Shown piece after piece: positions 1-64,000 of a DNA stretch of 64,000 nt. The notes under the pieces are model-generated. The model was given only the letters and a program-made list of their open reading frames with translations. It did no database searches and was not told the DNA's origin. Position 1 is the first letter of the stretch. Every line of letters begins with the position of its first letter. Source of the stretch: Blastochloris sulfoviridis (GTDB taxonomy: Bacteria; Pseudomonadota; Alphaproteobacteria; Rhizobiales; Xanthobacteraceae); the NCBI RefSeq assembly GCF_008630065.1, contig NZ_VWPL01000003.1:124001-188000 (forward strand), in the 5' to 3' direction. A program made the position numbers and the translations under genes.

Positions 1-267
1 ATCGATATTGGCGCGGATCAGCCCGCGCGCCTCGGCGCCGTCATCGACGAAGGCGGCAAAGCGCGCCCCGCGCGACAGCGCCTCCAGCCCCAGCGCGCCG
101 GTGCCGGCGAACAGATCCAGCACCCGCGCCCCCTCGCACACGTCGCCATAGGCGTGGGCCAGGACGTTGAACAGGCTCTCGCGCAGCCGGTCGGCAGTCG
201 GCCGGATGTCGTGCGATCTCGGGCTCGCCAGCGCGCGGCCCTTGAACCGCCCTCCGACGATGCGCAT
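1..267 (-). CDS. rsmD: 16S rRNA (guanine966-N2)-methyltransferase RsmD, 5' part only
   Basis: The first 89 codons read on the minus strand from an ATG at 267, before the gene leaves the window. The start MRIVGGRFKGR and the SAM-binding motif DLFAGTGALGLEALSRGA are typical of RsmD, a small-subunit rRNA methyltransferase that methylates G966 of 16S rRNA. The start lies 3 bp after the rluB stop codon, so the two genes are almost certainly cotranscribed. An rluB-rsmD pair is common in alphaproteobacteria. The C-terminal half, with the catalytic NPPY-type motif, is outside the window, so intactness cannot be judged. Confidence 0.93.
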   Translation of the reverse strand, partial: MRIVGGRFKGRALASPRSHDIRPTADRLRESLFNVLAHAYGDVCEGARVLDLFAGTGALGLEALSRGARFAAFVDDGAEARGLIRANID

Positions 268-270
268 CGC

Positions 271-2934
271 CTACTCCGGCCGCGGCTTGCGCGGGCCGCG
301 CGGCTTGTCGAAGCCGGGCTTGCCGCCAGGACGGCCAGGTCGCGCGCCCCCCGGCTTGCCGCCGAACTTGTTGCCGCCAAATTTGCTGCCCGGCCGATCG
401 CCGCGCGGCTTGAACGGACGATCCCCCTCAGGCCGCTCGCTGCGGGCACGGAACGGCCGCTCACCGCCCTCGCTCCGCTCGCGGAACGGCCGGTCGCCAC
501 GCGGCTTGAACGGACGATCCCCCTCAGGCCGCTCGCTGCGGGCACGGAACGGACGCTCGCCGCCCTCGCTCCGATCGCGGAACGGCCGGTCGCCACGCGG
601 CTTGAACGGACGATCCCCCTCAGGCCGCTCGCTGCGGGTGCGGAAGGAGCGCTCGCCCCCCTCGCCCCGATCCCGGAACGGCCGGTCGCCACGCGGCTTG
701 AACGGGCGCTCGCCCTCGGGCCGCTCGCTGCGGGCGCGGAACGGACGCTCGCCGCCCTCGCTCCGATCGCGGAACGGACGGTCACCGCGCGGCTTGAACG
801 GACGATCCCCCTCAGGCCGCTCGCTGCGGGCACGGAACGGACGCTCGCCGCCCTCGCTCCGATCGCGGAACGGCCGGTCGCCACGCGGCTTGAACGGACG
901 ATCCCCCTCAGGCCGCTCGCTGCGGGTGCGGAAGGAGCGCTCGCCCCCCTCGCCCCGATCCCGGAACGGCCGGTCGCCACGCGGCTTGAACGGGCGCTCG
1001 CCCTCGGGCCGCTCGCTGCGGGCGCGGAACGGACGCTCGCCGCCCTCGCTCCGATCGCGGAACGGACGGTCACCGCGCGGCTTGAACGGACGATCCCCCT
1101 CAGGCCGCTCGCTGCGGGCACGGAACGGACGCTCGCCGCCCTCGCTCCGATCGCGGAACGGCCGGTCGCCACGCGGCTTGAACGGACGATCCCCCTCAGG
1201 CCGCTCGCTGCGGGTGCGGAAGGAGCGCTCGCCCCCCTCGCCCCGATCCCGGAACGGCCGGTCGCCACGCGGCTTGAACGGACGATCCCCCTCAGGCCGC
1301 TCGCTGCGGGCACGGAACGGACGCTCACCGCCCTCGCCCCGATCGCGGAAAGGCTTGTCGCCCCGCGGCTTGAACGGGCGATCTCCCGGCGGGTTGTCAC
1401 CGTGCCGGATGAACGGGCGCGCTCGCTCGGCGGGCATTGCCGACGCCTCGGGCGGCGGTGCCGGCGAGCCGACCCGCTCGACCAGGATCGACCGGCCCTT
1501 GCGGTCCTCGGTCTGGCCGCGGCGCTTGGGCCGCGTGTCCTCGGAGGCCGGCGGAATGGCGGCGCGCTCGCGCCGTGGCAGCCGCCGCTTCGGCACGTCC
1601 TCGCCCTCCGGCGCGGCGCGCCAGATCGAGGGCTTGCGGCGATTGGACGGCTCGCGCAGCGGCCGATCGCTCCGCTCGGGACGCCCGCGCCGTTCGCCAC
1701 GTTCGGGCCCGTCCTCGAAGCGGTCGCGCGCTGGCCGCTCGTCCTGAGCGACGCGATCCTGGCGCACGGGACGCTCGGTCCGGCCCGGCTCCTGCCGCAC
1801 GGGCGCTTTCCGGGCCGGTTCTTTGTGCGCGGGTTTGGCGTCGCCATAGTCGCGCAGCGGGGCGGCGAAATCGACGCCGGCGATCGCCGCCAACTGCTCG
1901 CCGATCTGGTCGCGCAGCACCCGCGTTTTGACCTCCTCGATCGCCCCCTCCGCCAACTCGCCGAGCTGGAACGGGCCGAAGGAGAGCCGGATCAGCCGGT
2001 TGACGTGGACGCCGAGCGCGCCCAGCACGGTGCGGATCTCGCGCTTCTTGCCTTCGCGCAGCGCCACGGTGATCCACACGTTCGAGCCCTGTTCGCGGTC
2101 GAGCACAGCCTCGATCGAGCCGTACTGCATGCCATCGATCTCGACGCCCTCGCGCAATTTGTCGAGCTGGTCCTGCATCACCTCGCCGAAGGCGCGCACA
2201 CGATAGCGGCGCAGCCAGCCGGTCTCCGGCAGTTCCAGCACGCGCGCAAGCCCGCCGTCATTGGTGAGCAGCAGCAGGCCCTCGGTGTTGAAGTCGAGCC
2301 GTCCGACGCTGACGAGGCGCGGCAGGCCGGCCGGCAGCACGTCGAACACCGTCGGCCGCCCCTCGGGATCGTCGGTGGTGGTGACGAGGCCGCGCGGCTT
2401 GTGGAACAGGAACAGCCGCGTGCGCTCCTTCTCCGGCAGCGGCGCGCCATCGACCTCGATCCTGTCCGACGTGCTGACGGTGAAGGCCGGGCTGTCGAGC
2501 ACCTGGCCATTGACCGCCACCCGGCCGGCCGCGATCCACTCCTCGATCTCGCGGCGCGAGGCGAGCCCGGCGCGGGCGATCACCTTGGCGACGCGCTCGC
2601 GCACCTTGAGCGTCGGCTCGGGCAGATCCGCGCGCGGCGGACGGGCGAGAGTGGTCTTGGTTTTCGTCCCGGTGCGCGGCCTGTCGCCGCGCTGCGGCCG
2701 CTCGGGCCGCGCGCCCGGCTTGCCGGACGCCTTGCGAAAGCCGGACGCTTCGCCGGGCTTGCCACTAGGTTTGGCCCCAGGCTTGCCGCCAGCCTTGGCG
2801 CCGGGCCTTTTGGCGAACCCGGTGGCGGACCTCTCGGCGAACGTGCCGCCGGCACGGGCAGGCGCCCCTTTGCTGGGGCCGCGATGGGACGGGGGCGGGC
2901 GGCGCGGACCATCGTCCGTCGGCTTGCGGGGCAT
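271..2934 (-). CDS. rluB: 23S rRNA pseudouridine synthase, RluB/RsuA family, with long repetitive tail
   Basis: The product is 887 aa, far longer than the usual 250-300 aa of RluB. Residues 1-105 are basic and rich in Lys, Gly and Pro. An S4 RNA-binding domain follows at about 108-155, then the RsuA-type catalytic domain at about 170-345, with GRLDFNTEGLLLL holding the catalytic Asp214. RsuA-family enzymes isomerise uridine to pseudouridine in rRNA. From about residue 350 the tail is low-complexity, and about 320 residues of it are 32-aa repeats of the type RPFKPRGDRPFRDR followed by an EGGERPFRAR part. I chose the ATG at 2934 because the longer reading frame upstream overlaps the divergent tadA. 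The tail is Arg/Gly/Phe-rich and may bind RNA without folding, which is inference. Confidence 0.92.
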   Translation of the reverse strand: MPRKPTDDGPRRPPPSHRGPSKGAPARAGGTFAERSATGFAKRPGAKAGGKPGAKPSGKPGEASGFRKASGKPGARPERPQRGDRPRTGTKTKTTLARPPRADLPEPTLKVRERVAKVIARAGLASRREIEEWIAAGRVAVNGQVLDSPAFTVSTSDRIEVDGAPLPEKERTRLFLFHKPRGLVTTTDDPEGRPTVFDVLPAGLPRLVSVGRLDFNTEGLLLLTNDGGLARVLELPETGWLRRYRVRAFGEVMQDQLDKLREGVEIDGMQYGSIEAVLDREQGSNVWITVALREGKKREIRTVLGALGVHVNRLIRLSFGPFQLGELAEGAIEEVKTRVLRDQIGEQLAAIAGVDFAAPLRDYGDAKPAHKEPARKAPVRQEPGRTERPVRQDRVAQDERPARDRFEDGPERGERRGRPERSDRPLREPSNRRKPSIWRAAPEGEDVPKRRLPRRERAAIPPASEDTRPKRRGQTEDRKGRSILVERVGSPAPPPEASAMPAERARPFIRHGDNPPGDRPFKPRGDKPFRDRGEGGERPFRARSERPEGDRPFKPRGDRPFRDRGEGGERSFRTRSERPEGDRPFKPRGDRPFRDRSEGGERPFRARSERPEGDRPFKPRGDRPFRDRSEGGERPFRARSERPEGERPFKPRGDRPFRDRGEGGERSFRTRSERPEGDRPFKPRGDRPFRDRSEGGERPFRARSERPEGDRPFKPRGDRPFRDRSEGGERPFRARSERPEGERPFKPRGDRPFRDRGEGGERSFRTRSERPEGDRPFKPRGDRPFRDRSEGGERPFRARSERPEGDRPFKPRGDRPFRERSEGGERPFRARSERPEGDRPFKPRGDRPGSKFGGNKFGGKPGGARPGRPGGKPGFDKPRGPRKPRPE
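400..1392 (-). repeat. 96-bp in-frame minisatellite inside rluB
   Basis: Ten exact 96-bp periods run from the landmark tgaacggacg at 411 to its copy at 1371, encoding 32-aa units. A higher-order period of 288 bp (three units) is also visible: the variant landmark gggtgcgg recurs at 636, 924 and 1212. Every copy keeps the reading frame. Confidence 0.97.
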
Positions 2935-3013
2935 GGCGGTTCCGTGCGACCTGGAGAAGGAGGGCGCCTGTAGCACGGCGCGGACGGGAATACGAGCGGT
3001 GCGCCCCGCCTTC

Positions 3014-3442
3014 ATGGACATTGCGCTGGACGAGGCGCGCGCGGCGGCAGCCCGCGGCGAGGTGCCGATCGGCTGCGTCATCGTCAGAAACGGCGCGGTT
3101 ATTGCGCGCGCCGGCAACCGCACGCTGGAGCTGAAGGATCCCACCGCTCACGCCGAAGTGCTGGCAATCCGCGCCGCGGCCTCGGCCCTCGACTCCGAGC
3201 GGCTCATCGGCTGCGACCTCTACGTGACGCTGGAGCCCTGCCCGATGTGCGCGGCAGCCATCTCGTTCGCCCGCATCCGCCGCCTCTATTATGGCGCCGC
3301 CGACCCCAAGGGCGGCGCGGTGGACAGCGGCGTGCGACTCTATGCCAGCCCCACCTGCCATCACCGGCCCGAGGTCTATTGCGGCCTCGCCGAGCAGGAC
3401 GCAGCCGGGCTGCTCAAGGACTTCTTCCGCGACCGGCGGTGA
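3014..3442 (+). CDS. tadA: tRNA-specific adenosine deaminase TadA
   Basis: The 142-aa product deaminates adenosine 34 to inosine in tRNA-Arg(ACG). Zinc and catalytic residues are in place: His46 and Glu48 in the HAE motif, and Cys76 and Cys79 in EPCPMC. The start MDIALDEA gives the family's normal N-terminus and length. The gene is divergent from rluB with an 80-bp gap. Divergent tadA and rluB is a frequent alphaproteobacterial arrangement, which supports the assignment. Confidence 0.95.
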   Translation: MDIALDEARAAAARGEVPIGCVIVRNGAVIARAGNRTLELKDPTAHAEVLAIRAAASALDSERLIGCDLYVTLEPCPMCAAAISFARIRRLYYGAADPKGGAVDSGVRLYASPTCHHRPEVYCGLAEQDAAGLLKDFFRDRR

Positions 3443-3546
3443 GACCGGATGGCGGCTGGCCGCGGTTTTGCTAGGGACATGACGGCAGGCAAGATTGGCG
3501 GCAGGCAAGACTGGCGGCCGAAGCGACTGAAGACGCGACTGAACGA

Positions 3547-4662
3547 GTGGAGTGTGGGTTGCACGACGAACATGTGGGGGTGGAGCGCGCCTTGGCCGAG
3601 ATCCGCGCCGGGCGCCCGGTGGTCATCACCGGGGAGGGCGGCCCGGTTCTCACCGTCGGCATCGAGGGGCTCGATGCCGAACAGGTGGCCGGGCTGGACA
3701 CGGCCGGCGGGGCGCGGCTGGTGCTGCCGGCGGCACGGCTGCGGCGGCTCGGCCTGGAGCGCACCGCCGCCGGCACGCTCGCGCTTCCGGCGATCGATCT
3801 CGCCCGCATCGAACGGCTGACCCTGGCGCTCGATGCCGCCCTCGATGCCCCGGTCGGCCCAGCTGCCCCCATCGACGAGGCCGCGCTGGAGCTCGCCCGG
3901 CTCGCGCTGATCCTGCCGGCGCTGCTGGTGGTGCCGCTCCCGGAGGCGGCCTCGGCCGCCGTCGCCGGGCTGATGAGCGTTCCGGCCGAGGCGATCGGCC
4001 GCTACCGCTCGGGCGAAATCGAGCGGCTGCGCATCGTCGGCCGGGCGCCGGTGCCGCTGGAGGGCGCGCCCGATACCGAATTCGTGGTGTTTCGCGGCGG
4101 CGAGGGCCTGCGCGACCAGGTGGCGGTGATCATCGGCCGGCCGGACCTTGGCGGTGCGGTGGCGGTGCGGCTGCATTCGGCCTGCCTGACCGGCGATCTG
4201 TTCGGCAGCCTCGCCTGCGACTGCGGCGACCAGTTGCGCTCCACCGCCCGCGCCATGGCGGCGGGCGGCGGCGGCATCATCCTCTATCTCGACCAGGAAG
4301 GGCGCGGCAACGGCATCGCCAACAAGATCCGCGCCTACCGGCTGCAGAGCCGCGGCTTCGACACCTTCGACGCCGACGAGGCGCTGGGCTTCGAGTTCGA
4401 CGGCCGGCGTTTCGACTTCGCCGCCGCGATGCTGCGCCAGCTCGGCGTGACGAAGATCCGCCTCCTCACCAACAACCCGCACAAGGTGGCGGCGCTGCGC
4501 GAGGCCGGTCTCGATGTCGTGGCCGAGGAGCGGGTTATCGGCCGCCGCACGCCGGAGAACATCCGCTACCTCACCGCCAAGCGCGACCGCGCCGGCCATC
4601 GTCTCGATCCCGATGCGCCCACCGCCGACACGGCGGCGAAGACGCGCTCCGACCCGGCCTGA
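3547..4662 (+). CDS. ribA: GTP cyclohydrolase II with decayed RibB-like N-terminal region
   Basis: The 371-aa product opens GTP to start riboflavin synthesis. The C-terminal 200 residues carry the RibA zinc cysteines (Cys213, Cys224, Cys226 in the HSACLTGDLFGSLACDCG region) and the DQEGRGNGI loop. Residues 1-150 follow the outline of a RibB (DHBP synthase) domain, beginning with an ALAEIRAGRPVVI segment. They lack the acidic DDEDRENEGD metal-binding motif, so that half is probably not catalytic. Related alphaproteobacterial RibA proteins have such an N-terminus. The start is a GTG without a strong Shine-Dalgarno sequence, so the exact N-terminus is uncertain. Confidence 0.9.
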   Translation: MECGLHDEHVGVERALAEIRAGRPVVITGEGGPVLTVGIEGLDAEQVAGLDTAGGARLVLPAARLRRLGLERTAAGTLALPAIDLARIERLTLALDAALDAPVGPAAPIDEAALELARLALILPALLVVPLPEAASAAVAGLMSVPAEAIGRYRSGEIERLRIVGRAPVPLEGAPDTEFVVFRGGEGLRDQVAVIIGRPDLGGAVAVRLHSACLTGDLFGSLACDCGDQLRSTARAMAAGGGGIILYLDQEGRGNGIANKIRAYRLQSRGFDTFDADEALGFEFDGRRFDFAAAMLRQLGVTKIRLLTNNPHKVAALREAGLDVVAEERVIGRRTPENIRYLTAKRDRAGHRLDPDAPTADTAAKTRSDPA

Positions 4663-4684
4663 TTCGGAGTTCGCGGGCTTATGC

Positions 4685-4800
4685 GGTTTCCGGCTGATCA
4701 AGCCTTCGAGCCGTATTCCGATCGCCGAAAATCCCGTTATCGAACAAGGGATTTTCGGCGAGACCGTTTCCGGTATCCCGAAGGGATCAACCGGAAACCG
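4685..4800. repeat. Family B interspersed repeat, copy 1
   Basis: This is the best-preserved copy. It starts GGTTTCCGGCTGATC and ends GATCAACCGGAAACC, an inverted terminal pair. A central hairpin has a 13-bp perfect stem (CGCCGAAAATCCC with GGGATTTTCGGCG), and the right end folds into a second hairpin. It fills the gap between the convergent ribA and DCC-protein genes and ends 2 bp from the latter's stop codon. Confidence 0.9.
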
Positions 4801-4802
4801 TA

Positions 4803-5231
4803 TTATCCTTGCGAAACCGGCCGTCCGAACCGGCGCACCAGTGGCATCACGCGGAGCCACAGCCGGTAGGCCACCTCGATGAGCCGCGCGCCCGCGCCGC
4901 TGGCAAACAGCCGCCCGGCCCGGCGAAACCGGGGCAGCGCCTGCCATATCTCGGCGAACGCCCGCCCGCCGTCGACCAGCACCCCATCGGCGCGGCGGAC
5001 ATGGAAGCGCGCCAGCGCCGCCGACCGCGTGAGGTCGGGTGCCAGCGAATCGCCCGTGGCCTTGGCGATATCGGTCCACACGATGGCGTCCGCGCCCTCG
5101 CAGCCGCGATAGTGGGCGATCTCGCGCGAACAGACCGGGCAGGAGCCGTCATAATAGACCGTCAGCGCCGGTGCGGCGGCGGTCGCGGGCGGCGGAGTGG
5201 TCGGCGAATCGGCCTCGCGCGACGGGGTCAT
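4803..5231 (-). CDS. DCC-family (DUF393) thiol-disulfide oxidoreductase-like protein
   Basis: The 142-aa product has the DUF393 signature YYDGSCPVCSREI, with a CPVC pair (Cys31, Cys34) in a thioredoxin-like setting. The family is annotated as putative thiol-disulfide oxidoreductases; substrates are mostly unknown. No signal peptide is seen, so it is probably cytoplasmic. The first 22 residues are Pro/Ala-rich and not conserved in the family, so a start further in is possible. I took the ATG at 5231 because a GGAG stretch lies upstream. Confidence 0.85.
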   Translation of the reverse strand: MTPSREADSPTTPPPATAAAPALTVYYDGSCPVCSREIAHYRGCEGADAIVWTDIAKATGDSLAPDLTRSAALARFHVRRADGVLVDGGRAFAEIWQALPRFRRAGRLFASGAGARLIEVAYRLWLRVMPLVRRFGRPVSQG

Positions 5232-5400
5232 GGCGGCTCTTGCTCCAACTTGGAGAGGGGGATGTCGGAACCGGCATTCGGCTCCGCCTGCTTCTCCATA
5301 CGCGCGCCATGGCCGGCGGATCACGGCGCCGCCCCCGAGGGCTTGCGAGAGCGGACCCTTGCGCCGCGATCGGCCGCGATGGCCCGGCGCGACAGCCATG

Positions 5401-5429
5401 TTGACAAGCTCCGGCCGGCATCATACCAA
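5401..5429 (+). promoter_or_regulatory. Probable sigma-70-type promoter of tRNA-Leu
   Basis: A perfect TTGACA at 5401-5406 is followed after 17 bp by TACCAA at 5424-5429. The tRNA begins 21 bp further on. Spacing fits; the -10 box matches only in part. Confidence 0.55.
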
Positions 5430-5449
5430 GCGCGCCACCGCTCAGGCGG

Positions 5450-5534
5450 GCCCAGGTGGCGGAATTGGTAGACGCGCTGGTTTCAGGTACCAGTGGTGCA
5501 AGCCGTGGAGGTTCGAGTCCTCTCCTGGGCACCA
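5450..5534 (+). tRNA. tRNA-Leu (anticodon CAG)
   Basis: The acceptor stem GCCCAGG pairs with CCTGGGC, and CCA is encoded at 5532-5534. The anticodon arm is CTGGT / TTCAGGT / ACCAG, giving anticodon CAG that reads CUG. A variable arm (TGGTGCAAGCCG region) and a T loop with GGTTCGAGTCC are present, as expected for a class II tRNA-Leu. Confidence 0.97.
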
Positions 5535-5556
5535 GTCTCTCGCTGAGAGGCTGGTT
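5533..5556 (+). terminator. Possible hairpin terminator after tRNA-Leu
   Basis: CAGTCTCTC and GAGAGGCTG form a 9-bp stem with one G-T pair just after the tRNA. There is no clear T-run behind it, so it may instead be a processing signal. Confidence 0.4.
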
Positions 5557-5609
5557 GCCGCGAGTTTTCGCCGCGCATCGTGCTTTCGACAGTCCCAAAA
5601 AATTCACGC

Positions 5610-6323
5610 CTACAGTATGTCCACGCTGCCGCCATGCTGGCGGACAAGCGCTGCGATGGTGTGGACGAGCACGTGCCGTCGCACCGACAGACACTCGATC
5701 GGGATGTAGATCTCGTTGTCGCGCGGGTGCCGGCGGACGAGGCCGCCTGTTAGGAAGAACAGGATCGGCTGGTTCCGGCTGATCCAAGTCTCGCCGGGCT
5801 GGGGCTGCCACCAACGGAACATGATGACTCCGAGCCGGTACGGGTCATGGCAGGCTGAAACGGGCCTTCGAAGTTCGAGACCCACCCCCTTGATGTCGAT
5901 CCCCCGGGCCGGCGATCCATTCTGGACCGCCCAGGCGTGCGCGACATCGGACCAGGGAACCGGTGCCAAGCGCAGCCGCCCATCACGGATCGATCCGGCG
6001 TCGATGACAAGAGGGGCGTTGCGCCAGCGGTCGGCCAGGAGCGTCACCACGGCCCCGAGAACCGTCACGCTGGTGACGCCCGAGAAAACTGCGAGCAGAA
6101 CCGCAACGACGGCCTCGCCCGCGGACCCGATCTCGCCGGTGGCGAGGAGCTGGATCATGATCGCAGCACCGAACACCATGCCCGCGGCCAGCACCAACGC
6201 GGGAAAGATCAGCAGCCCGCCGAGGACGCCGATCCGGGTCCTCGCCTCCAGCGGCAGCGACACCTGCTGGGGCGGCGGCACCGGCTGCCACAGCTTCGGC
6301 TCGCCCGGAATCTCGATTTGCAT
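5610..6323 (-). CDS. Predicted membrane protein of unknown function with a PH-like C-terminal part
   Basis: I do not recognise a family for this 237-aa protein. Residues 1-25 are hydrophilic. Two strong hydrophobic segments follow at about 32-60 and 75-105, separated by a short acidic loop. After them comes a soluble part of about 125 residues with a VIDAGSIRDGRLRLAPVPW stretch. That soluble part alternates strands and contains a Trp-Ser-Asp-Val segment, as in membrane-anchored PH-like domains, but this is only a resemblance. The ATG at 6323 has a good AGGGGAAG Shine-Dalgarno. The gene converges on the tRNA and has no obvious operon partner. Confidence 0.7.
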   Translation of the reverse strand: MQIEIPGEPKLWQPVPPPQQVSLPLEARTRIGVLGGLLIFPALVLAAGMVFGAAIMIQLLATGEIGSAGEAVVAVLLAVFSGVTSVTVLGAVVTLLADRWRNAPLVIDAGSIRDGRLRLAPVPWSDVAHAWAVQNGSPARGIDIKGVGLELRRPVSACHDPYRLGVIMFRWWQPQPGETWISRNQPILFFLTGGLVRRHPRDNEIYIPIECLSVRRHVLVHTIAALVRQHGGSVDIL

Positions 6324-6578
6324 CGCCCGGCTTCCCCTCAACGTCCCCGTGAAAAAATAGAATCGGCTCCACTCTCTCGGGTAAAGAACCCCAACGAAAC
6401 GTCACGACGGCCCTGATCCCGGCCGATGAAACCCGCGTAGACGAAATCTGCGTAAACGAAACCTGCGCCCGCCCACCCAGGGCCGGGCGAGAACGGAGCG
6501 GCCGTGGTCACCCGGCAACCCGGTTATGCCAATGTTGGGCTTGATCGCGGCCGCAAGCTTGCGCATTCGTTCGGCCCC

Positions 6579-8168
6579 ATGAGTTCCGAGGCCAGCGGGC
6601 ACCATCCCTTGACGCGCAGTGGCGAGGGCCCGACGCCTCTGGCGCGGGGGCTCCGGCTGCTCGCGCCCATCGGCGCGTTCATCGCCATCCTGTTCGCCCT
6701 TTGGCAGCTTTTTGCGGCCAGCAGCGGGCTCGATATCCGCCGCACCCAGCTCGGCAACACGCCGGTGAGCGTGTTCCGCCTGCCCGGCGGCGCGCCGGCC
6801 CCGGCGGTGATCATCGCCCACGGCTTTGCCGGCTCCCAGAAGCTGATGGAGCCATTCGCCGTCACGCTGGCCCAGAGCGGCTATGTCGCGGTGACGTTCG
6901 ATTTCGCCGGCCACGGCTTCAATCCGGATTCGCTGGCCGGCGGTCTGGTCGACCGCAACGCCCGCGCCCAGCGGCTGCTGCCCGAGCTCGACAAGGTCAT
7001 CGCCTATGCCCGGTCGCTGCCGGAGGTCGACGGCCGCGTCGCGCTGCTCGGCCACTCGATGGCCTCGGATCTGGTGGCGCGCGAGGCCAAGGCGCGCGGC
7101 GACATCGCCGCCACGGTGACGATCTCGCTGTTCTCGCCGGAGCCCGACGCCACGGGGCCGCGCAACCTGCTGGTCGTGGTCGGCGCCATCGAGGATCCGC
7201 ATTTGATGAAGGAGGCCTACCGGGCGGTGTCGGTGGCCATCGCCGGGCCGGCGGAGGCCGGCGTCACCTATGGGCGGTTCGAGGACGGCACCGCGCGGCG
7301 CGTCGCCATCGCCCCCGGCGTCGAGCACATCGCCGTGCTGTTCAGCGCCACCAGCCTGAAGGAGACCCGCGACTGGCTGAACGCCGTGTTCGGCCGCGAC
7401 CAGACCGGCCTGATCGATGCCCGCGGCTGGTGGTTCCTGCTGCTGTTCGGCGGGCTTCTGGTGCTGGCCCGGCCGCTGACCCGGCTGCTGCCGGTGGTGG
7501 CGGCGGCGCCGCGCGGCGCCAATCTGACATGGCGCCCGCTTCTGCTGGTGGCAGTGGCACCGGTCATCCTGACGCCGCTGATCCTGTGGGCGTCGCCGGT
7601 CAATACGCTGCCGCTGCTGCTCGGCGAGTACCTCTATTTCCACTTCGCAGTCTACGGGCTGGTGACGTTCGCCACCCTCAGGCTGGTGCGATGGTGGAAG
7701 GCCATCCCCGCCCCGCCGAAGGCGTCGGTGTCGCCGTGGCGGTTCGGGCTCGCCTTTGCGGCGATTGCCGCCTACGGCCTGTTCGCCATCGGCTGGCCGG
7801 TCGATCATTTCGTGTCGTCGGTGGCGCCCATCGAGGCGCGCGTGCCGCTGATCCTGGCCATGGCCGCGGGCACCGCCGTCTATTTTGTCGCCGACGAATG
7901 GCTGGTGCGTGGCTTGAAGCCGCTGCGCGGCGCCTACGCCCTCACCAAGGCGTGCTTCCTGGTGTCGCTCGCCCTGGCGGTGGCGCTCAATCCGCCGCGG
8001 CTGTTCTTCCTGATGATCGCCTCGCCGATCATGGTGGCGATGTTCGTGGTCTATGGGCTGATCAGCCGCTGGGCCTTCAACCGCACCAACGAGCCGCTGG
8101 CGGCGGCGCTGGCCAATGCGATCATCTTCGCCTGGGCCATCGCCACCACCTTCCCGATCATCGGATGA
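6579..8168 (+). CDS. Membrane-anchored alpha/beta hydrolase
   Basis: The 529-aa product has one transmembrane segment near the N-terminus, an alpha/beta-hydrolase domain (about 40-290) and roughly six to seven transmembrane segments in the C-terminal 230 residues. The hydrolase part shows IIAHGFAGS, the nucleophile elbow LLGHSMAS and a VEHIAV segment that can supply the catalytic His. Substrate unknown. A GTG at 6504, 75 bp upstream in frame, has a GGAG sequence before it and is an alternative start. The next gene is convergent, 40 bp away. Confidence 0.8.
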   Translation: MSSEASGHHPLTRSGEGPTPLARGLRLLAPIGAFIAILFALWQLFAASSGLDIRRTQLGNTPVSVFRLPGGAPAPAVIIAHGFAGSQKLMEPFAVTLAQSGYVAVTFDFAGHGFNPDSLAGGLVDRNARAQRLLPELDKVIAYARSLPEVDGRVALLGHSMASDLVAREAKARGDIAATVTISLFSPEPDATGPRNLLVVVGAIEDPHLMKEAYRAVSVAIAGPAEAGVTYGRFEDGTARRVAIAPGVEHIAVLFSATSLKETRDWLNAVFGRDQTGLIDARGWWFLLLFGGLLVLARPLTRLLPVVAAAPRGANLTWRPLLLVAVAPVILTPLILWASPVNTLPLLLGEYLYFHFAVYGLVTFATLRLVRWWKAIPAPPKASVSPWRFGLAFAAIAAYGLFAIGWPVDHFVSSVAPIEARVPLILAMAAGTAVYFVADEWLVRGLKPLRGAYALTKACFLVSLALAVALNPPRLFFLMIASPIMVAMFVVYGLISRWAFNRTNEPLAAALANAIIFAWAIATTFPIIG

Positions 8169-8208
8169 TACGGTTTTTGGCCTGCAAGGCCGGTGAACCG
8201 CAGGAAGG
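8168..8208. repeat. Family B fragment
   Basis: A degenerate end fragment (ATACGGTTTTTGGCC then GGTGAACCG) fills the 40-bp convergent gap between the hydrolase and amidotransferase genes. Confidence 0.45.
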
Positions 8209-8931
8209 TCAGCCCCGCCCGCTCACCAGACGCAGGAAATTGTCGTTGAAGCGGCGGGCGGCGGCGGCGAAATCGGGCAGGCGCGCCAGCGTCTCGCCGG
8301 CCAGGAGTTCGGCGCGCTCCTTGCCCAGCGCCCGCTCCAGCGAGGCGGCATAGGCGGGAATCGCCTGCCAGTCGTGCACCGTGTCCTCGCCGATCTCGAC
8401 ATGGTACTGCACGCCATAGGCCGCGCGCCCGATACGCAGCGCCTGCACCGCGCAGGCATCATTGGCGGCCAGCACGGTGGCGCCGACGGGCGGGCGCGAC
8501 ACCTCGGCGCCATGCCACTGGAAGGTCTCGACCGGATTCACGAAGCCGGCGAACAGCGGGTCGGCGGCGCCGGCCGGGGTCAGGTCGACGGTGCCGAGCC
8601 CAACTTCCGGCTCCTTGGCGGGGTCGACCGCGCCGCCCATGACATCGGCCAGCAACTGGTGTCCGAGGCAGACGCCGAGATAGGGCCGGTCGAGGGCGCG
8701 CACCCAATGGCTGATCGCCAGCTTCTCGGCCACCATCCAGGGGTGCTCTTCCTCCTCCCACACGTCCATCGGCCCGCCCATGACGACCAGCGCGTCATAG
8801 GGCTCCAGCGCCGGGATCGGCTCGCCGGCATCGAGTTCGACCGCATCCCATTCGATGCCGGCCTCGCGCCACAGCTCGCGGAACGTTCCGGGATGCTCGA
8901 CGTCGACATGCTGGAAAACCAGAAAGCGCAT
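8209..8931 (-). CDS. Class I glutamine amidotransferase domain protein
   Basis: The 240-aa protein is a stand-alone GATase1 like those annotated as GMP synthase glutamine amidotransferase homologues. The nucleophile elbow GVCLGHQLL holds Cys88, and YHVE supplies the catalytic His and Glu. Members hydrolyse glutamine or act on gamma-glutamyl compounds; the acceptor here is unknown. A GGGGGAG Shine-Dalgarno sits 5 bp before the ATG. It is divergent from the radical SAM gene, with about 240 bp between. Confidence 0.88.
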   Translation of the reverse strand: MRFLVFQHVDVEHPGTFRELWREAGIEWDAVELDAGEPIPALEPYDALVVMGGPMDVWEEEEHPWMVAEKLAISHWVRALDRPYLGVCLGHQLLADVMGGAVDPAKEPEVGLGTVDLTPAGAADPLFAGFVNPVETFQWHGAEVSRPPVGATVLAANDACAVQALRIGRAAYGVQYHVEIGEDTVHDWQAIPAYAASLERALGKERAELLAGETLARLPDFAAAARRFNDNFLRLVSGRG

Positions 8932-9170
8932 GGCTCCCCCTTTTCTGGACCTGATGGCCACCCCGGCGGCTGACGGATGGTCGCTTCGATGGCACGCTTG
9001 CGGCGGCTTGTCCAATGGTCGCCGGCGGCGGGTCGACCCTCCTGGCGGCAGAGTGCGATCGTCTCAATTCGCACGCGGCGGCATCTTGCCGTTGCATAGA
9101 GGATTCGGACAATCTTATGGAGATATGCCGCGGCAGTCGGCAGGCCATCACGGGTTGGGCAGAGGCCGGA

Positions 9171-10238
9171 ATGGAATCGATCTACTACGTCATGTGCTGG
9201 GCCTGCCACCGCAAGTGCCGGCACTGCTACGAGGAGCGCTTCCGCCCCTATGTGAGGGGCGAGCTCGACGCAGTGGTGGCCGAGGCGAAGCGGAACGTCC
9301 CGCGCATCCTGGCGAACTTCCCGGCCGACATGACCTATCTCGACCGCGACGCCACCGAGCCCGACGCCGCGCCGGTGCGGCGCGGCGGGCGAATCGTCCT
9401 GTCGGGCGGCGAGAGCCTGCTCGATCCGGTGCGCACCGAGGTCACCTATCCGGTCATCGACGCGCTGAACGCGAAATATCGCGGCCAGGGCGTGCGCATC
9501 GTCGTGCAGACCACCGGCGACCTCCTCACCCGGCCGATCGTCGAGGATCTGCTGGCGCGCGGCGTCTACATGATCTCGGTCGCCTCCACCGACCGCTTCC
9601 ACGTCGGCATCGACACGCCCGAGCGGCAGGCGGCCTTCATCGCCGAGCTGTCGGCGCTGTTCGACGCCTGCGGGCTGAAGCCCTCCGAGCTGTCCTCCGG
9701 CGTCGGCCGCAAATGGCACGAAGAGACCGGCCCGCTCTACAGCTTCTTCGGCGCGTCCGAGGGCAGTTGGATCGGCAAGATCTGGCCGCGCGGCCGCGGC
9801 TGGCGCAACGACCTGTCCACCGCGACGCTGGCCGACAATTTCTGCGCCCGCTGGTCGGGCGGCACGGGCTTTCTCGACCACCACGTCAACGGATCGGAAG
9901 TCTCGGTCGAGCCGGACGGCGCGGTCTATCCCTGCTGCATCAAGACCGCACTGCCGATCGGCAGCCTTCTTGAGGACAATCTGATCGACATTCTCGACAG
10001 CCTGGCCGGCGAACCGGCCTTCCAGGCCATCAATGAAGGCCGGCCGGAACGCATGGGGCTCAGCCATGGCTGGTCGGAAGCGACCTTCGTCGCGCGCTCG
10101 CGGACGCTGACGCCCGCCGGCCGACCGTATGAAAATCTCTGCATCGGCTGCGACGCCTTCCACCGCGAGGTGCTGGCGCCGGTAATCGAGGCGGCACGCC
10201 AGCGCCGCCGTGCCCGCCCGCTCGTCCCGGCCGCGTGA
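9171..10238 (+). CDS. Radical SAM protein with SPASM-like C-terminus
   Basis: The 355-aa product has the radical SAM cluster motif CX3CX2C (Cys12, Cys16, Cys19 in CWACHRKCRHC). A C-terminal cysteine-rich part (GAVYPCCIK, then CIGCDAF) resembles the auxiliary-cluster region of SPASM proteins. Such proteins modify peptides or act in cofactor synthesis; the substrate here is unknown and no precursor peptide gene is seen next to it. It does not look like HydE or HydG. The start is inferred from the motif position; an ATG at 9117 is a possible earlier start. It is cotranscribed, or nearly so, with the downstream ABC importer (60-bp gap). Confidence 0.85.
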   Translation: MESIYYVMCWACHRKCRHCYEERFRPYVRGELDAVVAEAKRNVPRILANFPADMTYLDRDATEPDAAPVRRGGRIVLSGGESLLDPVRTEVTYPVIDALNAKYRGQGVRIVVQTTGDLLTRPIVEDLLARGVYMISVASTDRFHVGIDTPERQAAFIAELSALFDACGLKPSELSSGVGRKWHEETGPLYSFFGASEGSWIGKIWPRGRGWRNDLSTATLADNFCARWSGGTGFLDHHVNGSEVSVEPDGAVYPCCIKTALPIGSLLEDNLIDILDSLAGEPAFQAINEGRPERMGLSHGWSEATFVARSRTLTPAGRPYENLCIGCDAFHREVLAPVIEAARQRRRARPLVPAA

Positions 10239-10298
10239 GTGATACGGTTCTCCTGCCTGACCAGCCGGAAGCCGCAAGAGTTCGACAGGAGACCCGAC

Positions 10299-11507
10299 AT
10301 GGACCGCCGCTCGTTCGTTGCCGGCCTCGCCGCCGCAACTCTTGTGCCGCGCGCCGCCGCAAGCAGCGAGACGCGGCCCTGGGAGGACATCCTCGCCGCC
10401 GCCCGCGGCCAGACCGTCTATTGGAACGCCTGGGCCGGCGACGAGCGCACCAACGCCTTCATCGCCTGGACCGGCGAGGAGATGCGCCGCCGCTTTGGCG
10501 TGGCGGTGGTCCATGTCCGTCTGCGCGACACCGCCGAGGCCGTCGCCCGCGTGGTGGCCGAGAAACAGGCCGGGCGCGGCTCCGGCGGCTCGGTCGACCT
10601 GATCTGGATCAACGGGCCGAATTTCCTGGCGATGAAGACGCAGGGGCTGCTCTTCGGACCATTTGCTGAGACGCTGCCCAACTGGCACTTCGTCGACACC
10701 ACCCGGAAACGCTCCAACGTGATCGACTTCACCGTGCCGGTGGAGGGCTTTGCGGCCCCCTGGCGCATGGCGCAGGTGGTCTATGTCTATGATTCCGCCC
10801 GCCTCGCTGCCGCCGACCTGCCGCGCTCGATCCCGGCTCTGCTGGCCTGGGCGCAACGCCACCCCGGCCGGCTGACCCACCCGACGGTGCGAAATTTTCT
10901 CGGCGCCACCTTCCTCAAGCAGGCGCTGGCCGAGCTTGCGCCCGATCCGGCCGCTCTCCAGCGCCCGGCTGACGATGCGGCGTTCGAGGCGGCCACCGCG
11001 CCGCTGTGGGTCTGGTACGACGCGCTGCGGCCGAACCTGTGGCGGCAGGGCCGCGAATTCCCGGAGACCGGACCGGCGCAGCGCCAGCTGCTCGACGACG
11101 GCGAGATCGACATCGCCATCTCGTTCAACCCCGCCGAGGCTGCGGTATCGATCGCCAACCGGCTCCTGCCGCCGACGGCGCGGGTGTTCGTGCTGGCGCG
11201 CGGCACCATCGGCAATACCAGCTTTGTCGCCATTCCGTTCAATGCCGCGGGCAAGGAGGGGGCGATGGCGGTCGCCGATTTCCTGCTGGAGCCGGCAACC
11301 CAGGCCTATGCCCAGGATCCGCGCCACATGGGCAATTTCACCGTGCTCGACCTGGGCAGGCTCGACGCCGCCGACCGCCAGCGCTTCCTCGACCTGCGGT
11401 CGGACCCCGCTCTGCCCACCAATGAGGAATTGGGCGTGCCGCTGCCCGAGCCGCATCCCTCCTGGATGACGCGGCTGGTCGCGGCCTGGGAAGCGCGCAC
11501 ACATTGA
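10299..11507 (+). CDS. ynjB: ABC importer substrate-binding protein, YnjB-like, Tat-exported
   Basis: The 402-aa product begins MDRRSFVAGLAAATL, a twin-arginine signal likely cut after an Ala-Ala-Ala stretch near residue 21. The rest fits a type-II periplasmic binding fold of the YnjB type. It is followed within 10 bp by a fused permease and then an ATPase, the order of E. coli ynjBCD. The substrate of YnjBCD is not firmly known. The AGGAGA Shine-Dalgarno at the ATG decides the start. Confidence 0.8.
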   Translation: MDRRSFVAGLAAATLVPRAAASSETRPWEDILAAARGQTVYWNAWAGDERTNAFIAWTGEEMRRRFGVAVVHVRLRDTAEAVARVVAEKQAGRGSGGSVDLIWINGPNFLAMKTQGLLFGPFAETLPNWHFVDTTRKRSNVIDFTVPVEGFAAPWRMAQVVYVYDSARLAAADLPRSIPALLAWAQRHPGRLTHPTVRNFLGATFLKQALAELAPDPAALQRPADDAAFEAATAPLWVWYDALRPNLWRQGREFPETGPAQRQLLDDGEIDIAISFNPAEAAVSIANRLLPPTARVFVLARGTIGNTSFVAIPFNAAGKEGAMAVADFLLEPATQAYAQDPRHMGNFTVLDLGRLDAADRQRFLDLRSDPALPTNEELGVPLPEPHPSWMTRLVAAWEARTH

Positions 11508-11514
11508 TGAGACC

Positions 11515-13188
11515 ATGCTGAGGGCCGCCCCGCCTCTGACGCTGGCGCTGTTCCTGCTGCCGATCGCCGCGGGCCTCGCCGGCACCGCTTTGCCGGCCTT
11601 CGGCTATCTGCCGGCGCTGGGCCACACCGAGGTCTCGCTCGGCGCCTGGCGGGAGCTGATGGCGACGCCGGGCCTCGCCGACACGCTGGCGCTGACGCTG
11701 CGCGTCGGCCTGCTGGCCACCGCCCTGTCGGTGGTGCTGGCGATCGGCTTCTGTGCCCTGGCGCACGAGCGGCCGTGGCTGCGCCGCTGCGAGAACGCGC
11801 TGGCGCCGCTCCTGGCGACGCCGCATGCCGCGCTCGCCATCGGCTTCGCCTTCCTCATCCTGCCGTCGGGCTGGCTCGCCCGGCTCGTGTCGCCGGACCT
11901 GACCGGCTGGCACACGCCGCCGCAGATCGTCACGGTGCGCGATCCGCAAGGCCTGTCCCTTGCCGGCGGCCTCGTGCTCAAGGAGACGCCCTATCTGGTG
12001 CTGATGATCCTCGCCGCCAGCGTGCAGATGCGGGTGCGCGATCTTGTCGCCTCCGCCCGTGCCTTGGGCTACGGCCCGGCGGCGGCGTGGCTGTTTGCGG
12101 TGCTGCCGCGCCTCTATGCGCAGATCCGCCTGCCGGTCTATGCCGTGCTCGCCTTTTCGCTGTCGGCGGTCGATGTCGCGCTGATCCTGGCGCCGGGCAC
12201 ACCGCCGCCGCTGGCGGTGCTGGCGATGCGATGGTTTGCCGACTATGATCTGGCGCTCTACCCGCGTGCCGCTGCAGCCGCGCTGCTGCAGCTTGCCTTG
12301 GTGGCCGGCGCCATCGTTGCGTGGCGGCTGGGCGAGATTCTGACTGCCCGGCTGGGCCGCGCGATCATCCTGCGCGGCTGGCGCGCCCCGGCGGCCGAGC
12401 CGGTGGCCGCCGCCGCCGCACTTGGGGCGGTCGGGACGGGCGTTGCGGCGTTTGCGGCGATCGCCGGCATGGCGCTGTGGTCGGTGGCGGCCGGCTGGCG
12501 GTTTCCTGCCGCCCTGCCAGAGGCCCTGACCCTCGACGTGTGGACGCGCCACCTTCCCGAGGTCGGCCGGCCGCTCGAGATGACGCTCGCCGCCGGCGCG
12601 GCGGCGACCGTCATCGCGCTCGTACTGGCACTCGCCTGCCTGGAGAACGAGCAGCGCGCGGCGCTGCGGCCGGGAACGGGCACGCTGTGGCTGCTCTATC
12701 TGCCGCTGCTGGTGCCGCAGATCGCCTTCCTGTTCGGCGTCCAGGTCGCGCTGGTGCAGGCCGGGCTCGACGGCACGCTGGCCGCGGTGATCTGGGCGCA
12801 CCTGCTGTTCGTGCTGCCCTATGTGTTCCTGTCGCTGGCCGATCCCTTCCGCGCGCTCGATCCGCGCTTCGCCCGTTCCGCTGCAGCGCTCGGCGCCGGA
12901 CGCGCGCGCATCTTCGTGCGGATCAAGCTGCCGATGCTGGCCAAGCCGATCCTGGTTGCGGCGGCGATCGGCTTCGCGGTCAGCGTCGGCCAGTACCTGC
13001 CGACGCTGTTCGCCGGCGCCGGCCGGGTGGCGACGCTGACCACCGAGGCGGTGACGCTGGCAACCGGCGCCGACCGGCGGATCCTCGGCGTTTATGCCGT
13101 GCTGCAGGCGGCGCTGCCGGCGCTGGTCTATGGCCTGGCGCTCGGCCTGCCGCGCCTGATGTTCCGCAACCGGCGGGGGCTGGCGTGA
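11515..13188 (+). CDS. ynjC: ABC importer permease, two fused transmembrane domains, YnjC-like
   Basis: The 557-aa inner-membrane protein contains two tandem binding-protein-dependent permease domains, each with about six segments and an EAA-type loop (ALGYGPAAAW near 185; ALGAGRARIFVRIKLP in the second half). One chain therefore replaces a permease dimer, as in E. coli YnjC. It starts 8 bp after the binding protein, and its TGA overlaps the GTG of the ATPase gene. Confidence 0.82.
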   Translation: MLRAAPPLTLALFLLPIAAGLAGTALPAFGYLPALGHTEVSLGAWRELMATPGLADTLALTLRVGLLATALSVVLAIGFCALAHERPWLRRCENALAPLLATPHAALAIGFAFLILPSGWLARLVSPDLTGWHTPPQIVTVRDPQGLSLAGGLVLKETPYLVLMILAASVQMRVRDLVASARALGYGPAAAWLFAVLPRLYAQIRLPVYAVLAFSLSAVDVALILAPGTPPPLAVLAMRWFADYDLALYPRAAAAALLQLALVAGAIVAWRLGEILTARLGRAIILRGWRAPAAEPVAAAAALGAVGTGVAAFAAIAGMALWSVAAGWRFPAALPEALTLDVWTRHLPEVGRPLEMTLAAGAAATVIALVLALACLENEQRAALRPGTGTLWLLYLPLLVPQIAFLFGVQVALVQAGLDGTLAAVIWAHLLFVLPYVFLSLADPFRALDPRFARSAAALGAGRARIFVRIKLPMLAKPILVAAAIGFAVSVGQYLPTLFAGAGRVATLTTEAVTLATGADRRILGVYAVLQAALPALVYGLALGLPRLMFRNRRGLA

Positions 13189-13823
13189 GAGGACTCGTGC
13201 TCGCCGGTGTCGAGATCGCGCTTGATGGGCGGGAACTGGTCCCGCGCTTCGATCTGGCGGTCGCCCCCGGCGAGGTCGTCACGGTGATGGGGCCGTCCGG
13301 GTCCGGCAAATCGACGCTCCTGGCCTTCATCGGCGGCTTCATTGATCCCGTCTTTCGCGTGTCGGGACGGGTGCTGATCGACGGCGCCGACGTCACCCGC
13401 CGCCCGCCCGAGGCGCGGCGCGCCGGCATCCTGTTCCAGGACGACCTGCTGTTTCCGCACCTGTCGGTGGGGCAGAACCTCGCCTTCGGCCTCGTCACGA
13501 GCGTGCGCGGGCGCGCCGCGCGGCGGGGCGCGATCGATGCGGCGCTGGCGCAGGCGGATCTCGCGGGCTTCTTCGACCGCGACCCGGCGACGCTGTCCGG
13601 CGGCCAGCGCGCGCGGGTTGCGCTGCTGCGCACGTTGCTCGCCGAGCCGCGAACGCTGCTGCTGGATGAGCCGTTCAACCGGCTCGACAGCCATCTGCGC
13701 GACGACATCCGCCGCTTCGTGTTCGGCCACGCCCGCGAGCGCAACCTGCCGACGCTGCTGGTGACCCACGATGCCGACGACGCCAGGGCGGCCGGCGGCC
13801 GCATTGTCCGGCTTGGGGCTTGA
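13185..13823 (+). CDS. ynjD: ABC importer ATP-binding protein, YnjD-like
   Basis: The 212-aa ATPase has Walker A GPSGSGKST, a Q-loop (LFQDDLLFPHLSV), the signature LSGGQRARVALLR, Walker B LLLDEPF and the switch His in THDADD. The GTG start at 13185 overlaps the permease stop as GTGA, which implies translational coupling. It powers the import system of the two preceding genes. Confidence 0.85.
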   Translation: MRGLVLAGVEIALDGRELVPRFDLAVAPGEVVTVMGPSGSGKSTLLAFIGGFIDPVFRVSGRVLIDGADVTRRPPEARRAGILFQDDLLFPHLSVGQNLAFGLVTSVRGRAARRGAIDAALAQADLAGFFDRDPATLSGGQRARVALLRTLLAEPRTLLLDEPFNRLDSHLRDDIRRFVFGHARERNLPTLLVTHDADDARAAGGRIVRLGA

Positions 13824-13921
13824 GACGGTTTCCGGCCCTCGACTGTGGGTGCAGCGCGGGATGATTGGCGCGCCTCGGGCGATCACGGTAAGAAGTGATT
13901 CACCAATTCGACAGGGCATTC

Positions 13922-15061
13922 ATGCGCACCGGCATCGCGCTTTCCGCGACGGCTCACCTGATTCTCGTGACCCTGACCGTGGTCCTCGCCGGGCCGGCGC
14001 CGTTCAATGTCGAGCCGGCCGAGGGAATCCTGGTCGACCTCGTGACGCCCGAGGAGGCGCAGGAGCAGCCGCCCGAGGAGACGGCGAAGGTCGACGAGCC
14101 GGAGAAGCCGCAGCTTCCCGAGATCGAGAAGACCAAGGAAGAGTTCGCCAAGGACGAGATGAAGAAGGAAGAAAAGGCGAAGGAAGAGAAGGCCAAGGAA
14201 GAGAAAATCCTGCCGGCGGCACAGGACCTGCTGCAGGATTTGCGGAAGGAGGCCCGGGCGGAGACGCCGAAGGAGGCTCCCAAGGAGGCGGCCAAGGAAG
14301 CCGCCAAGGAAACCGCGCAGGAGCCCTCCAAGGAGCCGGCCAGGGAAGCCTCCAAGGAACCCGAAAGGCAGCCCGAAAAGCAGCCCGAGCAGGCGCCCGC
14401 CAGGGACGCCGCCAAGGAGCCGGGCCAGGAAGCGTCCAACGAGGCATCAAAGGAGCCGGCGAAAGGGCCGCCTCCGCCTGCTGGACCGCCGCCACCATTG
14501 CCCCCGGTTCGGCCGCCGGAGCTTGCGCGCCCGGACAGCGCGCCGCCGGCGAGCCCGCCCGAGGCTGCGCCGCAGGACGCGCAGCCGGACGAGGCACCAC
14601 CCGCCGGGCCGGCTCTTGCCGGCATTCCCCTGCCGGCGATGGCGGAGGCGCCCACCGACAATGTCACGCCGCCGCTCGCCCCCGACCTGCTGATGGAGAT
14701 GGCGCGGCTCGGCAAGGCGAACGGGTTCGACGCCGTCGCCGAGGAGCAGGCGAAGCTCACGCCCGACGAGATCGCCGCCTTCAGGACGAGCGTGCAGAAA
14801 TGCTGGACGCGGCCGACCAATATTCCGGCCAATGCCAAGCTGCAGATGGTGATGCGCGTCTCCTTCAAGCCCGACGGCGCGCTGGCCGCCGATCCGATGC
14901 TGATCGCCGCCCCGGCCTCCAAGCTCGGCCCGGCCCTGGTGCGCGCCGCCCAGGCCGCCGTGAAGCGTTGCCAGCCCTATGCCGCGCTGCCGGCGGACAA
15001 GTACAAGGAATGGCGCGTGCTCGACCTGCGCTTCAGCCCGGCCGGCATCGTTGGAGGCTGA
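13922..15061 (+). CDS. TolA/TonB-like energy-transduction protein
   Basis: The 379-aa product has one N-terminal transmembrane segment (about 5-25) and a very charged periplasmic stalk of Lys-Glu-Ala-Pro repeats (about 50-180). A Pro-rich linker follows (to about 230), and then a globular C-terminal domain of about 100 residues with KCWTRP and a VSFKPDG strand, typical of TolA/TonB C-terminal domains. In family members this bridges inner and outer membranes. It stands alone, without tolQ, tolR, tolB, exbB or exbD. A GTG at 13895 is an alternative start. Confidence 0.78.
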   Translation: MRTGIALSATAHLILVTLTVVLAGPAPFNVEPAEGILVDLVTPEEAQEQPPEETAKVDEPEKPQLPEIEKTKEEFAKDEMKKEEKAKEEKAKEEKILPAAQDLLQDLRKEARAETPKEAPKEAAKEAAKETAQEPSKEPAREASKEPERQPEKQPEQAPARDAAKEPGQEASNEASKEPAKGPPPPAGPPPPLPPVRPPELARPDSAPPASPPEAAPQDAQPDEAPPAGPALAGIPLPAMAEAPTDNVTPPLAPDLLMEMARLGKANGFDAVAEEQAKLTPDEIAAFRTSVQKCWTRPTNIPANAKLQMVMRVSFKPDGALAADPMLIAAPASKLGPALVRAAQAAVKRCQPYAALPADKYKEWRVLDLRFSPAGIVGG

Positions 15062-15296
15062 TCGGCAGTGCTCCAGTCCCACACAACAGAATCCTGGCAG
15101 GAAGAGCCAAGCCGCCGAAGCTCTGGCTGACATAGCTCAAGGACATCCCGTCGCCGAAGACTATAGTCGGCGCGTTCGCATCCAGGGTGGATGCTGCGGC
15201 GGCCGGCACCGGATGTCCGTATGTTTCCTGGGCCCACGGCGTGATTATCCGAAAACAGTGTGAGTTCGCGTCCGGAAGCGACCGCAAGAGGACTGC
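15062..15296. other. Intergenic region upstream of the hydrogenase operon
   Basis: This 235-bp gap must hold the hydrogenase operon promoter. I looked for an FNR-type TTGAT-N4-ATCAA box and for a sigma-54 -24/-12 pair and saw no convincing match to either. An AGAGGAC Shine-Dalgarno precedes the ATG at 15297. Confidence 0.5.
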
Positions 15297-17315
15297 ATGA
15301 CCGAGATCGTCTACGGCGTGTGGGACGGCATCATCTACGACAACCGCGCCGGCAGGTCTGCCGCCGACGATCGTCCGGTGCCCCCGACGCTTGCCAAACC
15401 TCCGACGCTTGCCAATTTCGAAAGCTTCGACAACGGCAACCGCATCCGCGCCTTCTTCGGCGACCGCGGCTTCTTCATCTTCGACGCCGGCGTCGGGCTG
15501 ATCGATGCGCTATGGCGCCAGATGGCGGAGGCCGCCGAGCAGAGTTGCGGCAAATGCACCCCGTGCCGGATGGGCACGGTGCTGGTGCGCGACGCGCTCG
15601 ACGCGCTGCGCCGCGGCAATGCGGCGAGGCTCGGCCTCGACGAGCTTGAGACGCTGGCCGAGCAGATGACCGCCACCTCGATGTGCGGCCTCGGCCAGAC
15701 CTGCGCCCGGCCGCTCTTGGCGGCGCTGCGCCATTTCCGCGACGTGGTGGAGGGCGAGCTGAAGCGCGGCCCGCGGCCGGAGCCGCACGGCCTCACCTAC
15801 ATGACCGCGCCGTGCATCGAGGCCTGCCCCTCGCGCATCAACGTGCCGCGCTACATCGACTTCATCCGCGACGGCAAGCCGGAGCATTCGCTCGGCGTCA
15901 TCTTGCAGAAATACCCGATGGCCGCGACCTGCGGCCGGGTGTGCGTGCGCTTTTGCGAAATGGCCTGCCGACGCAAGTTCGTCGACGAGGCGGTGGGCAT
16001 CAAGACGCTCAAGCGCTACGTCGCCGACCAGCAGAAGGGCGCCCACGCGCTGACCTTCGGCCGCGAGCTGATCGCCCATCCCCTGAGCCAGGACATGCGG
16101 GTGGCGGTGGTCGGTGCCGGCCCCGCGGGCCTGTCCTGCGCCTATCACCTGCTGCTGCACGGCTATCGCGTCGACATTCTGGAGGCGATGGGGGAAGCCG
16201 GCGGCATGGCGGCGATCGGCATTCCCTCCTACCGCCTGCCCAAGGACGTGCTGCGCTCGGAGACCGAGATCATCGCCGAGCTGGGCGGACGCTTCCTGTT
16301 CAACCACGCGCTCGGCCGCGACTTCTCGATCGACGATTTGTTCGCGCGCGGCTACCGCGCGGTGTTCCTGGCGCTGGGCTGCCAGCAGGGCAGCCGGCTC
16401 GGCGTCGCCGGCGAGGATCCGAGCCTCGCCGGCTACAAGCCCGGCATCGCCTTCCTGCTCGACGTCCACGACCATGTCGCCGGCACCCGCACCATCGAGC
16501 TTTCCGGCGACGTGGTGGTGGTGGGCGGCGGCAACGTGGCGATGGACTGCGCCCGCTCGGCCCTGCGCATGGGTGCCGACACCGTGCACGTCGTCTATCG
16601 CCGCACCCGCGAGGACATGCCCGCCGACGCCGACGAGGTGGCCGCCGCCGAAGCCGAGGGCATCATCTTCCACTATCTCGCCAATCCGGTGCGGATCGTC
16701 GCCGAGGGCGGGCGCATCACCGGCGTCGAGTTGATCGCGATGCGCCAGACGGCGCCCGACGGCCGCGGGCGCCGCAATGTCGAGGCCGCGCCCGGCACCG
16801 AGACGGTCCTGCCCTGCACGACCCTGATCGCCGCCATCGGCCAGCAGATCAACCGAGACGTGCTGAAACCCGAGGACGGCATCGCTCTCGACCGCTGGAA
16901 CTGCATCGCGGTCGATCCCGTCGATCTCGCCACCTCGCGCCCCGGCGTGTTCGCCGGCGGCGACTGCGCGTCGGGCCCCTCGACCCTGATCCACGCCATG
17001 GCCAATGGCCTCAAGGCCACCCGCAGCATCGATGACTGGATCCGGCTGGGCTATGTGCGCTTCCGGCCGCGCTCGCGCATGCGCGCCCTGCTCAACGACA
17101 ACCGGATGCTGGCCGACGACGCCGTCGAGGTGCCGGTCAAGCCGCAGTACCGCGTCCACCACCCCGAGCTCGACCCCAATGTGCGCACGCAGATGTTCGA
17201 GGAGGTGGAGCAGACCATCAGCGCCGAGGAGGCCTATCGCGAGGCCAAGCGCTGCATGCGCTGCTACCGCATCTATTCGGTGATCACCGAGCAGCCGATC
17301 CCCGAGGGAGCATGA
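15297..17315 (+). CDS. NuoF-C-terminal/GltD-type NAD(P)H flavoprotein, electron partner of [FeFe] hydrogenase
   Basis: The 672-aa protein fuses two parts. Residues about 60-155 match only the C-terminal 4Fe-4S domain of NuoF (SCGKCTPCRMG with Cys84, Cys87, Cys90, and Cys130). From about 165 on it follows glutamate synthase small subunit: a cysteine-rich two-cluster domain (Cys173, Cys177, Cys212, Cys216, Cys220, Cys224), then FAD (VVGAGPAG at 271) and nucleotide (VVVVGGGNVAMD) Rossmann domains. The VVYRRTREDMPA stretch is typical of NADPH-using GltD. The NADH/FMN domain of NuoF is absent. It overlaps hydA as ATGA, so it probably passes electrons between NAD(P)H and the hydrogenase. Confidence 0.88.
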   Translation: MTEIVYGVWDGIIYDNRAGRSAADDRPVPPTLAKPPTLANFESFDNGNRIRAFFGDRGFFIFDAGVGLIDALWRQMAEAAEQSCGKCTPCRMGTVLVRDALDALRRGNAARLGLDELETLAEQMTATSMCGLGQTCARPLLAALRHFRDVVEGELKRGPRPEPHGLTYMTAPCIEACPSRINVPRYIDFIRDGKPEHSLGVILQKYPMAATCGRVCVRFCEMACRRKFVDEAVGIKTLKRYVADQQKGAHALTFGRELIAHPLSQDMRVAVVGAGPAGLSCAYHLLLHGYRVDILEAMGEAGGMAAIGIPSYRLPKDVLRSETEIIAELGGRFLFNHALGRDFSIDDLFARGYRAVFLALGCQQGSRLGVAGEDPSLAGYKPGIAFLLDVHDHVAGTRTIELSGDVVVVGGGNVAMDCARSALRMGADTVHVVYRRTREDMPADADEVAAAEAEGIIFHYLANPVRIVAEGGRITGVELIAMRQTAPDGRGRRNVEAAPGTETVLPCTTLIAAIGQQINRDVLKPEDGIALDRWNCIAVDPVDLATSRPGVFAGGDCASGPSTLIHAMANGLKATRSIDDWIRLGYVRFRPRSRMRALLNDNRMLADDAVEVPVKPQYRVHHPELDPNVRTQMFEEVEQTISAEEAYREAKRCMRCYRIYSVITEQPIPEGA

Positions 17316-19174
17316 GAATGGCCGCGCAATTCCTGCCCCAGACCAGCCCCGGCGCCGAGGTGACCTATTTCGAGGCCACCATCAATGGCGCGCCGATCAC
17401 CGGCCGCTCGGACGAGACGATCCTCACCTGCGCCCGCCGCTACGGCGTCTATATCCCGACCCTGTGCGAACTCGCCGACATCGACCACACGCCGGGCACC
17501 TGCCGGGTGTGCCTGGTCGAGATCCGGACGGACGGCAGCGCCAAGACACACTTGGTGACGGCCTGCACCACGCCGATGCAGGCCGGACTCGAAATCCGCA
17601 CCCGCACCCCCGAGGTGCGCGAGAAGCAGCGCCTGCAGGTCGAGCTGCTGCTCGCCGATCACGACCAGGACTGCGCCACCTGCATCCGCCATGGCCGCTG
17701 CGACCTGCAGGACGTCGCCCAGTTCGTCGGCCTGCGCCAGAACCGCTTCGTCGACCCCGCCCGCGTGGCGATGCGGCCGATCGACGACTCCTCGCCGGCA
17801 TTGATCCGCAACATGAAGCGCTGCATCCGCTGCCAGCGCTGCATCGCCATGTGCCGCGACGGCCAGGGCATCGACGCGCTGATCCAGGTCGGCTACGGCC
17901 TCGACACCGCGGTCGGGCTGCGCCACGGCCTGACCCAGAAGAACTCGGCCTGCGTCACCTGCGGCCAGTGCGTCCTGGTGTGCCCGACCGGCGCGCTCGG
18001 CGAGCGCGACGAGACCGACCGCGCGCTCGACATGATGTACGATCCCGAGCTCGTCACCGTCGTCCAGTTTGCGCCGGCGGTGCGGGTCGGCTTCGGCGAG
18101 GAGTTCGGCCTGCCGCCCGGCACCAATGTCGAAGGCCAGATCATCACCGCGTTGCGCAAGCTCGGCGCCGACATCGTGCTCGACACCAATTTCGGCGCCG
18201 ACCTCGTCATCATGGAGGAAGGCACCGAGCTGTTGCATCGCCTGGCGCATCGGAAGCGCCCGACCTTCTCCTCGTGCTGTCCGGCCTGGGTCAATTTCGC
18301 CGAGCGGCATTGTCCCGACATCCTGCCGCTGCTCTCCACCACCAAGTCGCCGCAGCAGTGCGTGGGCACCCTCGCCAAGACCTATCTGCCGGAGAAGATG
18401 GGCATCGACCCTGCGCGGATCCGCGTCATCTCGATCATGCCGTGCACGGCGAAGAAGGACGAGATCGCGCGGCGCCAGCTCATCCATGACGGCGTGCCGG
18501 AGGTCGACGTGGTGCTGACCACCCGCGAGTTCGCGCGCCTCTTGCGCCGCGAGGGCATCGACCTCAAGACGCTGGAGCCGTCGACCTTCGACAACCCCTA
18601 TATGAGCGAATACACCGGGGCCGGCGCCATCTTCGGCACCACCGGCGGGGTGATGGAGGCGGCGGTGCGGACGATGTACTACATCGTCAATGGCCGCGAG
18701 CTTGAGACGGTGGAACTCCAGCAGTTGCGCGGCTTCGAGGGCGTGCGCACCGCCACCGTCGACCTCGGCGGCGCGGTCGGCGAGGTGAAGGTGGCGATGT
18801 GCCACGGCCTCAAGCCCACCCGCCAGATCGTCGAGGCGGTACGCGCCGGCACCGCCGATTTCGACTTCATCGAGATCATGGCCTGCCCCGGCGGCTGCGT
18901 CGATGGCGGCGGCTCGCTGCGCTCCAAGAAGCAGTATTTGCCGCATGCGCTCAAGCGCCGCGAGACGCTGTTCGGCATCGACCAGAAGCGCGCGCTGCGC
19001 CAGTCGCACAACAACCGGCAGGTCCAGGCGCTCTATCGCGACTTCCTGGGCGCGCCCAATTCGGAGAAGGCGCACGCTCTGCTGCACACCTGGTACACCG
19101 ACCGCAAGATCGAGATGGACCAGACCGTGCGCGAGATCTGGGCCGACATCCGGATGACGGGGAAGGTGTACTGA
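17312..19174 (+). CDS. hydA: [FeFe] hydrogenase catalytic subunit, M3-type, probable group A2
   Basis: The 620-aa soluble enzyme would interconvert H2 with protons and electrons. From the N-terminus there is a 2Fe-2S domain (Cys52, Cys64, Cys67, Cys85), a NuoG-type His-Cys3 cluster (His117, Cys121, Cys124, Cys130), two 4Fe-4S clusters (Cys171-181 and Cys214-224), then the H-cluster domain. All three H-cluster motifs are intact: SSCCPAW (Cys322 for proton transfer, Cys323 as ligand), IMPCTAKKDE (Cys378) and EIMACPGGCVDGGG (Cys525, Cys529). The C-terminus has the small-subunit-like segment. Pairing with a GltD-like protein matches the glutamate-synthase-linked A2 group. No maturase gene is nearby. 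Confidence 0.94.
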   Translation: MRMAAQFLPQTSPGAEVTYFEATINGAPITGRSDETILTCARRYGVYIPTLCELADIDHTPGTCRVCLVEIRTDGSAKTHLVTACTTPMQAGLEIRTRTPEVREKQRLQVELLLADHDQDCATCIRHGRCDLQDVAQFVGLRQNRFVDPARVAMRPIDDSSPALIRNMKRCIRCQRCIAMCRDGQGIDALIQVGYGLDTAVGLRHGLTQKNSACVTCGQCVLVCPTGALGERDETDRALDMMYDPELVTVVQFAPAVRVGFGEEFGLPPGTNVEGQIITALRKLGADIVLDTNFGADLVIMEEGTELLHRLAHRKRPTFSSCCPAWVNFAERHCPDILPLLSTTKSPQQCVGTLAKTYLPEKMGIDPARIRVISIMPCTAKKDEIARRQLIHDGVPEVDVVLTTREFARLLRREGIDLKTLEPSTFDNPYMSEYTGAGAIFGTTGGVMEAAVRTMYYIVNGRELETVELQQLRGFEGVRTATVDLGGAVGEVKVAMCHGLKPTRQIVEAVRAGTADFDFIEIMACPGGCVDGGGSLRSKKQYLPHALKRRETLFGIDQKRALRQSHNNRQVQALYRDFLGAPNSEKAHALLHTWYTDRKIEMDQTVREIWADIRMTGKVY

Positions 19175-19237
19175 GCGGCAAGGTATACCGAGCGGCGGGA
19201 CGCACCGCTGGAGGGTTGGTGAGCCCGCGCCCGGAGT

Positions 19238-19435
19238 CTATCCCGCCGTGGCGCCGAAGCCCGCGGCCTCGATCGCCTTGATCAGCGTCTCGGCCGGAAC
19301 GCCGGTGTCGGCCTCGACACGGCCGGAGGCGAGATCGACCGTCACCTTCGCGCCGGCATCTTCGCGCTTGATCAGCTTTTCCACGGTCGCGGCGCAGCCG
19401 CCGCAGGTCATGCCGGTCACGTTCAGCGTCACCAT
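19238..19435 (-). CDS. CopZ-like heavy-metal-associated domain protein
   Basis: The 65-aa single HMA domain has the copper-binding loop GMTCGGCAATVEK (Cys11, Cys14) and the usual beta-alpha-beta length. Family members carry Cu(I) to P-type ATPases or regulators in the cytoplasm. A GGAGAC Shine-Dalgarno precedes the ATG. No copA or cueR lies beside it. It converges with hydA, 63 bp away. Confidence 0.9.
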   Translation of the reverse strand: MVTLNVTGMTCGGCAATVEKLIKREDAGAKVTVDLASGRVEADTGVPAETLIKAIEAAGFGATAG

Positions 19436-19902
19436 CCTGATTGTCTCCGTCAATTCGGCTGCCCCTGCCGCACGGTCCACATATGGCACTGCACGCCATG
19501 CCGGGAAAGCGCAGGCGGCGCGCCCTGCCCGCCGGTCGGCTGCGAGGGCACGGCGCGCCGGCCCCTCCAGCGGCGGAACCGTGGACCGGAACACGAAAGC
19601 TTCACCGATCGTCCTTTTGTTGCGGCAGATCAGCCATGCAGGACGCGGCCCTTGACAGGCGCTACGCCACGCCGCCGGCCGGTCGGCATTCCTGTCCGCC
19701 GGCCAAAGCGCCTGCGTTTGCTCGGCCTCACGGCGATTTGCGCCGCCGTCGCGAGGCCTGCCGCGGCCCGACGAAATCGTCGCCCGCAGCATGGTATTGT
19801 GCACGCCGCTGAGGATTATGCCGAAACGTCATCGGGGGGTGGTAGCCCTCAGGCGTAGAATCGCCAATATTCCAGTCTGATTCGGTCACAGGATTGCCCG
19901 CC
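19436..19902. other. Gene-free divergent intergenic region
   Basis: These 467 bp separate the CopZ-like gene and the EAL-like gene, which diverge. I see no supported coding region, no repeat of families A or B, and no clear metal-regulator palindrome. Both promoters should lie here. Confidence 0.5.
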
Positions 19903-21432
19903 ATGCAACGACTCGGCACGTTGTTTATCGCCTTTTGCATGGTGATGATTTCCGGCTCGCTGGGCGCGCTGCTGTATCTGGTGGCCGGTGTTCCCGCTGC
20001 GATTTCGGGGCTCGCGGCACTAACCTTGCTGCTCGGCCTGGCCTGGTGGCAGTTCTCGGCCCTGCAAACCGCCGACCGCGCCCATCTCGGCCGCCAGATC
20101 GGCGACCTGTCCTCGACCGTGACCGACGTCGCCCGTGCCCTCGCCGATATCTCGCGGCGCGTGTCCGACGTTGACCACCGGTTGCAGGCGATCGAGCGCC
20201 GTGGCACCTCCATCGAGGCAGCGGCGGGCGAGGCCGCCCGGAAGGCGATCCACCCGCTCTCCGCCGAGCTCGTCGTCCTCACCGGGCTGGTCAAGGATCT
20301 CGCCGAGGCCACCGCCACCCACGAGCAGAGCCTCGCCGTCTTCGAGCACAATCTGCAGGCCCTCGCCGCCCGGCCGCAGGTGGTCATGACCCCGGCTGCG
20401 CCGGCCGGCGCCGCCGCTGCCGCCCCGGAGGCGGAGGACGTCGCGCTGGCCGCGCCGCCGGCGCCGGTGGTGCGCCATGGCATGCTGGCCGGCCTGTCCG
20501 AGGCCGACGGGCTGGCGCTGGCGCACCGCGCGGTGAAGGCCGGGCGCGTCGAGATCTATCTGCAGCCGATCGTCACCCTGCCGCAGCGCAAGGTGCGCTA
20601 TTACGAGGCCATGCCGCGGCTGCGCGCCGAGGACGGCTCGCTGCTCACCCCGGACGATTACGGCGACCTTGCCCGCGGTGGCCGGCTGGAGCCCGAGATC
20701 GACCTGCAGGTGCTGTTGCGCTGCGTGCAGGTGGTGCGGCGGCTGGCCAGCCGCAATCGCGAGATCGGCCTGTTCCTGGACCTCGCCGCCGACACGCTGG
20801 GCGACGCCGAGGCGATGGCGCGCTACGCCGAGTTCCTGGAGGCCAACCGGGCGCTGGGGCCGGCGCTGGTGTTCCAGCTTGCCCAGGAGCAGTTCCGCCT
20901 GCTCGGGCCGGTCGAGACCGAGGCCCTGGCCGGCGTGGTCGACCGCGGCTTCAAGCTCGCGCTCCACCGCATCCAGGATCTGCGCTTCGACGCGCGTGAT
21001 CTGGCCGAGCGCGGCGTGCGCTTCGTCAAGGTGCCCGCCGTCGGCCTGCTCGACCGCTCGCGCGCCGTCGGCGCCGAGATCCACCCGGCCGATCTGGGCG
21101 ACCTGTTCAGCCGGCACGGCATCGCGCTCGTCGGCGATGCCATCGAGACCGAAGGGCAGGTGGTCGATCTGCTCGACTATGACGTCAAGTTCGGCCAGGG
21201 CAACCTGTTCGCCCCGCCCAAGCCGGTGCGCGCCGACGTGCTGGGCGCCGAGCGCCGGCCGATGCGCGAGACCGTCGAGGCCGCGCCCGTCCCCGCACCG
21301 CGCGTCGAGATCGCCGCGGCCGACGTCCGGCGCGAGGAGACCCGACGAGAGGACGCCCGGCGCGACGAGCCTGCGCCGCGCCGCACCGGCGGCCTCGCCG
21401 ACCTCGCCAAGACCACCATCCGCCGGGCCTGA
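19903..21432 (+). CDS. Degenerate EAL-domain membrane protein
   Basis: The 509-aa product has two N-terminal hydrophobic segments (about 5-55), a coiled-coil-like stretch (about 60-150), an Ala/Pro linker and an EAL-type domain (about 195-440). Key catalytic positions of c-di-GMP phosphodiesterases are altered: EAL is EAM, the usual acidic TE motif is replaced by FQLAQEQ, and the DDFGTG loop is replaced by ALHRIQD. It is therefore probably a non-catalytic c-di-GMP binder or a protein-interaction module. The last 60 residues are charged and Arg-rich. The ATG at 19903 with a CAGGA sequence upstream sets the start. Confidence 0.82.
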   Translation: MQRLGTLFIAFCMVMISGSLGALLYLVAGVPAAISGLAALTLLLGLAWWQFSALQTADRAHLGRQIGDLSSTVTDVARALADISRRVSDVDHRLQAIERRGTSIEAAAGEAARKAIHPLSAELVVLTGLVKDLAEATATHEQSLAVFEHNLQALAARPQVVMTPAAPAGAAAAAPEAEDVALAAPPAPVVRHGMLAGLSEADGLALAHRAVKAGRVEIYLQPIVTLPQRKVRYYEAMPRLRAEDGSLLTPDDYGDLARGGRLEPEIDLQVLLRCVQVVRRLASRNREIGLFLDLAADTLGDAEAMARYAEFLEANRALGPALVFQLAQEQFRLLGPVETEALAGVVDRGFKLALHRIQDLRFDARDLAERGVRFVKVPAVGLLDRSRAVGAEIHPADLGDLFSRHGIALVGDAIETEGQVVDLLDYDVKFGQGNLFAPPKPVRADVLGAERRPMRETVEAAPVPAPRVEIAAADVRREETRREDARRDEPAPRRTGGLADLAKTTIRRA

Positions 21433-21704
21433 TCGAGTTCCGGCCAACCGGCTTGGAATGACGACCGGGGACGTTGCGCTCGTTGCCTCCCCACCACAGC
21501 CGCCAGCGTGACCGCGCCAGGAATCTGGTCCTCCGGCGGCCGGTCGCTGCGGCCTGCCAGAAGCGGCTTGCTATCGCGCCGCGCCTCCGTACTGTTCCGG
21601 AGTGTTCTCGCCCTCGCCGCCCATCCGGACTCCGCATGGCCTGCACCCGGATCCCGAGCCCGGCATCTGCGGTCTCGATTTCATCTTCTGGAGGACCGAA
21701 CCCC

Positions 21705-22235
21705 ATGGGAATCTTCACGCGGCGTCTCGCCCGGCTCTGCGCCCCTGTCGCAGCCCTTGCCATCACCGCGGCGCTCCCCGGTCCTGCCGCTGCCCAGGAC
21801 AACCCGTCGGCCGCACACCCGGGCACCGGCGTTGAGCTGAAGCTCGGCGCCCTCGTCATCGCCGAGCCCTGGGCCCGCGCCACCCCGCCGGCCGCCAAGG
21901 TCGGCGGCGGCTACCTGCGCATCACCAACACCGGCACCGAACCCGACCGGCTGGTCGGCATGTCGGCGCCGGTTGCCGGCCGCGGCGAGATTCACGAAAT
22001 GGCCGTGGTCGACGGCGTGATGCGCATGCGCGAGCTTGAGGACGGCATCGCCATCGCACCCGGCCAGACCGTGGAGCTGAAGCCCGGCGGCCTGCACGTG
22101 ATGTTCATGGACATCCAGGAGCCGCTCAAGGAAGGGGCCACCATCCCTGTCACGCTCCGGTTCGCGAAGGCCGGAACGATCGAGGTGCCCTTCCAGGTGC
22201 GCAGCATCGGCGCCGGCAGCCGCGCCAAGAATTGA
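21705..22235 (+). CDS. Periplasmic copper chaperone PCuAC family protein
   Basis: The 176-aa product has a signal peptide cut after about residue 30 (LPGPAAAQ). The PCuAC copper motif is present: HEM, then a downstream Met pair (VMRM), then HVM in GGLHVMFMD. The family delivers Cu(I) to the CuA site of cytochrome oxidase or takes part in periplasmic copper handling. TGGAGGA lies 7 bp before the ATG. No cox genes adjoin. Confidence 0.9.
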   Translation: MGIFTRRLARLCAPVAALAITAALPGPAAAQDNPSAAHPGTGVELKLGALVIAEPWARATPPAAKVGGGYLRITNTGTEPDRLVGMSAPVAGRGEIHEMAVVDGVMRMRELEDGIAIAPGQTVELKPGGLHVMFMDIQEPLKEGATIPVTLRFAKAGTIEVPFQVRSIGAGSRAKN

Positions 22236-22305
22236 TCCGGGATTGGCGCTCCTGGTCTCCAGGCCGCAATCCCGATGACCCCGCTCCAGCCCGCCCCGGA
22301 GGACG

Positions 22306-24087
22306 ATGGACAAGCTCTCCGCCCTCGAATGGACCTTGTTCGTCGGCGCCGGAATGGCGCTGGCGGGCATGCTGTCGAGCCTGCTCGCCAAGCGCTTCGG
22401 AGCACCGCTGCTGCTGGTGTTCCTGCTGATCGGCATGCTGGCGGGCGAGGACGGCCCGGGCGGGCTCAAATTCAACGACTATGAGTCGACCTATCTGGTC
22501 GGCTCGATCGCGCTGTCGGTCATCCTGTTCGACGGGGCGATGCGAACCAAGCTGCGGCTGGTCCGCCGCGCGCTGGCGCCGGCGCTCGTCCTGGCCACCG
22601 CCGGCGTGGTGCTCACGGCGGCGCTGACCGGCGCCTTCGTGCACGCATTGGCCGGGGTCGGCTGGATCCAGTCGCTGCTGCTCGGCTCCATCGTCGCCTC
22701 CACGGACGCTGCGGCGGTGATGTTCCTGCTGCGCACCGCCGGCCTGACGCTGAGCCCGCGGGTCGGCGCCACGGTGGAGATCGAATCGGGCACCAATGAT
22801 CCGGTCGCGGTGTTTCTGGTCATCCTGCTGACCCGGCTCGCTTTGGCCGGCGAAGCGGCGACCGCCACCGTGCTCACCGAAATCGTCGGCGATTTCACGG
22901 TCGGCGCCGCGGTCGGGGTCGGCGGCGGCCTGCTGGTGGTGCAGGCGCTGAACCGGCTCGACTTGCCGGCCGGCCTTCACCCGCCCTTCGTCACCACGGC
23001 CGCTGTCGGCATTTTCGGGCTCGCCTCGGTGTGGGGCGGCTCGGGCCTGCTTGCCGCCTATCTGGCCGGGCTGGTGGTCGGCAACAGCGTGGTGCGCGCC
23101 TATCCGGTGATCGAGAGCTTCCAGGGGGCGGCAACCTGGCTGTGCCAGATCGCCATGTTCCTGATGCTGGGGCTTTTGGCCTCGCCGTCCGATCTCGTCG
23201 ACCAGGGCCTTCCCGCCGCCGCCATTGCCGCCTTCCTGATGGTGGCGGGCCGGCCGCTGGCGGTGTGGCTGTGCCTGCTGCCCTTCCGCATGCCGATGCG
23301 CGAGATCGCCTTCATCGGCTGGGTGGGCCTGCGCGGCGCGGTGTCGATCTTCCTGGCGGCCATCCCGACGCTCGCCGGCCTGCCGGGGGCGGACGACTAT
23401 TTCAACGTCGCCTTCGTCGTGGTGCTGGTGTCGCTGTTGGTGCAGGGCTGGACGGTGGGCCTCGCCGGGCGCTGGACCGGGGTCGCGACGCCCGCGACCA
23501 GCCTGCCGGTGCAGCGCGTCGAGATCGAGCTGCCCGGCAATACCGGGCGCGAGCTGGTCGGCTACCCGGTCGAGCCGGAAAGCCCGCTGGCGCGCGGCGC
23601 GCACCTGCCGGCCTGGGCGCAGCCCGCGCTGGTGGTTCGCAACGGCGTGGTCCTGAACCCGCGCGAAGCCGGCGACCTGACCAGCGGCGACTATGTCTAT
23701 CTGCTCGCCGCCCCCTCCCGCGTCGACCGGCTGGATGCGCTGTTCGCGGCCAGCGTCGAGGATCCGAGCGCGGCCAGGATCGCCTTCGGCGAGCTGCCGC
23801 TGGTCGGCGATGCCCCGGCGGCCGAGGTGGCGGCGCTCTATGGGCTGGAGATCGTGGGCGACACGCCGGCCACCATCGCCGACGTCTTCGCCGACCGCTA
23901 CACCGACCGCGCCCGTCCCGGCGACCGCGTGGCCTTCGGCGCCGCGAGGCTGATCGCCCGCCGGGTCGAGCCGGACGGCCGCGTCGCGCTGGCCGGCCTG
24001 CGCCTGCCCGACATCGCCCAGGCCTCGACCCGGCCGCTGTGGCTGCAGCGCTGGCTGCAGCGGCTCGGCCTGTCGGCGCGGGACTGA
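22306..24087 (+). CDS. K+/H+ antiporter, CPA1 family (NhaP2/CvrA type)
   Basis: The 593-aa product has about 12-13 transmembrane segments in residues 1-390, including the IVASTDAAAV and ESGTNDPVAVF motifs with the conserved Asp residues of CPA1 exchangers. The cytoplasmic tail resembles TrkA-C (about 400-480) followed by a CorC/HlyC-type transporter-associated domain, the layout of NhaP2/CvrA potassium/proton antiporters. GGAGGAC directly before the ATG fixes the start. Confidence 0.88.
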   Translation: MDKLSALEWTLFVGAGMALAGMLSSLLAKRFGAPLLLVFLLIGMLAGEDGPGGLKFNDYESTYLVGSIALSVILFDGAMRTKLRLVRRALAPALVLATAGVVLTAALTGAFVHALAGVGWIQSLLLGSIVASTDAAAVMFLLRTAGLTLSPRVGATVEIESGTNDPVAVFLVILLTRLALAGEAATATVLTEIVGDFTVGAAVGVGGGLLVVQALNRLDLPAGLHPPFVTTAAVGIFGLASVWGGSGLLAAYLAGLVVGNSVVRAYPVIESFQGAATWLCQIAMFLMLGLLASPSDLVDQGLPAAAIAAFLMVAGRPLAVWLCLLPFRMPMREIAFIGWVGLRGAVSIFLAAIPTLAGLPGADDYFNVAFVVVLVSLLVQGWTVGLAGRWTGVATPATSLPVQRVEIELPGNTGRELVGYPVEPESPLARGAHLPAWAQPALVVRNGVVLNPREAGDLTSGDYVYLLAAPSRVDRLDALFAASVEDPSAARIAFGELPLVGDAPAAEVAALYGLEIVGDTPATIADVFADRYTDRARPGDRVAFGAARLIARRVEPDGRVALAGLRLPDIAQASTRPLWLQRWLQRLGLSARD

Positions 24088-24104
24088 TCGGCCTGAGAAC
24101 TGCA

Positions 24105-24186
24105 TGCCGTTTCGCCGATAAACCCTTGCCAAGACAAGGATCTATCGGCGAAGCGGTTTCCGGGTTCCCGCGTCGGTCGGAACCGG
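24105..24186. repeat. Family B interspersed repeat, copy 2 (divergent)
   Basis: A shortened copy with TTCGCCGATAAACCCTTG / CAAGGATCTATCGGCGAA as the central hairpin and GGTTTCCGGGTTCCCG at the right. It fills the convergent gap between antiporter and porin genes and ends 5 bp from the porin stop codon. Confidence 0.75.
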
Positions 24187-24191
24187 GCCGG

Positions 24192-24980
24192 TCAGAAATT
24201 GGCGCGCAGGCCGATCGTCACATCCTGGCTGGCGATATCGGTGGTGGCCGTCAAAGGCTCCCAATTGCCCTTGGCAACGGTGCTGGTGCCCGCATTCACG
24301 TAGCGATAGCTGAGATCGACCGTCAGGCGCTCATTGATTGCCCAAGCCAGGCCGCCCCCGAGGGACCAAGCGAAGTTGGTGCTGCTGCGCGAATTAGAGA
24401 AGGTATCGGTGCCATTCTCGATGCCGATGACGGTATGGTCGATGAAGGCCGCGCCGATGCCGCCGCCGACGAAGGGGGTCAGGACGCCGCCCGTCGGAAT
24501 GTCGAAGTAGAGGCTCGCCAGCGCAGTCTGAAGGCTGATCTTGTCGTGCTGCCCCAGATTGGCGGCTTCCGGCGTCGGAACCCCGTTCGTTGAGATATTG
24601 TAAACCACGTCATAGGCGCGGTTCACCTCGCCCCGGCCGCGCGCGTAATAGTCGAATTCGAGGCGGACCGGAAATCCGGTGAGACGATTGAAGTTATAGC
24701 CAAGCAGCACACCGCCGCCGAACACCGTGTCGGTGCCGCTGCCCATGTCCCATGACTGATCGTCGCCACTGAAGTGGTCGCCTTCGGTATATTCGAACGC
24801 GCCATAGTTGATGCTGCGGTTGCTGAGGTCCAGTCCGCTTCCGCCAACTTTGACGCCCGCATAGAAACCTGTCGCGGCGGGCGACGGCGCGCGAGCTGGC
24901 GTCAGGTCTGCCGCAATGGCGGTGGAAACCGGCCCGCTGACGGCGACAGCCGTCAAGGCCGCCAAGAGAACGGCACGCAT
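24192..24980 (-). CDS. Outer-membrane beta-barrel protein, Omp25/Omp31-like
   Basis: The 262-aa product has a signal peptide cut after about residue 23 (TAIAADL) and alternating amphipathic strands to the end. It has a FYAGVKVGG first strand and a terminal Phe (GLRANF), as needed for barrel insertion. Family members are abundant small porin-like proteins of Hyphomicrobiales. Base composition is visibly less GC-rich than in neighbouring genes, as is common for highly expressed or surface genes. Confidence 0.87.
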   Translation of the reverse strand: MRAVLLAALTAVAVSGPVSTAIAADLTPARAPSPAATGFYAGVKVGGSGLDLSNRSINYGAFEYTEGDHFSGDDQSWDMGSGTDTVFGGGVLLGYNFNRLTGFPVRLEFDYYARGRGEVNRAYDVVYNISTNGVPTPEAANLGQHDKISLQTALASLYFDIPTGGVLTPFVGGGIGAAFIDHTVIGIENGTDTFSNSRSSTNFAWSLGGGLAWAINERLTVDLSYRYVNAGTSTVAKGNWEPLTATTDIASQDVTIGLRANF

Positions 24981-25296
24981 GTGATACCCCGCTGAAAAAG
25001 ATCATTTCCAAGGCTGATTGCCGGCTGCCGACAGCGTTTTCCGAGCCCGCTATTGCAACTTAGCCGCAACAGCAAAGGCGGCCGGCAGCGGATTCGTCAA
25101 GCAGCGCACAAGAAAGGTGCCCACTATCTCCGCCGCTGTTGCAGCACAGCCACTGTTTTTATTTGTATTAATTCAAAGAATTGGACGCTCGCCGGCAACG
25201 CCCGAAGATATTTCATCAGCAACAGCGCCTCGCCGACGTCACCTTGCCCCGTGCAGTCAGCCGTCGGGTCCGATCCGCGCCTGCCGTGCGTCCCGG
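24981..25296. other. Intergenic region upstream of the porin gene
   Basis: This 316-bp stretch includes an AT-rich tract near 25155-25185 (TTTTTATTTGTATTAATTC), unusual for this window. It should hold the porin promoter. No coding region is supported. Confidence 0.5.
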
Positions 25297-26103
25297 TCAA
25301 ACGCCCGCCGCCGCCAGCATGCCCTCGACCATGCCGCGATAGCCGCTGCCGAACAGGCGCAGATGCACCAGCGCCGGCCACAGCCGGTAGATCACCAGCC
25401 GCTCGTCCGCCCCCGGCTCCAGCGCGCCATAGGCGTCGTAGAAGGCAGGCCCCGGCCGGTCGAACAGCGTCAGCATGGCAAGATCGACCTCGCAATGGCC
25501 GAAATAGCAGGCGGGGTCGATCAGCCCGCTCACATGATCGCCGTCGACCAGCACATTGCCGCCCCACAGGTCGCCGTGCAGCAGCGACGGCTCCGGGCGC
25601 GCCGGAAGCCGGTCGGCGAGATCGGCGGCAAGTCTCTCGACCCGCCGGGCGACCGGCGCGGGAATATGCGGCACGCTCGCCATGAGCCGCCGTTCGGCCC
25701 AGAAGCGCGGCCAGTCGTCGGCGAACGCGTTCGCGATGGCGATCGGCCCGAACGCATAGTCGGCCGGCCAGCCATAGCGCGTGCCCAAGGTGTCGTGCAG
25801 CCGCGCCAGCGCCGCGCCGAGGCTGCCCCAGGCGTTGCGCAGGCTGCCGCCGGTGGGCAGTTCCTCGATCGCCAGCGCATCGGCGCTCGCCGCCAGCACC
25901 CTGGGCGCCGGCGCGCCGGCCGCGGCGATGGCCTCGAGCATCGCCGCCTCGGTCTGCGGCGCCGGCCCGCTCTTGACGATGGCGCTGCGGCCGTCCGCCA
26001 GTTCGATGCGCAAAATCTCCGACAGGTCCCCGCCCGCCAGCGGCTCGGCACGGCGGAGGCCCCCGCCGAGCAGCCGCGCGCCGATGGCGGCGAGCGCGGT
26101 CAT
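25297..26103 (-). CDS. Fructosamine/ribulosamine-3-kinase family protein
   Basis: The 268-aa product belongs to the FN3K family, with LLHGDLWGGNVLV as the catalytic loop and IDPACYFGHCEVDLAML as the metal-binding region. Bacterial members phosphorylate ribulosamines or erythrulosamines on glycated proteins, which destabilises the adduct (protein deglycation). Its ATG overlaps the stop of the upstream phosphatase gene as ATGA, so the two are translationally coupled. Length is slightly below the usual 285-300 aa. Confidence 0.88.
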   Translation of the reverse strand: MTALAAIGARLLGGGLRRAEPLAGGDLSEILRIELADGRSAIVKSGPAPQTEAAMLEAIAAAGAPAPRVLAASADALAIEELPTGGSLRNAWGSLGAALARLHDTLGTRYGWPADYAFGPIAIANAFADDWPRFWAERRLMASVPHIPAPVARRVERLAADLADRLPARPEPSLLHGDLWGGNVLVDGDHVSGLIDPACYFGHCEVDLAMLTLFDRPGPAFYDAYGALEPGADERLVIYRLWPALVHLRLFGSGYRGMVEGMLAAAGV

Positions 26104-26573
26104 TCCCGCGTTGCCAGGCGCCGGGCCAGGGCCTCGGCACCGCTGGTGACGTCGGCCCAGGTCATCGCGAAGCCCTCGTCGCCGCCGTAATAGGGGTCGG
26201 CCACCGCCTGGCCGCGCCGGCCCTCCACGTGATCGAGCAGCAAGCTGAGGTGAACGGCGGCATCCGGCGGCCGCATCCCTTCGAGCACCGCCAGATTCAC
26301 ATGGTCGAGCGCGACGATGTGGGTGAAGCGGTGGAAGTCCTCCCGCGTCACCTGACGGGCGCGATAGGGGCCGATCTCGACGCCGTGCCGCCGGGCGATC
26401 GCCTGGGCGCGCCCATCGGGCGGTTCGCCGACGTGCCAGCGGCCGGTGCCCGCCGAATCGATCTCGACGTCGAGATCGAGTTTCGCGACTGCGCGCCGGA
26501 ACGCCGCCTCCGCCAGCGGCGAGCGGCAGATATTGCCAAGACAGACGAACAGCACCGCCGGCTTCTTCGCCAC
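26100..26573 (-). CDS. Low-molecular-weight protein-tyrosine-phosphatase family protein
   Basis: The 157-aa product shows the LMW-PTP P-loop CLGNICRSP (Cys11, Arg17) and the general-acid loop DPYYGG. I chose the GTG at 26573, which has an AGGGGG sequence upstream and gives the normal N-terminus; a TTG further up is less likely. Family members dephosphorylate phosphotyrosine, and some act on ribulosamine-5-phosphates. The coupled FN3K gene makes a deglycation role likely. Confidence 0.9.
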   Translation of the reverse strand: MAKKPAVLFVCLGNICRSPLAEAAFRRAVAKLDLDVEIDSAGTGRWHVGEPPDGRAQAIARRHGVEIGPYRARQVTREDFHRFTHIVALDHVNLAVLEGMRPPDAAVHLSLLLDHVEGRRGQAVADPYYGGDEGFAMTWADVTSGAEALARRLATRE

Positions 26574-26634
26574 CCCGAACACCCCCTGAGAGGACTGCGC
26601 CCAGATCAACGCCGCTACGATTTAACCGCGCAAC

Positions 26635-26946
26635 TCATTCCTTGCGCAACAGTCCGCCCGGCTCCTCGACCAGACCGGCCAGTGCCGCGGGCAGGTCCGC
26701 CGCCTCCACCTGCGACAGCGCCTTCAGGATCTTGGCCGCCTCGGTGCGCCGGCCGGGGCGCATCACCAGGATCACCGTCTCGGCGCCGCCGACGCAACCG
26801 GGATCGCCGCAGGCCAGTTCCGTCACCGATACGGTCGCGGCCTCCGGCAGTGCGAGATAGTCGCGCGTCAGCTCGGCGATGCGCCGGGCGGCATCGCGCC
26901 CCTCGCCCTCGATGCCGCCGCGTCGGGTGAAGAAGAACCGCGCCAT
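26635..26946 (-). CDS. Small conserved-looking protein of unknown function
   Basis: I do not recognise this 103-aa protein. It begins MARFFFTRRGG, followed by a basic-acidic helix. The middle has a cysteine pair (LACGDPGCVGGAET) that could bind a metal, and the C-terminal half looks helical. No signal peptide is present. It lies 61 bp upstream of the phosphatase gene on the same strand, so they may be cotranscribed, and it is divergent from hisZ. Confidence 0.6.
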   Translation of the reverse strand: MARFFFTRRGGIEGEGRDAARRIAELTRDYLALPEAATVSVTELACGDPGCVGGAETVILVMRPGRRTEAAKILKALSQVEAADLPAALAGLVEEPGGLLRKE

Positions 26947-27106
26947 GCTGCCTCGCTCGATCCCCGGACTCGGCTGCCCGCGCCGGTGCGTAATAGTGTA
27001 ACAAATCAGCGCCGGCCAGCCGATCCATTCATCGTAAGCCCAGAAGCGCCGTCGCGCCCGTCGCCGGGCTTTGCTAAGAGAGCGGCAAACGGGGCAAAAG
27101 ACAGGC

Positions 27107-28249
27107 ATGGACGGTCCGACCACTGCGGCGTCTGCCGGCGAGACGCCGGGACAGGCTCTGCTCACCCAGTTCGAGCGCGCCGGCTACCGCCACGTGGCGC
27201 CGGCCATTCTGCAGCCGGCCGACGTGTTCTTCGACCTTGCCGGCGAGGAGATGCGTCGGCGCATCTACCTCACCACCGACGCGGGCGGGCGCGACTGGTG
27301 CCTCCGGCCCGACCTGACCATTCCGGTGTGCCGCGACCACATCGCCACGGGCCGGCTGGCCGAGCCGGTCGGCTACAGCTATCTCGGCCCGGTCTTCCGC
27401 TACCGTGGCGACGCACCGGGCGAATTCCTGCAGGCCGGCATCGAATCGCTCGGCCGGCGCGACCGCGAGGCGGCCGACGCCGAGGTGCTGGCGCTGGGCT
27501 GCGAGGCGGCCGCCCAGTTCGGGGTGGCCCATCCCCGCATCTCGATCGGCGACCGCAGCCTGTTCGCCGGCCTGGTCGATGCGCTCGACCTGCCGCCGCA
27601 ATGGCGCCGCCGCCTGCTGAAGGACTTCAACCGCACCGGCTCGCTGCGCGAGGCGCTCGATCTGCTGGCGACCCCCGGCCCGACCATGCCCTATGCCGGC
27701 GTGCTCGCCGCGCTGGCCGGCCAGGATCCGGCGGCTGCCCGCGAGGTGGTCACCGACCTCCTGTCGATCGCCGGCATCAGCACGGTCGGCGGCCGTTCCG
27801 CCGGCGAGATCGCCGAGCGCTTCCTCGAACAGGCAGCGCTTGGCGCCACCGGTGCCGTGCCGGCCTCGGCGCTCGGTGTGATCGAGCAGTTCCTGGAGAT
27901 TTCGGGCGACCCCGACGAGGCGGCGGACGCGCTGCGCACGCTGGCGCGCGAGGCCGGCATCGACATGTCGCCCTCCATCGACGCCTTCGAGCAGCGCACC
28001 GGCTTCTTCGCCGCCCAGGGGCTCGAAGTGTCGTCCATGCGGTTTTCGACCTCGTTCGGCCGCGGCCTGGAGTACTACTCCGGCTTCGTGTTCGAATTGC
28101 ACGACCCCGACAATCCCGAGCCCGGCCCCTTGGTGGCCGGCGGGCGCTATGACGAGCTGTGCACGCTGCTCGGCAGCCCGGCGCCGGTGGCGGCGGTCGG
28201 GCTCGCCTGCTGGATCGATCGACTCACCGCGGCAGGAGGCGTGGCATGA
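27107..28249 (+). CDS. hisZ: ATP phosphoribosyltransferase regulatory subunit HisZ
   Basis: The 380-aa product is a histidyl-tRNA-synthetase-like protein with motif 2-like [17 protein letters not shown] and a [14 protein letters not shown] segment, but no anticodon-binding domain. HisZ forms a complex with HisG and makes the first step of histidine synthesis sensitive to histidine. It overlaps hisG as ATGA. The start was taken at MDGPTTAA because the earlier frame is not conserved-looking; the Shine-Dalgarno is weak. Confidence 0.92.
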
Positions 28250-29226
28250 GCAATTCCGCCCCGCTGGTGCTGGCCGTTCCCTCCAAGGGCCGGCTGCAGG
28301 AGAACACCCACGCTTTTTTCGGCCGCGCCGGCATGGCGCTGGTGCAGGCGCGCGGCGCCCGCGACTATCGCGGCGCGCTGGCCGGCGTGCCCGGCGTCGA
28401 GGTGGCGTATCTATCGGCCTCCGAGATCGCCCGCGAGATCGCCTGCGGCTCGGTGCATTTCGGCGTCACCGGCGAGGATCTGGTGCGCGAATCGATCCCC
28501 GAGGCGGACTCCCGCGTGGCGATGGTGACGCCGCTCGGCTTCGGCCACGCCAATGTCGTGGCCGCGGTGCCGCAGGCCTGGATCGACGTCGCCACCATGC
28601 ACGACCTCGACGACGTCGCCACCGCCTTCCGCGCCCGACATGGGCGCAAGTTGCGCGTCGCCACCAAGTACGTGAACCTGACCCGGACCTTCTTCGCCGG
28701 GCACGGGCTGGTCGACTACCGCATCGTCGAAAGCCTGGGCGCCACCGAGGGCGCGCCGGCCACCGGCGCCGCCGAGCTGATCGTCGACATCACCACCACC
28801 GGCGCGACGCTGGCCGCCAATGCCCTCAAGGTGCTCGACGACGGGGTGATGCTGCGCTCGGAGGCGAACCTCGTCGCCTCGCTCACCGCCACCTGGTCGG
28901 ACGACAACCGCGCCGCCGCCGCCGCCATTCTCGACCGCATCGCCGCCGAGGCGCTGGCGCGCTCGGTGCGCGAGGTGCGGGCGCGTTTCGCAGCGCTCGA
29001 CGCCGGCATGGTGGACGAGGCGAAGGCGCGCTTCAAGGTCACCGCGCCGCTCGGCGCGCCGACCTCGACCGGCATGGTGACGCTGCACTGCCCGCCCAAC
29101 ACCATCCACGCCCTGGCCGTTTACTTGCGCGAGCGCGGGGCCGAGGCGGTGACGGTGGCGCCGATCGAGTACGTCTTCACCGCCGGCAACCCGCTGTGGG
29201 AGACGCTTCAGGCGCGGCTGGGGTAG
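28246..29226 (+). CDS. hisG: ATP phosphoribosyltransferase catalytic subunit HisG
   Basis: The 326-aa enzyme condenses ATP and PRPP in the first step of histidine synthesis. It has the [11 protein letters not shown] start, and [18 protein letters not shown] as the PRPP-binding region. At 326 aa it is well above the roughly 210-230 aa of typical short HisG proteins that need HisZ; the extra C-terminal 100 residues resemble the long-form regulatory domain. Its TAG stop overlaps the first base of a family A repeat. Confidence 0.93.
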
Positions 29227-29325
29227 AGCATTCTCCGCAAAAGTGGGAACCGGTTTTGCGAAAGAGAATGCGACAACTCAAGAACGTGGAGCGTCCGCTT
29301 GATCCAATCAGGTCGGCGGACGCTC
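29226..29325. repeat. Family A interspersed repeat, copy 1
   Basis: GAGCATTCTCCGCAAAAGTG starts the element, AACCGGTTTTGCG lies inside, and CGGCGGACGCTC ends it. It fills the convergent gap between hisG and the Pat-like gene. The hisG stop is formed at its left edge. Confidence 0.9.
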
Positions 29326-29332
29326 CAGAGCC

Positions 29333-32053
29333 CTACTCCGCCGCCGCGGCGCCGGCCTGATCGATCTCGAAGGTGACGATCTTCAGGCTGTTGTCCTCGG
29401 CGTCGTCATGCACCTCGAAGCCGAGCTTCTGGCACATCGCGATCATGGTGGTGTTCTCGCGCAGCACCTGGCCCTTGACGCGCTTGAACCCCTCGTTCTT
29501 GGCGTAGTCGATGATCCGCTGCATCAGGAGCCAGCCGAGGCCCCGCCCCTTCAACTCAGAGCGCAGCAGGATGGCGTATTCGCCGGTCTCGTGGTTCGGG
29601 TCGGCGTGCAGGCGCACCACGCCCCACAGCTCGCCGGTGTCCTCGTGGATGGCGGCGAACGCCACCGCGCGGGCGTAGTCGAGCTGGGTCAGCTTGGCGA
29701 TGAAGGCGTGGGTGAACTCCTTGATCGGCGCGAAGAAGCGCAGCCGCAGGTCCTCCGCCGTCACCCGCTTGAGGAAATCGGGATAGAGCTTCTCGTCCTC
29801 CGGCCGCACCGGCCGCACCAGGATGCGCGTGCCGTCGCGCAGCACCTCGTTGCGCTCCCACTGCTTCGGATAGGGGCGGATGGCGAGGCGCGGATTGGAG
29901 TAGCCGCGCAGCTTGGGGCAGGGCTCGACGGCGATCTTGGCGTCGAGCACGATGACGCCGCGCTCGTCGGCGATCAGCGGGTTGAGGTCGATCTCGCGGA
30001 TCTCGGGGATGTCGGCGGTGAGCTGCGACAGCTTGACCAGCACCAGCGCCACCGCGTTGCGGTCGGCCGGCGGCTGGCCGCGCCAGCCATTGAGCAATTT
30101 GTCGACCTTGGTCTCGGCCATCAGTTCGAAGGCGAGCTTCATGTCGAGCGGCGGCAGCGCTAAGGCCTTGTCGTCGAACAGCTCGACCGCGGTGCCGCCG
30201 CGGCCGAACACCACCACCGGGCCGAACACCGGATCGTCGGTGATGCCGGCGATCAGTTCGAGCCCATAGGGCCGGTTGACCATCGGCTGCACCACGACGC
30301 CGTCGATGCGCGCGTCCGGACGCAGCTTGGCCACCCGCGCCAGCATGCCGTAGGCGGCATCCTCCACCGCGTCGGCGGAGGTCAGGCCGAGCCGGACGCC
30401 GCCGACGTCGCTCTTGTGCGGCAGGTCTTCCGACAGCACCTTGATGACGCAGCCACCGCTGACCGGCAGCAGCCGTTCGGCGGCGATGCGCGCCTTGGCC
30501 GGCGTCTTCGCCACCTCGGCGGCGGCGCAGGGGATGCGATAGGCCTCCAGCACCCGCGCCACCGATTCGGGATCGAGCCAGCGCCGGCCGGCGGCGAGCC
30601 CGCTGGCGACGGCGGCGCGGGCGGCGGCCACGTCCGGCTCGAACTCCTCGGGCAGCGAGGGCGGCGTCTCGATCGCCGCCTCCTGGGCCTGCGAGTAGCG
30701 CACCACATGCATGAAGCCGTCGACGGCATCGTGCGGCGTCACATGGAGCGGGATCTTGGCGGCCTCGAAAATGTCGTGCAGCTCGCCATTCTGGCCGAGC
30801 CAGGCGGCGAGCACCGGCTTCGGCCGGTACGAGGTCTTGCGGTGCTGCTCCACGGCGCCAACCACCGCGGAAGCGGCCTCCTTGGCGTCGGCAAGTGCGG
30901 TCGGCGCGCTCATCATCAGCACCGCGTCCACCCCGGGATCGGCCAGCAGCGCCTCGAGGCTGCCGCGGTAGCGTGCCCCGCCGCCGCCGGCGCCGAGATC
31001 GACCGGATTGCTGCGCGAGGCCCGCTCCGACAGCACGCTGCCGAGCCGCTCCAGCGTCGCCGGTGCCAGCGTCGCCGGCACGCCGCCGCGCTCCACCAGC
31101 CGGTCGAGCGCCAGGATCGCCGGCCCCACGCCGTTCGAGGCGACGGCGAGGCGGCGCCCCTGGAACGGCTTCAGCCGCGACAGCGTCTCGGCTGCATCGA
31201 ACATCTCGCCGAGATCGCGCACCCGGAGCAGGCCGGCGCGCCGGAAGGCGGCGTCATAGACCGCGTCGGCGCCGGCAAGCGAGCCGGCATGCGAGGAGCG
31301 GCGCACGGAATCGTGCGACAGGCCGGGCTTGATCACCACCACCGGCTTGGAGCGTGCCGCCGCCCGCGCCGCCGACATGAACTTGGCGGCATCCTGGATC
31401 GCCTCGACATAGAGCAGGATGGCGCGGGTCTTGTAGTCGAGCGCGAACCAGTCGAGCAGGTCGGAGAAATCGACGTCGGCCATGTCGCCGGTCGCGACCA
31501 CCGCCGAGAAGCCGATATTGTGGCGGTTGGCCCAGTCGACGATGGTGGTGATCACCGACCCCGACTGCGACACCAGCGCCAGGTCGCCGGCCTCCATGGG
31601 GGCCGCGCCGATCGAGGCGTCGAGCTTGGCGCGCGGCACGGTGACGCCGATCGAATCCGGCCCGATGATGCGCATGCCGAAGGGACGGGCGATCCGGATC
31701 ACCTCCTCGCGCAGCCGGGCCACGCCCTCCGGCCCGCCATCGGCGCCTGTGGTGATGATGACGCAGCCCTTGGTGCCCCGCTCGGCGAACTGGCGGACGA
31801 GATCGGGCACGGTCGGCAGCGGCGTGGCGATGACGGCGAGATCGGTCTTTTCGGGCAGGTCGGCCACCGATGCGTGGCACGCCAGCCCGTCTATCTCCGC
31901 ATAGTTCGGATTGACCAGCGACAGCCGGCCGGCGAAGCCGGCGCGTCGCAGATTGTTCAGCACCACGTGGCCGACCGAGTGCGGCTGCGGGCTCGCACCC
32001 GCCAGCACGACGGACTTCGGCGCGAACAGCGTATCGAGTCGGTAGATGCTCAT
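29333..32053 (-). CDS. Pat-like protein: NDP-forming acyl-CoA synthetase domains fused to GNAT acetyltransferase
   Basis: The 906-aa product has a CoA-binding domain (about 1-130), a succinyl-CoA-synthetase-like flavodoxin domain (about 130-460) and an ATP-grasp part (about 490-715). A C-terminal GNAT domain (about 740-895, with LRSELKGRGLGWLLM) completes it. This is the layout of Salmonella Pat (YfiQ), which acetylates lysines of acetyl-CoA synthetase. Here the phosphorylated His of ADP-forming synthetases appears to be kept (RRSSHAGSLAG, His255). A GGCAGGC sequence precedes the ATG at 32053. Confidence 0.88.
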   Translation of the reverse strand: MSIYRLDTLFAPKSVVLAGASPQPHSVGHVVLNNLRRAGFAGRLSLVNPNYAEIDGLACHASVADLPEKTDLAVIATPLPTVPDLVRQFAERGTKGCVIITTGADGGPEGVARLREEVIRIARPFGMRIIGPDSIGVTVPRAKLDASIGAAPMEAGDLALVSQSGSVITTIVDWANRHNIGFSAVVATGDMADVDFSDLLDWFALDYKTRAILLYVEAIQDAAKFMSAARAAARSKPVVVIKPGLSHDSVRRSSHAGSLAGADAVYDAAFRRAGLLRVRDLGEMFDAAETLSRLKPFQGRRLAVASNGVGPAILALDRLVERGGVPATLAPATLERLGSVLSERASRSNPVDLGAGGGGARYRGSLEALLADPGVDAVLMMSAPTALADAKEAASAVVGAVEQHRKTSYRPKPVLAAWLGQNGELHDIFEAAKIPLHVTPHDAVDGFMHVVRYSQAQEAAIETPPSLPEEFEPDVAAARAAVASGLAAGRRWLDPESVARVLEAYRIPCAAAEVAKTPAKARIAAERLLPVSGGCVIKVLSEDLPHKSDVGGVRLGLTSADAVEDAAYGMLARVAKLRPDARIDGVVVQPMVNRPYGLELIAGITDDPVFGPVVVFGRGGTAVELFDDKALALPPLDMKLAFELMAETKVDKLLNGWRGQPPADRNAVALVLVKLSQLTADIPEIREIDLNPLIADERGVIVLDAKIAVEPCPKLRGYSNPRLAIRPYPKQWERNEVLRDGTRILVRPVRPEDEKLYPDFLKRVTAEDLRLRFFAPIKEFTHAFIAKLTQLDYARAVAFAAIHEDTGELWGVVRLHADPNHETGEYAILLRSELKGRGLGWLLMQRIIDYAKNEGFKRVKGQVLRENTTMIAMCQKLGFEVHDDAEDNSLKIVTFEIDQAGAAAAE

Positions 32054-32229
32054 TGCCTGCCCATCGTTCGGGCGCGCATCGCGCGCACCAGGGTTCTGGT
32101 CCGGTGGCCCGATCCTGACATCCGCATCCGCGGACATCCGGTCAGCTCGGCCCACAGTACATTGAATCTGTGGATGAAATTCTTCCGACTCTCGGGTGTC
32201 GGACGTCGGATTTCGTCCACCTGAGCGCC

Positions 32230-32322
32230 CGCCGATCCGACGACGCCAGATCGGACGCTCCAACTTGCTGCGTTATCACATTCTCTCAGGCAAAACCGGT
32301 TCCCAAGTCTGCGGAGGATGTC
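32230..32322. repeat. Family A interspersed repeat, copy 2 (reverse, degenerate)
   Basis: Reverse orientation: AGATCGGACGCTCCAACTTG, then GCAAAACCGGTTCCCAAGTC and GCGGAGGATGTC. It is less conserved than the copies elsewhere. Confidence 0.75.
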
Positions 32323-32351
32323 CGAAGCTCGCGTTCTGATACGAACTGATA

Positions 32352-32470
32352 CGAAGTCCGGCTGATCAAGCCGGAGCTTCGTATTCCGCTCGCCGAAAAT
32401 CCCGTTTTCGAACACGGATTTCTCGGCGAGATCGTTTCCGGTATCCCGAAGAGAACAACCCGAAACCGTA
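32352..32470. repeat. Family B interspersed repeat, copy 3
   Basis: TCCGGCTGATCAAGCC at the left, the CGCCGAAAATCCC hairpin arm in the middle, and ATCGTTTCCGGTATCCCG to CCGAAACCGTA at the right. It lies 30 bp from family A copy 2. Confidence 0.85.
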
Positions 32471-32809
32471 TGACGCACATACGTTCAAGAAGACCGGCCC
32501 CCACCAAGCATGGAAAACGCTCGACTGGATGAAGGCCGCCACTTGGTACCCGTATATCTGGGAAATGACACCAGCGGACTCACCTGCGTGGGGTCAAACC
32601 GATCCAGACATCTGCGGATGCCGATGGCGGCCGGGCCGGTCCCGCGCCCGCCGCCCCGCGGCGGGACGCCCCAAGCCGTTGGCCTGTCCCGCGAAAGCTG
32701 GTCCCTCGCGCCAAATCGCCTGCTGCGAAGCCGAAACCTCGGGCAACCCGGCCAAGCACGCCGGCACCTCGCGGATCCGCCACGAGGCGCTGGCGTGCGG
32801 AAGAGACGG

Positions 32810-33637
32810 TCAGTGCGACAGCAGCACCGGCAGCGTCATGGCGTCGAGGATGCCGCGCGTCGCCCCGCCCAGCACGAATTCGCGCAGCCGCGAGTGGCCA
32901 TAGCCGCCCATCACCAGGAAATCGGCCCCCGAATCGGCGGCGTAGGACAGGAGCGTCTCGCCGATGCCGCCGGCCTCGGAAATGCGCTTGACCTCCACCT
33001 TGATGTCATGCCGGGCCAGATGCTGGGCGACGTCGGCGCCCTGCACCTCGCCGGCCTTGGGCCGCTCGCCGGAGACCATCACCACCTCGACCCGCGTGGC
33101 CTTGGTCAGGAAGGGCAGCGAATCGGCGCAGGCCCGCGCCGCCTGGCGGCTGCCGTCCCAGGCCACCACCACCCGCTCCAGCGTGATCCCGGCGGTCTGC
33201 ACATAGGGCACCACCAGCACCGGGCGCCCTGCCTCGAACAGCGCACCCTCGACCACCAGATCCTCGGCGCCGAGCGAATCGGGCTCGGCCTGGGTGACGA
33301 TCGACAGGTCGAACAGCCGGGCGAGGCGGCCGAACACGTCGCCCGACACGGGAACGCCGGCATCAAGGATCCGGGTTCCGCCGTGCAGGTCGGCCAGCCG
33401 CAGGCCCTCCTGGAACCGCGCCGCGGGCGCCGCGGCGGCCTTCACGCTCTGCTGCTTCTGGGCGGCGATCAGCTCGGCCGGAATGGTGCCGAATACGCTC
33501 GGCGGAATGACCGGCTCGTAGGCGAAGGCCACTCCGGTGAGCGAAGCGCCGAACAGCGCCGCCACCGAAAGGGAGAAGTCGGCTCCCGGGTCGCGGCGCT
33601 CTCCGGGCGAAAGATGCACGAGGATATCCTTGATCAT
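32810..33637 (-). CDS. Universal stress protein, tandem-Usp type
   Basis: The 275-aa product is long enough for two Usp domains. The N-terminal one (MIKDILVHLSPGE) is divergent. The C-terminal one keeps the ATP-binding pattern GGYGHSRLREFVLGG. Usp proteins are cytoplasmic and are induced by stress; the exact role is unknown. The ATG at 33637 excludes an N-terminal extension that would run into a family A repeat. Confidence 0.88.
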   Translation of the reverse strand: MIKDILVHLSPGERRDPGADFSLSVAALFGASLTGVAFAYEPVIPPSVFGTIPAELIAAQKQQSVKAAAAPAARFQEGLRLADLHGGTRILDAGVPVSGDVFGRLARLFDLSIVTQAEPDSLGAEDLVVEGALFEAGRPVLVVPYVQTAGITLERVVVAWDGSRQAARACADSLPFLTKATRVEVVMVSGERPKAGEVQGADVAQHLARHDIKVEVKRISEAGGIGETLLSYAADSGADFLVMGGYGHSRLREFVLGGATRGILDAMTLPVLLSH

Positions 33638-33683
33638 GGCAGGCCTCGCTGTCCGACGCGACGATGCAATCGCACGATAAAGT

Positions 33684-33789
33684 CTAGAGCATTCTCCGCA
33701 AAAGTGGGAACCGGTTTTGCGGAAGAGAATGCGACAACTCAATAACTTGGAGCGTCCGCCTGGTTCAACGAGATCGGCGGATGCTCTAG
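33684..33789. repeat. Family A interspersed repeat, copy 3 (complete)
   Basis: A full copy with both CTAG-bearing ends: CTAGAGCATTCTCCGC at the left and GCGGATGCTCTAG at the right, so the element is a terminal inverted repeat of about 106 bp. Confidence 0.9.
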
Positions 33790-33823
33790 CGCGGCCCGCC
33801 CCGCAGGAACACCTCATACGACA

Positions 33824-33920
33824 TCCGGCCGATCAAGCCGGAGCCTCACATTCGGCTCAGCGAAAATTCCCCCTTCGGAACAAGGGTTTTCGGCAAGCCT
33901 GGCTATCGGCAAACCTGTAT
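33824..33920. repeat. Family B interspersed repeat, copy 4 (degenerate)
   Basis: TCCGGCCGATCAAGCCGGAG at the left and a damaged central hairpin (AGCGAAAATTCCCCC with GGGTTTTCGGC). The right end is lost. Confidence 0.7.
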
Positions 33921-34388
33921 CCAGGTGGTCCGCGCGCGATTTCGGGCCCCGCCGTCACCGGCACAGGCTGTGCAGTCGCGCGATCAGGCCGGGGGGGGGA
34001 GAAAAAGACACGTCGCGGCCGTTCCGGGGGAGAACGGCCGCGACGACAGTTTCGTCACCGCCCGGAGGAGGAGCGGCGGAATCCCCGGAACCTGGCCGTG
34101 AGGGGGGTCGGCCAACGTCCTGTCCCGGCATTCACGCGAGCTTACGAACGGTCCGCCTGGCCGGATCACCCGGCCCTGCCGCATTCACGCGGACGTGAAG
34201 TGAGCCGGCCATCGAAATGGCGGCAGGCCCAGGCAAGACCGCCGGCAGAGCGGGCTGCGAGCCCGACAGGCCACGGCACCGGACAGAGCAGGCCCGCCAC
34301 GCCGGATGTGCCTGCCCAAGGCTGCCGCCCGCCGCATCAAAACGAAATCCGGCCCCGCGGGCTGACATTGCGTCGCGGCCGCCCTTAA

Positions 34389-34458
34389 TCCTCTCGTCAA
34401 ACAGGGATTTCCGGCCAAACCGTTTCCGCTGCCGGCGAACTGGCCACCCGGAAACCAT
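34389..34458. repeat. Family B interspersed repeat, copy 5 (right half)
   Basis: Only the right part is visible: ACAGGGATTTCCGGCC, then AAACCGTTTCCGCTGCCGG and CACCCGGAAACC. Confidence 0.6.
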
Positions 34459-34498
34459 GTGATAAGGTCGCCCCGCCGTCCGGTGAACACCCAAGATC

Positions 34499-35521
34499 AT
34501 GTCAACAGTACCCGCCCCGAACACCGCCTCCGCCGCCGAGGCGGGTCTTTCGATCGTCGTCCCGGTCTACAACGAAGCCGCCAACCTGCCGGCGCTGCAT
34601 GCCCGCCTTGCGGCGTTGGCCGCCGGATTTGCCGCAAAGCGCGGCCTGGCGGTCGAGATCGTCTATGTCGACGACGGCTCGCGCGACGCCTCGCTCGCCG
34701 TGCTGCGCGGCCTGCCCAATGACGGCGTCGACCTCCAGGTGGTGTCGTTCTCGCGCAATTTCGGCAAGGAGGCGGCGCTGGTCGCCGGCCTCGACCATGC
34801 CAGCAAGGGTGCGGTGCTGTTCATGGACGCCGACGGTCAGCACCCGCCGGACATGGTGGAGCATCTGGTGTCGCTGTGGCTCGACGACGGCTACGACGTC
34901 GCCTTCACTGCCAAGGCGCACCGGCGCAACGAACCGGCGCTGCGGCGCCTGTTCGTGCGCACCTTCTACGCCCTGCTGAACTGGGGCGCGCGCCACCAGA
35001 TCCCCCCCGACGCCGGCGATTTCCGTCTGCTGTCGCCGCGCGCCGCCGCCGCACTGCGCCAGCTTCCCGAACGCAACCGCTTCTTCAAGGGCTTGTCGAG
35101 CTGGATCGGCTTTCGGCAGATCTGCGTGCCCTACGAGCCGGCCGAGCGCATCCACGGCGTCTCGAGCTGGAGTTTCCAGTCGCTGGTCGGCCTGTCGATC
35201 GAGGGGCTGACGTCGTTTTCGGTGGCGCCGCTGCGCGTCGCCAGCGTGTTCGGCTTCGCCATGGCCGGCGGCGCGTTTGTCTTCGGCCTGTGGATCATCC
35301 TGGAAAAGCTGATCTGGGACATTGCGGTTCCCGGCTATGCTTCGCTTATGGTGGCCATCATCATCATCGGCGGGGTGCAGCTCATCGTGATCGGCGTGAT
35401 GGGCGAGTACATCGGCAAGATCCTCTCCGAGCTGAAGGCCCGCCCGATCTATTTCATCGCCGAGCGCGAGGTGCGCCAGGCCGCGCCCGGTGCCAGGACA
35501 CCGCCCGGAGCCGACGCATGA
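34499..35521 (+). CDS. Polyprenyl-phosphate glycosyltransferase, GT2 family (ArnC/GtrB/FlmF2-like)
   Basis: The 340-aa product has a GT-A catalytic domain (about 15-235: SIVVPVYNEA, VYVDDGSRD, DADGQHPPD) and two C-terminal transmembrane segments (about 243-300). This is the layout of enzymes that load a sugar onto undecaprenyl phosphate. It overlaps the next gene, a YdjC/NaxD-type deacetylase, as ATGA. In Francisella and Bordetella an equivalent pair makes the aminosugar donor for lipid A modification, which suggests the same here. Confidence 0.85.
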   Translation: MSTVPAPNTASAAEAGLSIVVPVYNEAANLPALHARLAALAAGFAAKRGLAVEIVYVDDGSRDASLAVLRGLPNDGVDLQVVSFSRNFGKEAALVAGLDHASKGAVLFMDADGQHPPDMVEHLVSLWLDDGYDVAFTAKAHRRNEPALRRLFVRTFYALLNWGARHQIPPDAGDFRLLSPRAAAALRQLPERNRFFKGLSSWIGFRQICVPYEPAERIHGVSSWSFQSLVGLSIEGLTSFSVAPLRVASVFGFAMAGGAFVFGLWIILEKLIWDIAVPGYASLMVAIIIIGGVQLIVIGVMGEYIGKILSELKARPIYFIAEREVRQAAPGARTPPGADA

Positions 35522-36342
35522 AACGCATTCGACTGGTGGCCGACGACTATGCATTGGCGCCCGGCGTCTCTGCCGCGATCCGCGACCTCGCGGCGGCCGG
35601 GCGGCTGTCGGCGACCTCGGTGATGACCGTGGTGCCGGGCTTCCGCATCGAGGCGGCGCGGCTGCGCGATACCGTCACGCCCCGGCCGTTCGGCATCGGC
35701 CTGCACCTGACCCTCACCGGCCCGTACCACCCGCTCTCGGTCAATTTCGCCCCGGTCACCCGCGCGGGCACGTTTCCCGACCTGCCGGCGCTGATGGCGC
35801 TGGCCTTTGCCGGCCGCCTCAAGCCGGCCGTCATCCGCGCCGAGATCGAGGCCCAGCTCGATGCCTTCGCCGTCGCCTTCGGCCGGATGCCCGACCATGT
35901 CGACGGCCACCAGCACGTGCAGCTCCTGCCCACGATTCGCGGCATCGTGCTGGATGTCGTCGCCGACCGCCTGCACGGCGCCTGGGTGCGCCAGTGCGGA
36001 CGGGCCGACGCGCCGCGCAACCTGTTCCGCGATCCCAAGGGAACGGTGCTGGCGCACCTGTCGCGCGCGTTCAAGTCGCGCGCCGCGACCCGCGGCATCC
36101 GGGTCAACCCGGCCTTCGCCGGCGCCTATCTCTACCAGCCGGAGGCCGACTTCGCGGCCCTGTTCCCGGGCTTCCTCGATGCGCTGCCGGATGGCGGGGT
36201 GGTGATGTGCCACCCCGGCCATGTCGATGCCGAGCTGGTCGCCCGCGACCCGCTGACCAGCCACCGCGAGGCGGAGTTCGCCTTTCTCGCCAGCGACGGG
36301 CTGGCGGCGGCGCTGGCCGCGGCGGGGGCTGAATTGCAGTAG
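35518..36342 (+). CDS. YdjC/ChbG/NaxD-family carbohydrate deacetylase
   Basis: The 274-aa product has the family's metal and catalytic residues: Asp-Asp in RLVADDYALAPGVS, and the His pair in DHVDGHQHVQLLP. A second His (GGVVMCHPGHVD) lies near the C-terminus. These enzymes remove acetyl groups from N-acetyl sugars. Coupled to a GT2 that probably acts on undecaprenyl phosphate, it is best explained as a NaxD-like deacetylase of a lipid-linked N-acetylhexosamine. A ChbG or HpnK role cannot be excluded. Confidence 0.85.
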   Translation: MKRIRLVADDYALAPGVSAAIRDLAAAGRLSATSVMTVVPGFRIEAARLRDTVTPRPFGIGLHLTLTGPYHPLSVNFAPVTRAGTFPDLPALMALAFAGRLKPAVIRAEIEAQLDAFAVAFGRMPDHVDGHQHVQLLPTIRGIVLDVVADRLHGAWVRQCGRADAPRNLFRDPKGTVLAHLSRAFKSRAATRGIRVNPAFAGAYLYQPEADFAALFPGFLDALPDGGVVMCHPGHVDAELVARDPLTSHREAEFAFLASDGLAAALAAAGAELQ

Positions 36343-36344
36343 GG

Positions 36345-36447
36345 TCGTCATCCCGGGCGAGCGTCAGCGAGCCGGGACCGTCATCAGAACAAGACACCCC
36401 TTCCGGAACACGGTCTCGGGTCGCGGGCCTGTCGGCCCTTGCCCGGG
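36345..36447. repeat. Remnant of a third palindromic repeat (type C-like)
   Basis: CGTCATCCCGGGCGAGC pairs partly with GAGCCGGGACCGTC, and TTGCCCGGGACGACA lies at the other end. It fills the convergent gap before the ABC exporter stop codon. Confidence 0.45.
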
Positions 36448-36500
36448 ACGACAGATCGGCGGCTCACGCCGCTCAGAACGACAGATCGGCGGCTCACGCC
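36448..36500. repeat. 30-bp tandem duplication across the ABC exporter stop codon
   Basis: A 23-bp identical segment (start ACGACAGATCGGCGG) occurs at 36448-36470 and 36478-36500. The second copy includes the TGA stop and last codons of the ABC exporter; the first is an extra copy downstream. Confidence 0.8.
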
Positions 36501-38281
36501 GGCTGGGGCGATGGCGCCACCACGCGGTGGGCGGCGCCGTCGCGCACCAGCCGGACGGTGCGGCCGTGGAACTCGGCAAGCGTCGAGCGGTGGCCGATCG
36601 ACACCACGGTGACGCCCGGCAGGCGCTCCATCAACAGCCGGTAGAGCGCGGCTTCGCTGGCCTCGTCGAGCGAGGCGGTCGCCTCGTCCAGGAACAGCCA
36701 GTCCGGCGCGTGCAGCAGCGCGCGGGCGAACGCCAGGCGCTGCTGCTCGCCGCCCGACAGGCGCTGCCCCCACAGCGACACCTCGTCGAGCCGGCCGGCG
36801 AAGGCGGGCAGGCCGACCGCGCGCAGCACCGCTTCGATGTCGGCGTCGGCGAACGTGCCCGGCGCCGCCGGGAACGACACCGCCGCGCGCAGGGAATCGA
36901 CCGGCAGATAGGGACGCTGCGGCAGCAGCATCACGCTCGCCCCCTCCGGCACCCGCACCACGCCCTCGCCGAACGGCCAGATGCCGCCGACCGCGCGGAA
37001 CAGCGTCGACTTGCCCGAGCCCGACGGCCCGGTGACCAGAACGCGCTCGCCGGCCGCGACGATGAAATCGTCCACCGCCAGCAGCACCCGGCCGTCGGGC
37101 AGGCCGAGCTCGAGGTCGCGGGCGCGGACCTCGCCCGCCCCGCTGCGCTCGACCTGGACCACCGGCGGCGTCACCGGCACGAGGCGCGCGGCGTGGGCCG
37201 CCGCCTCGAAGCCGCCGAGCCGTTGGACCACCGCGCGCCACTCGGCAAAACTCGTGTAGGCCGAGATGAAGAAGGCCAGCGCGTTCTCGACCCGGCCGAA
37301 GGCGGAGGCGGTCTGCATCAGCCCGCCGAGCTGGAAGGCGCCGGCGAAATAGGCCGGGCTCGCGACGATGAACGGAAACACCGTCGAGACCTGCGAATAG
37401 CCGGCGGTGAAGAAGGTCAGGCGCTTCTGGCGGTCCATGATCGCCCACCAATTGCGCATCACATGGGCGAAGCGCTCCATCAGCCGGGTGCGCTCGGCCT
37501 CCTCGCCCCCCAGAAGCGCGATCTGCTCGGCGTTCTCGCGCACCCGCACCAGCGAGACGCGGAAATCGGCCTCGAAGCGCTGCTGGTCGAAATTGAGCCG
37601 CACCAGCGCGCGGCCGATGAGATGGGTGAGAAGCGTGCCGAGCGCGGCATAGATCAGCGCCGCGAGCACCAGATAGCCGGGAATGGCGAAGGTGGTGCCG
37701 CCGATCATCAAGGGCGCCTGCGCCGACAGCGCCCACAGGATGCCGACGAACGACACCAGCGTGACCACCGCGCTGAGCAGGCCGACGCCGAGCGACAGCG
37801 TGCGGCCGACGAACAGCTGGATGTCCTCGGCGATGCGCTGGTCCGGATTGTCGGCACTCTCGCCGAGCAGCTGCATGCGGTAGTGGTTGGCCCCGGCCAG
37901 CCATTCGCCGAGCAGCCGCTCGGTCATCCAGCGCCGCCAGCGGATCTGCAGCCACTGGTTCAGATAGACTTGGTAGACGGCGAGCAGGATGAACGCCGCC
38001 GCCAGCACGCAGAAGAAGCCGAGTTCATAGACGAAGCTGTCCCAGTTGCGGTTTTGCAGCGCGTCGTAGAAGCGGGCGTTCCAGGCGTTCAGCGCCACCG
38101 TGATGGCGACGATGGCCAGCTCGATGGCGACGACCGCGGCGAGCAGGCCGCGCCCGGCCCATTTCTCGCGCAGCCGGAAGCGCCCGAGCGGTCCGAGGCT
38201 GACCTCGCCCATCTGGTCGGCACGGAAATAGGGCGCGGCAAGCCGCCAGGTCACGGCCAGGGTTTCGGTCACGGTCGACAC
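36494..38281 (-). CDS. SbmA/BacA-like ABC transporter with fused ATPase (YddA type)
   Basis: The 595-aa half-transporter has an N-terminal transmembrane domain of about six segments of the SbmA/BacA type (NAWNARFYDALQNRNWDSF, YLNQWLQIRWRRWMT). A C-terminal ATPase follows with Walker A GPSGSGKST, signature LSGGEQQRLAFARALL and FLDEATASLDE. It probably works as a homodimer; the substrate is unknown, but related proteins move peptides or cofactors. I took the GTG at 38281, which has AGGAGA 9 bp upstream; an ATG at 38395 gives an Arg-rich extension without support. Confidence 0.85.
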   Translation of the reverse strand: MSTVTETLAVTWRLAAPYFRADQMGEVSLGPLGRFRLREKWAGRGLLAAVVAIELAIVAITVALNAWNARFYDALQNRNWDSFVYELGFFCVLAAAFILLAVYQVYLNQWLQIRWRRWMTERLLGEWLAGANHYRMQLLGESADNPDQRIAEDIQLFVGRTLSLGVGLLSAVVTLVSFVGILWALSAQAPLMIGGTTFAIPGYLVLAALIYAALGTLLTHLIGRALVRLNFDQQRFEADFRVSLVRVRENAEQIALLGGEEAERTRLMERFAHVMRNWWAIMDRQKRLTFFTAGYSQVSTVFPFIVASPAYFAGAFQLGGLMQTASAFGRVENALAFFISAYTSFAEWRAVVQRLGGFEAAAHAARLVPVTPPVVQVERSGAGEVRARDLELGLPDGRVLLAVDDFIVAAGERVLVTGPSGSGKSTLFRAVGGIWPFGEGVVRVPEGASVMLLPQRPYLPVDSLRAAVSFPAAPGTFADADIEAVLRAVGLPAFAGRLDEVSLWGQRLSGGEQQRLAFARALLHAPDWLFLDEATASLDEASEAALYRLLMERLPGVTVVSIGHRSTLAEFHGRTVRLVRDGAAHRVVAPSPQPA

Positions 38282-38611
38282 GCCAATCGTCTCCTGCGCA
38301 AGGGAATTCGCCCGAGGCGCATGCGCGCCAATTCCGGCGGCGATGGGGCCGCGGCGCCGCCTCGTCGCGACCACGCCCTCGTGGGCTGCCCGCATGCGAA
38401 AACGGGCGCGGTGTTCGCCACGCCCGTCCGGGATTGCCGCTGTGCCGGGAAATCAGAACATCACTGGAGCGTGATCCGATCTGACTGCATCAGATCGGAC
38501 GCTCTAAGTTTCTGGTTTGTCGCATTTTCGCTGACGCGGCCCTTCGGGTCTTTCGCACAACCGGTATCCACTTGTGCGGAAAATGCTCTAGCCGCGGGAG
38601 CGCGGCACGCC
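38282..38611. other. Intergenic region with family A copy 4
   Basis: This 330-bp gap lies between two minus-strand genes. It contains the ABC exporter's upstream region and, at 38464-38591, a family A repeat. No gene is seen. Confidence 0.5.
38464..38591. repeat. Family A interspersed repeat, copy 4 (reverse, with insertion)
   Basis: Reverse orientation, ending GCGGAAAATGCTCTAG. The terminal module is the GATCTGACTGCATCAGATC palindrome rather than the GGTTCAACCGGATCGG module. About 20 extra bases (CTGACGCGGCCCTTCGGGTC) interrupt the centre. Confidence 0.85.
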
Positions 38612-38878
38612 TCACCAGGACGGAACCGGCGACAGCGTGGCGATGCCGAGCTGGTCCTCGTGCCGCCAGACGAGGCGGACACGCAGGCGGCGGTTCTTGC
38701 TCGGCAGCAGCAGGTCGAAGATTTCCGGCAGCGAGACGGCGGCGCTGCAGGCGATCAGCGCCCCGCCGGGGGAAATGTTGCGCAGCACGCAGTCGAGCGT
38801 CGAGCGCCCGTCATTGAAGATGATGCGGCCACCGATCAGGCTGCGCAGCCGCGGGTGCCGCCGCCGATCCTCGCTCAT
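38612..38878 (-). CDS. PilZ-domain protein
   Basis: The 88-aa product is a single PilZ domain, with the c-di-GMP-binding RxxxR (RRRHPRLR) near the N-terminus and the second motif NISPGG. PilZ proteins bind c-di-GMP and pass the signal to partner proteins. GGAGGGAAG directly before the ATG makes the start firm. Confidence 0.88.
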   Translation of the reverse strand: MSEDRRRHPRLRSLIGGRIIFNDGRSTLDCVLRNISPGGALIACSAAVSLPEIFDLLLPSKNRRLRVRLVWRHEDQLGIATLSPVPSW

Positions 38879-39183
38879 TCTTCCCTCCTGCATTGCAGCG
38901 GGTGCCAATCTAACGCAAGGCGAGCCCCGTCATGAGGACGGCCCGGATTTTACCTTGCGTTAAGCTTAACGCCAGGGGCCATAAGACGTGACTCGTCATG
39001 CCCGCGCTTGTCGCGGGCATCCACGACTTAAAATGTATTTTAAAACAAAGACGTGGATGGCCGGGACAAGCCCGGCCATGACGACGACGGGTCAAAGGCG
39101 AGGGCCTTTAGTATAACGCCACGGCGGCGGACTTGCGGATCGCTGGCCTGGACTGACCACGCAGCCGTCACCGAACCGGGCAC
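38879..39183. other. Gene-free region upstream of the PilZ gene with inverted repeats
   Basis: TAACGCAAGG near 38911 and CCTTGCGTTA near 38953 form an inverted pair close to the PilZ start, possibly an operator. A longer palindromic element follows (38994-39083). No coding region is supported. Confidence 0.5.
38994..39083. repeat. Long palindromic element, type C
   Basis: Two arms of about 32 bp, each a hairpin in itself, face each other: CGTCATGCCCGCGCTTGTCG at the left and CGGGACAAGCCCGGCCATGA at the right. An AT-rich loop (TTAAAATGTATTTTAAAAC) separates them. The arms match at roughly 26 of 32 positions. Such elements are common in Bradyrhizobium-type genomes. Confidence 0.8.
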
Positions 39184-39184
39184 A

Positions 39185-39214
39185 AACGAAAAGAGGGGGC
39201 CGAAGCCCCCTCTT
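39185..39214 (-). terminator. Rho-independent terminator of groESL
   Basis: On the minus strand a 10-bp perfect stem (AAGAGGGGGC with GCCCCCTCTT) closes a TTCG loop and runs into TTTTCGTTTG. It lies beyond the 86-bp tandem repeats, so the mRNA would include them. Confidence 0.85.
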
Positions 39215-39239
39215 CCGCATCCGATGATTGGCAGACGGC

Positions 39240-41275
<2,036 letters not shown>

Positions 41276-41322
41276 TCACATTGAAGTGGGGAGGCGGCCG
41301 CGAGGCTGCGGCCGCAACGGGC

Positions 41323-41616
41323 TCAGCCGATGATGCCGAGGATGTCGGATTCCTTCATGATCAGGAGATCCTGGCCGTCGATCTTGACCTCGGTGCCGGA
41401 CCACTTGCCGAACAGCACGCGGTCGCCGGCCTTGACGTCGAGCGGAACCAGCTTGCCGGCCTCGTCGCGCGCGCCCGGGCCGACCGACACCACCTCGCCC
41501 TGCTGGGGCTTCTCCTGGGCGGTGTCCGGAATGATGATGCCGCCGGCGGTCTTCTGCTCGGCGTCGATGCGCTTGACGACGACGCGGTCGTGCAGCGGAC
41601 GAAAGGTGCTCGCCAT
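41323..41616 (-). CDS. groS: Co-chaperonin GroES (Hsp10)
   Basis: The 97-aa product is full length, with [12 protein letters not shown] at the start and the mobile loop ([18 protein letters not shown]) that binds GroEL. It is the first gene of the groESL operon, under the CIRCE element about 240 bp upstream. A family B repeat lies in its 5' untranslated leader. Confidence 0.98.
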
Positions 41617-41685
41617 GGAAGTCTTCCTTGAATAACGGAGCCTCGATCAACGGAGCCTTGAGTCAGCACCCGTGAAACGGATTAT

Positions 41686-41805
41686 GCGGTTTTCCGGCTG
41701 ATCAAGCTGGAGAACCGTCTTCAATTCGCCGAAAATCCCGTTGTCGACCAAGGGGTTTTCGGCGAGACCGCTTCCGGCATCCCGAAGGGATCAGCCGGAA
41801 ACCGT
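41686..41805. repeat. Family B interspersed repeat, copy 6, in the groES leader
   Basis: GGTTTTCCGGCTGATCAAGC at the left, central arms CGCCGAAAATCCC and GGGGTTTTCGGCG, and ATCAGCCGGAAACCG at the right. It lies between CIRCE and the groES start, so it would be transcribed into the leader. Confidence 0.88.
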
Positions 41806-41854
41806 GGTATTCGACCCGCGCCAGCCCCGAGGGACGGCACCCTGATCCGCGCTG

Positions 41855-41881
41855 TTAGCACTCCACATTGATGAGTGCTAA
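41855..41881 (-). promoter_or_regulatory. CIRCE operator (HrcA site)
   Basis: A perfect TTAGCACTC-N9-GAGTGCTAA inverted repeat. It starts about 7 bp after the expected transcription start, where HrcA binding would block groESL transcription. hrcA is not in the window. Confidence 0.97.
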
Positions 41882-41893
41882 GCGCCTGTTGGC

Positions 41894-41922
41894 GAGATAG
41901 TCAGCCGCCCCCGACAAGTCAA
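41894..41922 (-). promoter_or_regulatory. groESL promoter
   Basis: On the minus strand TTGACT (41922-41917) is followed after 17 bp by TATCTC (41899-41894), placing the start site near 41887, just before CIRCE. Confidence 0.75.
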
Positions 41923-42078
41923 GTCCCGGAACGTCAAGCGAACCGGCTGCACGGCCACGCTCCGCGCTCAGTCATGGTCAACGAGCACAGCGGCCGGGCG
42001 GGCCAGACAGGCGGGCCAGCCAGATAGGCGAGCCAGGCGGGGGGACGGCACGCGGGAACCGCGTCGCGCGGGCCGCCG

Positions 42079-42657
42079 TCACTCCAGCCCGTAGCGCCGT
42101 CTCAGGTCCTCGATGCGCTCGCGCTCGGCGGCGAGCGTGCATTGCGCGCGTTCCTCGAAGATATTCGCCTTGGGGCCACGTTCGAGAAAGACGAGCTGGC
42201 CGCATTCGAGATTGCGCGCCTCCTTCCAGCGCGCATGCACCTCGTCCAGCACGCGGATCCAGCGCGAACGGTAGCCGGGGGGCAGATCGCTGCGCGCCTC
42301 GACCGAGGTGCGCGCGGCCGCGACCGTCATCTCCAGCATGCGGCGGCTGAACTCCAGCGTCGCATAGAGGCAGCGGTTGAACAGGATGCGCGACAGGCTG
42401 CGGTCGCAACCGCCGAGCGGACGCTCGCGGCTCGGCAGCACCACCTCGAAGGGAGGGCTGCCGGCCGGCCCCGCCCCTGCCGGACTGCCGAGATTGTAGT
42501 ACGGCATGAAGCCCGGCGCGATCTGGCGGACGGCGGGCGGCGCGCCGTCCTCCGCGCGGCTGGCCGCCGGGCTGCAGAGCGCCGGCAGCAGGACAAGCAG
42601 GGCCGCAACGCCGCGGCTTGGCGCCCGAAAGAGAGATCGGTCGCTCAGCGATCCCAC
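42079..42657 (-). CDS. Secreted LprI/DUF1311-like protein
   Basis: The 192-aa product has an N-terminal signal sequence (about 10-35, ending ASRAED). The C-terminal part (about 85-190) has spaced Cys residues and a YRSRWIRVLDEVHARWKEAR stretch that resembles the LprI/DUF1311 pattern. The family includes lysozyme inhibitors, but this match is weak. The GTG start overlaps the stop codon region of the upstream gene by 13 bp, so the two are translationally coupled. Confidence 0.7.
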   Translation of the reverse strand: MGSLSDRSLFRAPSRGVAALLVLLPALCSPAASRAEDGAPPAVRQIAPGFMPYYNLGSPAGAGPAGSPPFEVVLPSRERPLGGCDRSLSRILFNRCLYATLEFSRRMLEMTVAAARTSVEARSDLPPGYRSRWIRVLDEVHARWKEARNLECGQLVFLERGPKANIFEERAQCTLAAERERIEDLRRRYGLE

Positions 42658-43424
42658 GGCCGCCTTTCCCGCTCGACCCTGCCCGGCACCTTGGCCTCGA
42701 CCCCGGCATTGCGCAACGCCCGCGAGAAGCCGGCGAGCACCGGCTCCGGGACGTCGACCAGACGCGGCAGAACCATTTCGCGAACCACCGTGTCGCTCGA
42801 CTGGAACGCCTCGACGGCCTCGCGCATCACGCGGCTCTTCAGCAGGGTGATGAACTCATGCAGCACCGGCTCGCGCAGATCCTCCGGCACCGTGGCGAGC
42901 AGCGGCAGCATCAGCCGGCTGCGCTTGCGCATGATCCAGGCCTCGTTCGCCCCCAGCGCGTAGGACAGGCGCAGCCGGTCATAGCTGCCGGGTTGGATGC
43001 CGACCTGGGTCGCCTCCTGCCAGAACAGCGCAAACCAGAACAGCGGCTCGTGCGGCGAACAGACCAGCAGGCGTCGTGCCGCCTCGCGGAAATCGTCCCA
43101 GGCGATGCGGCCGGCATCGTCGCCCTCGGCCGCCTCCGCGACGCGCAGGCGGAACAGCGCCACCGCCCGCCAAGTCGCGACCTCGCACGCAAGCTGCGGC
43201 TCCAGACGGTCGGCGATCGGCCCCAGCCGCGCGATCGCCTGCGGCGGCAGGGTCTCCTCATTGAGGATGCGCCGCCCGGCCGCGAGCACGGCATCGTCGC
43301 GGACGGTCAGGGGGACGACCGTCGCCACCCACCACAGGCCGCACAGGACGACCGCCAGGGAAACCAGCCGGATAGACAGAGCCGCCACGTATCCCCCGCC
43401 CACTGTCGTCCCGTTGCTGCTCAT
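42645..43424 (-). CDS. Single-pass membrane protein of unknown function in the polysaccharide locus
   Basis: I do not recognise a family. The 259-aa product has one transmembrane segment (about 14-40), and the rest is helical, with a LFWFALFWQEATQVG stretch and repeating Trp, Leu and Arg positions. It looks like a periplasmic helical scaffold. It is on the same strand as the BY-kinase gene upstream, separated by a palindromic repeat, and is coupled to the LprI-like gene downstream. A role in exopolysaccharide export is inference from position only. Confidence 0.68.
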   Translation of the reverse strand: MSSNGTTVGGGYVAALSIRLVSLAVVLCGLWWVATVVPLTVRDDAVLAAGRRILNEETLPPQAIARLGPIADRLEPQLACEVATWRAVALFRLRVAEAAEGDDAGRIAWDDFREAARRLLVCSPHEPLFWFALFWQEATQVGIQPGSYDRLRLSYALGANEAWIMRKRSRLMLPLLATVPEDLREPVLHEFITLLKSRVMREAVEAFQSSDTVVREMVLPRLVDVPEPVLAGFSRALRNAGVEAKVPGRVERERRPWDR

Positions 43425-43462
43425 GCGGAATCCGCCCCGAGGGGCCGCAGATCCGCGCTCTA

Positions 43463-43666
43463 GAGCATTCTCCGCACTAGCGGGAACCGGTTTTGCGAAA
43501 GAGAATGCGATAATTCAAAGAGTTAGCGCGCCAGATCTGATGCAGTCAGATCGGATCGCGCTCCAGGCGTCCGCCGACCTGAGTGAACCAAGCCGACGCA
43601 CTCGAGTCTTCGAGTTGTCGCAGTCTCTATCGCAAAACCGGTTCCCGCTAGTGCGGAGAATGCTCT
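43463..43666. repeat. Paired, inverted family A repeats (copy 5)
   Basis: Two family A ends face each other. The 48-bp arms at 43463-43510 and 43619-43666 match at 46 positions and share the private variant GCACTAGCGGGAACC. The centre holds the GATCTGATGCAGTCAGATC palindrome. Confidence 0.93.
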
Positions 43667-43715
43667 GGAGCCCGTCTCGAACGGCCCCATGCGTCGGGGT
43701 TTGGGGCCGCTGGCA

Positions 43716-46106
43716 TCAGTCGTGATAGCCGTAGCGGGAATAGTATTTGTTGAAATAGTACGAGCCCTTGTAGGTCTCGAATTTCGACATCGCCTTGACG
43801 TTCACCTTGTTGAGGACGGCGCCGAGCAGGCGGTCGCGGATGGCCTCGGACGACTGCAGCGCCTCGGCCACGACGTCGATCTTGGTGCGGCCCCAGTCGA
43901 TCACGAACAGGAAGCCGTCGATCTGCGGCGCCATGGCCCGCGCGTCGACCACCGGCCCGAGCGGCGGCAGGTCGACGATGATGTAGTCGTAGAGGGTGCG
44001 CAGATGGTCGAGCACCTGCTTCATCGCCGCCGACGTCAGGATATCGTTGGTGTTGGCGATGCGCTCCTTGACGACGGTCGGCAGCAGATGAAGGCCGGTG
44101 ACCGGATCGACCATCAGCACCGCATCGAGCGCGACCTGGCCGGACAGCACCTCGACGATCCCGGCCCGGACACCGGACTCGTCGGCCGCCACCATGCGGC
44201 GGGACAGGGACGGGTTGCGCAGGTCGGCGTCGAGCAGCAGCGTCTTCTTGCCGCTGTGGGCGATCATCTGGGCGAGGTTGGCGGCGACGGTGGACTTGCC
44301 CTCGTTGGGAATGGCCGAGACGACGCCGAGCACCCTGACGGGACGGCTGATCTGGGCAAGGTCGGCCGCCACCTTGACGCTTCGCAGCGTCTCGGAGAAG
44401 CGCGAGAATGGGGCGTCGATCGTGTAGCGGAGCAGGCCGCCGTCCGACGAGACGCCGCCCCGGCCCTCGGCCTCCGCGGCCGGCACGTCGGATCCCGCAC
44501 CGGCGCTCGCGGCCGCGCCGGGCCCGCTCGGCCCGGATTTCGCGGTCGCCCTGGCGCCGGGCCGGCCCGCCGGCTTGGTCGCGGCCCGGGTCGGCCGCAC
44601 CAGGGGCAGCAGGCCGAAGCAGCTGATGCGCAGGAAATGCTCGACGTCGCTGACCGTGCGGAACACGCGATCGAGCTGCTCGCGCAGGAAGCCGACGCCG
44701 ACCCCGCCGAGCAGGCCGATGAAGATCGCGATCGCCATCACCACCGACAGCCTGGGATAGCTCTTGGCGAACGGTCGGGAGGCGCTGGTGATGACGCGGG
44801 CCTCGGTGATCGGGAACGACTGCTGCTGCAGCGCCTCGGTGTAGCGCTGCAGGAAGCTGTCGTAGAGGGTCTGGTAGGTCTGGGCCGTGCTCTCCAGGTC
44901 GCGCAGCGCGATCTGCGCCTGATTGGTGGTGCCGGCGTCGCGGATCACGTCGTTCATGCTGGCCAGGATCGACTCCTCGCGGACCTTGGCGATCTCGTAG
45001 TCGCTCTTGTAGGTCTCGGCGATGCGCTTGAGCTCCTCCTGCATCACGCGCTTGAGCTGGGTCATTTCGGTTCGCAGCTTCAGCACGGCGATGTGGTCCG
45101 ACCCATAGCGCTGCGCCCAATCGGCCTCGCGCTTGTTGGCGTCGAGCAGTTGCTGACGCAGCCGGGTGATGACCTCGTTGCGCAGCACGTCCGCCACCAC
45201 GGCCTCGCCGATCTCGCCGCCCGAGCGCAGGATGTCGTCGACGCGGTCGAGCTTGGCCTTGGCTTCCGCCGTCTGGGCGCGGGCCTGGGTCAGCTGGGAG
45301 TTGATCTCCTGGAGCTGCTGCTCGCCGATCAGCCGGGTGCCGGTGCCGCCGGTCGAGAAGCTGATGATGTTGTTTCGCTGCTTGAAATCCTCGACCGCGC
45401 GCGCCGCCTGCTGGGCCTGGTCGCGCAGCTCCTTGATGCGATCCTGCATCCACACCGAGGCGCGGCGGGTGGCCTGATACTTGGCCTCGAGCTGGTCGAC
45501 GATGTAGGCCTCGGCCAGGGCGTTGGCCACCTGCGCCGCCTTGTTGGGATCGAGCGCGGAGAACGAGTATTCGATCACATAGGAGCGGCCGAGCTGCTTG
45601 ACCTTGAGATTCTTCTTCAGGTAGCCGACCGCCCTGCGCTCGAGATACTCGGTGGAGACCTCCTCGTCATTGCCGCCGCCGAAGAGAATGGAGATGCCGT
45701 CGCTCACCGCGCCGATCACCGTTCCGACCACGCTGGGCGCGCCGCCGACGAACTCCGGATCCTCGATGAGCTTGAGGTCGCGGATGACCGCGAGCGCCAC
45801 GTTTTCCGACTGCAGGAGCTGCACCTGGCTGTCGACGGCGGCATTGTCGATCATGCCGTCGGCGAGCACCGACTGCTGCTGGAACAGCTGGATCTTGCGG
45901 GTGTCGATGATCAGCTGGCCCGCTGCCATGTAGGTCGGCGGCGTGGTCAGCATGAAGATGGCGCCGAGAACGAGGCCGACCACCGCGCCGACGACGATCA
46001 CGGTCAGGTTGCGGCGAAGAAATGTGTAGAGACTGACGAAATCGAACCCGGCTTCGGCCGTCTCCGCCTGCTCCGGCGTGCCGGCTGTCCGATCGACCTG
46101 CAGCAT
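43716..46106 (-). CDS. Exopolysaccharide chain-length/BY-kinase protein (Wzc/ExoP-like)
   Basis: The 796-aa product has an N-terminal Wzz domain between two transmembrane segments (about 30-55 and 440-465) with a long coiled-coil region (about 190-400). A cytoplasmic bacterial tyrosine kinase domain follows, with Walker A SAIPNEGKSTVAANLA, Walker A' LLLDADLRNP and Walker B YIIVDLPP. The C-terminus is a Tyr cluster (YKGSYYFNKYYSRYGYHD), the usual autophosphorylation target. It controls polymer length and export at the inner membrane. GCAGGGTGAT before the ATG at 46106 favours this start over one at 46139. Confidence 0.92.
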   Translation of the reverse strand: MLQVDRTAGTPEQAETAEAGFDFVSLYTFLRRNLTVIVVGAVVGLVLGAIFMLTTPPTYMAAGQLIIDTRKIQLFQQQSVLADGMIDNAAVDSQVQLLQSENVALAVIRDLKLIEDPEFVGGAPSVVGTVIGAVSDGISILFGGGNDEEVSTEYLERRAVGYLKKNLKVKQLGRSYVIEYSFSALDPNKAAQVANALAEAYIVDQLEAKYQATRRASVWMQDRIKELRDQAQQAARAVEDFKQRNNIISFSTGGTGTRLIGEQQLQEINSQLTQARAQTAEAKAKLDRVDDILRSGGEIGEAVVADVLRNEVITRLRQQLLDANKREADWAQRYGSDHIAVLKLRTEMTQLKRVMQEELKRIAETYKSDYEIAKVREESILASMNDVIRDAGTTNQAQIALRDLESTAQTYQTLYDSFLQRYTEALQQQSFPITEARVITSASRPFAKSYPRLSVVMAIAIFIGLLGGVGVGFLREQLDRVFRTVSDVEHFLRISCFGLLPLVRPTRAATKPAGRPGARATAKSGPSGPGAAASAGAGSDVPAAEAEGRGGVSSDGGLLRYTIDAPFSRFSETLRSVKVAADLAQISRPVRVLGVVSAIPNEGKSTVAANLAQMIAHSGKKTLLLDADLRNPSLSRRMVAADESGVRAGIVEVLSGQVALDAVLMVDPVTGLHLLPTVVKERIANTNDILTSAAMKQVLDHLRTLYDYIIVDLPPLGPVVDARAMAPQIDGFLFVIDWGRTKIDVVAEALQSSEAIRDRLLGAVLNKVNVKAMSKFETYKGSYYFNKYYSRYGYHD

Positions 46107-46261
46107 GATCACCCTGCCCCGAATGTCCCGGGTCCGCATGCCCTCGGGACGCTGTCGTGAAATCTCAGTCCGCGCGCGCTTTGTCCACGCGTTTCGTTTT
46201 GTCCACGCGTTTCAAGGTCGACGGCTTTGGGGCGCGCCGTTCGTTCGCCGACAAACCCGTT

Positions 46262-46405
46262 GTTGCTCGAAAGACCCAAGTCGCTCGAAAGACCCAAGTC
46301 GCTCGAAAGACCCAAGTTGATCGAAACACCCTGTTTGATCGAAAGACCCTTGTCCCTCGATAAAGACCCTTGTCCCTCGATAAGGTCGCCGTCGGTCGAA
46401 AGGCC
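46262..46405. repeat. 18-bp tandem repeat array 1
   Basis: The unit GCTCGAAAGACCCAAGTC is repeated three times almost perfectly. Decaying copies follow (TGATCGAAACACCCTGTT, TGATCGAAAGACCCTTGT, CCCTCGATAAAGACCCTTGT and others). Confidence 0.9.
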
Positions 46406-46439
46406 CCTCTGTCGCCTGGAAACCCACTCCCGCTCCCCG

Positions 46440-46505
46440 GGCCGGCCTCGATCCCAAGGCCGGCCTCGATCCCAAGGCCGGCCTCGATCCCAAGGCCGGC
46501 CTTGG
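46440..46505. repeat. 18-bp tandem repeat array 2
   Basis: The unit GGCCGGCCTCGATCCCAA occurs three times in perfect tandem, followed by a partial fourth unit. Confidence 0.92.
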
Positions 46506-46785
46506 CCGGACACACCCGAAGGGTCTTGTGCGCACCGCCAACAACCGAACACAGTCAACAACCGAGCAAGCCAGCAATTGAGCTCGCCGGCAACCGAGCA
46601 ATGCCGGCAAACCGCATTCCGGCCGCTGCGCCACGCCGGCACGGCTGCCTGTTCGTCTCACGCCGACCTCCCGGCGCATCCGCAATCCCGCAACCGGTTC
46701 TGCACGAAGCAAAACACGCCCTGCCCAAAACACGTCCTGCCGTCCTGCAAGACGTGTCTGCGCCGCGAAATGTCAGGACGGCCGC

Positions 46786-47448
46786 TCAGAATGGGCTGAT
46801 CGAGTTGGTGTACGAATAATATGAGTTGTTGCGGGTCACCGAGGCGCCGGCGCCACCGCCGCCGGTGATCGGATTGGAGCTGCTCGTGCCATAGGCAGTG
46901 TTGCCCTGGGCGGCCCCGCCGCCACCGCCCCCGCCGGAACCGGCAATCGACCCGACAGGCCCTGCGCCACCGCCGGCACCGCCGCCGAGGCCCGCAGTAT
47001 CCGGATTGAGCCCGGTCGAGCGGTTATAGCCGGCGACCAGGAACGAGTTGCCACGCGCCACCAACTCCTGGACCAGCCGCAGATTGTCGAGATCCTTGCG
47101 CGCCATGAGATCGGCCGCCAGTCGTCCCAGCACCTCGCCGACCGTCTCGGACTGGGCCGAATTCAGGTTCGCCAGCAGCCCCTTGATATGGTTGAGCGCC
47201 ACACCGAGCTGGTTGGCGTTGGCATCGAGGAAGCCCCGCAGCGCCGCGGCAAACGACGCGCCGCCCGCCGGAAAGCGCTGGGTGATCTCGGCCGGGGTGG
47301 TTTCGAGAGTGATTGGCGCGCCCTGCTGGCCGGCGCTCGCTTGCGGCCCGGAAGGCGCCTGCTGGGCACTGACGCTCGCCATCGGCAGCACCCACAATCC
47401 CGCCGCCCCCAGTGAAAGCGCGATCGCCTTGAGTCGGATCGAGGTCAT
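46786..47448 (-). CDS. Secreted Gly/Ser-rich protein of unknown function
   Basis: The 220-aa product has a signal peptide cut near residue 28 (ASVSAQQ). A helical middle (about 40-130) contains a LLANLNSAQSETVGEVLGRL stretch. The C-terminal 90 residues are rich in Gly, Ser and Asn and end in SYYSYTNSISPF. I know no family. It is upstream of the BY-kinase gene on the same strand, which suggests an exported part of the polysaccharide or surface apparatus. Confidence 0.65.
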   Translation of the reverse strand: MTSIRLKAIALSLGAAGLWVLPMASVSAQQAPSGPQASAGQQGAPITLETTPAEITQRFPAGGASFAAALRGFLDANANQLGVALNHIKGLLANLNSAQSETVGEVLGRLAADLMARKDLDNLRLVQELVARGNSFLVAGYNRSTGLNPDTAGLGGGAGGGAGPVGSIAGSGGGGGGGAAQGNTAYGTSSSNPITGGGGAGASVTRNNSYYSYTNSISPF

Positions 47449-47935
47449 GCGAAAAATCCCTTCAACGTCGGCGGCAACGTACAGCAATCGCCCATCTTCT
47501 GCAACCTTGCGTTAACGGGCCGCGCATCCGCAAAATCCGGCCGGCGTCACGGAAAAGTCACGCAAGATGATTGATTTCAGCCCATTCTTTCGCTGAACCG
47601 GTGCAACCACGCCGACGGTCCGGTGCCAAACGCGCTGATTCGCGCGCAATTCTTCTATTGTTGGTTGCGGTCGACAAGGCGGCAGCCTTTTCCGCGATTC
47701 TTCCCTTGCGGAAGACCGCGGCGAACTCCCCGGCAGTTTGCGCCAGGGGTGGCGTCGAGACCGCGTGAAGATGCGGGTAAAGTTACGGGTGAAGCTGCAC
47801 ATCAGGATCGGGGTGAAGATACAGTCCGCGGCCGATAGATCGCCTCAATGGGACGGAAGAGCTGCCCCCGCGGCCAGCAGAGATCGCGGCGATGGCCCCC
47901 TTGCCCGCCACGCCCTGCGGGCAAGCCGGGCACAA

Positions 47936-48042
47936 GAGCATTTTCCGCAAAAGTGGATACCGGTTTTGCGAAAGAAAATGCGACAAACCAGAAACGTAGA
48001 GCGTTATCCGATCTGATGCAGTCAGATCGGATAACGCTCTAA
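47936..48042. repeat. Family A interspersed repeat, copy 6
   Basis: Forward: GAGCATTTTCCGCAAAAGTG, CCGGTTTTGCG, then the GATCTGATGCAGTCAGATC palindrome, ending AACGCTCTA. Confidence 0.9.
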
Positions 48043-48079
48043 GGACGCTCGCCGCTGAAGCCGGCGCTTCGTATGATAT

Positions 48080-48209
48080 GGTTTCTGGCCGATCAAGCCT
48101 TCGAGCCGTCGTCCGATCGCCGAAAAGCCCGCTGTCGCGAGCCTCTCTCGGGACTGAGGTTTTCGGCGTGACCGCGTCCGGGTTCCCGAAGGGCTCGCCC
48201 GGAAACCGC
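48080..48209. repeat. Family B interspersed repeat, copy 7
   Basis: GGTTTCTGGCCGATCAAGCC at the left and CTCGCCCGGAAACCGC at the right. The central hairpin loop is longer than in other copies. Confidence 0.85.
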
Positions 48210-48342
48210 ATGACCGGCCGCCATTCGCTTCGCGCAGACAATTCGCGGGCCGACGTTTCGTGGACCACACGTCTTGGACCGCACACTGCGCGGGCCGGGG
48301 GCGTCCCGCCGTCCTTCGCCGCTTGACCCAGGAGACGACCCG

Positions 48343-48909
48343 ATGAGCTGGATCGCCACGCCCGCCGCTGGGCACTATCCTTTGTACATGCGCTGGCTTT
48401 TCGCCTTTCGCGACGCCATCGGCCAGCCGGTCTCCGAGCCGGTGCGCCAGTGGGCGCGTACGCCGCGGGTGCTGCGGGCATTCCTGCGGCTCTACCGGGC
48501 GATCGACCGCACCGCCTCGCCGATCGAGCCCGCCCTGCGATCGCTGATCATGGTGCGCGTGTCGCAGATCAATGTGTGCCCGTTCTGCATCGACCTCAAC
48601 GCCTCGCGCGCCCTGGAGCGCGATGTCGCCGAGGACAGGCTGTGGGCGCTCGACCGTTTCGAGACCTCGGACCTGTTCAGCGAGCGCGAAAAGGCGGCGC
48701 TGGCCTTCACCGAAGCCGTCACCATCACCGGCCGCGTCGTCGATCCCGCGCTGAAGGCGCGGCTCGGCGCCGCCTTCCCGGCCGACGCGATCGTCGAACT
48801 GGCCGCGCTGATCGCCTTCCAGAACATGTCGAGCAAGTTCAACGCCGCCCTCGAAATCCCCGCCGCGGGCATCTGCCGGGTGCCGATTGCGGCCGGCACG
48901 GCGGCGTGA
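48343..48909 (+). CDS. AhpD/carboxymuconolactone-decarboxylase-like protein
   Basis: The 188-aa product has the AhpD-like CPFC motif (INVCPFCIDLN, with Asp and Asn downstream) in an all-helical frame, and a FTEAVTIT segment typical of the family. Members reduce peroxides or act as uncharacterised peroxidase-related proteins. CCAGGAG lies 8 bp before the ATG. No partner peroxiredoxin is adjacent. Confidence 0.85.
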   Translation: MSWIATPAAGHYPLYMRWLFAFRDAIGQPVSEPVRQWARTPRVLRAFLRLYRAIDRTASPIEPALRSLIMVRVSQINVCPFCIDLNASRALERDVAEDRLWALDRFETSDLFSEREKAALAFTEAVTITGRVVDPALKARLGAAFPADAIVELAALIAFQNMSSKFNAALEIPAAGICRVPIAAGTAA

Positions 48910-48933
48910 GCGCGCCAAGGCGCGGCGAACAGA

Positions 48934-49038
48934 CTAGAGCGTTCTCCGCAAAAGTGGATACTGGTTTTGCGAAAGAGAATGCGACAAACCAAGAACTTAG
49001 AGCGTCCGCCCGGTTCAACCGGATCGGCGGATGCTCTA
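48934..49038. repeat. Family A interspersed repeat, copy 7
   Basis: CTAGAGCGTTCTCCGC at the left, CCGGATCGGCGGATGCTCTA at the right, inner module GGTTCAACCGGATCGG. Confidence 0.9.
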
Positions 49039-49198
49039 CGGTTCTCCAGCTTGATCGGCCGGATGTCGCATCACAACGCGCTGTTTGGGATTGGCACAGC
49101 GCCAGGTTTTCGGTAGGGAATGCTTGGTTCGGTCAAGATTTTCGGCCTATTCGCAGCGAATCGGCTGCGGGAATAGGTTGTCATGAGCACGCCTCCCC

Positions 49199-49474
49199 AT
49201 GAGCACGCCTCCCGTCGTGCGTGGACATCTCGCCCGGCATCTTGAGGATTTTGCCAAGGCGAAGGACGTTGCCAGGCCCGCGGCCGACAGCCGCCCGGCC
49301 GAGGCGTCCTCGCATTCGCCTGCCATCGCGGCGCCAACCGCCGAGGGCGCCGCGCCGGCGGAGCACACGGCGTCCCGCCAGGCTGCTGCAGCCCCCGCCA
49401 GCGCGCCGGCCACTGCGTCCTCTCCGCAGCGCATCCTTCTCCCGCCCGGCAGCCGGATCGACCGGCTGGTCTGA
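49199..49474 (+). CDS. Possible small Ala/Pro-rich protein
   Basis: The 91-aa frame (MSTPPVVRGHLARHLEDFAK start) is rich in Ala, Pro and Ser and has no recognised family. Its start sequence ATGAGCACGCCTCCC is duplicated 17 bp upstream (49182), but that copy is in another frame. A clear Shine-Dalgarno is missing, so it may not be a gene. It sits in a gap of about 750 bp that otherwise holds only a repeat. Confidence 0.35.
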   Translation: MSTPPVVRGHLARHLEDFAKAKDVARPAADSRPAEASSHSPAIAAPTAEGAAPAEHTASRQAAAAPASAPATASSPQRILLPPGSRIDRLV

Positions 49475-49657
49475 CGAGCGCCCGAAAGATGGCTGTGCCA
49501 TGGGGCGGCCGCCGTCAGCGCGCCGTCAGGCGGTCGCACCTAGGGTCACGCCGCCGGCCGCGCCCCGGGTGAAGCCGCGCGCGAAAGGTTTCGCTTCAAT
49601 CCCGTCCGGGAGACATGACGTGATCCACCGGAAACCGCATCAGAAGGAGAAGGTAGC

Positions 49658-50098
49658 ATGCGCGCATCGCTCTCCGGCCGAATTGGCCTTGCCGCCCTGT
49701 GGCTGGCGGTGGCGTCCCCGGCCCTGGCCGCCGACGACGGCCGCACCGCCATCGACCTGCCGCCCGATGTGCGCGCCGCGTTCCTGGAGGAAATGCGCAC
49801 GCACATGGGCTCCCTCGACGGCGTCATCCAGCTCTTGTCGTCGGGCGACATCAAGGGCGCTGGCGCATTCGCCCGCAAGGAGATGGCCATCGGCCGCGGC
49901 AAGGGCTTCGGCCGCTACATGACGCCGGAATTCCGCGAGATCGGCTTCGGCTTCCATCGCGCCGCCGACGACTTCGCCCGCATCGCCGAGCGCCTGCCCG
50001 AGAAGCCGGACAGCGCCGGCTGGGCGGAGCTGATGGGCGGACTTGCGGTGGTCACCACCCACTGCAACGCCTGCCACGGCGCGTTCCGTCTCAAATAG
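49658..50098 (+). CDS. Cytochrome c'-like periplasmic haem protein
   Basis: The 146-aa product has a signal peptide (cut after SPALAAD, about residue 25), a helical body and one haem-binding CNACH motif close to the C-terminus, as in class II cytochromes c. Class II members bind gases or transfer electrons in the periplasm. The usual proximal arrangement fits, but full identity with cytochrome c' is not certain. AGGAGAAGG precedes the ATG. The TAG stop overlaps a family A repeat. Confidence 0.82.
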   Translation: MRASLSGRIGLAALWLAVASPALAADDGRTAIDLPPDVRAAFLEEMRTHMGSLDGVIQLLSSGDIKGAGAFARKEMAIGRGKGFGRYMTPEFREIGFGFHRAADDFARIAERLPEKPDSAGWAELMGGLAVVTTHCNACHGAFRLK

Positions 50099-50197
50099 AG
50101 CATTCTCCGCAAAAGTGGGAACCGGTTTTGCGGAAGAGAATGCGACAACTCAAGGACTTAGAGCGTCCGCTCGGTTCCATCGGATCGGCGGATGCTC
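50098..50197. repeat. Family A interspersed repeat, copy 8, between two stop codons
   Basis: GAGCATTCTCCGCAAAAGTG at the left, GGATCGGCGGATGCTC at the right. The left end completes the TAG of the cytochrome gene, and the right end contains the TGA of the PfkB-family gene. Confidence 0.95.
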
Positions 50198-51149
50198 AAG
50201 CCGATGCCGGCTGGCCCTCGGCGGTCGCCTGCAGGTCGGCGAACAGCCGCTCGACATCGGCGCGCGTGCAGAGTTCCGTGCCCGGCGTCAGCACCGCCGC
50301 GGTGCCGGCCGCCATGCCGAGCTTGAACGCCTCGCGCGGCGGCAGGCCGCGCGCCAGCCCGAGGGTCATTCCCGCCACGAAGCTGTCGCCGGCGCCGACC
50401 GCGCTCTTCGCCTCGATCGGCATCGCCGGCAGCCGCAGGATGCCGCCCGGCTCGGCCAGGAACGCGCCGAGATGGCCGAGCGTGACCGCCAGCAGCGCCA
50501 CCTTCCCCGAACCGACGAGCTCCATCGCCGCCGCGTGCTGGGCCTCAGGATCCGGCAGCTTGCGCCCGACCAGGAGTTCGAACTCGCCGAGGCTCGGCTT
50601 GACGAGGTGAAGGCCGCCCACAGCCACCGCCGCGCGCAGCGCCGGCCCGGACGTGTCGACCACCAGCCTGGCGCCGGTGCGCCCGGCAAGCTCGCCGACG
50701 CGGACATAGAAATCCTCCGGCACGCCGCGCGGCAGGCTGCCGCTGGCGACCAGATAGTCGCAGTCGACATCGGCCAGCGCGTCGAGGCAGCTCTGCCATT
50801 CCTGCGGCTGCAGTTCCGGCCCCTCGGGCACGAACCGGTATTCGAGCCCGGTCGAGCGCTCGAACACGCTGTGGCTGATCCGCGTGTCCTGGGCGATGTC
50901 GACCCGGTGGATGGCGATGCCGCGCTTTTTGATCAGCGTATCGAGGATCGGCCCGGTCGCGCCGCCCGCGGCATAGACCGCGCAGGTCGCGCCGCCGAGC
51001 TCGGCCACCACGCGCGCGACATTGATGCCGCCGCCGCCCGGATAATAGCGCTCGTTGCTGGTCCTGATCTTGTGGGTGGGGCGGATGGCGTCGGTTTCCG
51101 CAGCGCCGTCGATCGACGGGTTGAGGGTCAAGGTGACGATCGGCTTCAT
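50196..51149 (-). CDS. PfkB-family sugar-phosphate kinase (phosphofructokinase II-like)
   Basis: The 317-aa product follows the PfkB/LacC pattern: TLTLNPSIDGA at the start, YYPGGGGINVARV for the substrate, and AVGAGDSFVAGM with the catalytic Asp near 250. The PGGGGINVAR motif is closest to E. coli PfkB (6-phosphofructokinase II); 1-phosphofructokinase or tagatose-6-phosphate kinase are alternatives. It probably phosphorylates a hexose phosphate with ATP in the cytoplasm. Its stop codon lies inside a repeat. Confidence 0.85.
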   Translation of the reverse strand: MKPIVTLTLNPSIDGAAETDAIRPTHKIRTSNERYYPGGGGINVARVVAELGGATCAVYAAGGATGPILDTLIKKRGIAIHRVDIAQDTRISHSVFERSTGLEYRFVPEGPELQPQEWQSCLDALADVDCDYLVASGSLPRGVPEDFYVRVGELAGRTGARLVVDTSGPALRAAVAVGGLHLVKPSLGEFELLVGRKLPDPEAQHAAAMELVGSGKVALLAVTLGHLGAFLAEPGGILRLPAMPIEAKSAVGAGDSFVAGMTLGLARGLPPREAFKLGMAAGTAAVLTPGTELCTRADVERLFADLQATAEGQPASA

Positions 51150-51345
51150 CGGCGCATATCCCTGGTTCGAGGCCCGGTCCTTCGCCGGCCGGCGGCAGAC
51201 CCGCGGGCCTGGCGCGGTTCCTTGCTGTCACCGGTTTTGGTGAATGAACGATTACGGTCGTTCCTCGAATGTTTTACCCGACGAGAGGTCCCTCTTAGCA
51301 CCCCGTCAGTATGGTCGCCTCGCACGGCAGTTCGGGAGGCGCGAG

Positions 51346-52035
51346 ATGAAGCGATTGGCTGCGAGCATGCTGGTGGTCGGAGCGGTGACGCTGACGGCGG
51401 AAACCCCTGCCCGCGCCATGCCCCTGTCGGCAACGCGGCTGGCCAATCCCATCCCGAAGAGCACGCCGATGCGGCTCGGGCCGGCGGTGCTGGCGCCCAT
51501 CGCCGCCGTCCGCTTCTGCATGGATTTCGAGAGCGAATGCCGCGCGGGCGAGGACGGCGCCACCATGGTCGCGCTCACCGAGGAGCGCTGGGCCGATCTC
51601 GACGAGGTCAATCGCTCCGTCAATGCGGCGATTCGGCCGCGCTCCGACGACGGTCTCGACATCTGGAACCTGGATGCCGCTGCCGGCGACTGCGACGACT
51701 ATGCGGTGCGCAAGCGCCACATCCTGATCTCGCGCGGCTGGCCGCGCGGTGCCGTCGGCTTGGCCATCGCCCGCATCCCCAGCACCGAGTACCACCTCGT
51801 CGCCGTCGTCGCCACCGACCGGGGCGACTTCGTGCTGGACAACCTCCGCGACCGGGTGGTGCCCTGGTCGCGCACCGGATACCGCTGGATGATGCGATCG
51901 AGCGCGGAGGATCCGCGCCTGTGGCTGGCGATCGCCGGGCCGCCCCGCGACCGGCCCGGCCGCCGCGCCGTGCCGGTGGCGTACAATCGCAGCACGCCCA
52001 CCGCAAAGGCCCGGAAAGACACGCTGTCACAATGA
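51346..52035 (+). CDS. Transglutaminase-like cysteine peptidase (BTLCP family)
   Basis: The 229-aa product has a signal peptide (about 1-24, ending ARAMP) and the BTLCP catalytic triad: Cys in AAGDCDDYAVRKR, His in STEYHLVAVV and Asp in VLDNLRD. Such periplasmic proteases include LapG, which controls surface adhesins in response to c-di-GMP. Without a LapD or adhesin gene beside it, an adhesin role is only possible. GGGAGGCGC precedes the ATG. Confidence 0.87.
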   Translation: MKRLAASMLVVGAVTLTAETPARAMPLSATRLANPIPKSTPMRLGPAVLAPIAAVRFCMDFESECRAGEDGATMVALTEERWADLDEVNRSVNAAIRPRSDDGLDIWNLDAAAGDCDDYAVRKRHILISRGWPRGAVGLAIARIPSTEYHLVAVVATDRGDFVLDNLRDRVVPWSRTGYRWMMRSSAEDPRLWLAIAGPPRDRPGRRAVPVAYNRSTPTAKARKDTLSQ

Positions 52036-52084
52036 CAGCGCGGCCGGCGGGCCGGCTGTCGCGCCTTCTGTCGCGCCTGGCCGA

Positions 52085-52891
52085 TCAGGCCCGCTCCTTC
52101 AGCGGCATGCGGCTGACGCTCAGAACGTCGACCCGGTCGCCTTCGATCACCACGCACGACAGCCGCCCGGTCGCATAGGCGCCGGTGTCCACATTGATGC
52201 GGTTCGGCAAGACCTCGACGGCGGCAACCGGCGTGTGGCCGTGGACGATGCGCTTGCCGAAGTCGCCATGGTAGGACACGAACGGACCGCGGATATACAT
52301 CAGGTCTTCCGCCGTCTGCTCGCTCAGCAGAACGCCGGGACGGACCCCGGCATGGGCGAAGAAGAAGCCACCCTGCTCATAGAACAGCCAAGTCTGCTCG
52401 AAGAACCTCTTGTGCGCCGGCGGCAGCTTGTTGATGAACTCGATGCGCGCGGCATCGAAATCTTCGGGCGTGCTCAGCGGGCGGTGCGACAGGCCATAGC
52501 TGGCGAGCGTCTCCAGGCCGCCGAACGCCCGCCAGGTGGCCAGGACGGTCGGCTCAGCGAGGAAGCGCAGCAGGCAGTCCTCGTGGTTGCCGCGAAGGCA
52601 GACGCGATGCCGGCCGCCGCCGGGCGGCTCGATCAGCATGTCGACGACGCCGCGCGACTCCGGTCCGCGATCGATCACGTCGCCCAGGAACAGTTCCACC
52701 GTCCAGGTGGCGGGGGGGCGCCGCGCCTCCTCGGCGTCGATCGTCTCCAGCATGCGCCCCAGCAGGTCGGCGTGGCCGTGAACGTCGCCGATGGCGTACA
52801 CCCGGCATCCTTCGGTCAGGGCATGGACAACCGGGGGCAACTGCCCCGCCGCAGCCGGCTGCCGTCGATGCCTCAAGGCCCGCAGGATCAT
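52085..52891 (-). CDS. PPP-family serine/threonine protein phosphatase-like metallophosphatase
   Basis: The 268-aa product shows the PPP metal motifs: AIGDVHGHADLL, FLGDVIDRGPES and LRGNHEDCL. A distal His (VHGHTPV) is also present. These phosphatases hydrolyse phosphoproteins or dinucleoside tetraphosphates. Size and motifs fit bacterial PPP phosphatases better than ApaH. It converges with the BTLCP gene, 49 bp away. Confidence 0.88.
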   Translation of the reverse strand: MILRALRHRRQPAAAGQLPPVVHALTEGCRVYAIGDVHGHADLLGRMLETIDAEEARRPPATWTVELFLGDVIDRGPESRGVVDMLIEPPGGGRHRVCLRGNHEDCLLRFLAEPTVLATWRAFGGLETLASYGLSHRPLSTPEDFDAARIEFINKLPPAHKRFFEQTWLFYEQGGFFFAHAGVRPGVLLSEQTAEDLMYIRGPFVSYHGDFGKRIVHGHTPVAAVEVLPNRINVDTGAYATGRLSCVVIEGDRVDVLSVSRMPLKERA

Positions 52892-53289
52892 CGACCCGTT
52901 CCGTCTCGCTCCATAGCCCCCGACACGTCGACCGTCGCGGATCGCAGGATGCTCCAGCTTCTGTTCCGGTGCACGTTCCTTCGCAAAACCGAATCCCATA
53001 TTTTGCGGAAAACGCGCCTCATTCTGCTTAAGGTTGCCGGGCGAACCACGCTACACCGCCGGACCCTCCGCCTTCGCCTGGATATATAGGCAGGCGCGGT
53101 CGCGCCTGAAACCGGGTCGCGGCAAATATCGCCGGCGCCGCCCCGCCTGCTTGCCGGCTGCGCCGGTCCGGCCGCCGCCACGCCGCACCTGCAACCGGCT
53201 TCGTCCCGCAACCCGCTTCCGCCTGCAACCGAGCTGGGCTATGGATCGGTCCGCCGAATTCGGGCGAAGACGAGCCGTGAGCCGGTACC
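52892..53289. other. 398-bp region with a degenerate family A copy
   Basis: A weakened reverse family A repeat lies at about 52944-53035 (GGATGCTCCAGCTTCTG, CGCAAAACCGAATCCC). The rest is GC-rich without a supported gene. Confidence 0.55.
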
Positions 53290-54732
53290 GTGTCCCGCCT
53301 TTCCCACGCTGCCCTTTACACCGTCGTTGCGCTGGCGCCGCTGCCCTTCGGCTCCAACGAGCCGCTGTGGCTGGCGATGTGGATCGTGCTGCTGGCGGTC
53401 TCGCTGGTCTTCGCCGACTATCGCCACCTGCGGCCCTCCCATCTCGCGCTGCTGGCGCCGATGCTTGTCGCGGCGGCCGTCTACGGCTTGGTGGTGGCCC
53501 TGCAGTCGGCGGCCTTGCCCGGCCTGCTGCCGGACTATCCGTTGCATGAACGGGCGGCCGCGCTGCTCGGCGAGCCGCGGCTCACGCCGGTGCCGACGGC
53601 AACGCGCGATCTGCCCTGGCTCGCCATCGGGCCGGCGGTCGCCGCCTTCATGGCCTTCCTGGCGGGGTTCGTGACCGCCACCGATCGCGACTGCGCGGTG
53701 CGCCTGATGAAGGTCGTTGCCGTCGCGAGCCTCGCTTATGCGATCTACGGCCTGCTGATGATGGTCATCGACCCGCACATGCTGCTGTGGCGGGAACGGC
53801 CAGCCTATTCCGGCCGGATGACCGGCACCTTCGTCAATCCCAACACCGCGGCGACCTATTTCGGCATGGGCGCCGTCATCTGGGCCGCCCTGCTGTGCGT
53901 GCGGCTTCGCCACCATTTGCCCGACGACCGCGCCGATCTGAAGGATGTGCTGCGGCTCGGCTTCAGCCGCATGCCGCGCGAGATCACCCAGCCGACGCTT
54001 GCGCTGCTCATCTGCCTGGGGGCGGTGCTGGCCACCGGCTCGCGCGCCGGCAGCCTCTTGACCCTGCTGGCCGTGGCCGTCGCCGTGCTGCTGAGCTTCC
54101 GTCGCGAACTCAAGGGCGCCTCGCCGGGCTTGGCGGTGGTCGCCGCGGTCGCCGCGCTCGGCGTGGCCGCCGTCGAAATGTGGGGCGGCCTGCTCGAACA
54201 GCGCATCCAGCAGGGCGGCGTGACGGATTTCAGCCGGCTTCTGATCTTCCAGTCGAGCGGCGGGATCATCGCCGACCATCCCTGGTGGGGCACCGGGCTT
54301 GGCACCTTCGCCGCCGTCTTTCCCGCCTACCGGCCCGACGGGTTCATCTTCGGCATCGTCGACCGCGCCCACAACACGCCGCTCGAAGTGGCGGTCGAAC
54401 TGGGCCTGCCGGCCGCCGCCGCCGTCGTGCTGGCCAGCCTTGCAACCCTCGCGCTGCTCTATCGCGGCGCGCTGAACCGCCGCCGAGACCGCGCCCTGCC
54501 GATCGCCGGCGCGGCGGTGGGTACGCTGACCTTCCTGCATGCCTTGGTGGATTTCCATCTGCAGACGGCGGGCTTCTTCCTGCCGTTCTGGGCCATCCTG
54601 GGCACGACCCTGGCGCAGAGCATATCAAGCATGTCCAGGCTGCAACGCGGCCGCGGCGAGGACGGCGAAGAGCCGCGGACCGGAGACATCCGGCCTGCGC
54701 CGGCGCGACCGGAGGTCGCACTGAACCGCTGA
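53290..54732 (+). CDS. O-antigen ligase/polymerase-like membrane protein
   Basis: The 480-aa product has about 10-12 transmembrane segments. A long loop carries the motifs of the RfaL/Wzy family, including [22 protein letters not shown] and WWGTGLGTF, with RAHNTPLEV as the conserved His region. These integral proteins join or polymerise lipid-linked glycans in the periplasm. The GTG start is not strongly supported; an internal start is possible. The polysaccharide BY-kinase gene is 7 kb away. Confidence 0.82.
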
Positions 54733-54917
54733 ACCCACCCCTGCCGGCCGGATTCCGGCTGCAATTGCGGCCCATCCGCCGTATGGATGGCAACAGCGCA
54801 ACGGCTGAGATACAGATGCCGGCGTTTCCCAAATTCGACGACCAACGCATCTTTGCCGCCGACCGCCGAGGAAAGATGCGATCCGAATCCGGCATTCACG
54901 AGGGGTTGAGAGAGAAC

Positions 54918-56774
54918 ATGCCCGCAACGACCAGCATTCCCGCGCACATCAAGAGCCAACGTCTGCGCGCATGGGTCAACGACATCGCGACACTGTGCAA
55001 GCCGGACCAGATCCATTGGTGCGACGGTTCCCAGGCCGAGTATGACGGGTTCTGCGAGCAGTTGGTGAAGAACGGGACCTTCAAGCGCCTCAATCCGGCC
55101 AAGCGCCCGGGCAGCTTCCTCGCCTTCTCCGACCCCTCCGACGTCGCCCGCGTCGAGGACCGCACCTACATCTGCAGCCTCAACAAGGAGGATGCCGGGC
55201 CCACCAACAATTGGATGGACCCGCGCGAGATGAAGGCGACGCTGCAGCCGTTGTTCGACGGCTCGATGCGCGGCCGCACCCTGTACGTCATCCCGTTCTG
55301 CATGGGACCGATCGGCTCGCCGATCTCCTATATCGGCTACGAGATCACCGACTCGCTCTACGTCGTCGTCAACATGAAGCTGATGACCCGCATGGGCCGC
55401 GCCGTCGACGACGCGCTGGGCGAGTCCGACGTGTTCGTGCCGTGCGTGCACACGGTCGGCGCCCCGCTCGCCCCCGGCCAGAAGGACGTCGCCTGGCCGT
55501 GCAACCCCACCGTCAAGTACATCGTCCACTTTCCGGAAGAGCGCTCGATCTGGTCCTACGGCTCGGGCTATGGCGGCAACGCCCTGCTCGGCAAGAAGTG
55601 TCTGGCGCTGCGCATCGCCTCGGTGCTGGGCCGCGACGAGGGCTGGATGGCCGAGCACATGCTCATTCTCGGCGTCGAGGATCCCAAGGGCAAGAAGACC
55701 TATGTCGCCGCGGCCTTCCCCTCGGCCTGCGGCAAGACCAACTTCGCCATGCTGATCCCGCCCAAGGAGATGGAGGGCTGGAAGGTCTCCACCATCGGCG
55801 ACGACATCGCCTGGCTGAAGCCCGGGGCCGACGGCCGGCTCTACGCCATCAATCCCGAAGCCGGCTATTTCGGCGTGGCGCCCGGCACGAACTACACCTC
55901 GAACCCGAACTGCATGGAGACGATCCGCGCCAACACCATCTTCACCAATGTCGCGCTGACCGACGATGGCGACGTGTGGTGGGAGGGCATGGACGGCGCG
56001 CCGCCGGCCCACGCCATCGACTGGCAGGGCAATGACTGGACGCCCGATTGCGGCCGCAAGGCGGCCCACCCCAATTCCCGCTTCACCGTCCCCGCCAACC
56101 AGAACCCGGCGGTCGACAAGGAGTGGGAGAACCCGGCCGGCGTGCCGATCTCGGCCATCGTGTTCGGCGGCCGCCGCTCGACGGTCGTTCCGCTGGTCTA
56201 TCAGCCGGTGAACTGGGCGTTCGGCGTCTACGCCGGCGCCACCATGGGCTCGGAGATGACCGCCGCCGCCTTCGGCAATATCGGCGAGGTTCGCCGCGAC
56301 CCGATGGCGATGCTGCCGTTCGCCGGCTACCACATGGCCAGCTACTTCAATCACTGGCTCAATATGGGCCGCAAGGTCACGCAGCCGCCGCGCATCTTCT
56401 CCGTCAACTGGTTCCGCAAGGACAAGGACGGCAAGTTCCTGTGGCCGGGCTACGGCGAGAACATGCGCGTGCTGAAGTGGATCGTCGAGCGCGCCGCCGG
56501 CACCGCCCGCGCCATCGAGGGTCCGCTCGGCTACGTGCCGACCTATGACGACATCGACTGGCGCGGCCTCGACTTCTCGCGCGAGCAGTTCCACCAGCTG
56601 ATGTCGGTCGACCGCGACGTCTGGCAGAAGGAAGTGCTCGGCCACGAGGAGCTGTTCATCAAGCTGTTCGACCGGCTGCCCAAGGAATTCATCGCCATGC
56701 GCCAGCTCCTGCTGTCGAACCTGTGGCGTTCGCCCAACCACTGGGAACTGCCGGACTACGCCCAGAACCAGTGA
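54918..56774 (+). CDS. pckG: Phosphoenolpyruvate carboxykinase, GTP type
   Basis: The 618-aa enzyme makes PEP from oxaloacetate with GTP in gluconeogenesis. Length and motifs are of the GTP-dependent family, including the kinase loop [12 protein letters not shown] and the [11 protein letters not shown] segment. ATP-type enzymes lack this layout. A TTGAGAGAGAAC sequence precedes the ATG; a long in-frame extension upstream overlaps the O-antigen-ligase gene in another frame and is not real. Confidence 0.95.
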
Positions 56775-56862
56775 GCGAGTCGACGCGACCGGGCGGCCTG
56801 CGCCGCCCGGTTCCGGGGATCACGAAGCGATCAGCCGGAAACCACACCAAGCCTTCAATGCA

Positions 56863-56896
56863 AAACGGCCGCGGCGAACATTCGCCGCGGCCGTTT
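56863..56896 (+). terminator. Strong hairpin terminator after pckG
   Basis: AAACGGCCGCGGCGAA and TTCGCCGCGGCCGTTT form a 16-bp perfect stem with only CA between. The A-rich and T-rich ends allow bidirectional function between the convergent pckG and leuA. Confidence 0.75.
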
Positions 56897-56934
56897 CGTC
56901 ATGGGAGAGCGGCCGGTCAAACCGGGATTGATAC

Positions 56935-57050
56935 GGTTTCCGGCCGATCAGGCCGGAGAACCGTATGCCGTTCGCCGGAAAATCCCTTCCAGATCAAGGA
57001 TTTTTCGGCGAGATCGTTTCCGGTATCCCGAAGGGATCAACCGGAAACCG
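56935..57050. repeat. Family B interspersed repeat, copy 8
   Basis: GGTTTCCGGCCGATCAGGCC at the left and GATCAACCGGAAACCG at the right. The right end lies 8 bp before the leuA stop codon. Confidence 0.92.
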
Positions 57051-57058
57051 TATGAATC

Positions 57059-58651
<1,593 letters not shown>

Positions 58652-58728
58652 TGGGAAATCCTTGTCGTGGAGATCGCGGGCCTTCTCGCGTGGCCCCGTC
58701 TGCGGTTTCGGGAGGTTGCTCGCAAGGT

Positions 58729-58769
58729 CCCCTGAGCGCCCAGGCAAAAGCCCGGCCGGCCCTCAGGGG
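58729..58769 (-). promoter_or_regulatory. Attenuator-like hairpin in the leuA leader
   Basis: CCCCTGAG and CTCAGGGG form an 8-bp outer stem, with a second partial stem inside around a TTTT loop. Its first arm overlaps the stop codon of the leader peptide, as expected for ribosome-dependent attenuation. There is no long T-run after it. Confidence 0.5.
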
Positions 58770-58864
58770 CGGCTAAGGAGCAGGATCCCGCGAAGCGCAA
58801 GGGCGCGCCGGAGCACCGCGTGCGCGGTCCGGTTCCAGGTGCGGCTCGTCGTCGAGCGGATCAC
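58763..58864 (-). CDS. Putative leu leader peptide
   Basis: The 33-aa frame starts at a GTG with AGAGGG 8 bp before it and ends ALALRGILLLSRP. Five leucines and one isoleucine fall in the last 13 residues, three of the leucines in a row just before the stop. Ribosome stalling there at low leucine would change folding of the overlapping hairpin and let transcription reach leuA. Confidence 0.65.
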   Translation of the reverse strand: MIRSTTSRTWNRTAHAVLRRALALRGILLLSRP

Positions 58865-59054
58865 CGTATTGCCCTCTGTCTCGCGCCCATAGACCCACGC
58901 TGTCCGCGCGGGCCGCAAACCACGAATGATCCCTTGTACCGGTTGCGAGGGCCGGTGGCAAGATGATGGGACAATCGGCTCCCTGCCGGCATGATGACCG
59001 GCGGAGCGCACCGCGAGACCCCGCCGAGAGGCCCCGCCAATCCCCGGACCCACC

Positions 59055-59591
59055 ATGACCGACCACATCCGCGCCTTCGCCGAACGCCTGATCGACAAGG
59101 GGCCGGAGGCGCTGCCGCCGCGCGACCGCCGCGTCATCGAACACATCGCAAAGCGCCTCAGCGCCCGGCTGGACTGGTCGGCGGAATACGAGGAGAGCCT
59201 GACCTTCGGCCAGCGCCTCGCCGACGCGGTGGCGGCGTGGGGCGGCTCCTGGCCGTTCATCGTCAGCTTCGCCCTGGTGATGCTGGTGTGGATCGCGGTC
59301 AATCTCGGCCTCGCCGGCGGGACGCCCTTCGACCCCTACCCCTTCATCCTGCTCAATCTGGTGCTGTCGACGCTGGCGGCCATCCAGGCGCCGATCATCA
59401 TGATGAGCCAGAACCGGCAGGCGGCGAAGGACCGCATCCAGGCGCTGCACGACTACGAGGTCAACCTCAAGGCCGAGGTCGAGATCGTCGCGCTGCACGA
59501 CAAGCTCGACCGCCTGCGCAGCCAGGATCTGGCGGCGGCCGTGGCCCGTATCGAGGGCAGGATCGAGGCACTGTTGCACGTGCCCCGCTGA
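59055..59591 (+). CDS. DUF1003-family membrane protein
   Basis: The 178-aa product has two transmembrane segments (about 65-90 and 98-115) with the DUF1003 core FDPYPFILLNLVLS and APIIMMSQNRQ. A helical tail follows. Function is unknown; the family is widespread and has been linked to cell envelope or stress in a few bacteria. It is divergent from leuA and converges with infA, 34 bp away. Confidence 0.88.
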   Translation: MTDHIRAFAERLIDKGPEALPPRDRRVIEHIAKRLSARLDWSAEYEESLTFGQRLADAVAAWGGSWPFIVSFALVMLVWIAVNLGLAGGTPFDPYPFILLNLVLSTLAAIQAPIIMMSQNRQAAKDRIQALHDYEVNLKAEVEIVALHDKLDRLRSQDLAAAVARIEGRIEALLHVPR

Positions 59592-59625
59592 TCCCCGCCC
59601 TCCACGGGCCCCGTCCGGTGCGCGG

Positions 59626-59901
59626 TCAGCGGCGGCGGAACTGCGGGCGGCGCTGGCCGCTGCCGATCGGGCCGGCGCTCTCCGACTTGTGGCGGAAATT
59701 GATGCGGCCACGCTCCAGGTCGTAGGGCGACATTTCCACCACCACCCGGTCGCCGGCGATGGTGCGGATGCGGTGCTTGCGCATCTTGCCGGCGGCATAG
59801 GCGAGAATTTCGTGGTCGTTGTCGAGCTTCACCCGGAAATTGCCGTCCGGCAAGACCTCGGTCACCACCCCATCGAATTCCAGCAGTTCTTCCTTCGACA
59901 T
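59626..59901 (-). CDS. infA: Translation initiation factor IF-1
   Basis: The 91-aa product is an S1-type OB fold ([38 protein letters not shown]). IF-1 binds the ribosomal A site during initiation. The C-terminal 20 residues are basic and longer than the 72-residue E. coli factor. It lies 17 bp after the RhlE gene on the same strand. Confidence 0.95.
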
Positions 59902-59918
59902 GCCTTGCTCCTGAAATC

Positions 59919-61448
59919 TCAGCCCACCGGCCGCGCCACAGGCGCGAACCGGCTGCCCCGGCCCGGCCGCCGCGCCGGCTTGAGGAACGCCATGGCCGCG
60001 AAACTGGCGTCCGTGCCCGGTTCGCGTGCCGGCGGCCGTGCCGTCCCCGTCCGGGCGGCGGCCGGCCGCTGGGCAGCCTTGCCGCCCATCTGCCCGCGCT
60101 CACGACTCGACCTGGTGTCCTGCTTGGCGCCCGGATGGGCGTCCGAGGCAGCGGCGTGCCCGGCCGGCGACCTGACTGCAGGCCTGGCTGCCGGTTTGGC
60201 TGACGGCTTGGCCGTCCGCCCGGCGGCGCGCGGTGCCGCCCTGGACTCGTCCTCACCCTTCGGCACAGCCGCACCCCCGCCTGTCCGCACCCGCCCGCGC
60301 ATGTCGACCGCCGGGATGGACGCGCGGATCAAGGTCTCGATGGCCTTGAGATAGGGCCGCTCCTCGGCATCGCACAGGGAGATCGCCACGCCGGTGGCGC
60401 CGGCACGGGCGGTGCGGCCGATGCGATGCACATAGCTTTCGGGCACGTTGGGCAAGTCGAAATTCACCACATGGCTGACGCCCGCGACGTCGATGCCGCG
60501 GGCGGCGATATCGGTTGCCACCAGCGTGCGCAGGCTGCCGTCGCGAAAGGCGGCGAGCACCCGCTCGCGCTGGTTCTGCGACTTGTTGCCGTGGATTGCC
60601 GCCGCCGGCAAGCCGGCTTTGTCGAGCATGCGCACGATTTTGTCGGCGCCGTGCTTGGTGCGGGCGAAGATGAGGGCCCGCTCCACCGGCTCGCGGCGCA
60701 GCACGTCGGCCAGGATCGCCGTCTTGTCGGCCTTGTCGACGAGCAGGATGCGCTGGTCGATGCGGTCGGCGGTCTTGGCCACCGGGGTCACCGCCACCCG
60801 CACCGGATCGCGCAGCATCTTGCCGGTCAGCGCCTCGATCTCCTTGGGCATCGTGGCCGAGAACAGCAGGCTCTGGCGATTGTGCGGCAACATCGCCTCG
60901 ATCCGGCGGATGGCGTGGATGAAGCCCATGTCGAGCATCTGGTCGGCCTCGTCCAGCACCAGCACCTCGACCCGGTCGAGCCGCACGGCGTGGTGGTTCG
61001 CCAGGTCCATCAGCCGGCCGGGGGTGGCCACCAGCACGTCGACGCCCTGGGCCAGCGCCCGGACCTGCGGGTTCATCGACACCCCGCCGATCGCCAGCGC
61101 GACCCTCGGCCGCAGGTGCCGGCCATAGGTCTTCACGGCGGCGAGGATCTGGCTCGCCAGCTCGCGGGTCGGCGCCAGCACCAGCGCGCGCACCGCGCCC
61201 TTTTCGAGTCGGGCGGGGCCGCGATGGGCGGCGAGCCGGTTGAGGATCGGCAAGGTGAAAGCGGCGGTCTTGCCGGTGCCGGTCTGGGCGATGCCGATGA
61301 GGTCGCGCCCCGCGACCACCGGCGGGATCGCCTGGATCTGGATCGGGGTCGGATGAACGTGATTCTCCTCGGCGAGGGCGCGCAGGATCGGCGCGGCAAG
61401 GCCGAGCGTGGTGAAATCGGTCAAGGTCTGTCTTTCTTGCTGGCGCAT
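59919..61448 (-). CDS. rhlE: DEAD-box RNA helicase, RhlE type
   Basis: The 509-aa product has a complete DEAD core: [26 protein letters not shown] and [10 protein letters not shown]. The C-terminal 130 residues are basic, Ala/Pro-rich and probably disordered. Such helicases remodel RNA in ribosome assembly or decay, and cotranscription with infA fits. The ATG at 61448 lies within a degenerate family A repeat, so the true start could be a nearby downstream codon. Confidence 0.9.
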
Positions 61449-61545
61449 CGTCCGCAAAGCGGGAAACCGGTCCTGCGAGCGAAAATGCATCAAACCAACA
61501 TTTGGAGCGGCCGCTCCGGGCCATCGGGCCGGCGGCCGCTTGATT
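61440..61545. repeat. Family A interspersed repeat, copy 9 (degenerate), over the rhlE start
   Basis: GCGCATCGTCCGCAAAGCGG at the left, AACCGGTCCTGCGAGCG in the middle, GGAGCGGCCGCTCC at the right. It overlaps the assigned start codon of the helicase gene. Confidence 0.65.
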
Positions 61546-61946
61546 TAAGAGATCCGGCCCGCAAGGCCGGCGTTTCATATTCCGGTCGCCGAAATCCCGC
61601 TTTCGCACAGGGGAGTCCGGCGAGATCGAGCCCGCGGACCACGACGTGATCCCGCAGAACCCGAAATCGAGAGCGCAAACGCGACACGGCAGCGCCCATA
61701 GGGCACCGGCCGCGCGGCGCGGGGAGCCATCAAAGACGCGCCCCGCGTGACTTGGGCTGTCGGTTGTCGAGAGCTGGGCGAAATAGGCCGAAACCTTCAG
61801 GCGAAGGTGGCGCGCACGCATGGCCCTCCGGCCACACTTGGCCGCGAACCCAGCATTCCCTTCATGACGCCTTCCTATGGTTATTTCAAGGCCACATTCT
61901 CGCTGCTATGACGAGCCAGCCACCATGGTTTCCAAAGAGGCCACCG
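61449..61946. other. Gene-free region between rhlE and the lipoprotein gene
   Basis: These 498 bp contain family A copy 9, a degenerate family B copy (about 61551-61660, GCCGAAATCCCGC) and about 285 bp without a supported gene. Divergent promoters for rhlE and the lipoprotein should lie here. Confidence 0.5.
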
Positions 61947-62348
61947 ATGTCCCCGCTCCGCCCCACCCCCCTTTTCGTCACGCTTGCCGTCACGCTTGCG
62001 CTTGGCGCCTGCAATACGCTGGAGACGTCGAACGCGCCGTCCCCCTCCGGCGAGCCGGTCAATCCGGGCGCCAGGGTGGCGGCACTCGACATTCCCATGG
62101 GGCAGCCGTGCGGCGCCGAGCTTTCGTCCTACAAGGCGGTGATGGACAATGACCTGCGCATGGGTCACGTCAACAAGCCGGTCTACGACAGGGTGATCAA
62201 CGAGCTGCGGCCGGCCGTCGCCGCCTGCCAGGCAGCGCGCAACTACGAGGCCATCGCGCTGGTGAACGCCACCAAGCGCCGCTACGGCTACCCGGTCTCC
62301 CAGGGCGACAGTGTGGTTCGCAGCCGCGATCCCGCCGGACGGTCCTGA
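61947..62348 (+). CDS. Small lipoprotein of unknown function
   Basis: The 133-aa product has a lipoprotein signal (VTLALGAC, Cys about 21). Two more cysteines (PCGAEL and VAACQAARN) may form a disulfide. No family is recognised. AGAGG precedes the ATG. It lies 157 bp before a second lipoprotein gene. Confidence 0.72.
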   Translation: MSPLRPTPLFVTLAVTLALGACNTLETSNAPSPSGEPVNPGARVAALDIPMGQPCGAELSSYKAVMDNDLRMGHVNKPVYDRVINELRPAVAACQAARNYEAIALVNATKRRYGYPVSQGDSVVRSRDPAGRS

Positions 62349-62377
62349 GCGCGCCCCGCAAGCCCGCCGCATCCACC

Positions 62378-62490
62378 AAGTTCCCAAAGTTCCCCCAAGT
62401 TCCCCCAAGTTCCCCCAAGCATCGCGAAGACCCAAGCATTCCCAAGAACCCCGCATCTCCAAGAACCCTGCATCCCCAAGAACCCCCAGC
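62378..62490. repeat. Short CCCAAG-type tandem repeats
   Basis: GTTCCCCCAA is repeated three to four times, followed by looser CCAAGAACCCCGCAT-type units up to the patatin-like gene. Confidence 0.85.
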
Positions 62491-62505
62491 CACGGACCAG
62501 ACATC

Positions 62506-63879
62506 ATGACGGGACGCCGCCTGACCCTGGCCGCGCTGCTCGGCGTTCTCCTCGCCGGATGCGGAACGGTCTTCAACCTGCCGATCAACCGGCCGATCGA
62601 CTCCGAGTCGCCGACGCTGGATGCGGGCTCGCCGCCGAGAATGACCGGCGACGTCGCCGTGGCCCTGTCCTTCTCGGGCGGCGGCACGCGCGCCGCCGCC
62701 TTTGCCCATGGCGTGCTGACCGCCCTCGACACGATGCCCTCGCGCCAGGGCGGCAGCTATCTCGACCGGGTGGTGTTCATCTCGGGCGTGTCGGGCGGCT
62801 CGGTCGCCGCAGCCTATTTCGGCCTCAAGGGCCGCGCGGCGCTGGGCGACTTCCGCGAGCGCTTCCTGCTCCAGAACGCCGAAGAGAGTCTCGACACGAG
62901 GATCAACCTTGCCAACCTGGTGCGCGGCATCGAGGGCGGCGTCAACGACTCCTCGCGCCTGCCGGCCTGGCTCGACCGCCAGCTCTTCAACGGCGCCACC
63001 TTGGCCGACCTCCATGGGAAGAACCGGCCGCTGGTGTGGATCAACGCTTCCGACCTGTTCAACCGCACGCCGTTCCACTTCACGCCGTCGACCTTCGCCG
63101 CGCTGTGCAGCGACGTCACCTCCTATCCGGTGTCCCAGGCGGTGGCCGCGTCGGCCGCGGTGCCAGTCGCCTTTGCGCCGATCGTGCTCAAGACCTTCCC
63201 CGATTCCTGCCGCGCGCCGCTGCCGCCCTGGGTCGACCGGGTGCTGAAGAACCCGAATTCCGGCGGCCAGGCCCGCGCCTTCGCCCAGGCGCTGATCCGC
63301 TATCGCGATCCCGGCCAGATCCGCTACGTCAAGCTGGCCGATGGCGGGCTCGTCGACAATTTCGGCTTGGCCGGCCTCGTCATCGCCCGCGAGATCAGCG
63401 ACCGTCCCTATTCACCCCTCAACGCCGAGCGCGCCGTCCAGCTGCGCCGCCTCGTGTTCATCGTCGTCAATGCCGGGCGCGGCCCGGCCGGCAACTGGGC
63501 GCTCTCGCCTGAGGGGCCCTCGGGCCGGGAACTGCTCGGCGCGGTCACCGACACCGCCATTGATGCGGCGGCGATCTCCTCGTTCGACGCTTTCCGCCTG
63601 ACCATGAACCAATGGGAGACGTCGACCCGCAAATGGCGCTGCGGCCTGTCGGCCGCCGAGGCGAAGCGGCTCGGCGCCGGCCCCGGCTGGCGCTGCGACG
63701 ACGTCTCGTTCGACCTCGCGGAGGTGTCGTTCGACCAGCTCGGCAAGCTCACCCCCACGCTCAATGCGGTGCCGACCCGCCTGCGGCTGGAGCCCGAGCA
63801 GGTCGAGCTGGTGGTGAATGCCGGCATCGAGGCCACCCGCGCCCACCCCGTGCTGCGCGGCAGCCTCCTCGGGCGCTAA
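62506..63879 (+). CDS. Patatin-like phospholipase lipoprotein
   Basis: The 457-aa product has a lipoprotein signal (GVLLAGC, Cys about 19). The patatin catalytic elements are present: oxyanion loop SFSGGGTRAAAF, nucleophile elbow ISGVSGGS and the Asp of LADGGLVDN. It is probably a lipase anchored in the envelope. The TAA stop overlaps the edge of a family A repeat. Confidence 0.88.
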   Translation: MTGRRLTLAALLGVLLAGCGTVFNLPINRPIDSESPTLDAGSPPRMTGDVAVALSFSGGGTRAAAFAHGVLTALDTMPSRQGGSYLDRVVFISGVSGGSVAAAYFGLKGRAALGDFRERFLLQNAEESLDTRINLANLVRGIEGGVNDSSRLPAWLDRQLFNGATLADLHGKNRPLVWINASDLFNRTPFHFTPSTFAALCSDVTSYPVSQAVAASAAVPVAFAPIVLKTFPDSCRAPLPPWVDRVLKNPNSGGQARAFAQALIRYRDPGQIRYVKLADGGLVDNFGLAGLVIAREISDRPYSPLNAERAVQLRRLVFIVVNAGRGPAGNWALSPEGPSGRELLGAVTDTAIDAAAISSFDAFRLTMNQWETSTRKWRCGLSAAEAKRLGAGPGWRCDDVSFDLAEVSFDQLGKLTPTLNAVPTRLRLEPEQVELVVNAGIEATRAHPVLRGSLLGR

Positions 63880-63976
63880 AGCATTCTCCGCAAAAGTGGG
63901 AACCGGTTTTGCGACAGAGAATGCGACAACTCAGAGACTTGGAGCAGCCCCGGTTCAACCGGCTCGGCGGACGCTC
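63877..63976. repeat. Family A interspersed repeat, copy 10
   Basis: CTAAAGCATTCTCCGCAAAA at the left and GGCTCGGCGGACGCTC at the right. The stop of the patatin-like gene lies on its left edge. Confidence 0.9.
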
Positions 63977-64000
63977 CTGACGCTCACGCGGCAAGGCGCG

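Follow-up and report, generated by a model that had tools for sequence, protein, structure and literature searches.

HydE, HydF and HydG are regarded as indispensable for [FeFe] hydrogenases. The locus described here raises the question of how such an enzyme can be kept in a genome that encodes none of the three, and what the protein does there. It lies within a 64-kb stretch of Blastochloris DNA (hereafter the window) and consists of two genes coupled by an ATGA overlap (Table 1), as the first-pass annotation had described it.

Table 1. Features of the hydrogenase operon, in positions of the window
Feature	Position	Strand	Description
GltDn	15297..17315	+	672 aa; NuoF-type Fe-S stub, Fer4_20 and GltD-type FAD/pyridine nucleotide domain
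NADH_4Fe-4S domain (NuoF end) within GltDn	15507..15752	+	residues 71-152; PF10589, 82.3 bits
hydA, M3-type [FeFe] hydrogenase	17312..19174	+	620 aa; start overlaps GltDn stop (ATGA)
H-cluster motif L1, SSCCPAW	18269..18289	+	HydA residues 320-326
H-cluster motif L2, MPCTAKK	18437..18457	+	HydA residues 376-382
H-cluster motif L3, ACPGGCVDGGG	18881..18913	+	HydA residues 524-534

The product of hydA scores 507.9 bits with TIGR02512 ([FeFe] hydrogenase, group A; cut-off 405.95), and its Pfam domains (Fer2_4, NADH-G_4Fe-4S_3, Fe_hyd_lg_C and Fe_hyd_SSU) follow the M3 layout, with PF02906 at 301.2 against a cut-off of 22.1 and PF02256 at 73.1 against 24. The earlier assignment to this class, with all H-cluster cysteines in place, is confirmed. 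Motif L1 is taken here, in CpI numbering, to hold the proton-transfer Cys and the first cluster ligand. With the NCBIfam model FeFe_hydrog_A6 (NADH-dependent, group A6), the protein reaches 711 bits, below the curated cut-off of 765. Its tree neighbours are GltD-linked HydAs, 32 of these rows belonging to genomes in which HydG passes the cut-off; a grouping with NuoG or Narf, named beforehand as an outcome that would speak against a hydrogenase, did not occur.

The upstream gene, which precedes hydA in almost every related locus, had been correctly recognized as GltD-like; its first ~150 residues, however, represent the C-terminus of NuoF/HydB (NADH_4Fe-4S), the FMN/NADH domain being absent. 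The operon is a GltD-linked (HydDB A2-like) [FeFe] hydrogenase operon. Group A2 is listed in HydDB as glutamate synthase-linked and putative (PMC5037454). In the accessible part of that description, a group A HydA stands beside a GltD-type gene, as in the window; however, the rule applies to the gene that follows hydA, which is to be of GltA/GltD type and free of a NuoF domain, whereas here the GltD-type gene lies upstream and starts with the NuoF stub, in a genome that also lacks HydE, HydF and HydG. An M3 HydA with NuoG-like Fe-S domains is likewise present in the electron-bifurcating HydABC (7q4v, 8a6t) and in the C18 HydA, encoded in the window's own genome. HydABC has HydB with FMN in place of the stub and GltD, and the C18-type HydA, ~43% identical, carries TSCSP instead of SCCP. 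Before the window operon, the best FNR/FixK site has 3 mismatches (chance 0.42); boxes closer to the consensus occur in relatives (Roseiarcus 1 mismatch, R. adriaticum 2, L109 2).

The statement that the 64 kb contain no maturase was correct and understated, while the implied presence of these genes elsewhere was wrong: HydE, HydF and HydG are absent from the whole genome, the second outcome that had been named as adverse. [FeFe] hydrogenases are indeed uncommon, HydA being carried by 14 of the 296 genomes of the family, and all 14 lack HydG and HydE and show no HydF over the cut-off. The same was observed in 19 further genomes. A second HydA, located on contig 18 of the window's genome and adjoining a NuoE-NuoF fusion, represents the HydABC type found in the genus, likewise without maturases. 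It is very improbable that the genes are present and were missed through gaps or strong divergence. The window's assembly consists of 91 contigs, with the second HydA near a contig end, and gaps do occur, since three loci (L063, L067, L089) have HydE and HydF with HydG below the cut-off. Nevertheless, five single-contig HydA genomes (G044, G074, G124, G169, G198), the first two from congeners of the window's species, lack all three genes, and missing assembly was rejected on this basis. In other genomes, even distant relatives among the GTPases and radical-SAM enzymes gave low-scoring matches, so that a maturase of diverged sequence would be expected to appear. A diverged HydF was also considered and rejected, as the low-scoring matches from the 14 genomes are confined to the GTPase part of the profile (within positions 1-200 of 392).

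Such an absence is not proof of inactivity, because close homologues carry the same two genes beside hydF or hydGEF and because 34 HydAs whose genomes lack HydG share an invariant diiron pocket. The window HydA has all four Cys that bind the H-cluster as well as the proton-transfer residues, and none of them changes in the 34 rows (L049, L057, L069, L081 and L098 were left out as non-clade). Based on a list of 18 pocket residues and CpI numbering that we assume to be correct, 17 of 18 pocket positions are invariant, whereas the other H-domain positions are so in 88 of 273 cases (Fisher 1.5e-7). At the position of CpI T356, 20 of the 34 rows carry Ile or Val. The dN/dS ratio is 0.07-0.29 in seven maturase-less pairs and 0.075 and 0.086 in two maturase-bearing pairs; YN00 returned ratios for no more than 3 of the 12 pairs, and NG86 is unreliable at high GC. 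On the invariant pocket and these ratios, a pseudogene was rejected, and the maturase-less HydA is, judging from its sequence, not decaying.

The main rival to a working hydrogenase is a repurposed enzyme with Fe-S clusters and FAD and no diiron site, whose NAD(P)H-linked oxidoreductase activity would be directed at ferredoxin or at a compound delivered by the importer. It would agree with the lack of maturases, with the clade-specific changes T320S and T379I/V, and with dN/dS values that reach above those of the maturase-bearing pairs. Earlier authors, as cited in the accessible part of PMC4967309, also thought the maturase-less alphaproteobacterial HydAs inactive or otherwise employed. This reading appears somewhat unlikely. 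It gives no reason for the invariance of residues that presumably serve only the diiron site or proton transfer: in all 34 rows, the positions matching CpI C299, E279, E282, S319, K358 and M497 are unchanged.

A second observation that repurposing leaves without reason concerns the gene neighbourhood. The operon surroundings in relatives are of two kinds, with either hydF or hydG-hydE-hydF, or an ABC importer beside hydA. The importer, of the NMT1/SsuA-like type (binding protein, permease and, mostly, ATPase) and seen in many relatives, occupies the place held by hydF or hydGEF in the maturase-bearing loci. An example of this exchange is provided by two Desulfobacula MAGs with 84% identical HydAs: in one (L100), hydA is followed by hydG-hydE-hydF, in the other (L092) by the binding protein and ATPase. 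No locus of the neighbourhood comparison holds hydF and the binding protein together. Genomes without maturases account for 27 of 36 importer-adjacent loci vs 6 of 29 non-adjacent ones, and in these six the binding protein is encoded elsewhere. The remaining nine importer-adjacent loci belong to Pleomorphomonas, where importer and maturases coexist in 9/9. On supported branches of the tree, three to four independent pairs agree with the link between maturase absence and importer, and none disagrees (p 0.125). The adjacency count leaves out L043, L049, L053, L096 and L103 for their short flank, L076, and the small or fragmentary MAGs L057, L081 and L098, whose lack of HydG is therefore unreadable; L069, L094, L107 and L114 lie outside the tree. 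L063, L067 and L089 were scored as maturase-bearing despite the HydG score, and G074 as importer-adjacent with the binding protein alone adjoining. The association itself lies beyond the 64-kb window. A TonB-dependent receptor was found in L033, which is the same place as L044; in L097, a receptor plug domain is cut by the locus end. The upstream genes of Rhodoplanes, suspected by length to be such receptors, gave weak GDSL-lipase Pfam matches in the four tested.

Within the family, the best 14 binding-protein scores belong to exactly the 14 HydA genomes. The window's genus keeps this protein, which adjoins hydA in one of three genomes; no permease stands beside the type-1 binding protein in the genus, and in the window's own genome it lies away from hydA. 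In genomes that have no HydA, related importers accompany NnrS and a TonB-dependent receptor, hence their substrate need not concern the H-cluster. In the fold search, the structures nearest to the importer's binding protein include PqqT, a cofactor-binding protein (9b1u, 9b1v, 9ooz), with Z 26.9-27.6 over 285-287 residues and 18-19% identity; 3hn0, with no assigned ligand, ranks higher (Z 32.6), and no more than 2 Z units separate PqqT from CmpA, NrtA, SsuA and an S. aureus protein. The missing permease would suit a diiron site built by other, unknown proteins of the cell, with the importer serving something else, as would the intact pocket without HydEFG and the maturase-less second HydA of the genus. 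However, no candidate gene was found, and in the loci compared, the neighbour chiefly shared by those without maturases is the importer; such home synthesis is quite improbable.

Our best explanation, held tentatively, is a real hydrogenase whose diiron site or its precursor is taken up rather than made. In this scenario, the host Fe-S machinery would insert the [4Fe-4S] part, and the diiron part, its precursor or a building block would be imported and inserted into the apo-enzyme. Such uptake may resemble the scavenging of vitamin B12 or PQQ by users without the synthesis genes. The enzyme could then couple NAD(P)H to H2, with the GltD flavoprotein and HydA's Fe-S chain as the connecting path. 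Maturase-free activation has a precedent in living E. coli, where, according to the part of the report available, apo-HydA was activated by synthetic [2Fe]adt (PMC6984386). The broader idea of natural H-cluster salvage is more doubtful: lineages that lost hydEFG would obtain from outside, via the binding-protein importer, a diiron precursor that is ready-made, or else its organic or organometallic part, and would use it to mature their [FeFe] hydrogenases; a TonB-dependent receptor would take part in some of these lineages. Besides the E. coli precedent, the evidence taken in favour of uptake comprises the lack of maturases, the invariant pocket, the exchange of neighbours, the adjacency counts, the binding-protein scores in the family and the fold shared with PqqT. 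Counted against uptake were the Pleomorphomonas loci with both systems, the p value, the lone type-1 binding protein, the importers without HydA, the near-ties in fold, the substitution at CpI T356 and the fact that a free diiron precursor is not known to occur naturally.

Maturase-less [FeFe] hydrogenases are already published for R. rubrum and some anaerobic eukaryotes, which share with the window's genome a HydA without HydEFG and were read as probably inactive or different (PMC4967309, in its accessible part). To these cases the present analysis adds two clades, the pocket test and the importer. No report of an importer beside an [FeFe] hydrogenase was found in the open-access literature, where the match for Blastochloris with hydA concerned, in the text available, Roseiflexus [NiFe] genes.

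Two alphaproteobacterial clades, both well populated, and a group of Desulfobacterota MAGs keep a near-unchanged active site without maturases. Either there is another route to the cofactor, or the protein acts otherwise although its sequence bears every mark of a hydrogenase. If HydA does something else, the H2 metabolism predicted from HydA alone would be wrong for many purple bacteria. If salvage is true, microbes would share the diiron subcluster, or part of it, as a ‘vitamin’.

The operon joins the gene of a flavoprotein, GltDn, to that of an [FeFe] hydrogenase, HydA (see the table), and GltDn stands upstream of HydA in nearly all related loci. Residues 71-152 of GltDn are the Fe-S end of NuoF (NADH_4Fe-4S), which here comes without the FMN/NADH domain; a Fer4_20 domain spans residues 170-247, and residues 267-571 form an FAD/pyridine nucleotide domain of GltD type. 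HydA exceeds the cut-off of TIGR02512 (507.9 bits; cut-off 405.95) and lies below that of the NCBIfam A6 model (711; cut-off 765). Among PDB entries it is nearest in sequence to HydA1 of bifurcating hydrogenases and to CpI. HydDB describes group A2 as glutamate synthase-linked, with its role undetermined (PMC5037454). Frames resembling the TolA/TonB-like one hold, by eye, the same place in the congeners G044 and G074. Sites resembling TTGATNNNNATCAA with at most two mismatches number 16 across the 64-kb window, with 6.4 expected, and the one closest to the operon start is weak.

Features of the operon, its surroundings and two related loci
Feature	Location	Coordinates	Strand	Description
GltDn	window	15297-17315	+	ORF, overlaps the next gene by ATGA
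HydA	window	17312-19174	+	ORF, M3 layout
TolA/TonB-like frame	window	13895-15061	+	directly 5' of the operon; scores 30.3 bits on the TolA model (cut-off 59.45)
Frame with heavy-metal-binding motif	window	19238-19804	-	3' of hydA; MTCGGC (by eye)
NuoE-NuoF fusion and second HydA	L011, contig 18 of the window's genome	7193-9082 and 9101-11032		close to the contig end
Bipolaricaulota protein	L114	2801-5794		998 aa; HydA-like Fe-S domains joined to a GltD-like domain; hydrogenase H-domain absent from its domain matches

The first-pass annotation had implied that the maturases HydE, HydF and HydG were encoded elsewhere in the genome, which the contigs do not bear out. In the whole window genome (G000; 3,845,334 bases, 91 contigs, completeness 100, two HydAs), HydG and HydE give no match at E 0.001, and HydF gives only GTPase-type matches of at most 78.5 bits (cut-off 325.55). 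The second HydA, carrying TSCSP, and a NuoE-NuoF fusion form a HydABC-like [FeFe] hydrogenase, which also occurs in G044 and G074, likewise without maturases. Radical SAM proteins resembling biotin synthase were matched by the HydE search in 12 of 14 control genomes but, at E 0.001, not in G000; judging from this empty search, the strain may lack BioB.

Within the family, HydA occurs in 14 of 296 genomes. In these 14, HydG has no match at E 0.001 and HydE none at 1e-20, and HydF has weak matches in all and none over cut-off. Five are single-contig: G044 and G074, from the window's genus, G124, G169 and G198. Eight more HydA genomes of the family belong to Rhodoplanes serenus, R. elegans, R. 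tepidamans, a Rhodoplanes MAG, 'Rhodovulum sp. PH10', Xanthobacteraceae bacterium Astr-EGSB, Rhodopseudomonas palustris XCP and R. pentothenatexigens.

Such absence extends to wider relatives. Scanning genome contigs with alignment A1 gave 72 loci. HydG is over cut-off in 31/69 of their genomes (19/49 and 12/20), HydF in 6/25 tested and HydE in 6/39 (the same 25 and the family's 14). The occurrence of maturases per genome is nearly all-or-none. All three are present with L052, L060 and L062; L063, L067 and L089 have HydE and HydF with HydG not over cut-off, a gap that may be expected of incomplete MAGs. None of the three is over cut-off in 19 genomes (L049, L068, L070, L071, L072, L073, L074, L075, L077, L079, L083, L085, L091, L092, L095, L099, L109, L112 and L113), which with the family's 14 makes 33. 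Where HydG alone was searched, L097 had no match at 1e-25 and L106 one of 207 bits, under cut-off. In a tree of 79 HydAs, built by a quick method, the maturase-less alphaproteobacterial sequences fall mainly into two clades, both with SH-aLRT 100: clade I (10 rows: the window's genus, Rhodoplanes, EGSB and a Geminicoccaceae MAG) and clade II (19 rows: Tropicimonas, Rhodobium, Cohaesibacter, Rhodovulum, Rhodobacter Har01, which may or may not have maturases, and Rhodopseudomonas). Between the two clades stand Pleomorphomonas, Oryzibacter, Rhizomicrobium and further maturase bearers. With 19 of 76 inner forks open, how many losses took place is uncertain.

The H-cluster pocket was followed through 22 residues, which we take to be those around the cluster of CpI, transferred through alignments to PDB relatives. 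Across 34 HydAs whose genomes have no HydG, all four Cys ligands are invariant, as are 17/18 other pocket residues, compared with 88/273 other H-domain positions (Fisher, pocket versus rest, 1.5e-7). In 32 maturase-bearing rows the counts are 15/18 and 72/273, and the first Cys ligand is Ser in two. The sole varying pocket position of the maturase-less set corresponds to CpI T356 (residue 379 of the window's HydA, Thr kept); it is Thr in 31/32 maturase-bearing rows, Ile or Val in 20/34 maturase-less ones, and Ile in HydA1 of PDB 8a6t by alignment. Seven maturase-less HydA pairs have NG86 dN/dS values of 0.07-0.29; two pairs with maturases have 0.075 and 0.086, and three GltDn pairs 0.10-0.17. 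Such ratios indicate purifying selection on HydA and GltDn, perhaps somewhat weaker without maturases. PMC4967309 reports that R. rubrum has such hydrogenases without maturases, that earlier authors considered them probably inactive or of another role, and that maturases were lost in some eukaryotes. Maintenance of a hydrogenase-type protein without HydEFG is well supported.

The neighbours of GltDn-HydA are of two kinds, hydF or an ABC importer. The hydF gene lies within the flank in L062, L063, L065, L067, L082, L086, L088, L090 and L100, the last in the order GltDn-HydA-HydG-HydE-HydF with all three maturases over cut-off. The importer parts tested were an NMT1/SsuA-like binding protein, a BPD_transp_1 permease and an ABC_tran ATPase, none over an NCBIfam cut-off. 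Clade II has the binding protein and permease in 19/19 loci and the ATPase in 18/19, and Pleomorphomonas has all three in each of the 9 loci whose flank is long enough; no importer part lies beside the operon in Oryzibacter L059. All three adjoin the operon in L109, binding protein and permease in L044 and L068, and the binding protein alone in L029 of G074. In L070, L078 and L113 the binding-protein gene follows the hydA stop by about 15-40 bases on the same strand. The Desulfobacterota MAGs L091, L092, L095, L097 and L106 have a binding protein (only 36-68 bits) and an ATPase by similarity, with a permease recognised in L095 and L097. In the flank comparison, hydF and the binding protein never share a locus. 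The Desulfobacula MAGs L092 and L100, whose HydAs are 84% identical, differ exactly at the importer/hydGEF place.

Both traits are known for 65 HydA rows: 27 have the importer adjacent and no maturase, 23 a maturase without importer, nine both and six neither. The six (L045, L046, L047, L048, G000 and G044) all have the binding protein elsewhere. The nine are all Pleomorphomonas; for P. oryzae, PMC4967309 lists HydE, HydF and HydG together with two M3 hydrogenases and proteins like NuoE and NuoF, and the maturases of this species may therefore serve another hydrogenase. Shared descent could explain much of the pattern: of six independent pairs on supported branches, 3-4 agree and none is opposite (p 0.125). 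Across the 296 family genomes, the 14 best binding-protein scores (370.9-508.5 bits) belong to exactly the 14 HydA genomes, with a model containing rows from three of them (G180, G074 and G037) and only the seven best candidates scored per genome; the next genome reaches 336.2, and 60 match at 1e-25. The 14 represent four genera and are thus far from 14 independent cases.

The predicted binding-protein structure (pLDDT 93.3) is closest to 3hn0 (BDI_1369, Z 32.6), whose title names no ligand, followed by PqqT (26.9-27.6), a zinc-containing S. aureus protein (27.0) and CmpA, NrtA and SsuA (26.0-26.2). A tree built from 69 binding proteins places the sequences of HydA genomes mainly in three groups: one of Desulfobacterota, one of L068, L109 and the window's genus (SH-aLRT 90), and one of the remaining 36 rows (SH-aLRT 100). 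Another three groups stem from HydA-less genomes; second copies of G000 and G074 also sit in one of these. In G000 the type-1 protein stands without a permease, and the type-2 protein, on contig 11, has a permease and an ATPase-like frame. A frequent order in HydA-less genomes is receptor-binding protein-permease-ATPase-NnrS, so the importer family has other uses. Such clusters, with a TonB-dependent receptor, occur in the family's HydA-less loci L186, L188, L189, L190, L191 and L193; Pfam confirmation is limited to two of them, with the receptor in L189, a TonB gene in L186 and NnrS in both, and NnrS is also present in the HydA-bearing L044. By eye, another branch seems to lie near molybdenum genes in L176, L178 and L192 (ModD-, ModE-, ModA- and XdhC-like, from first residues), and in L179-L183 (Rhodoplanes and PH10) the type-1 protein and permease adjoin apparent riboflavin synthesis genes.

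Support for a connection of the importer with the maturase-less hydrogenase comes from operon structure and from the place exchange, seen in two phyla; Pleomorphomonas and relatedness weaken it. No such link to [FeFe] hydrogenase was found in the open-access literature searched, and we know of no free diiron precursor in nature. Synthetic [2Fe]adt supplied to living E. coli activates apo-HydA, as PMC6984386 reports, which makes uptake chemically possible. In the proposed scheme the importer would supply the diiron site itself or one of its precursors, and such uptake would account jointly for the conserved pocket, the loss of maturases and the place exchange.
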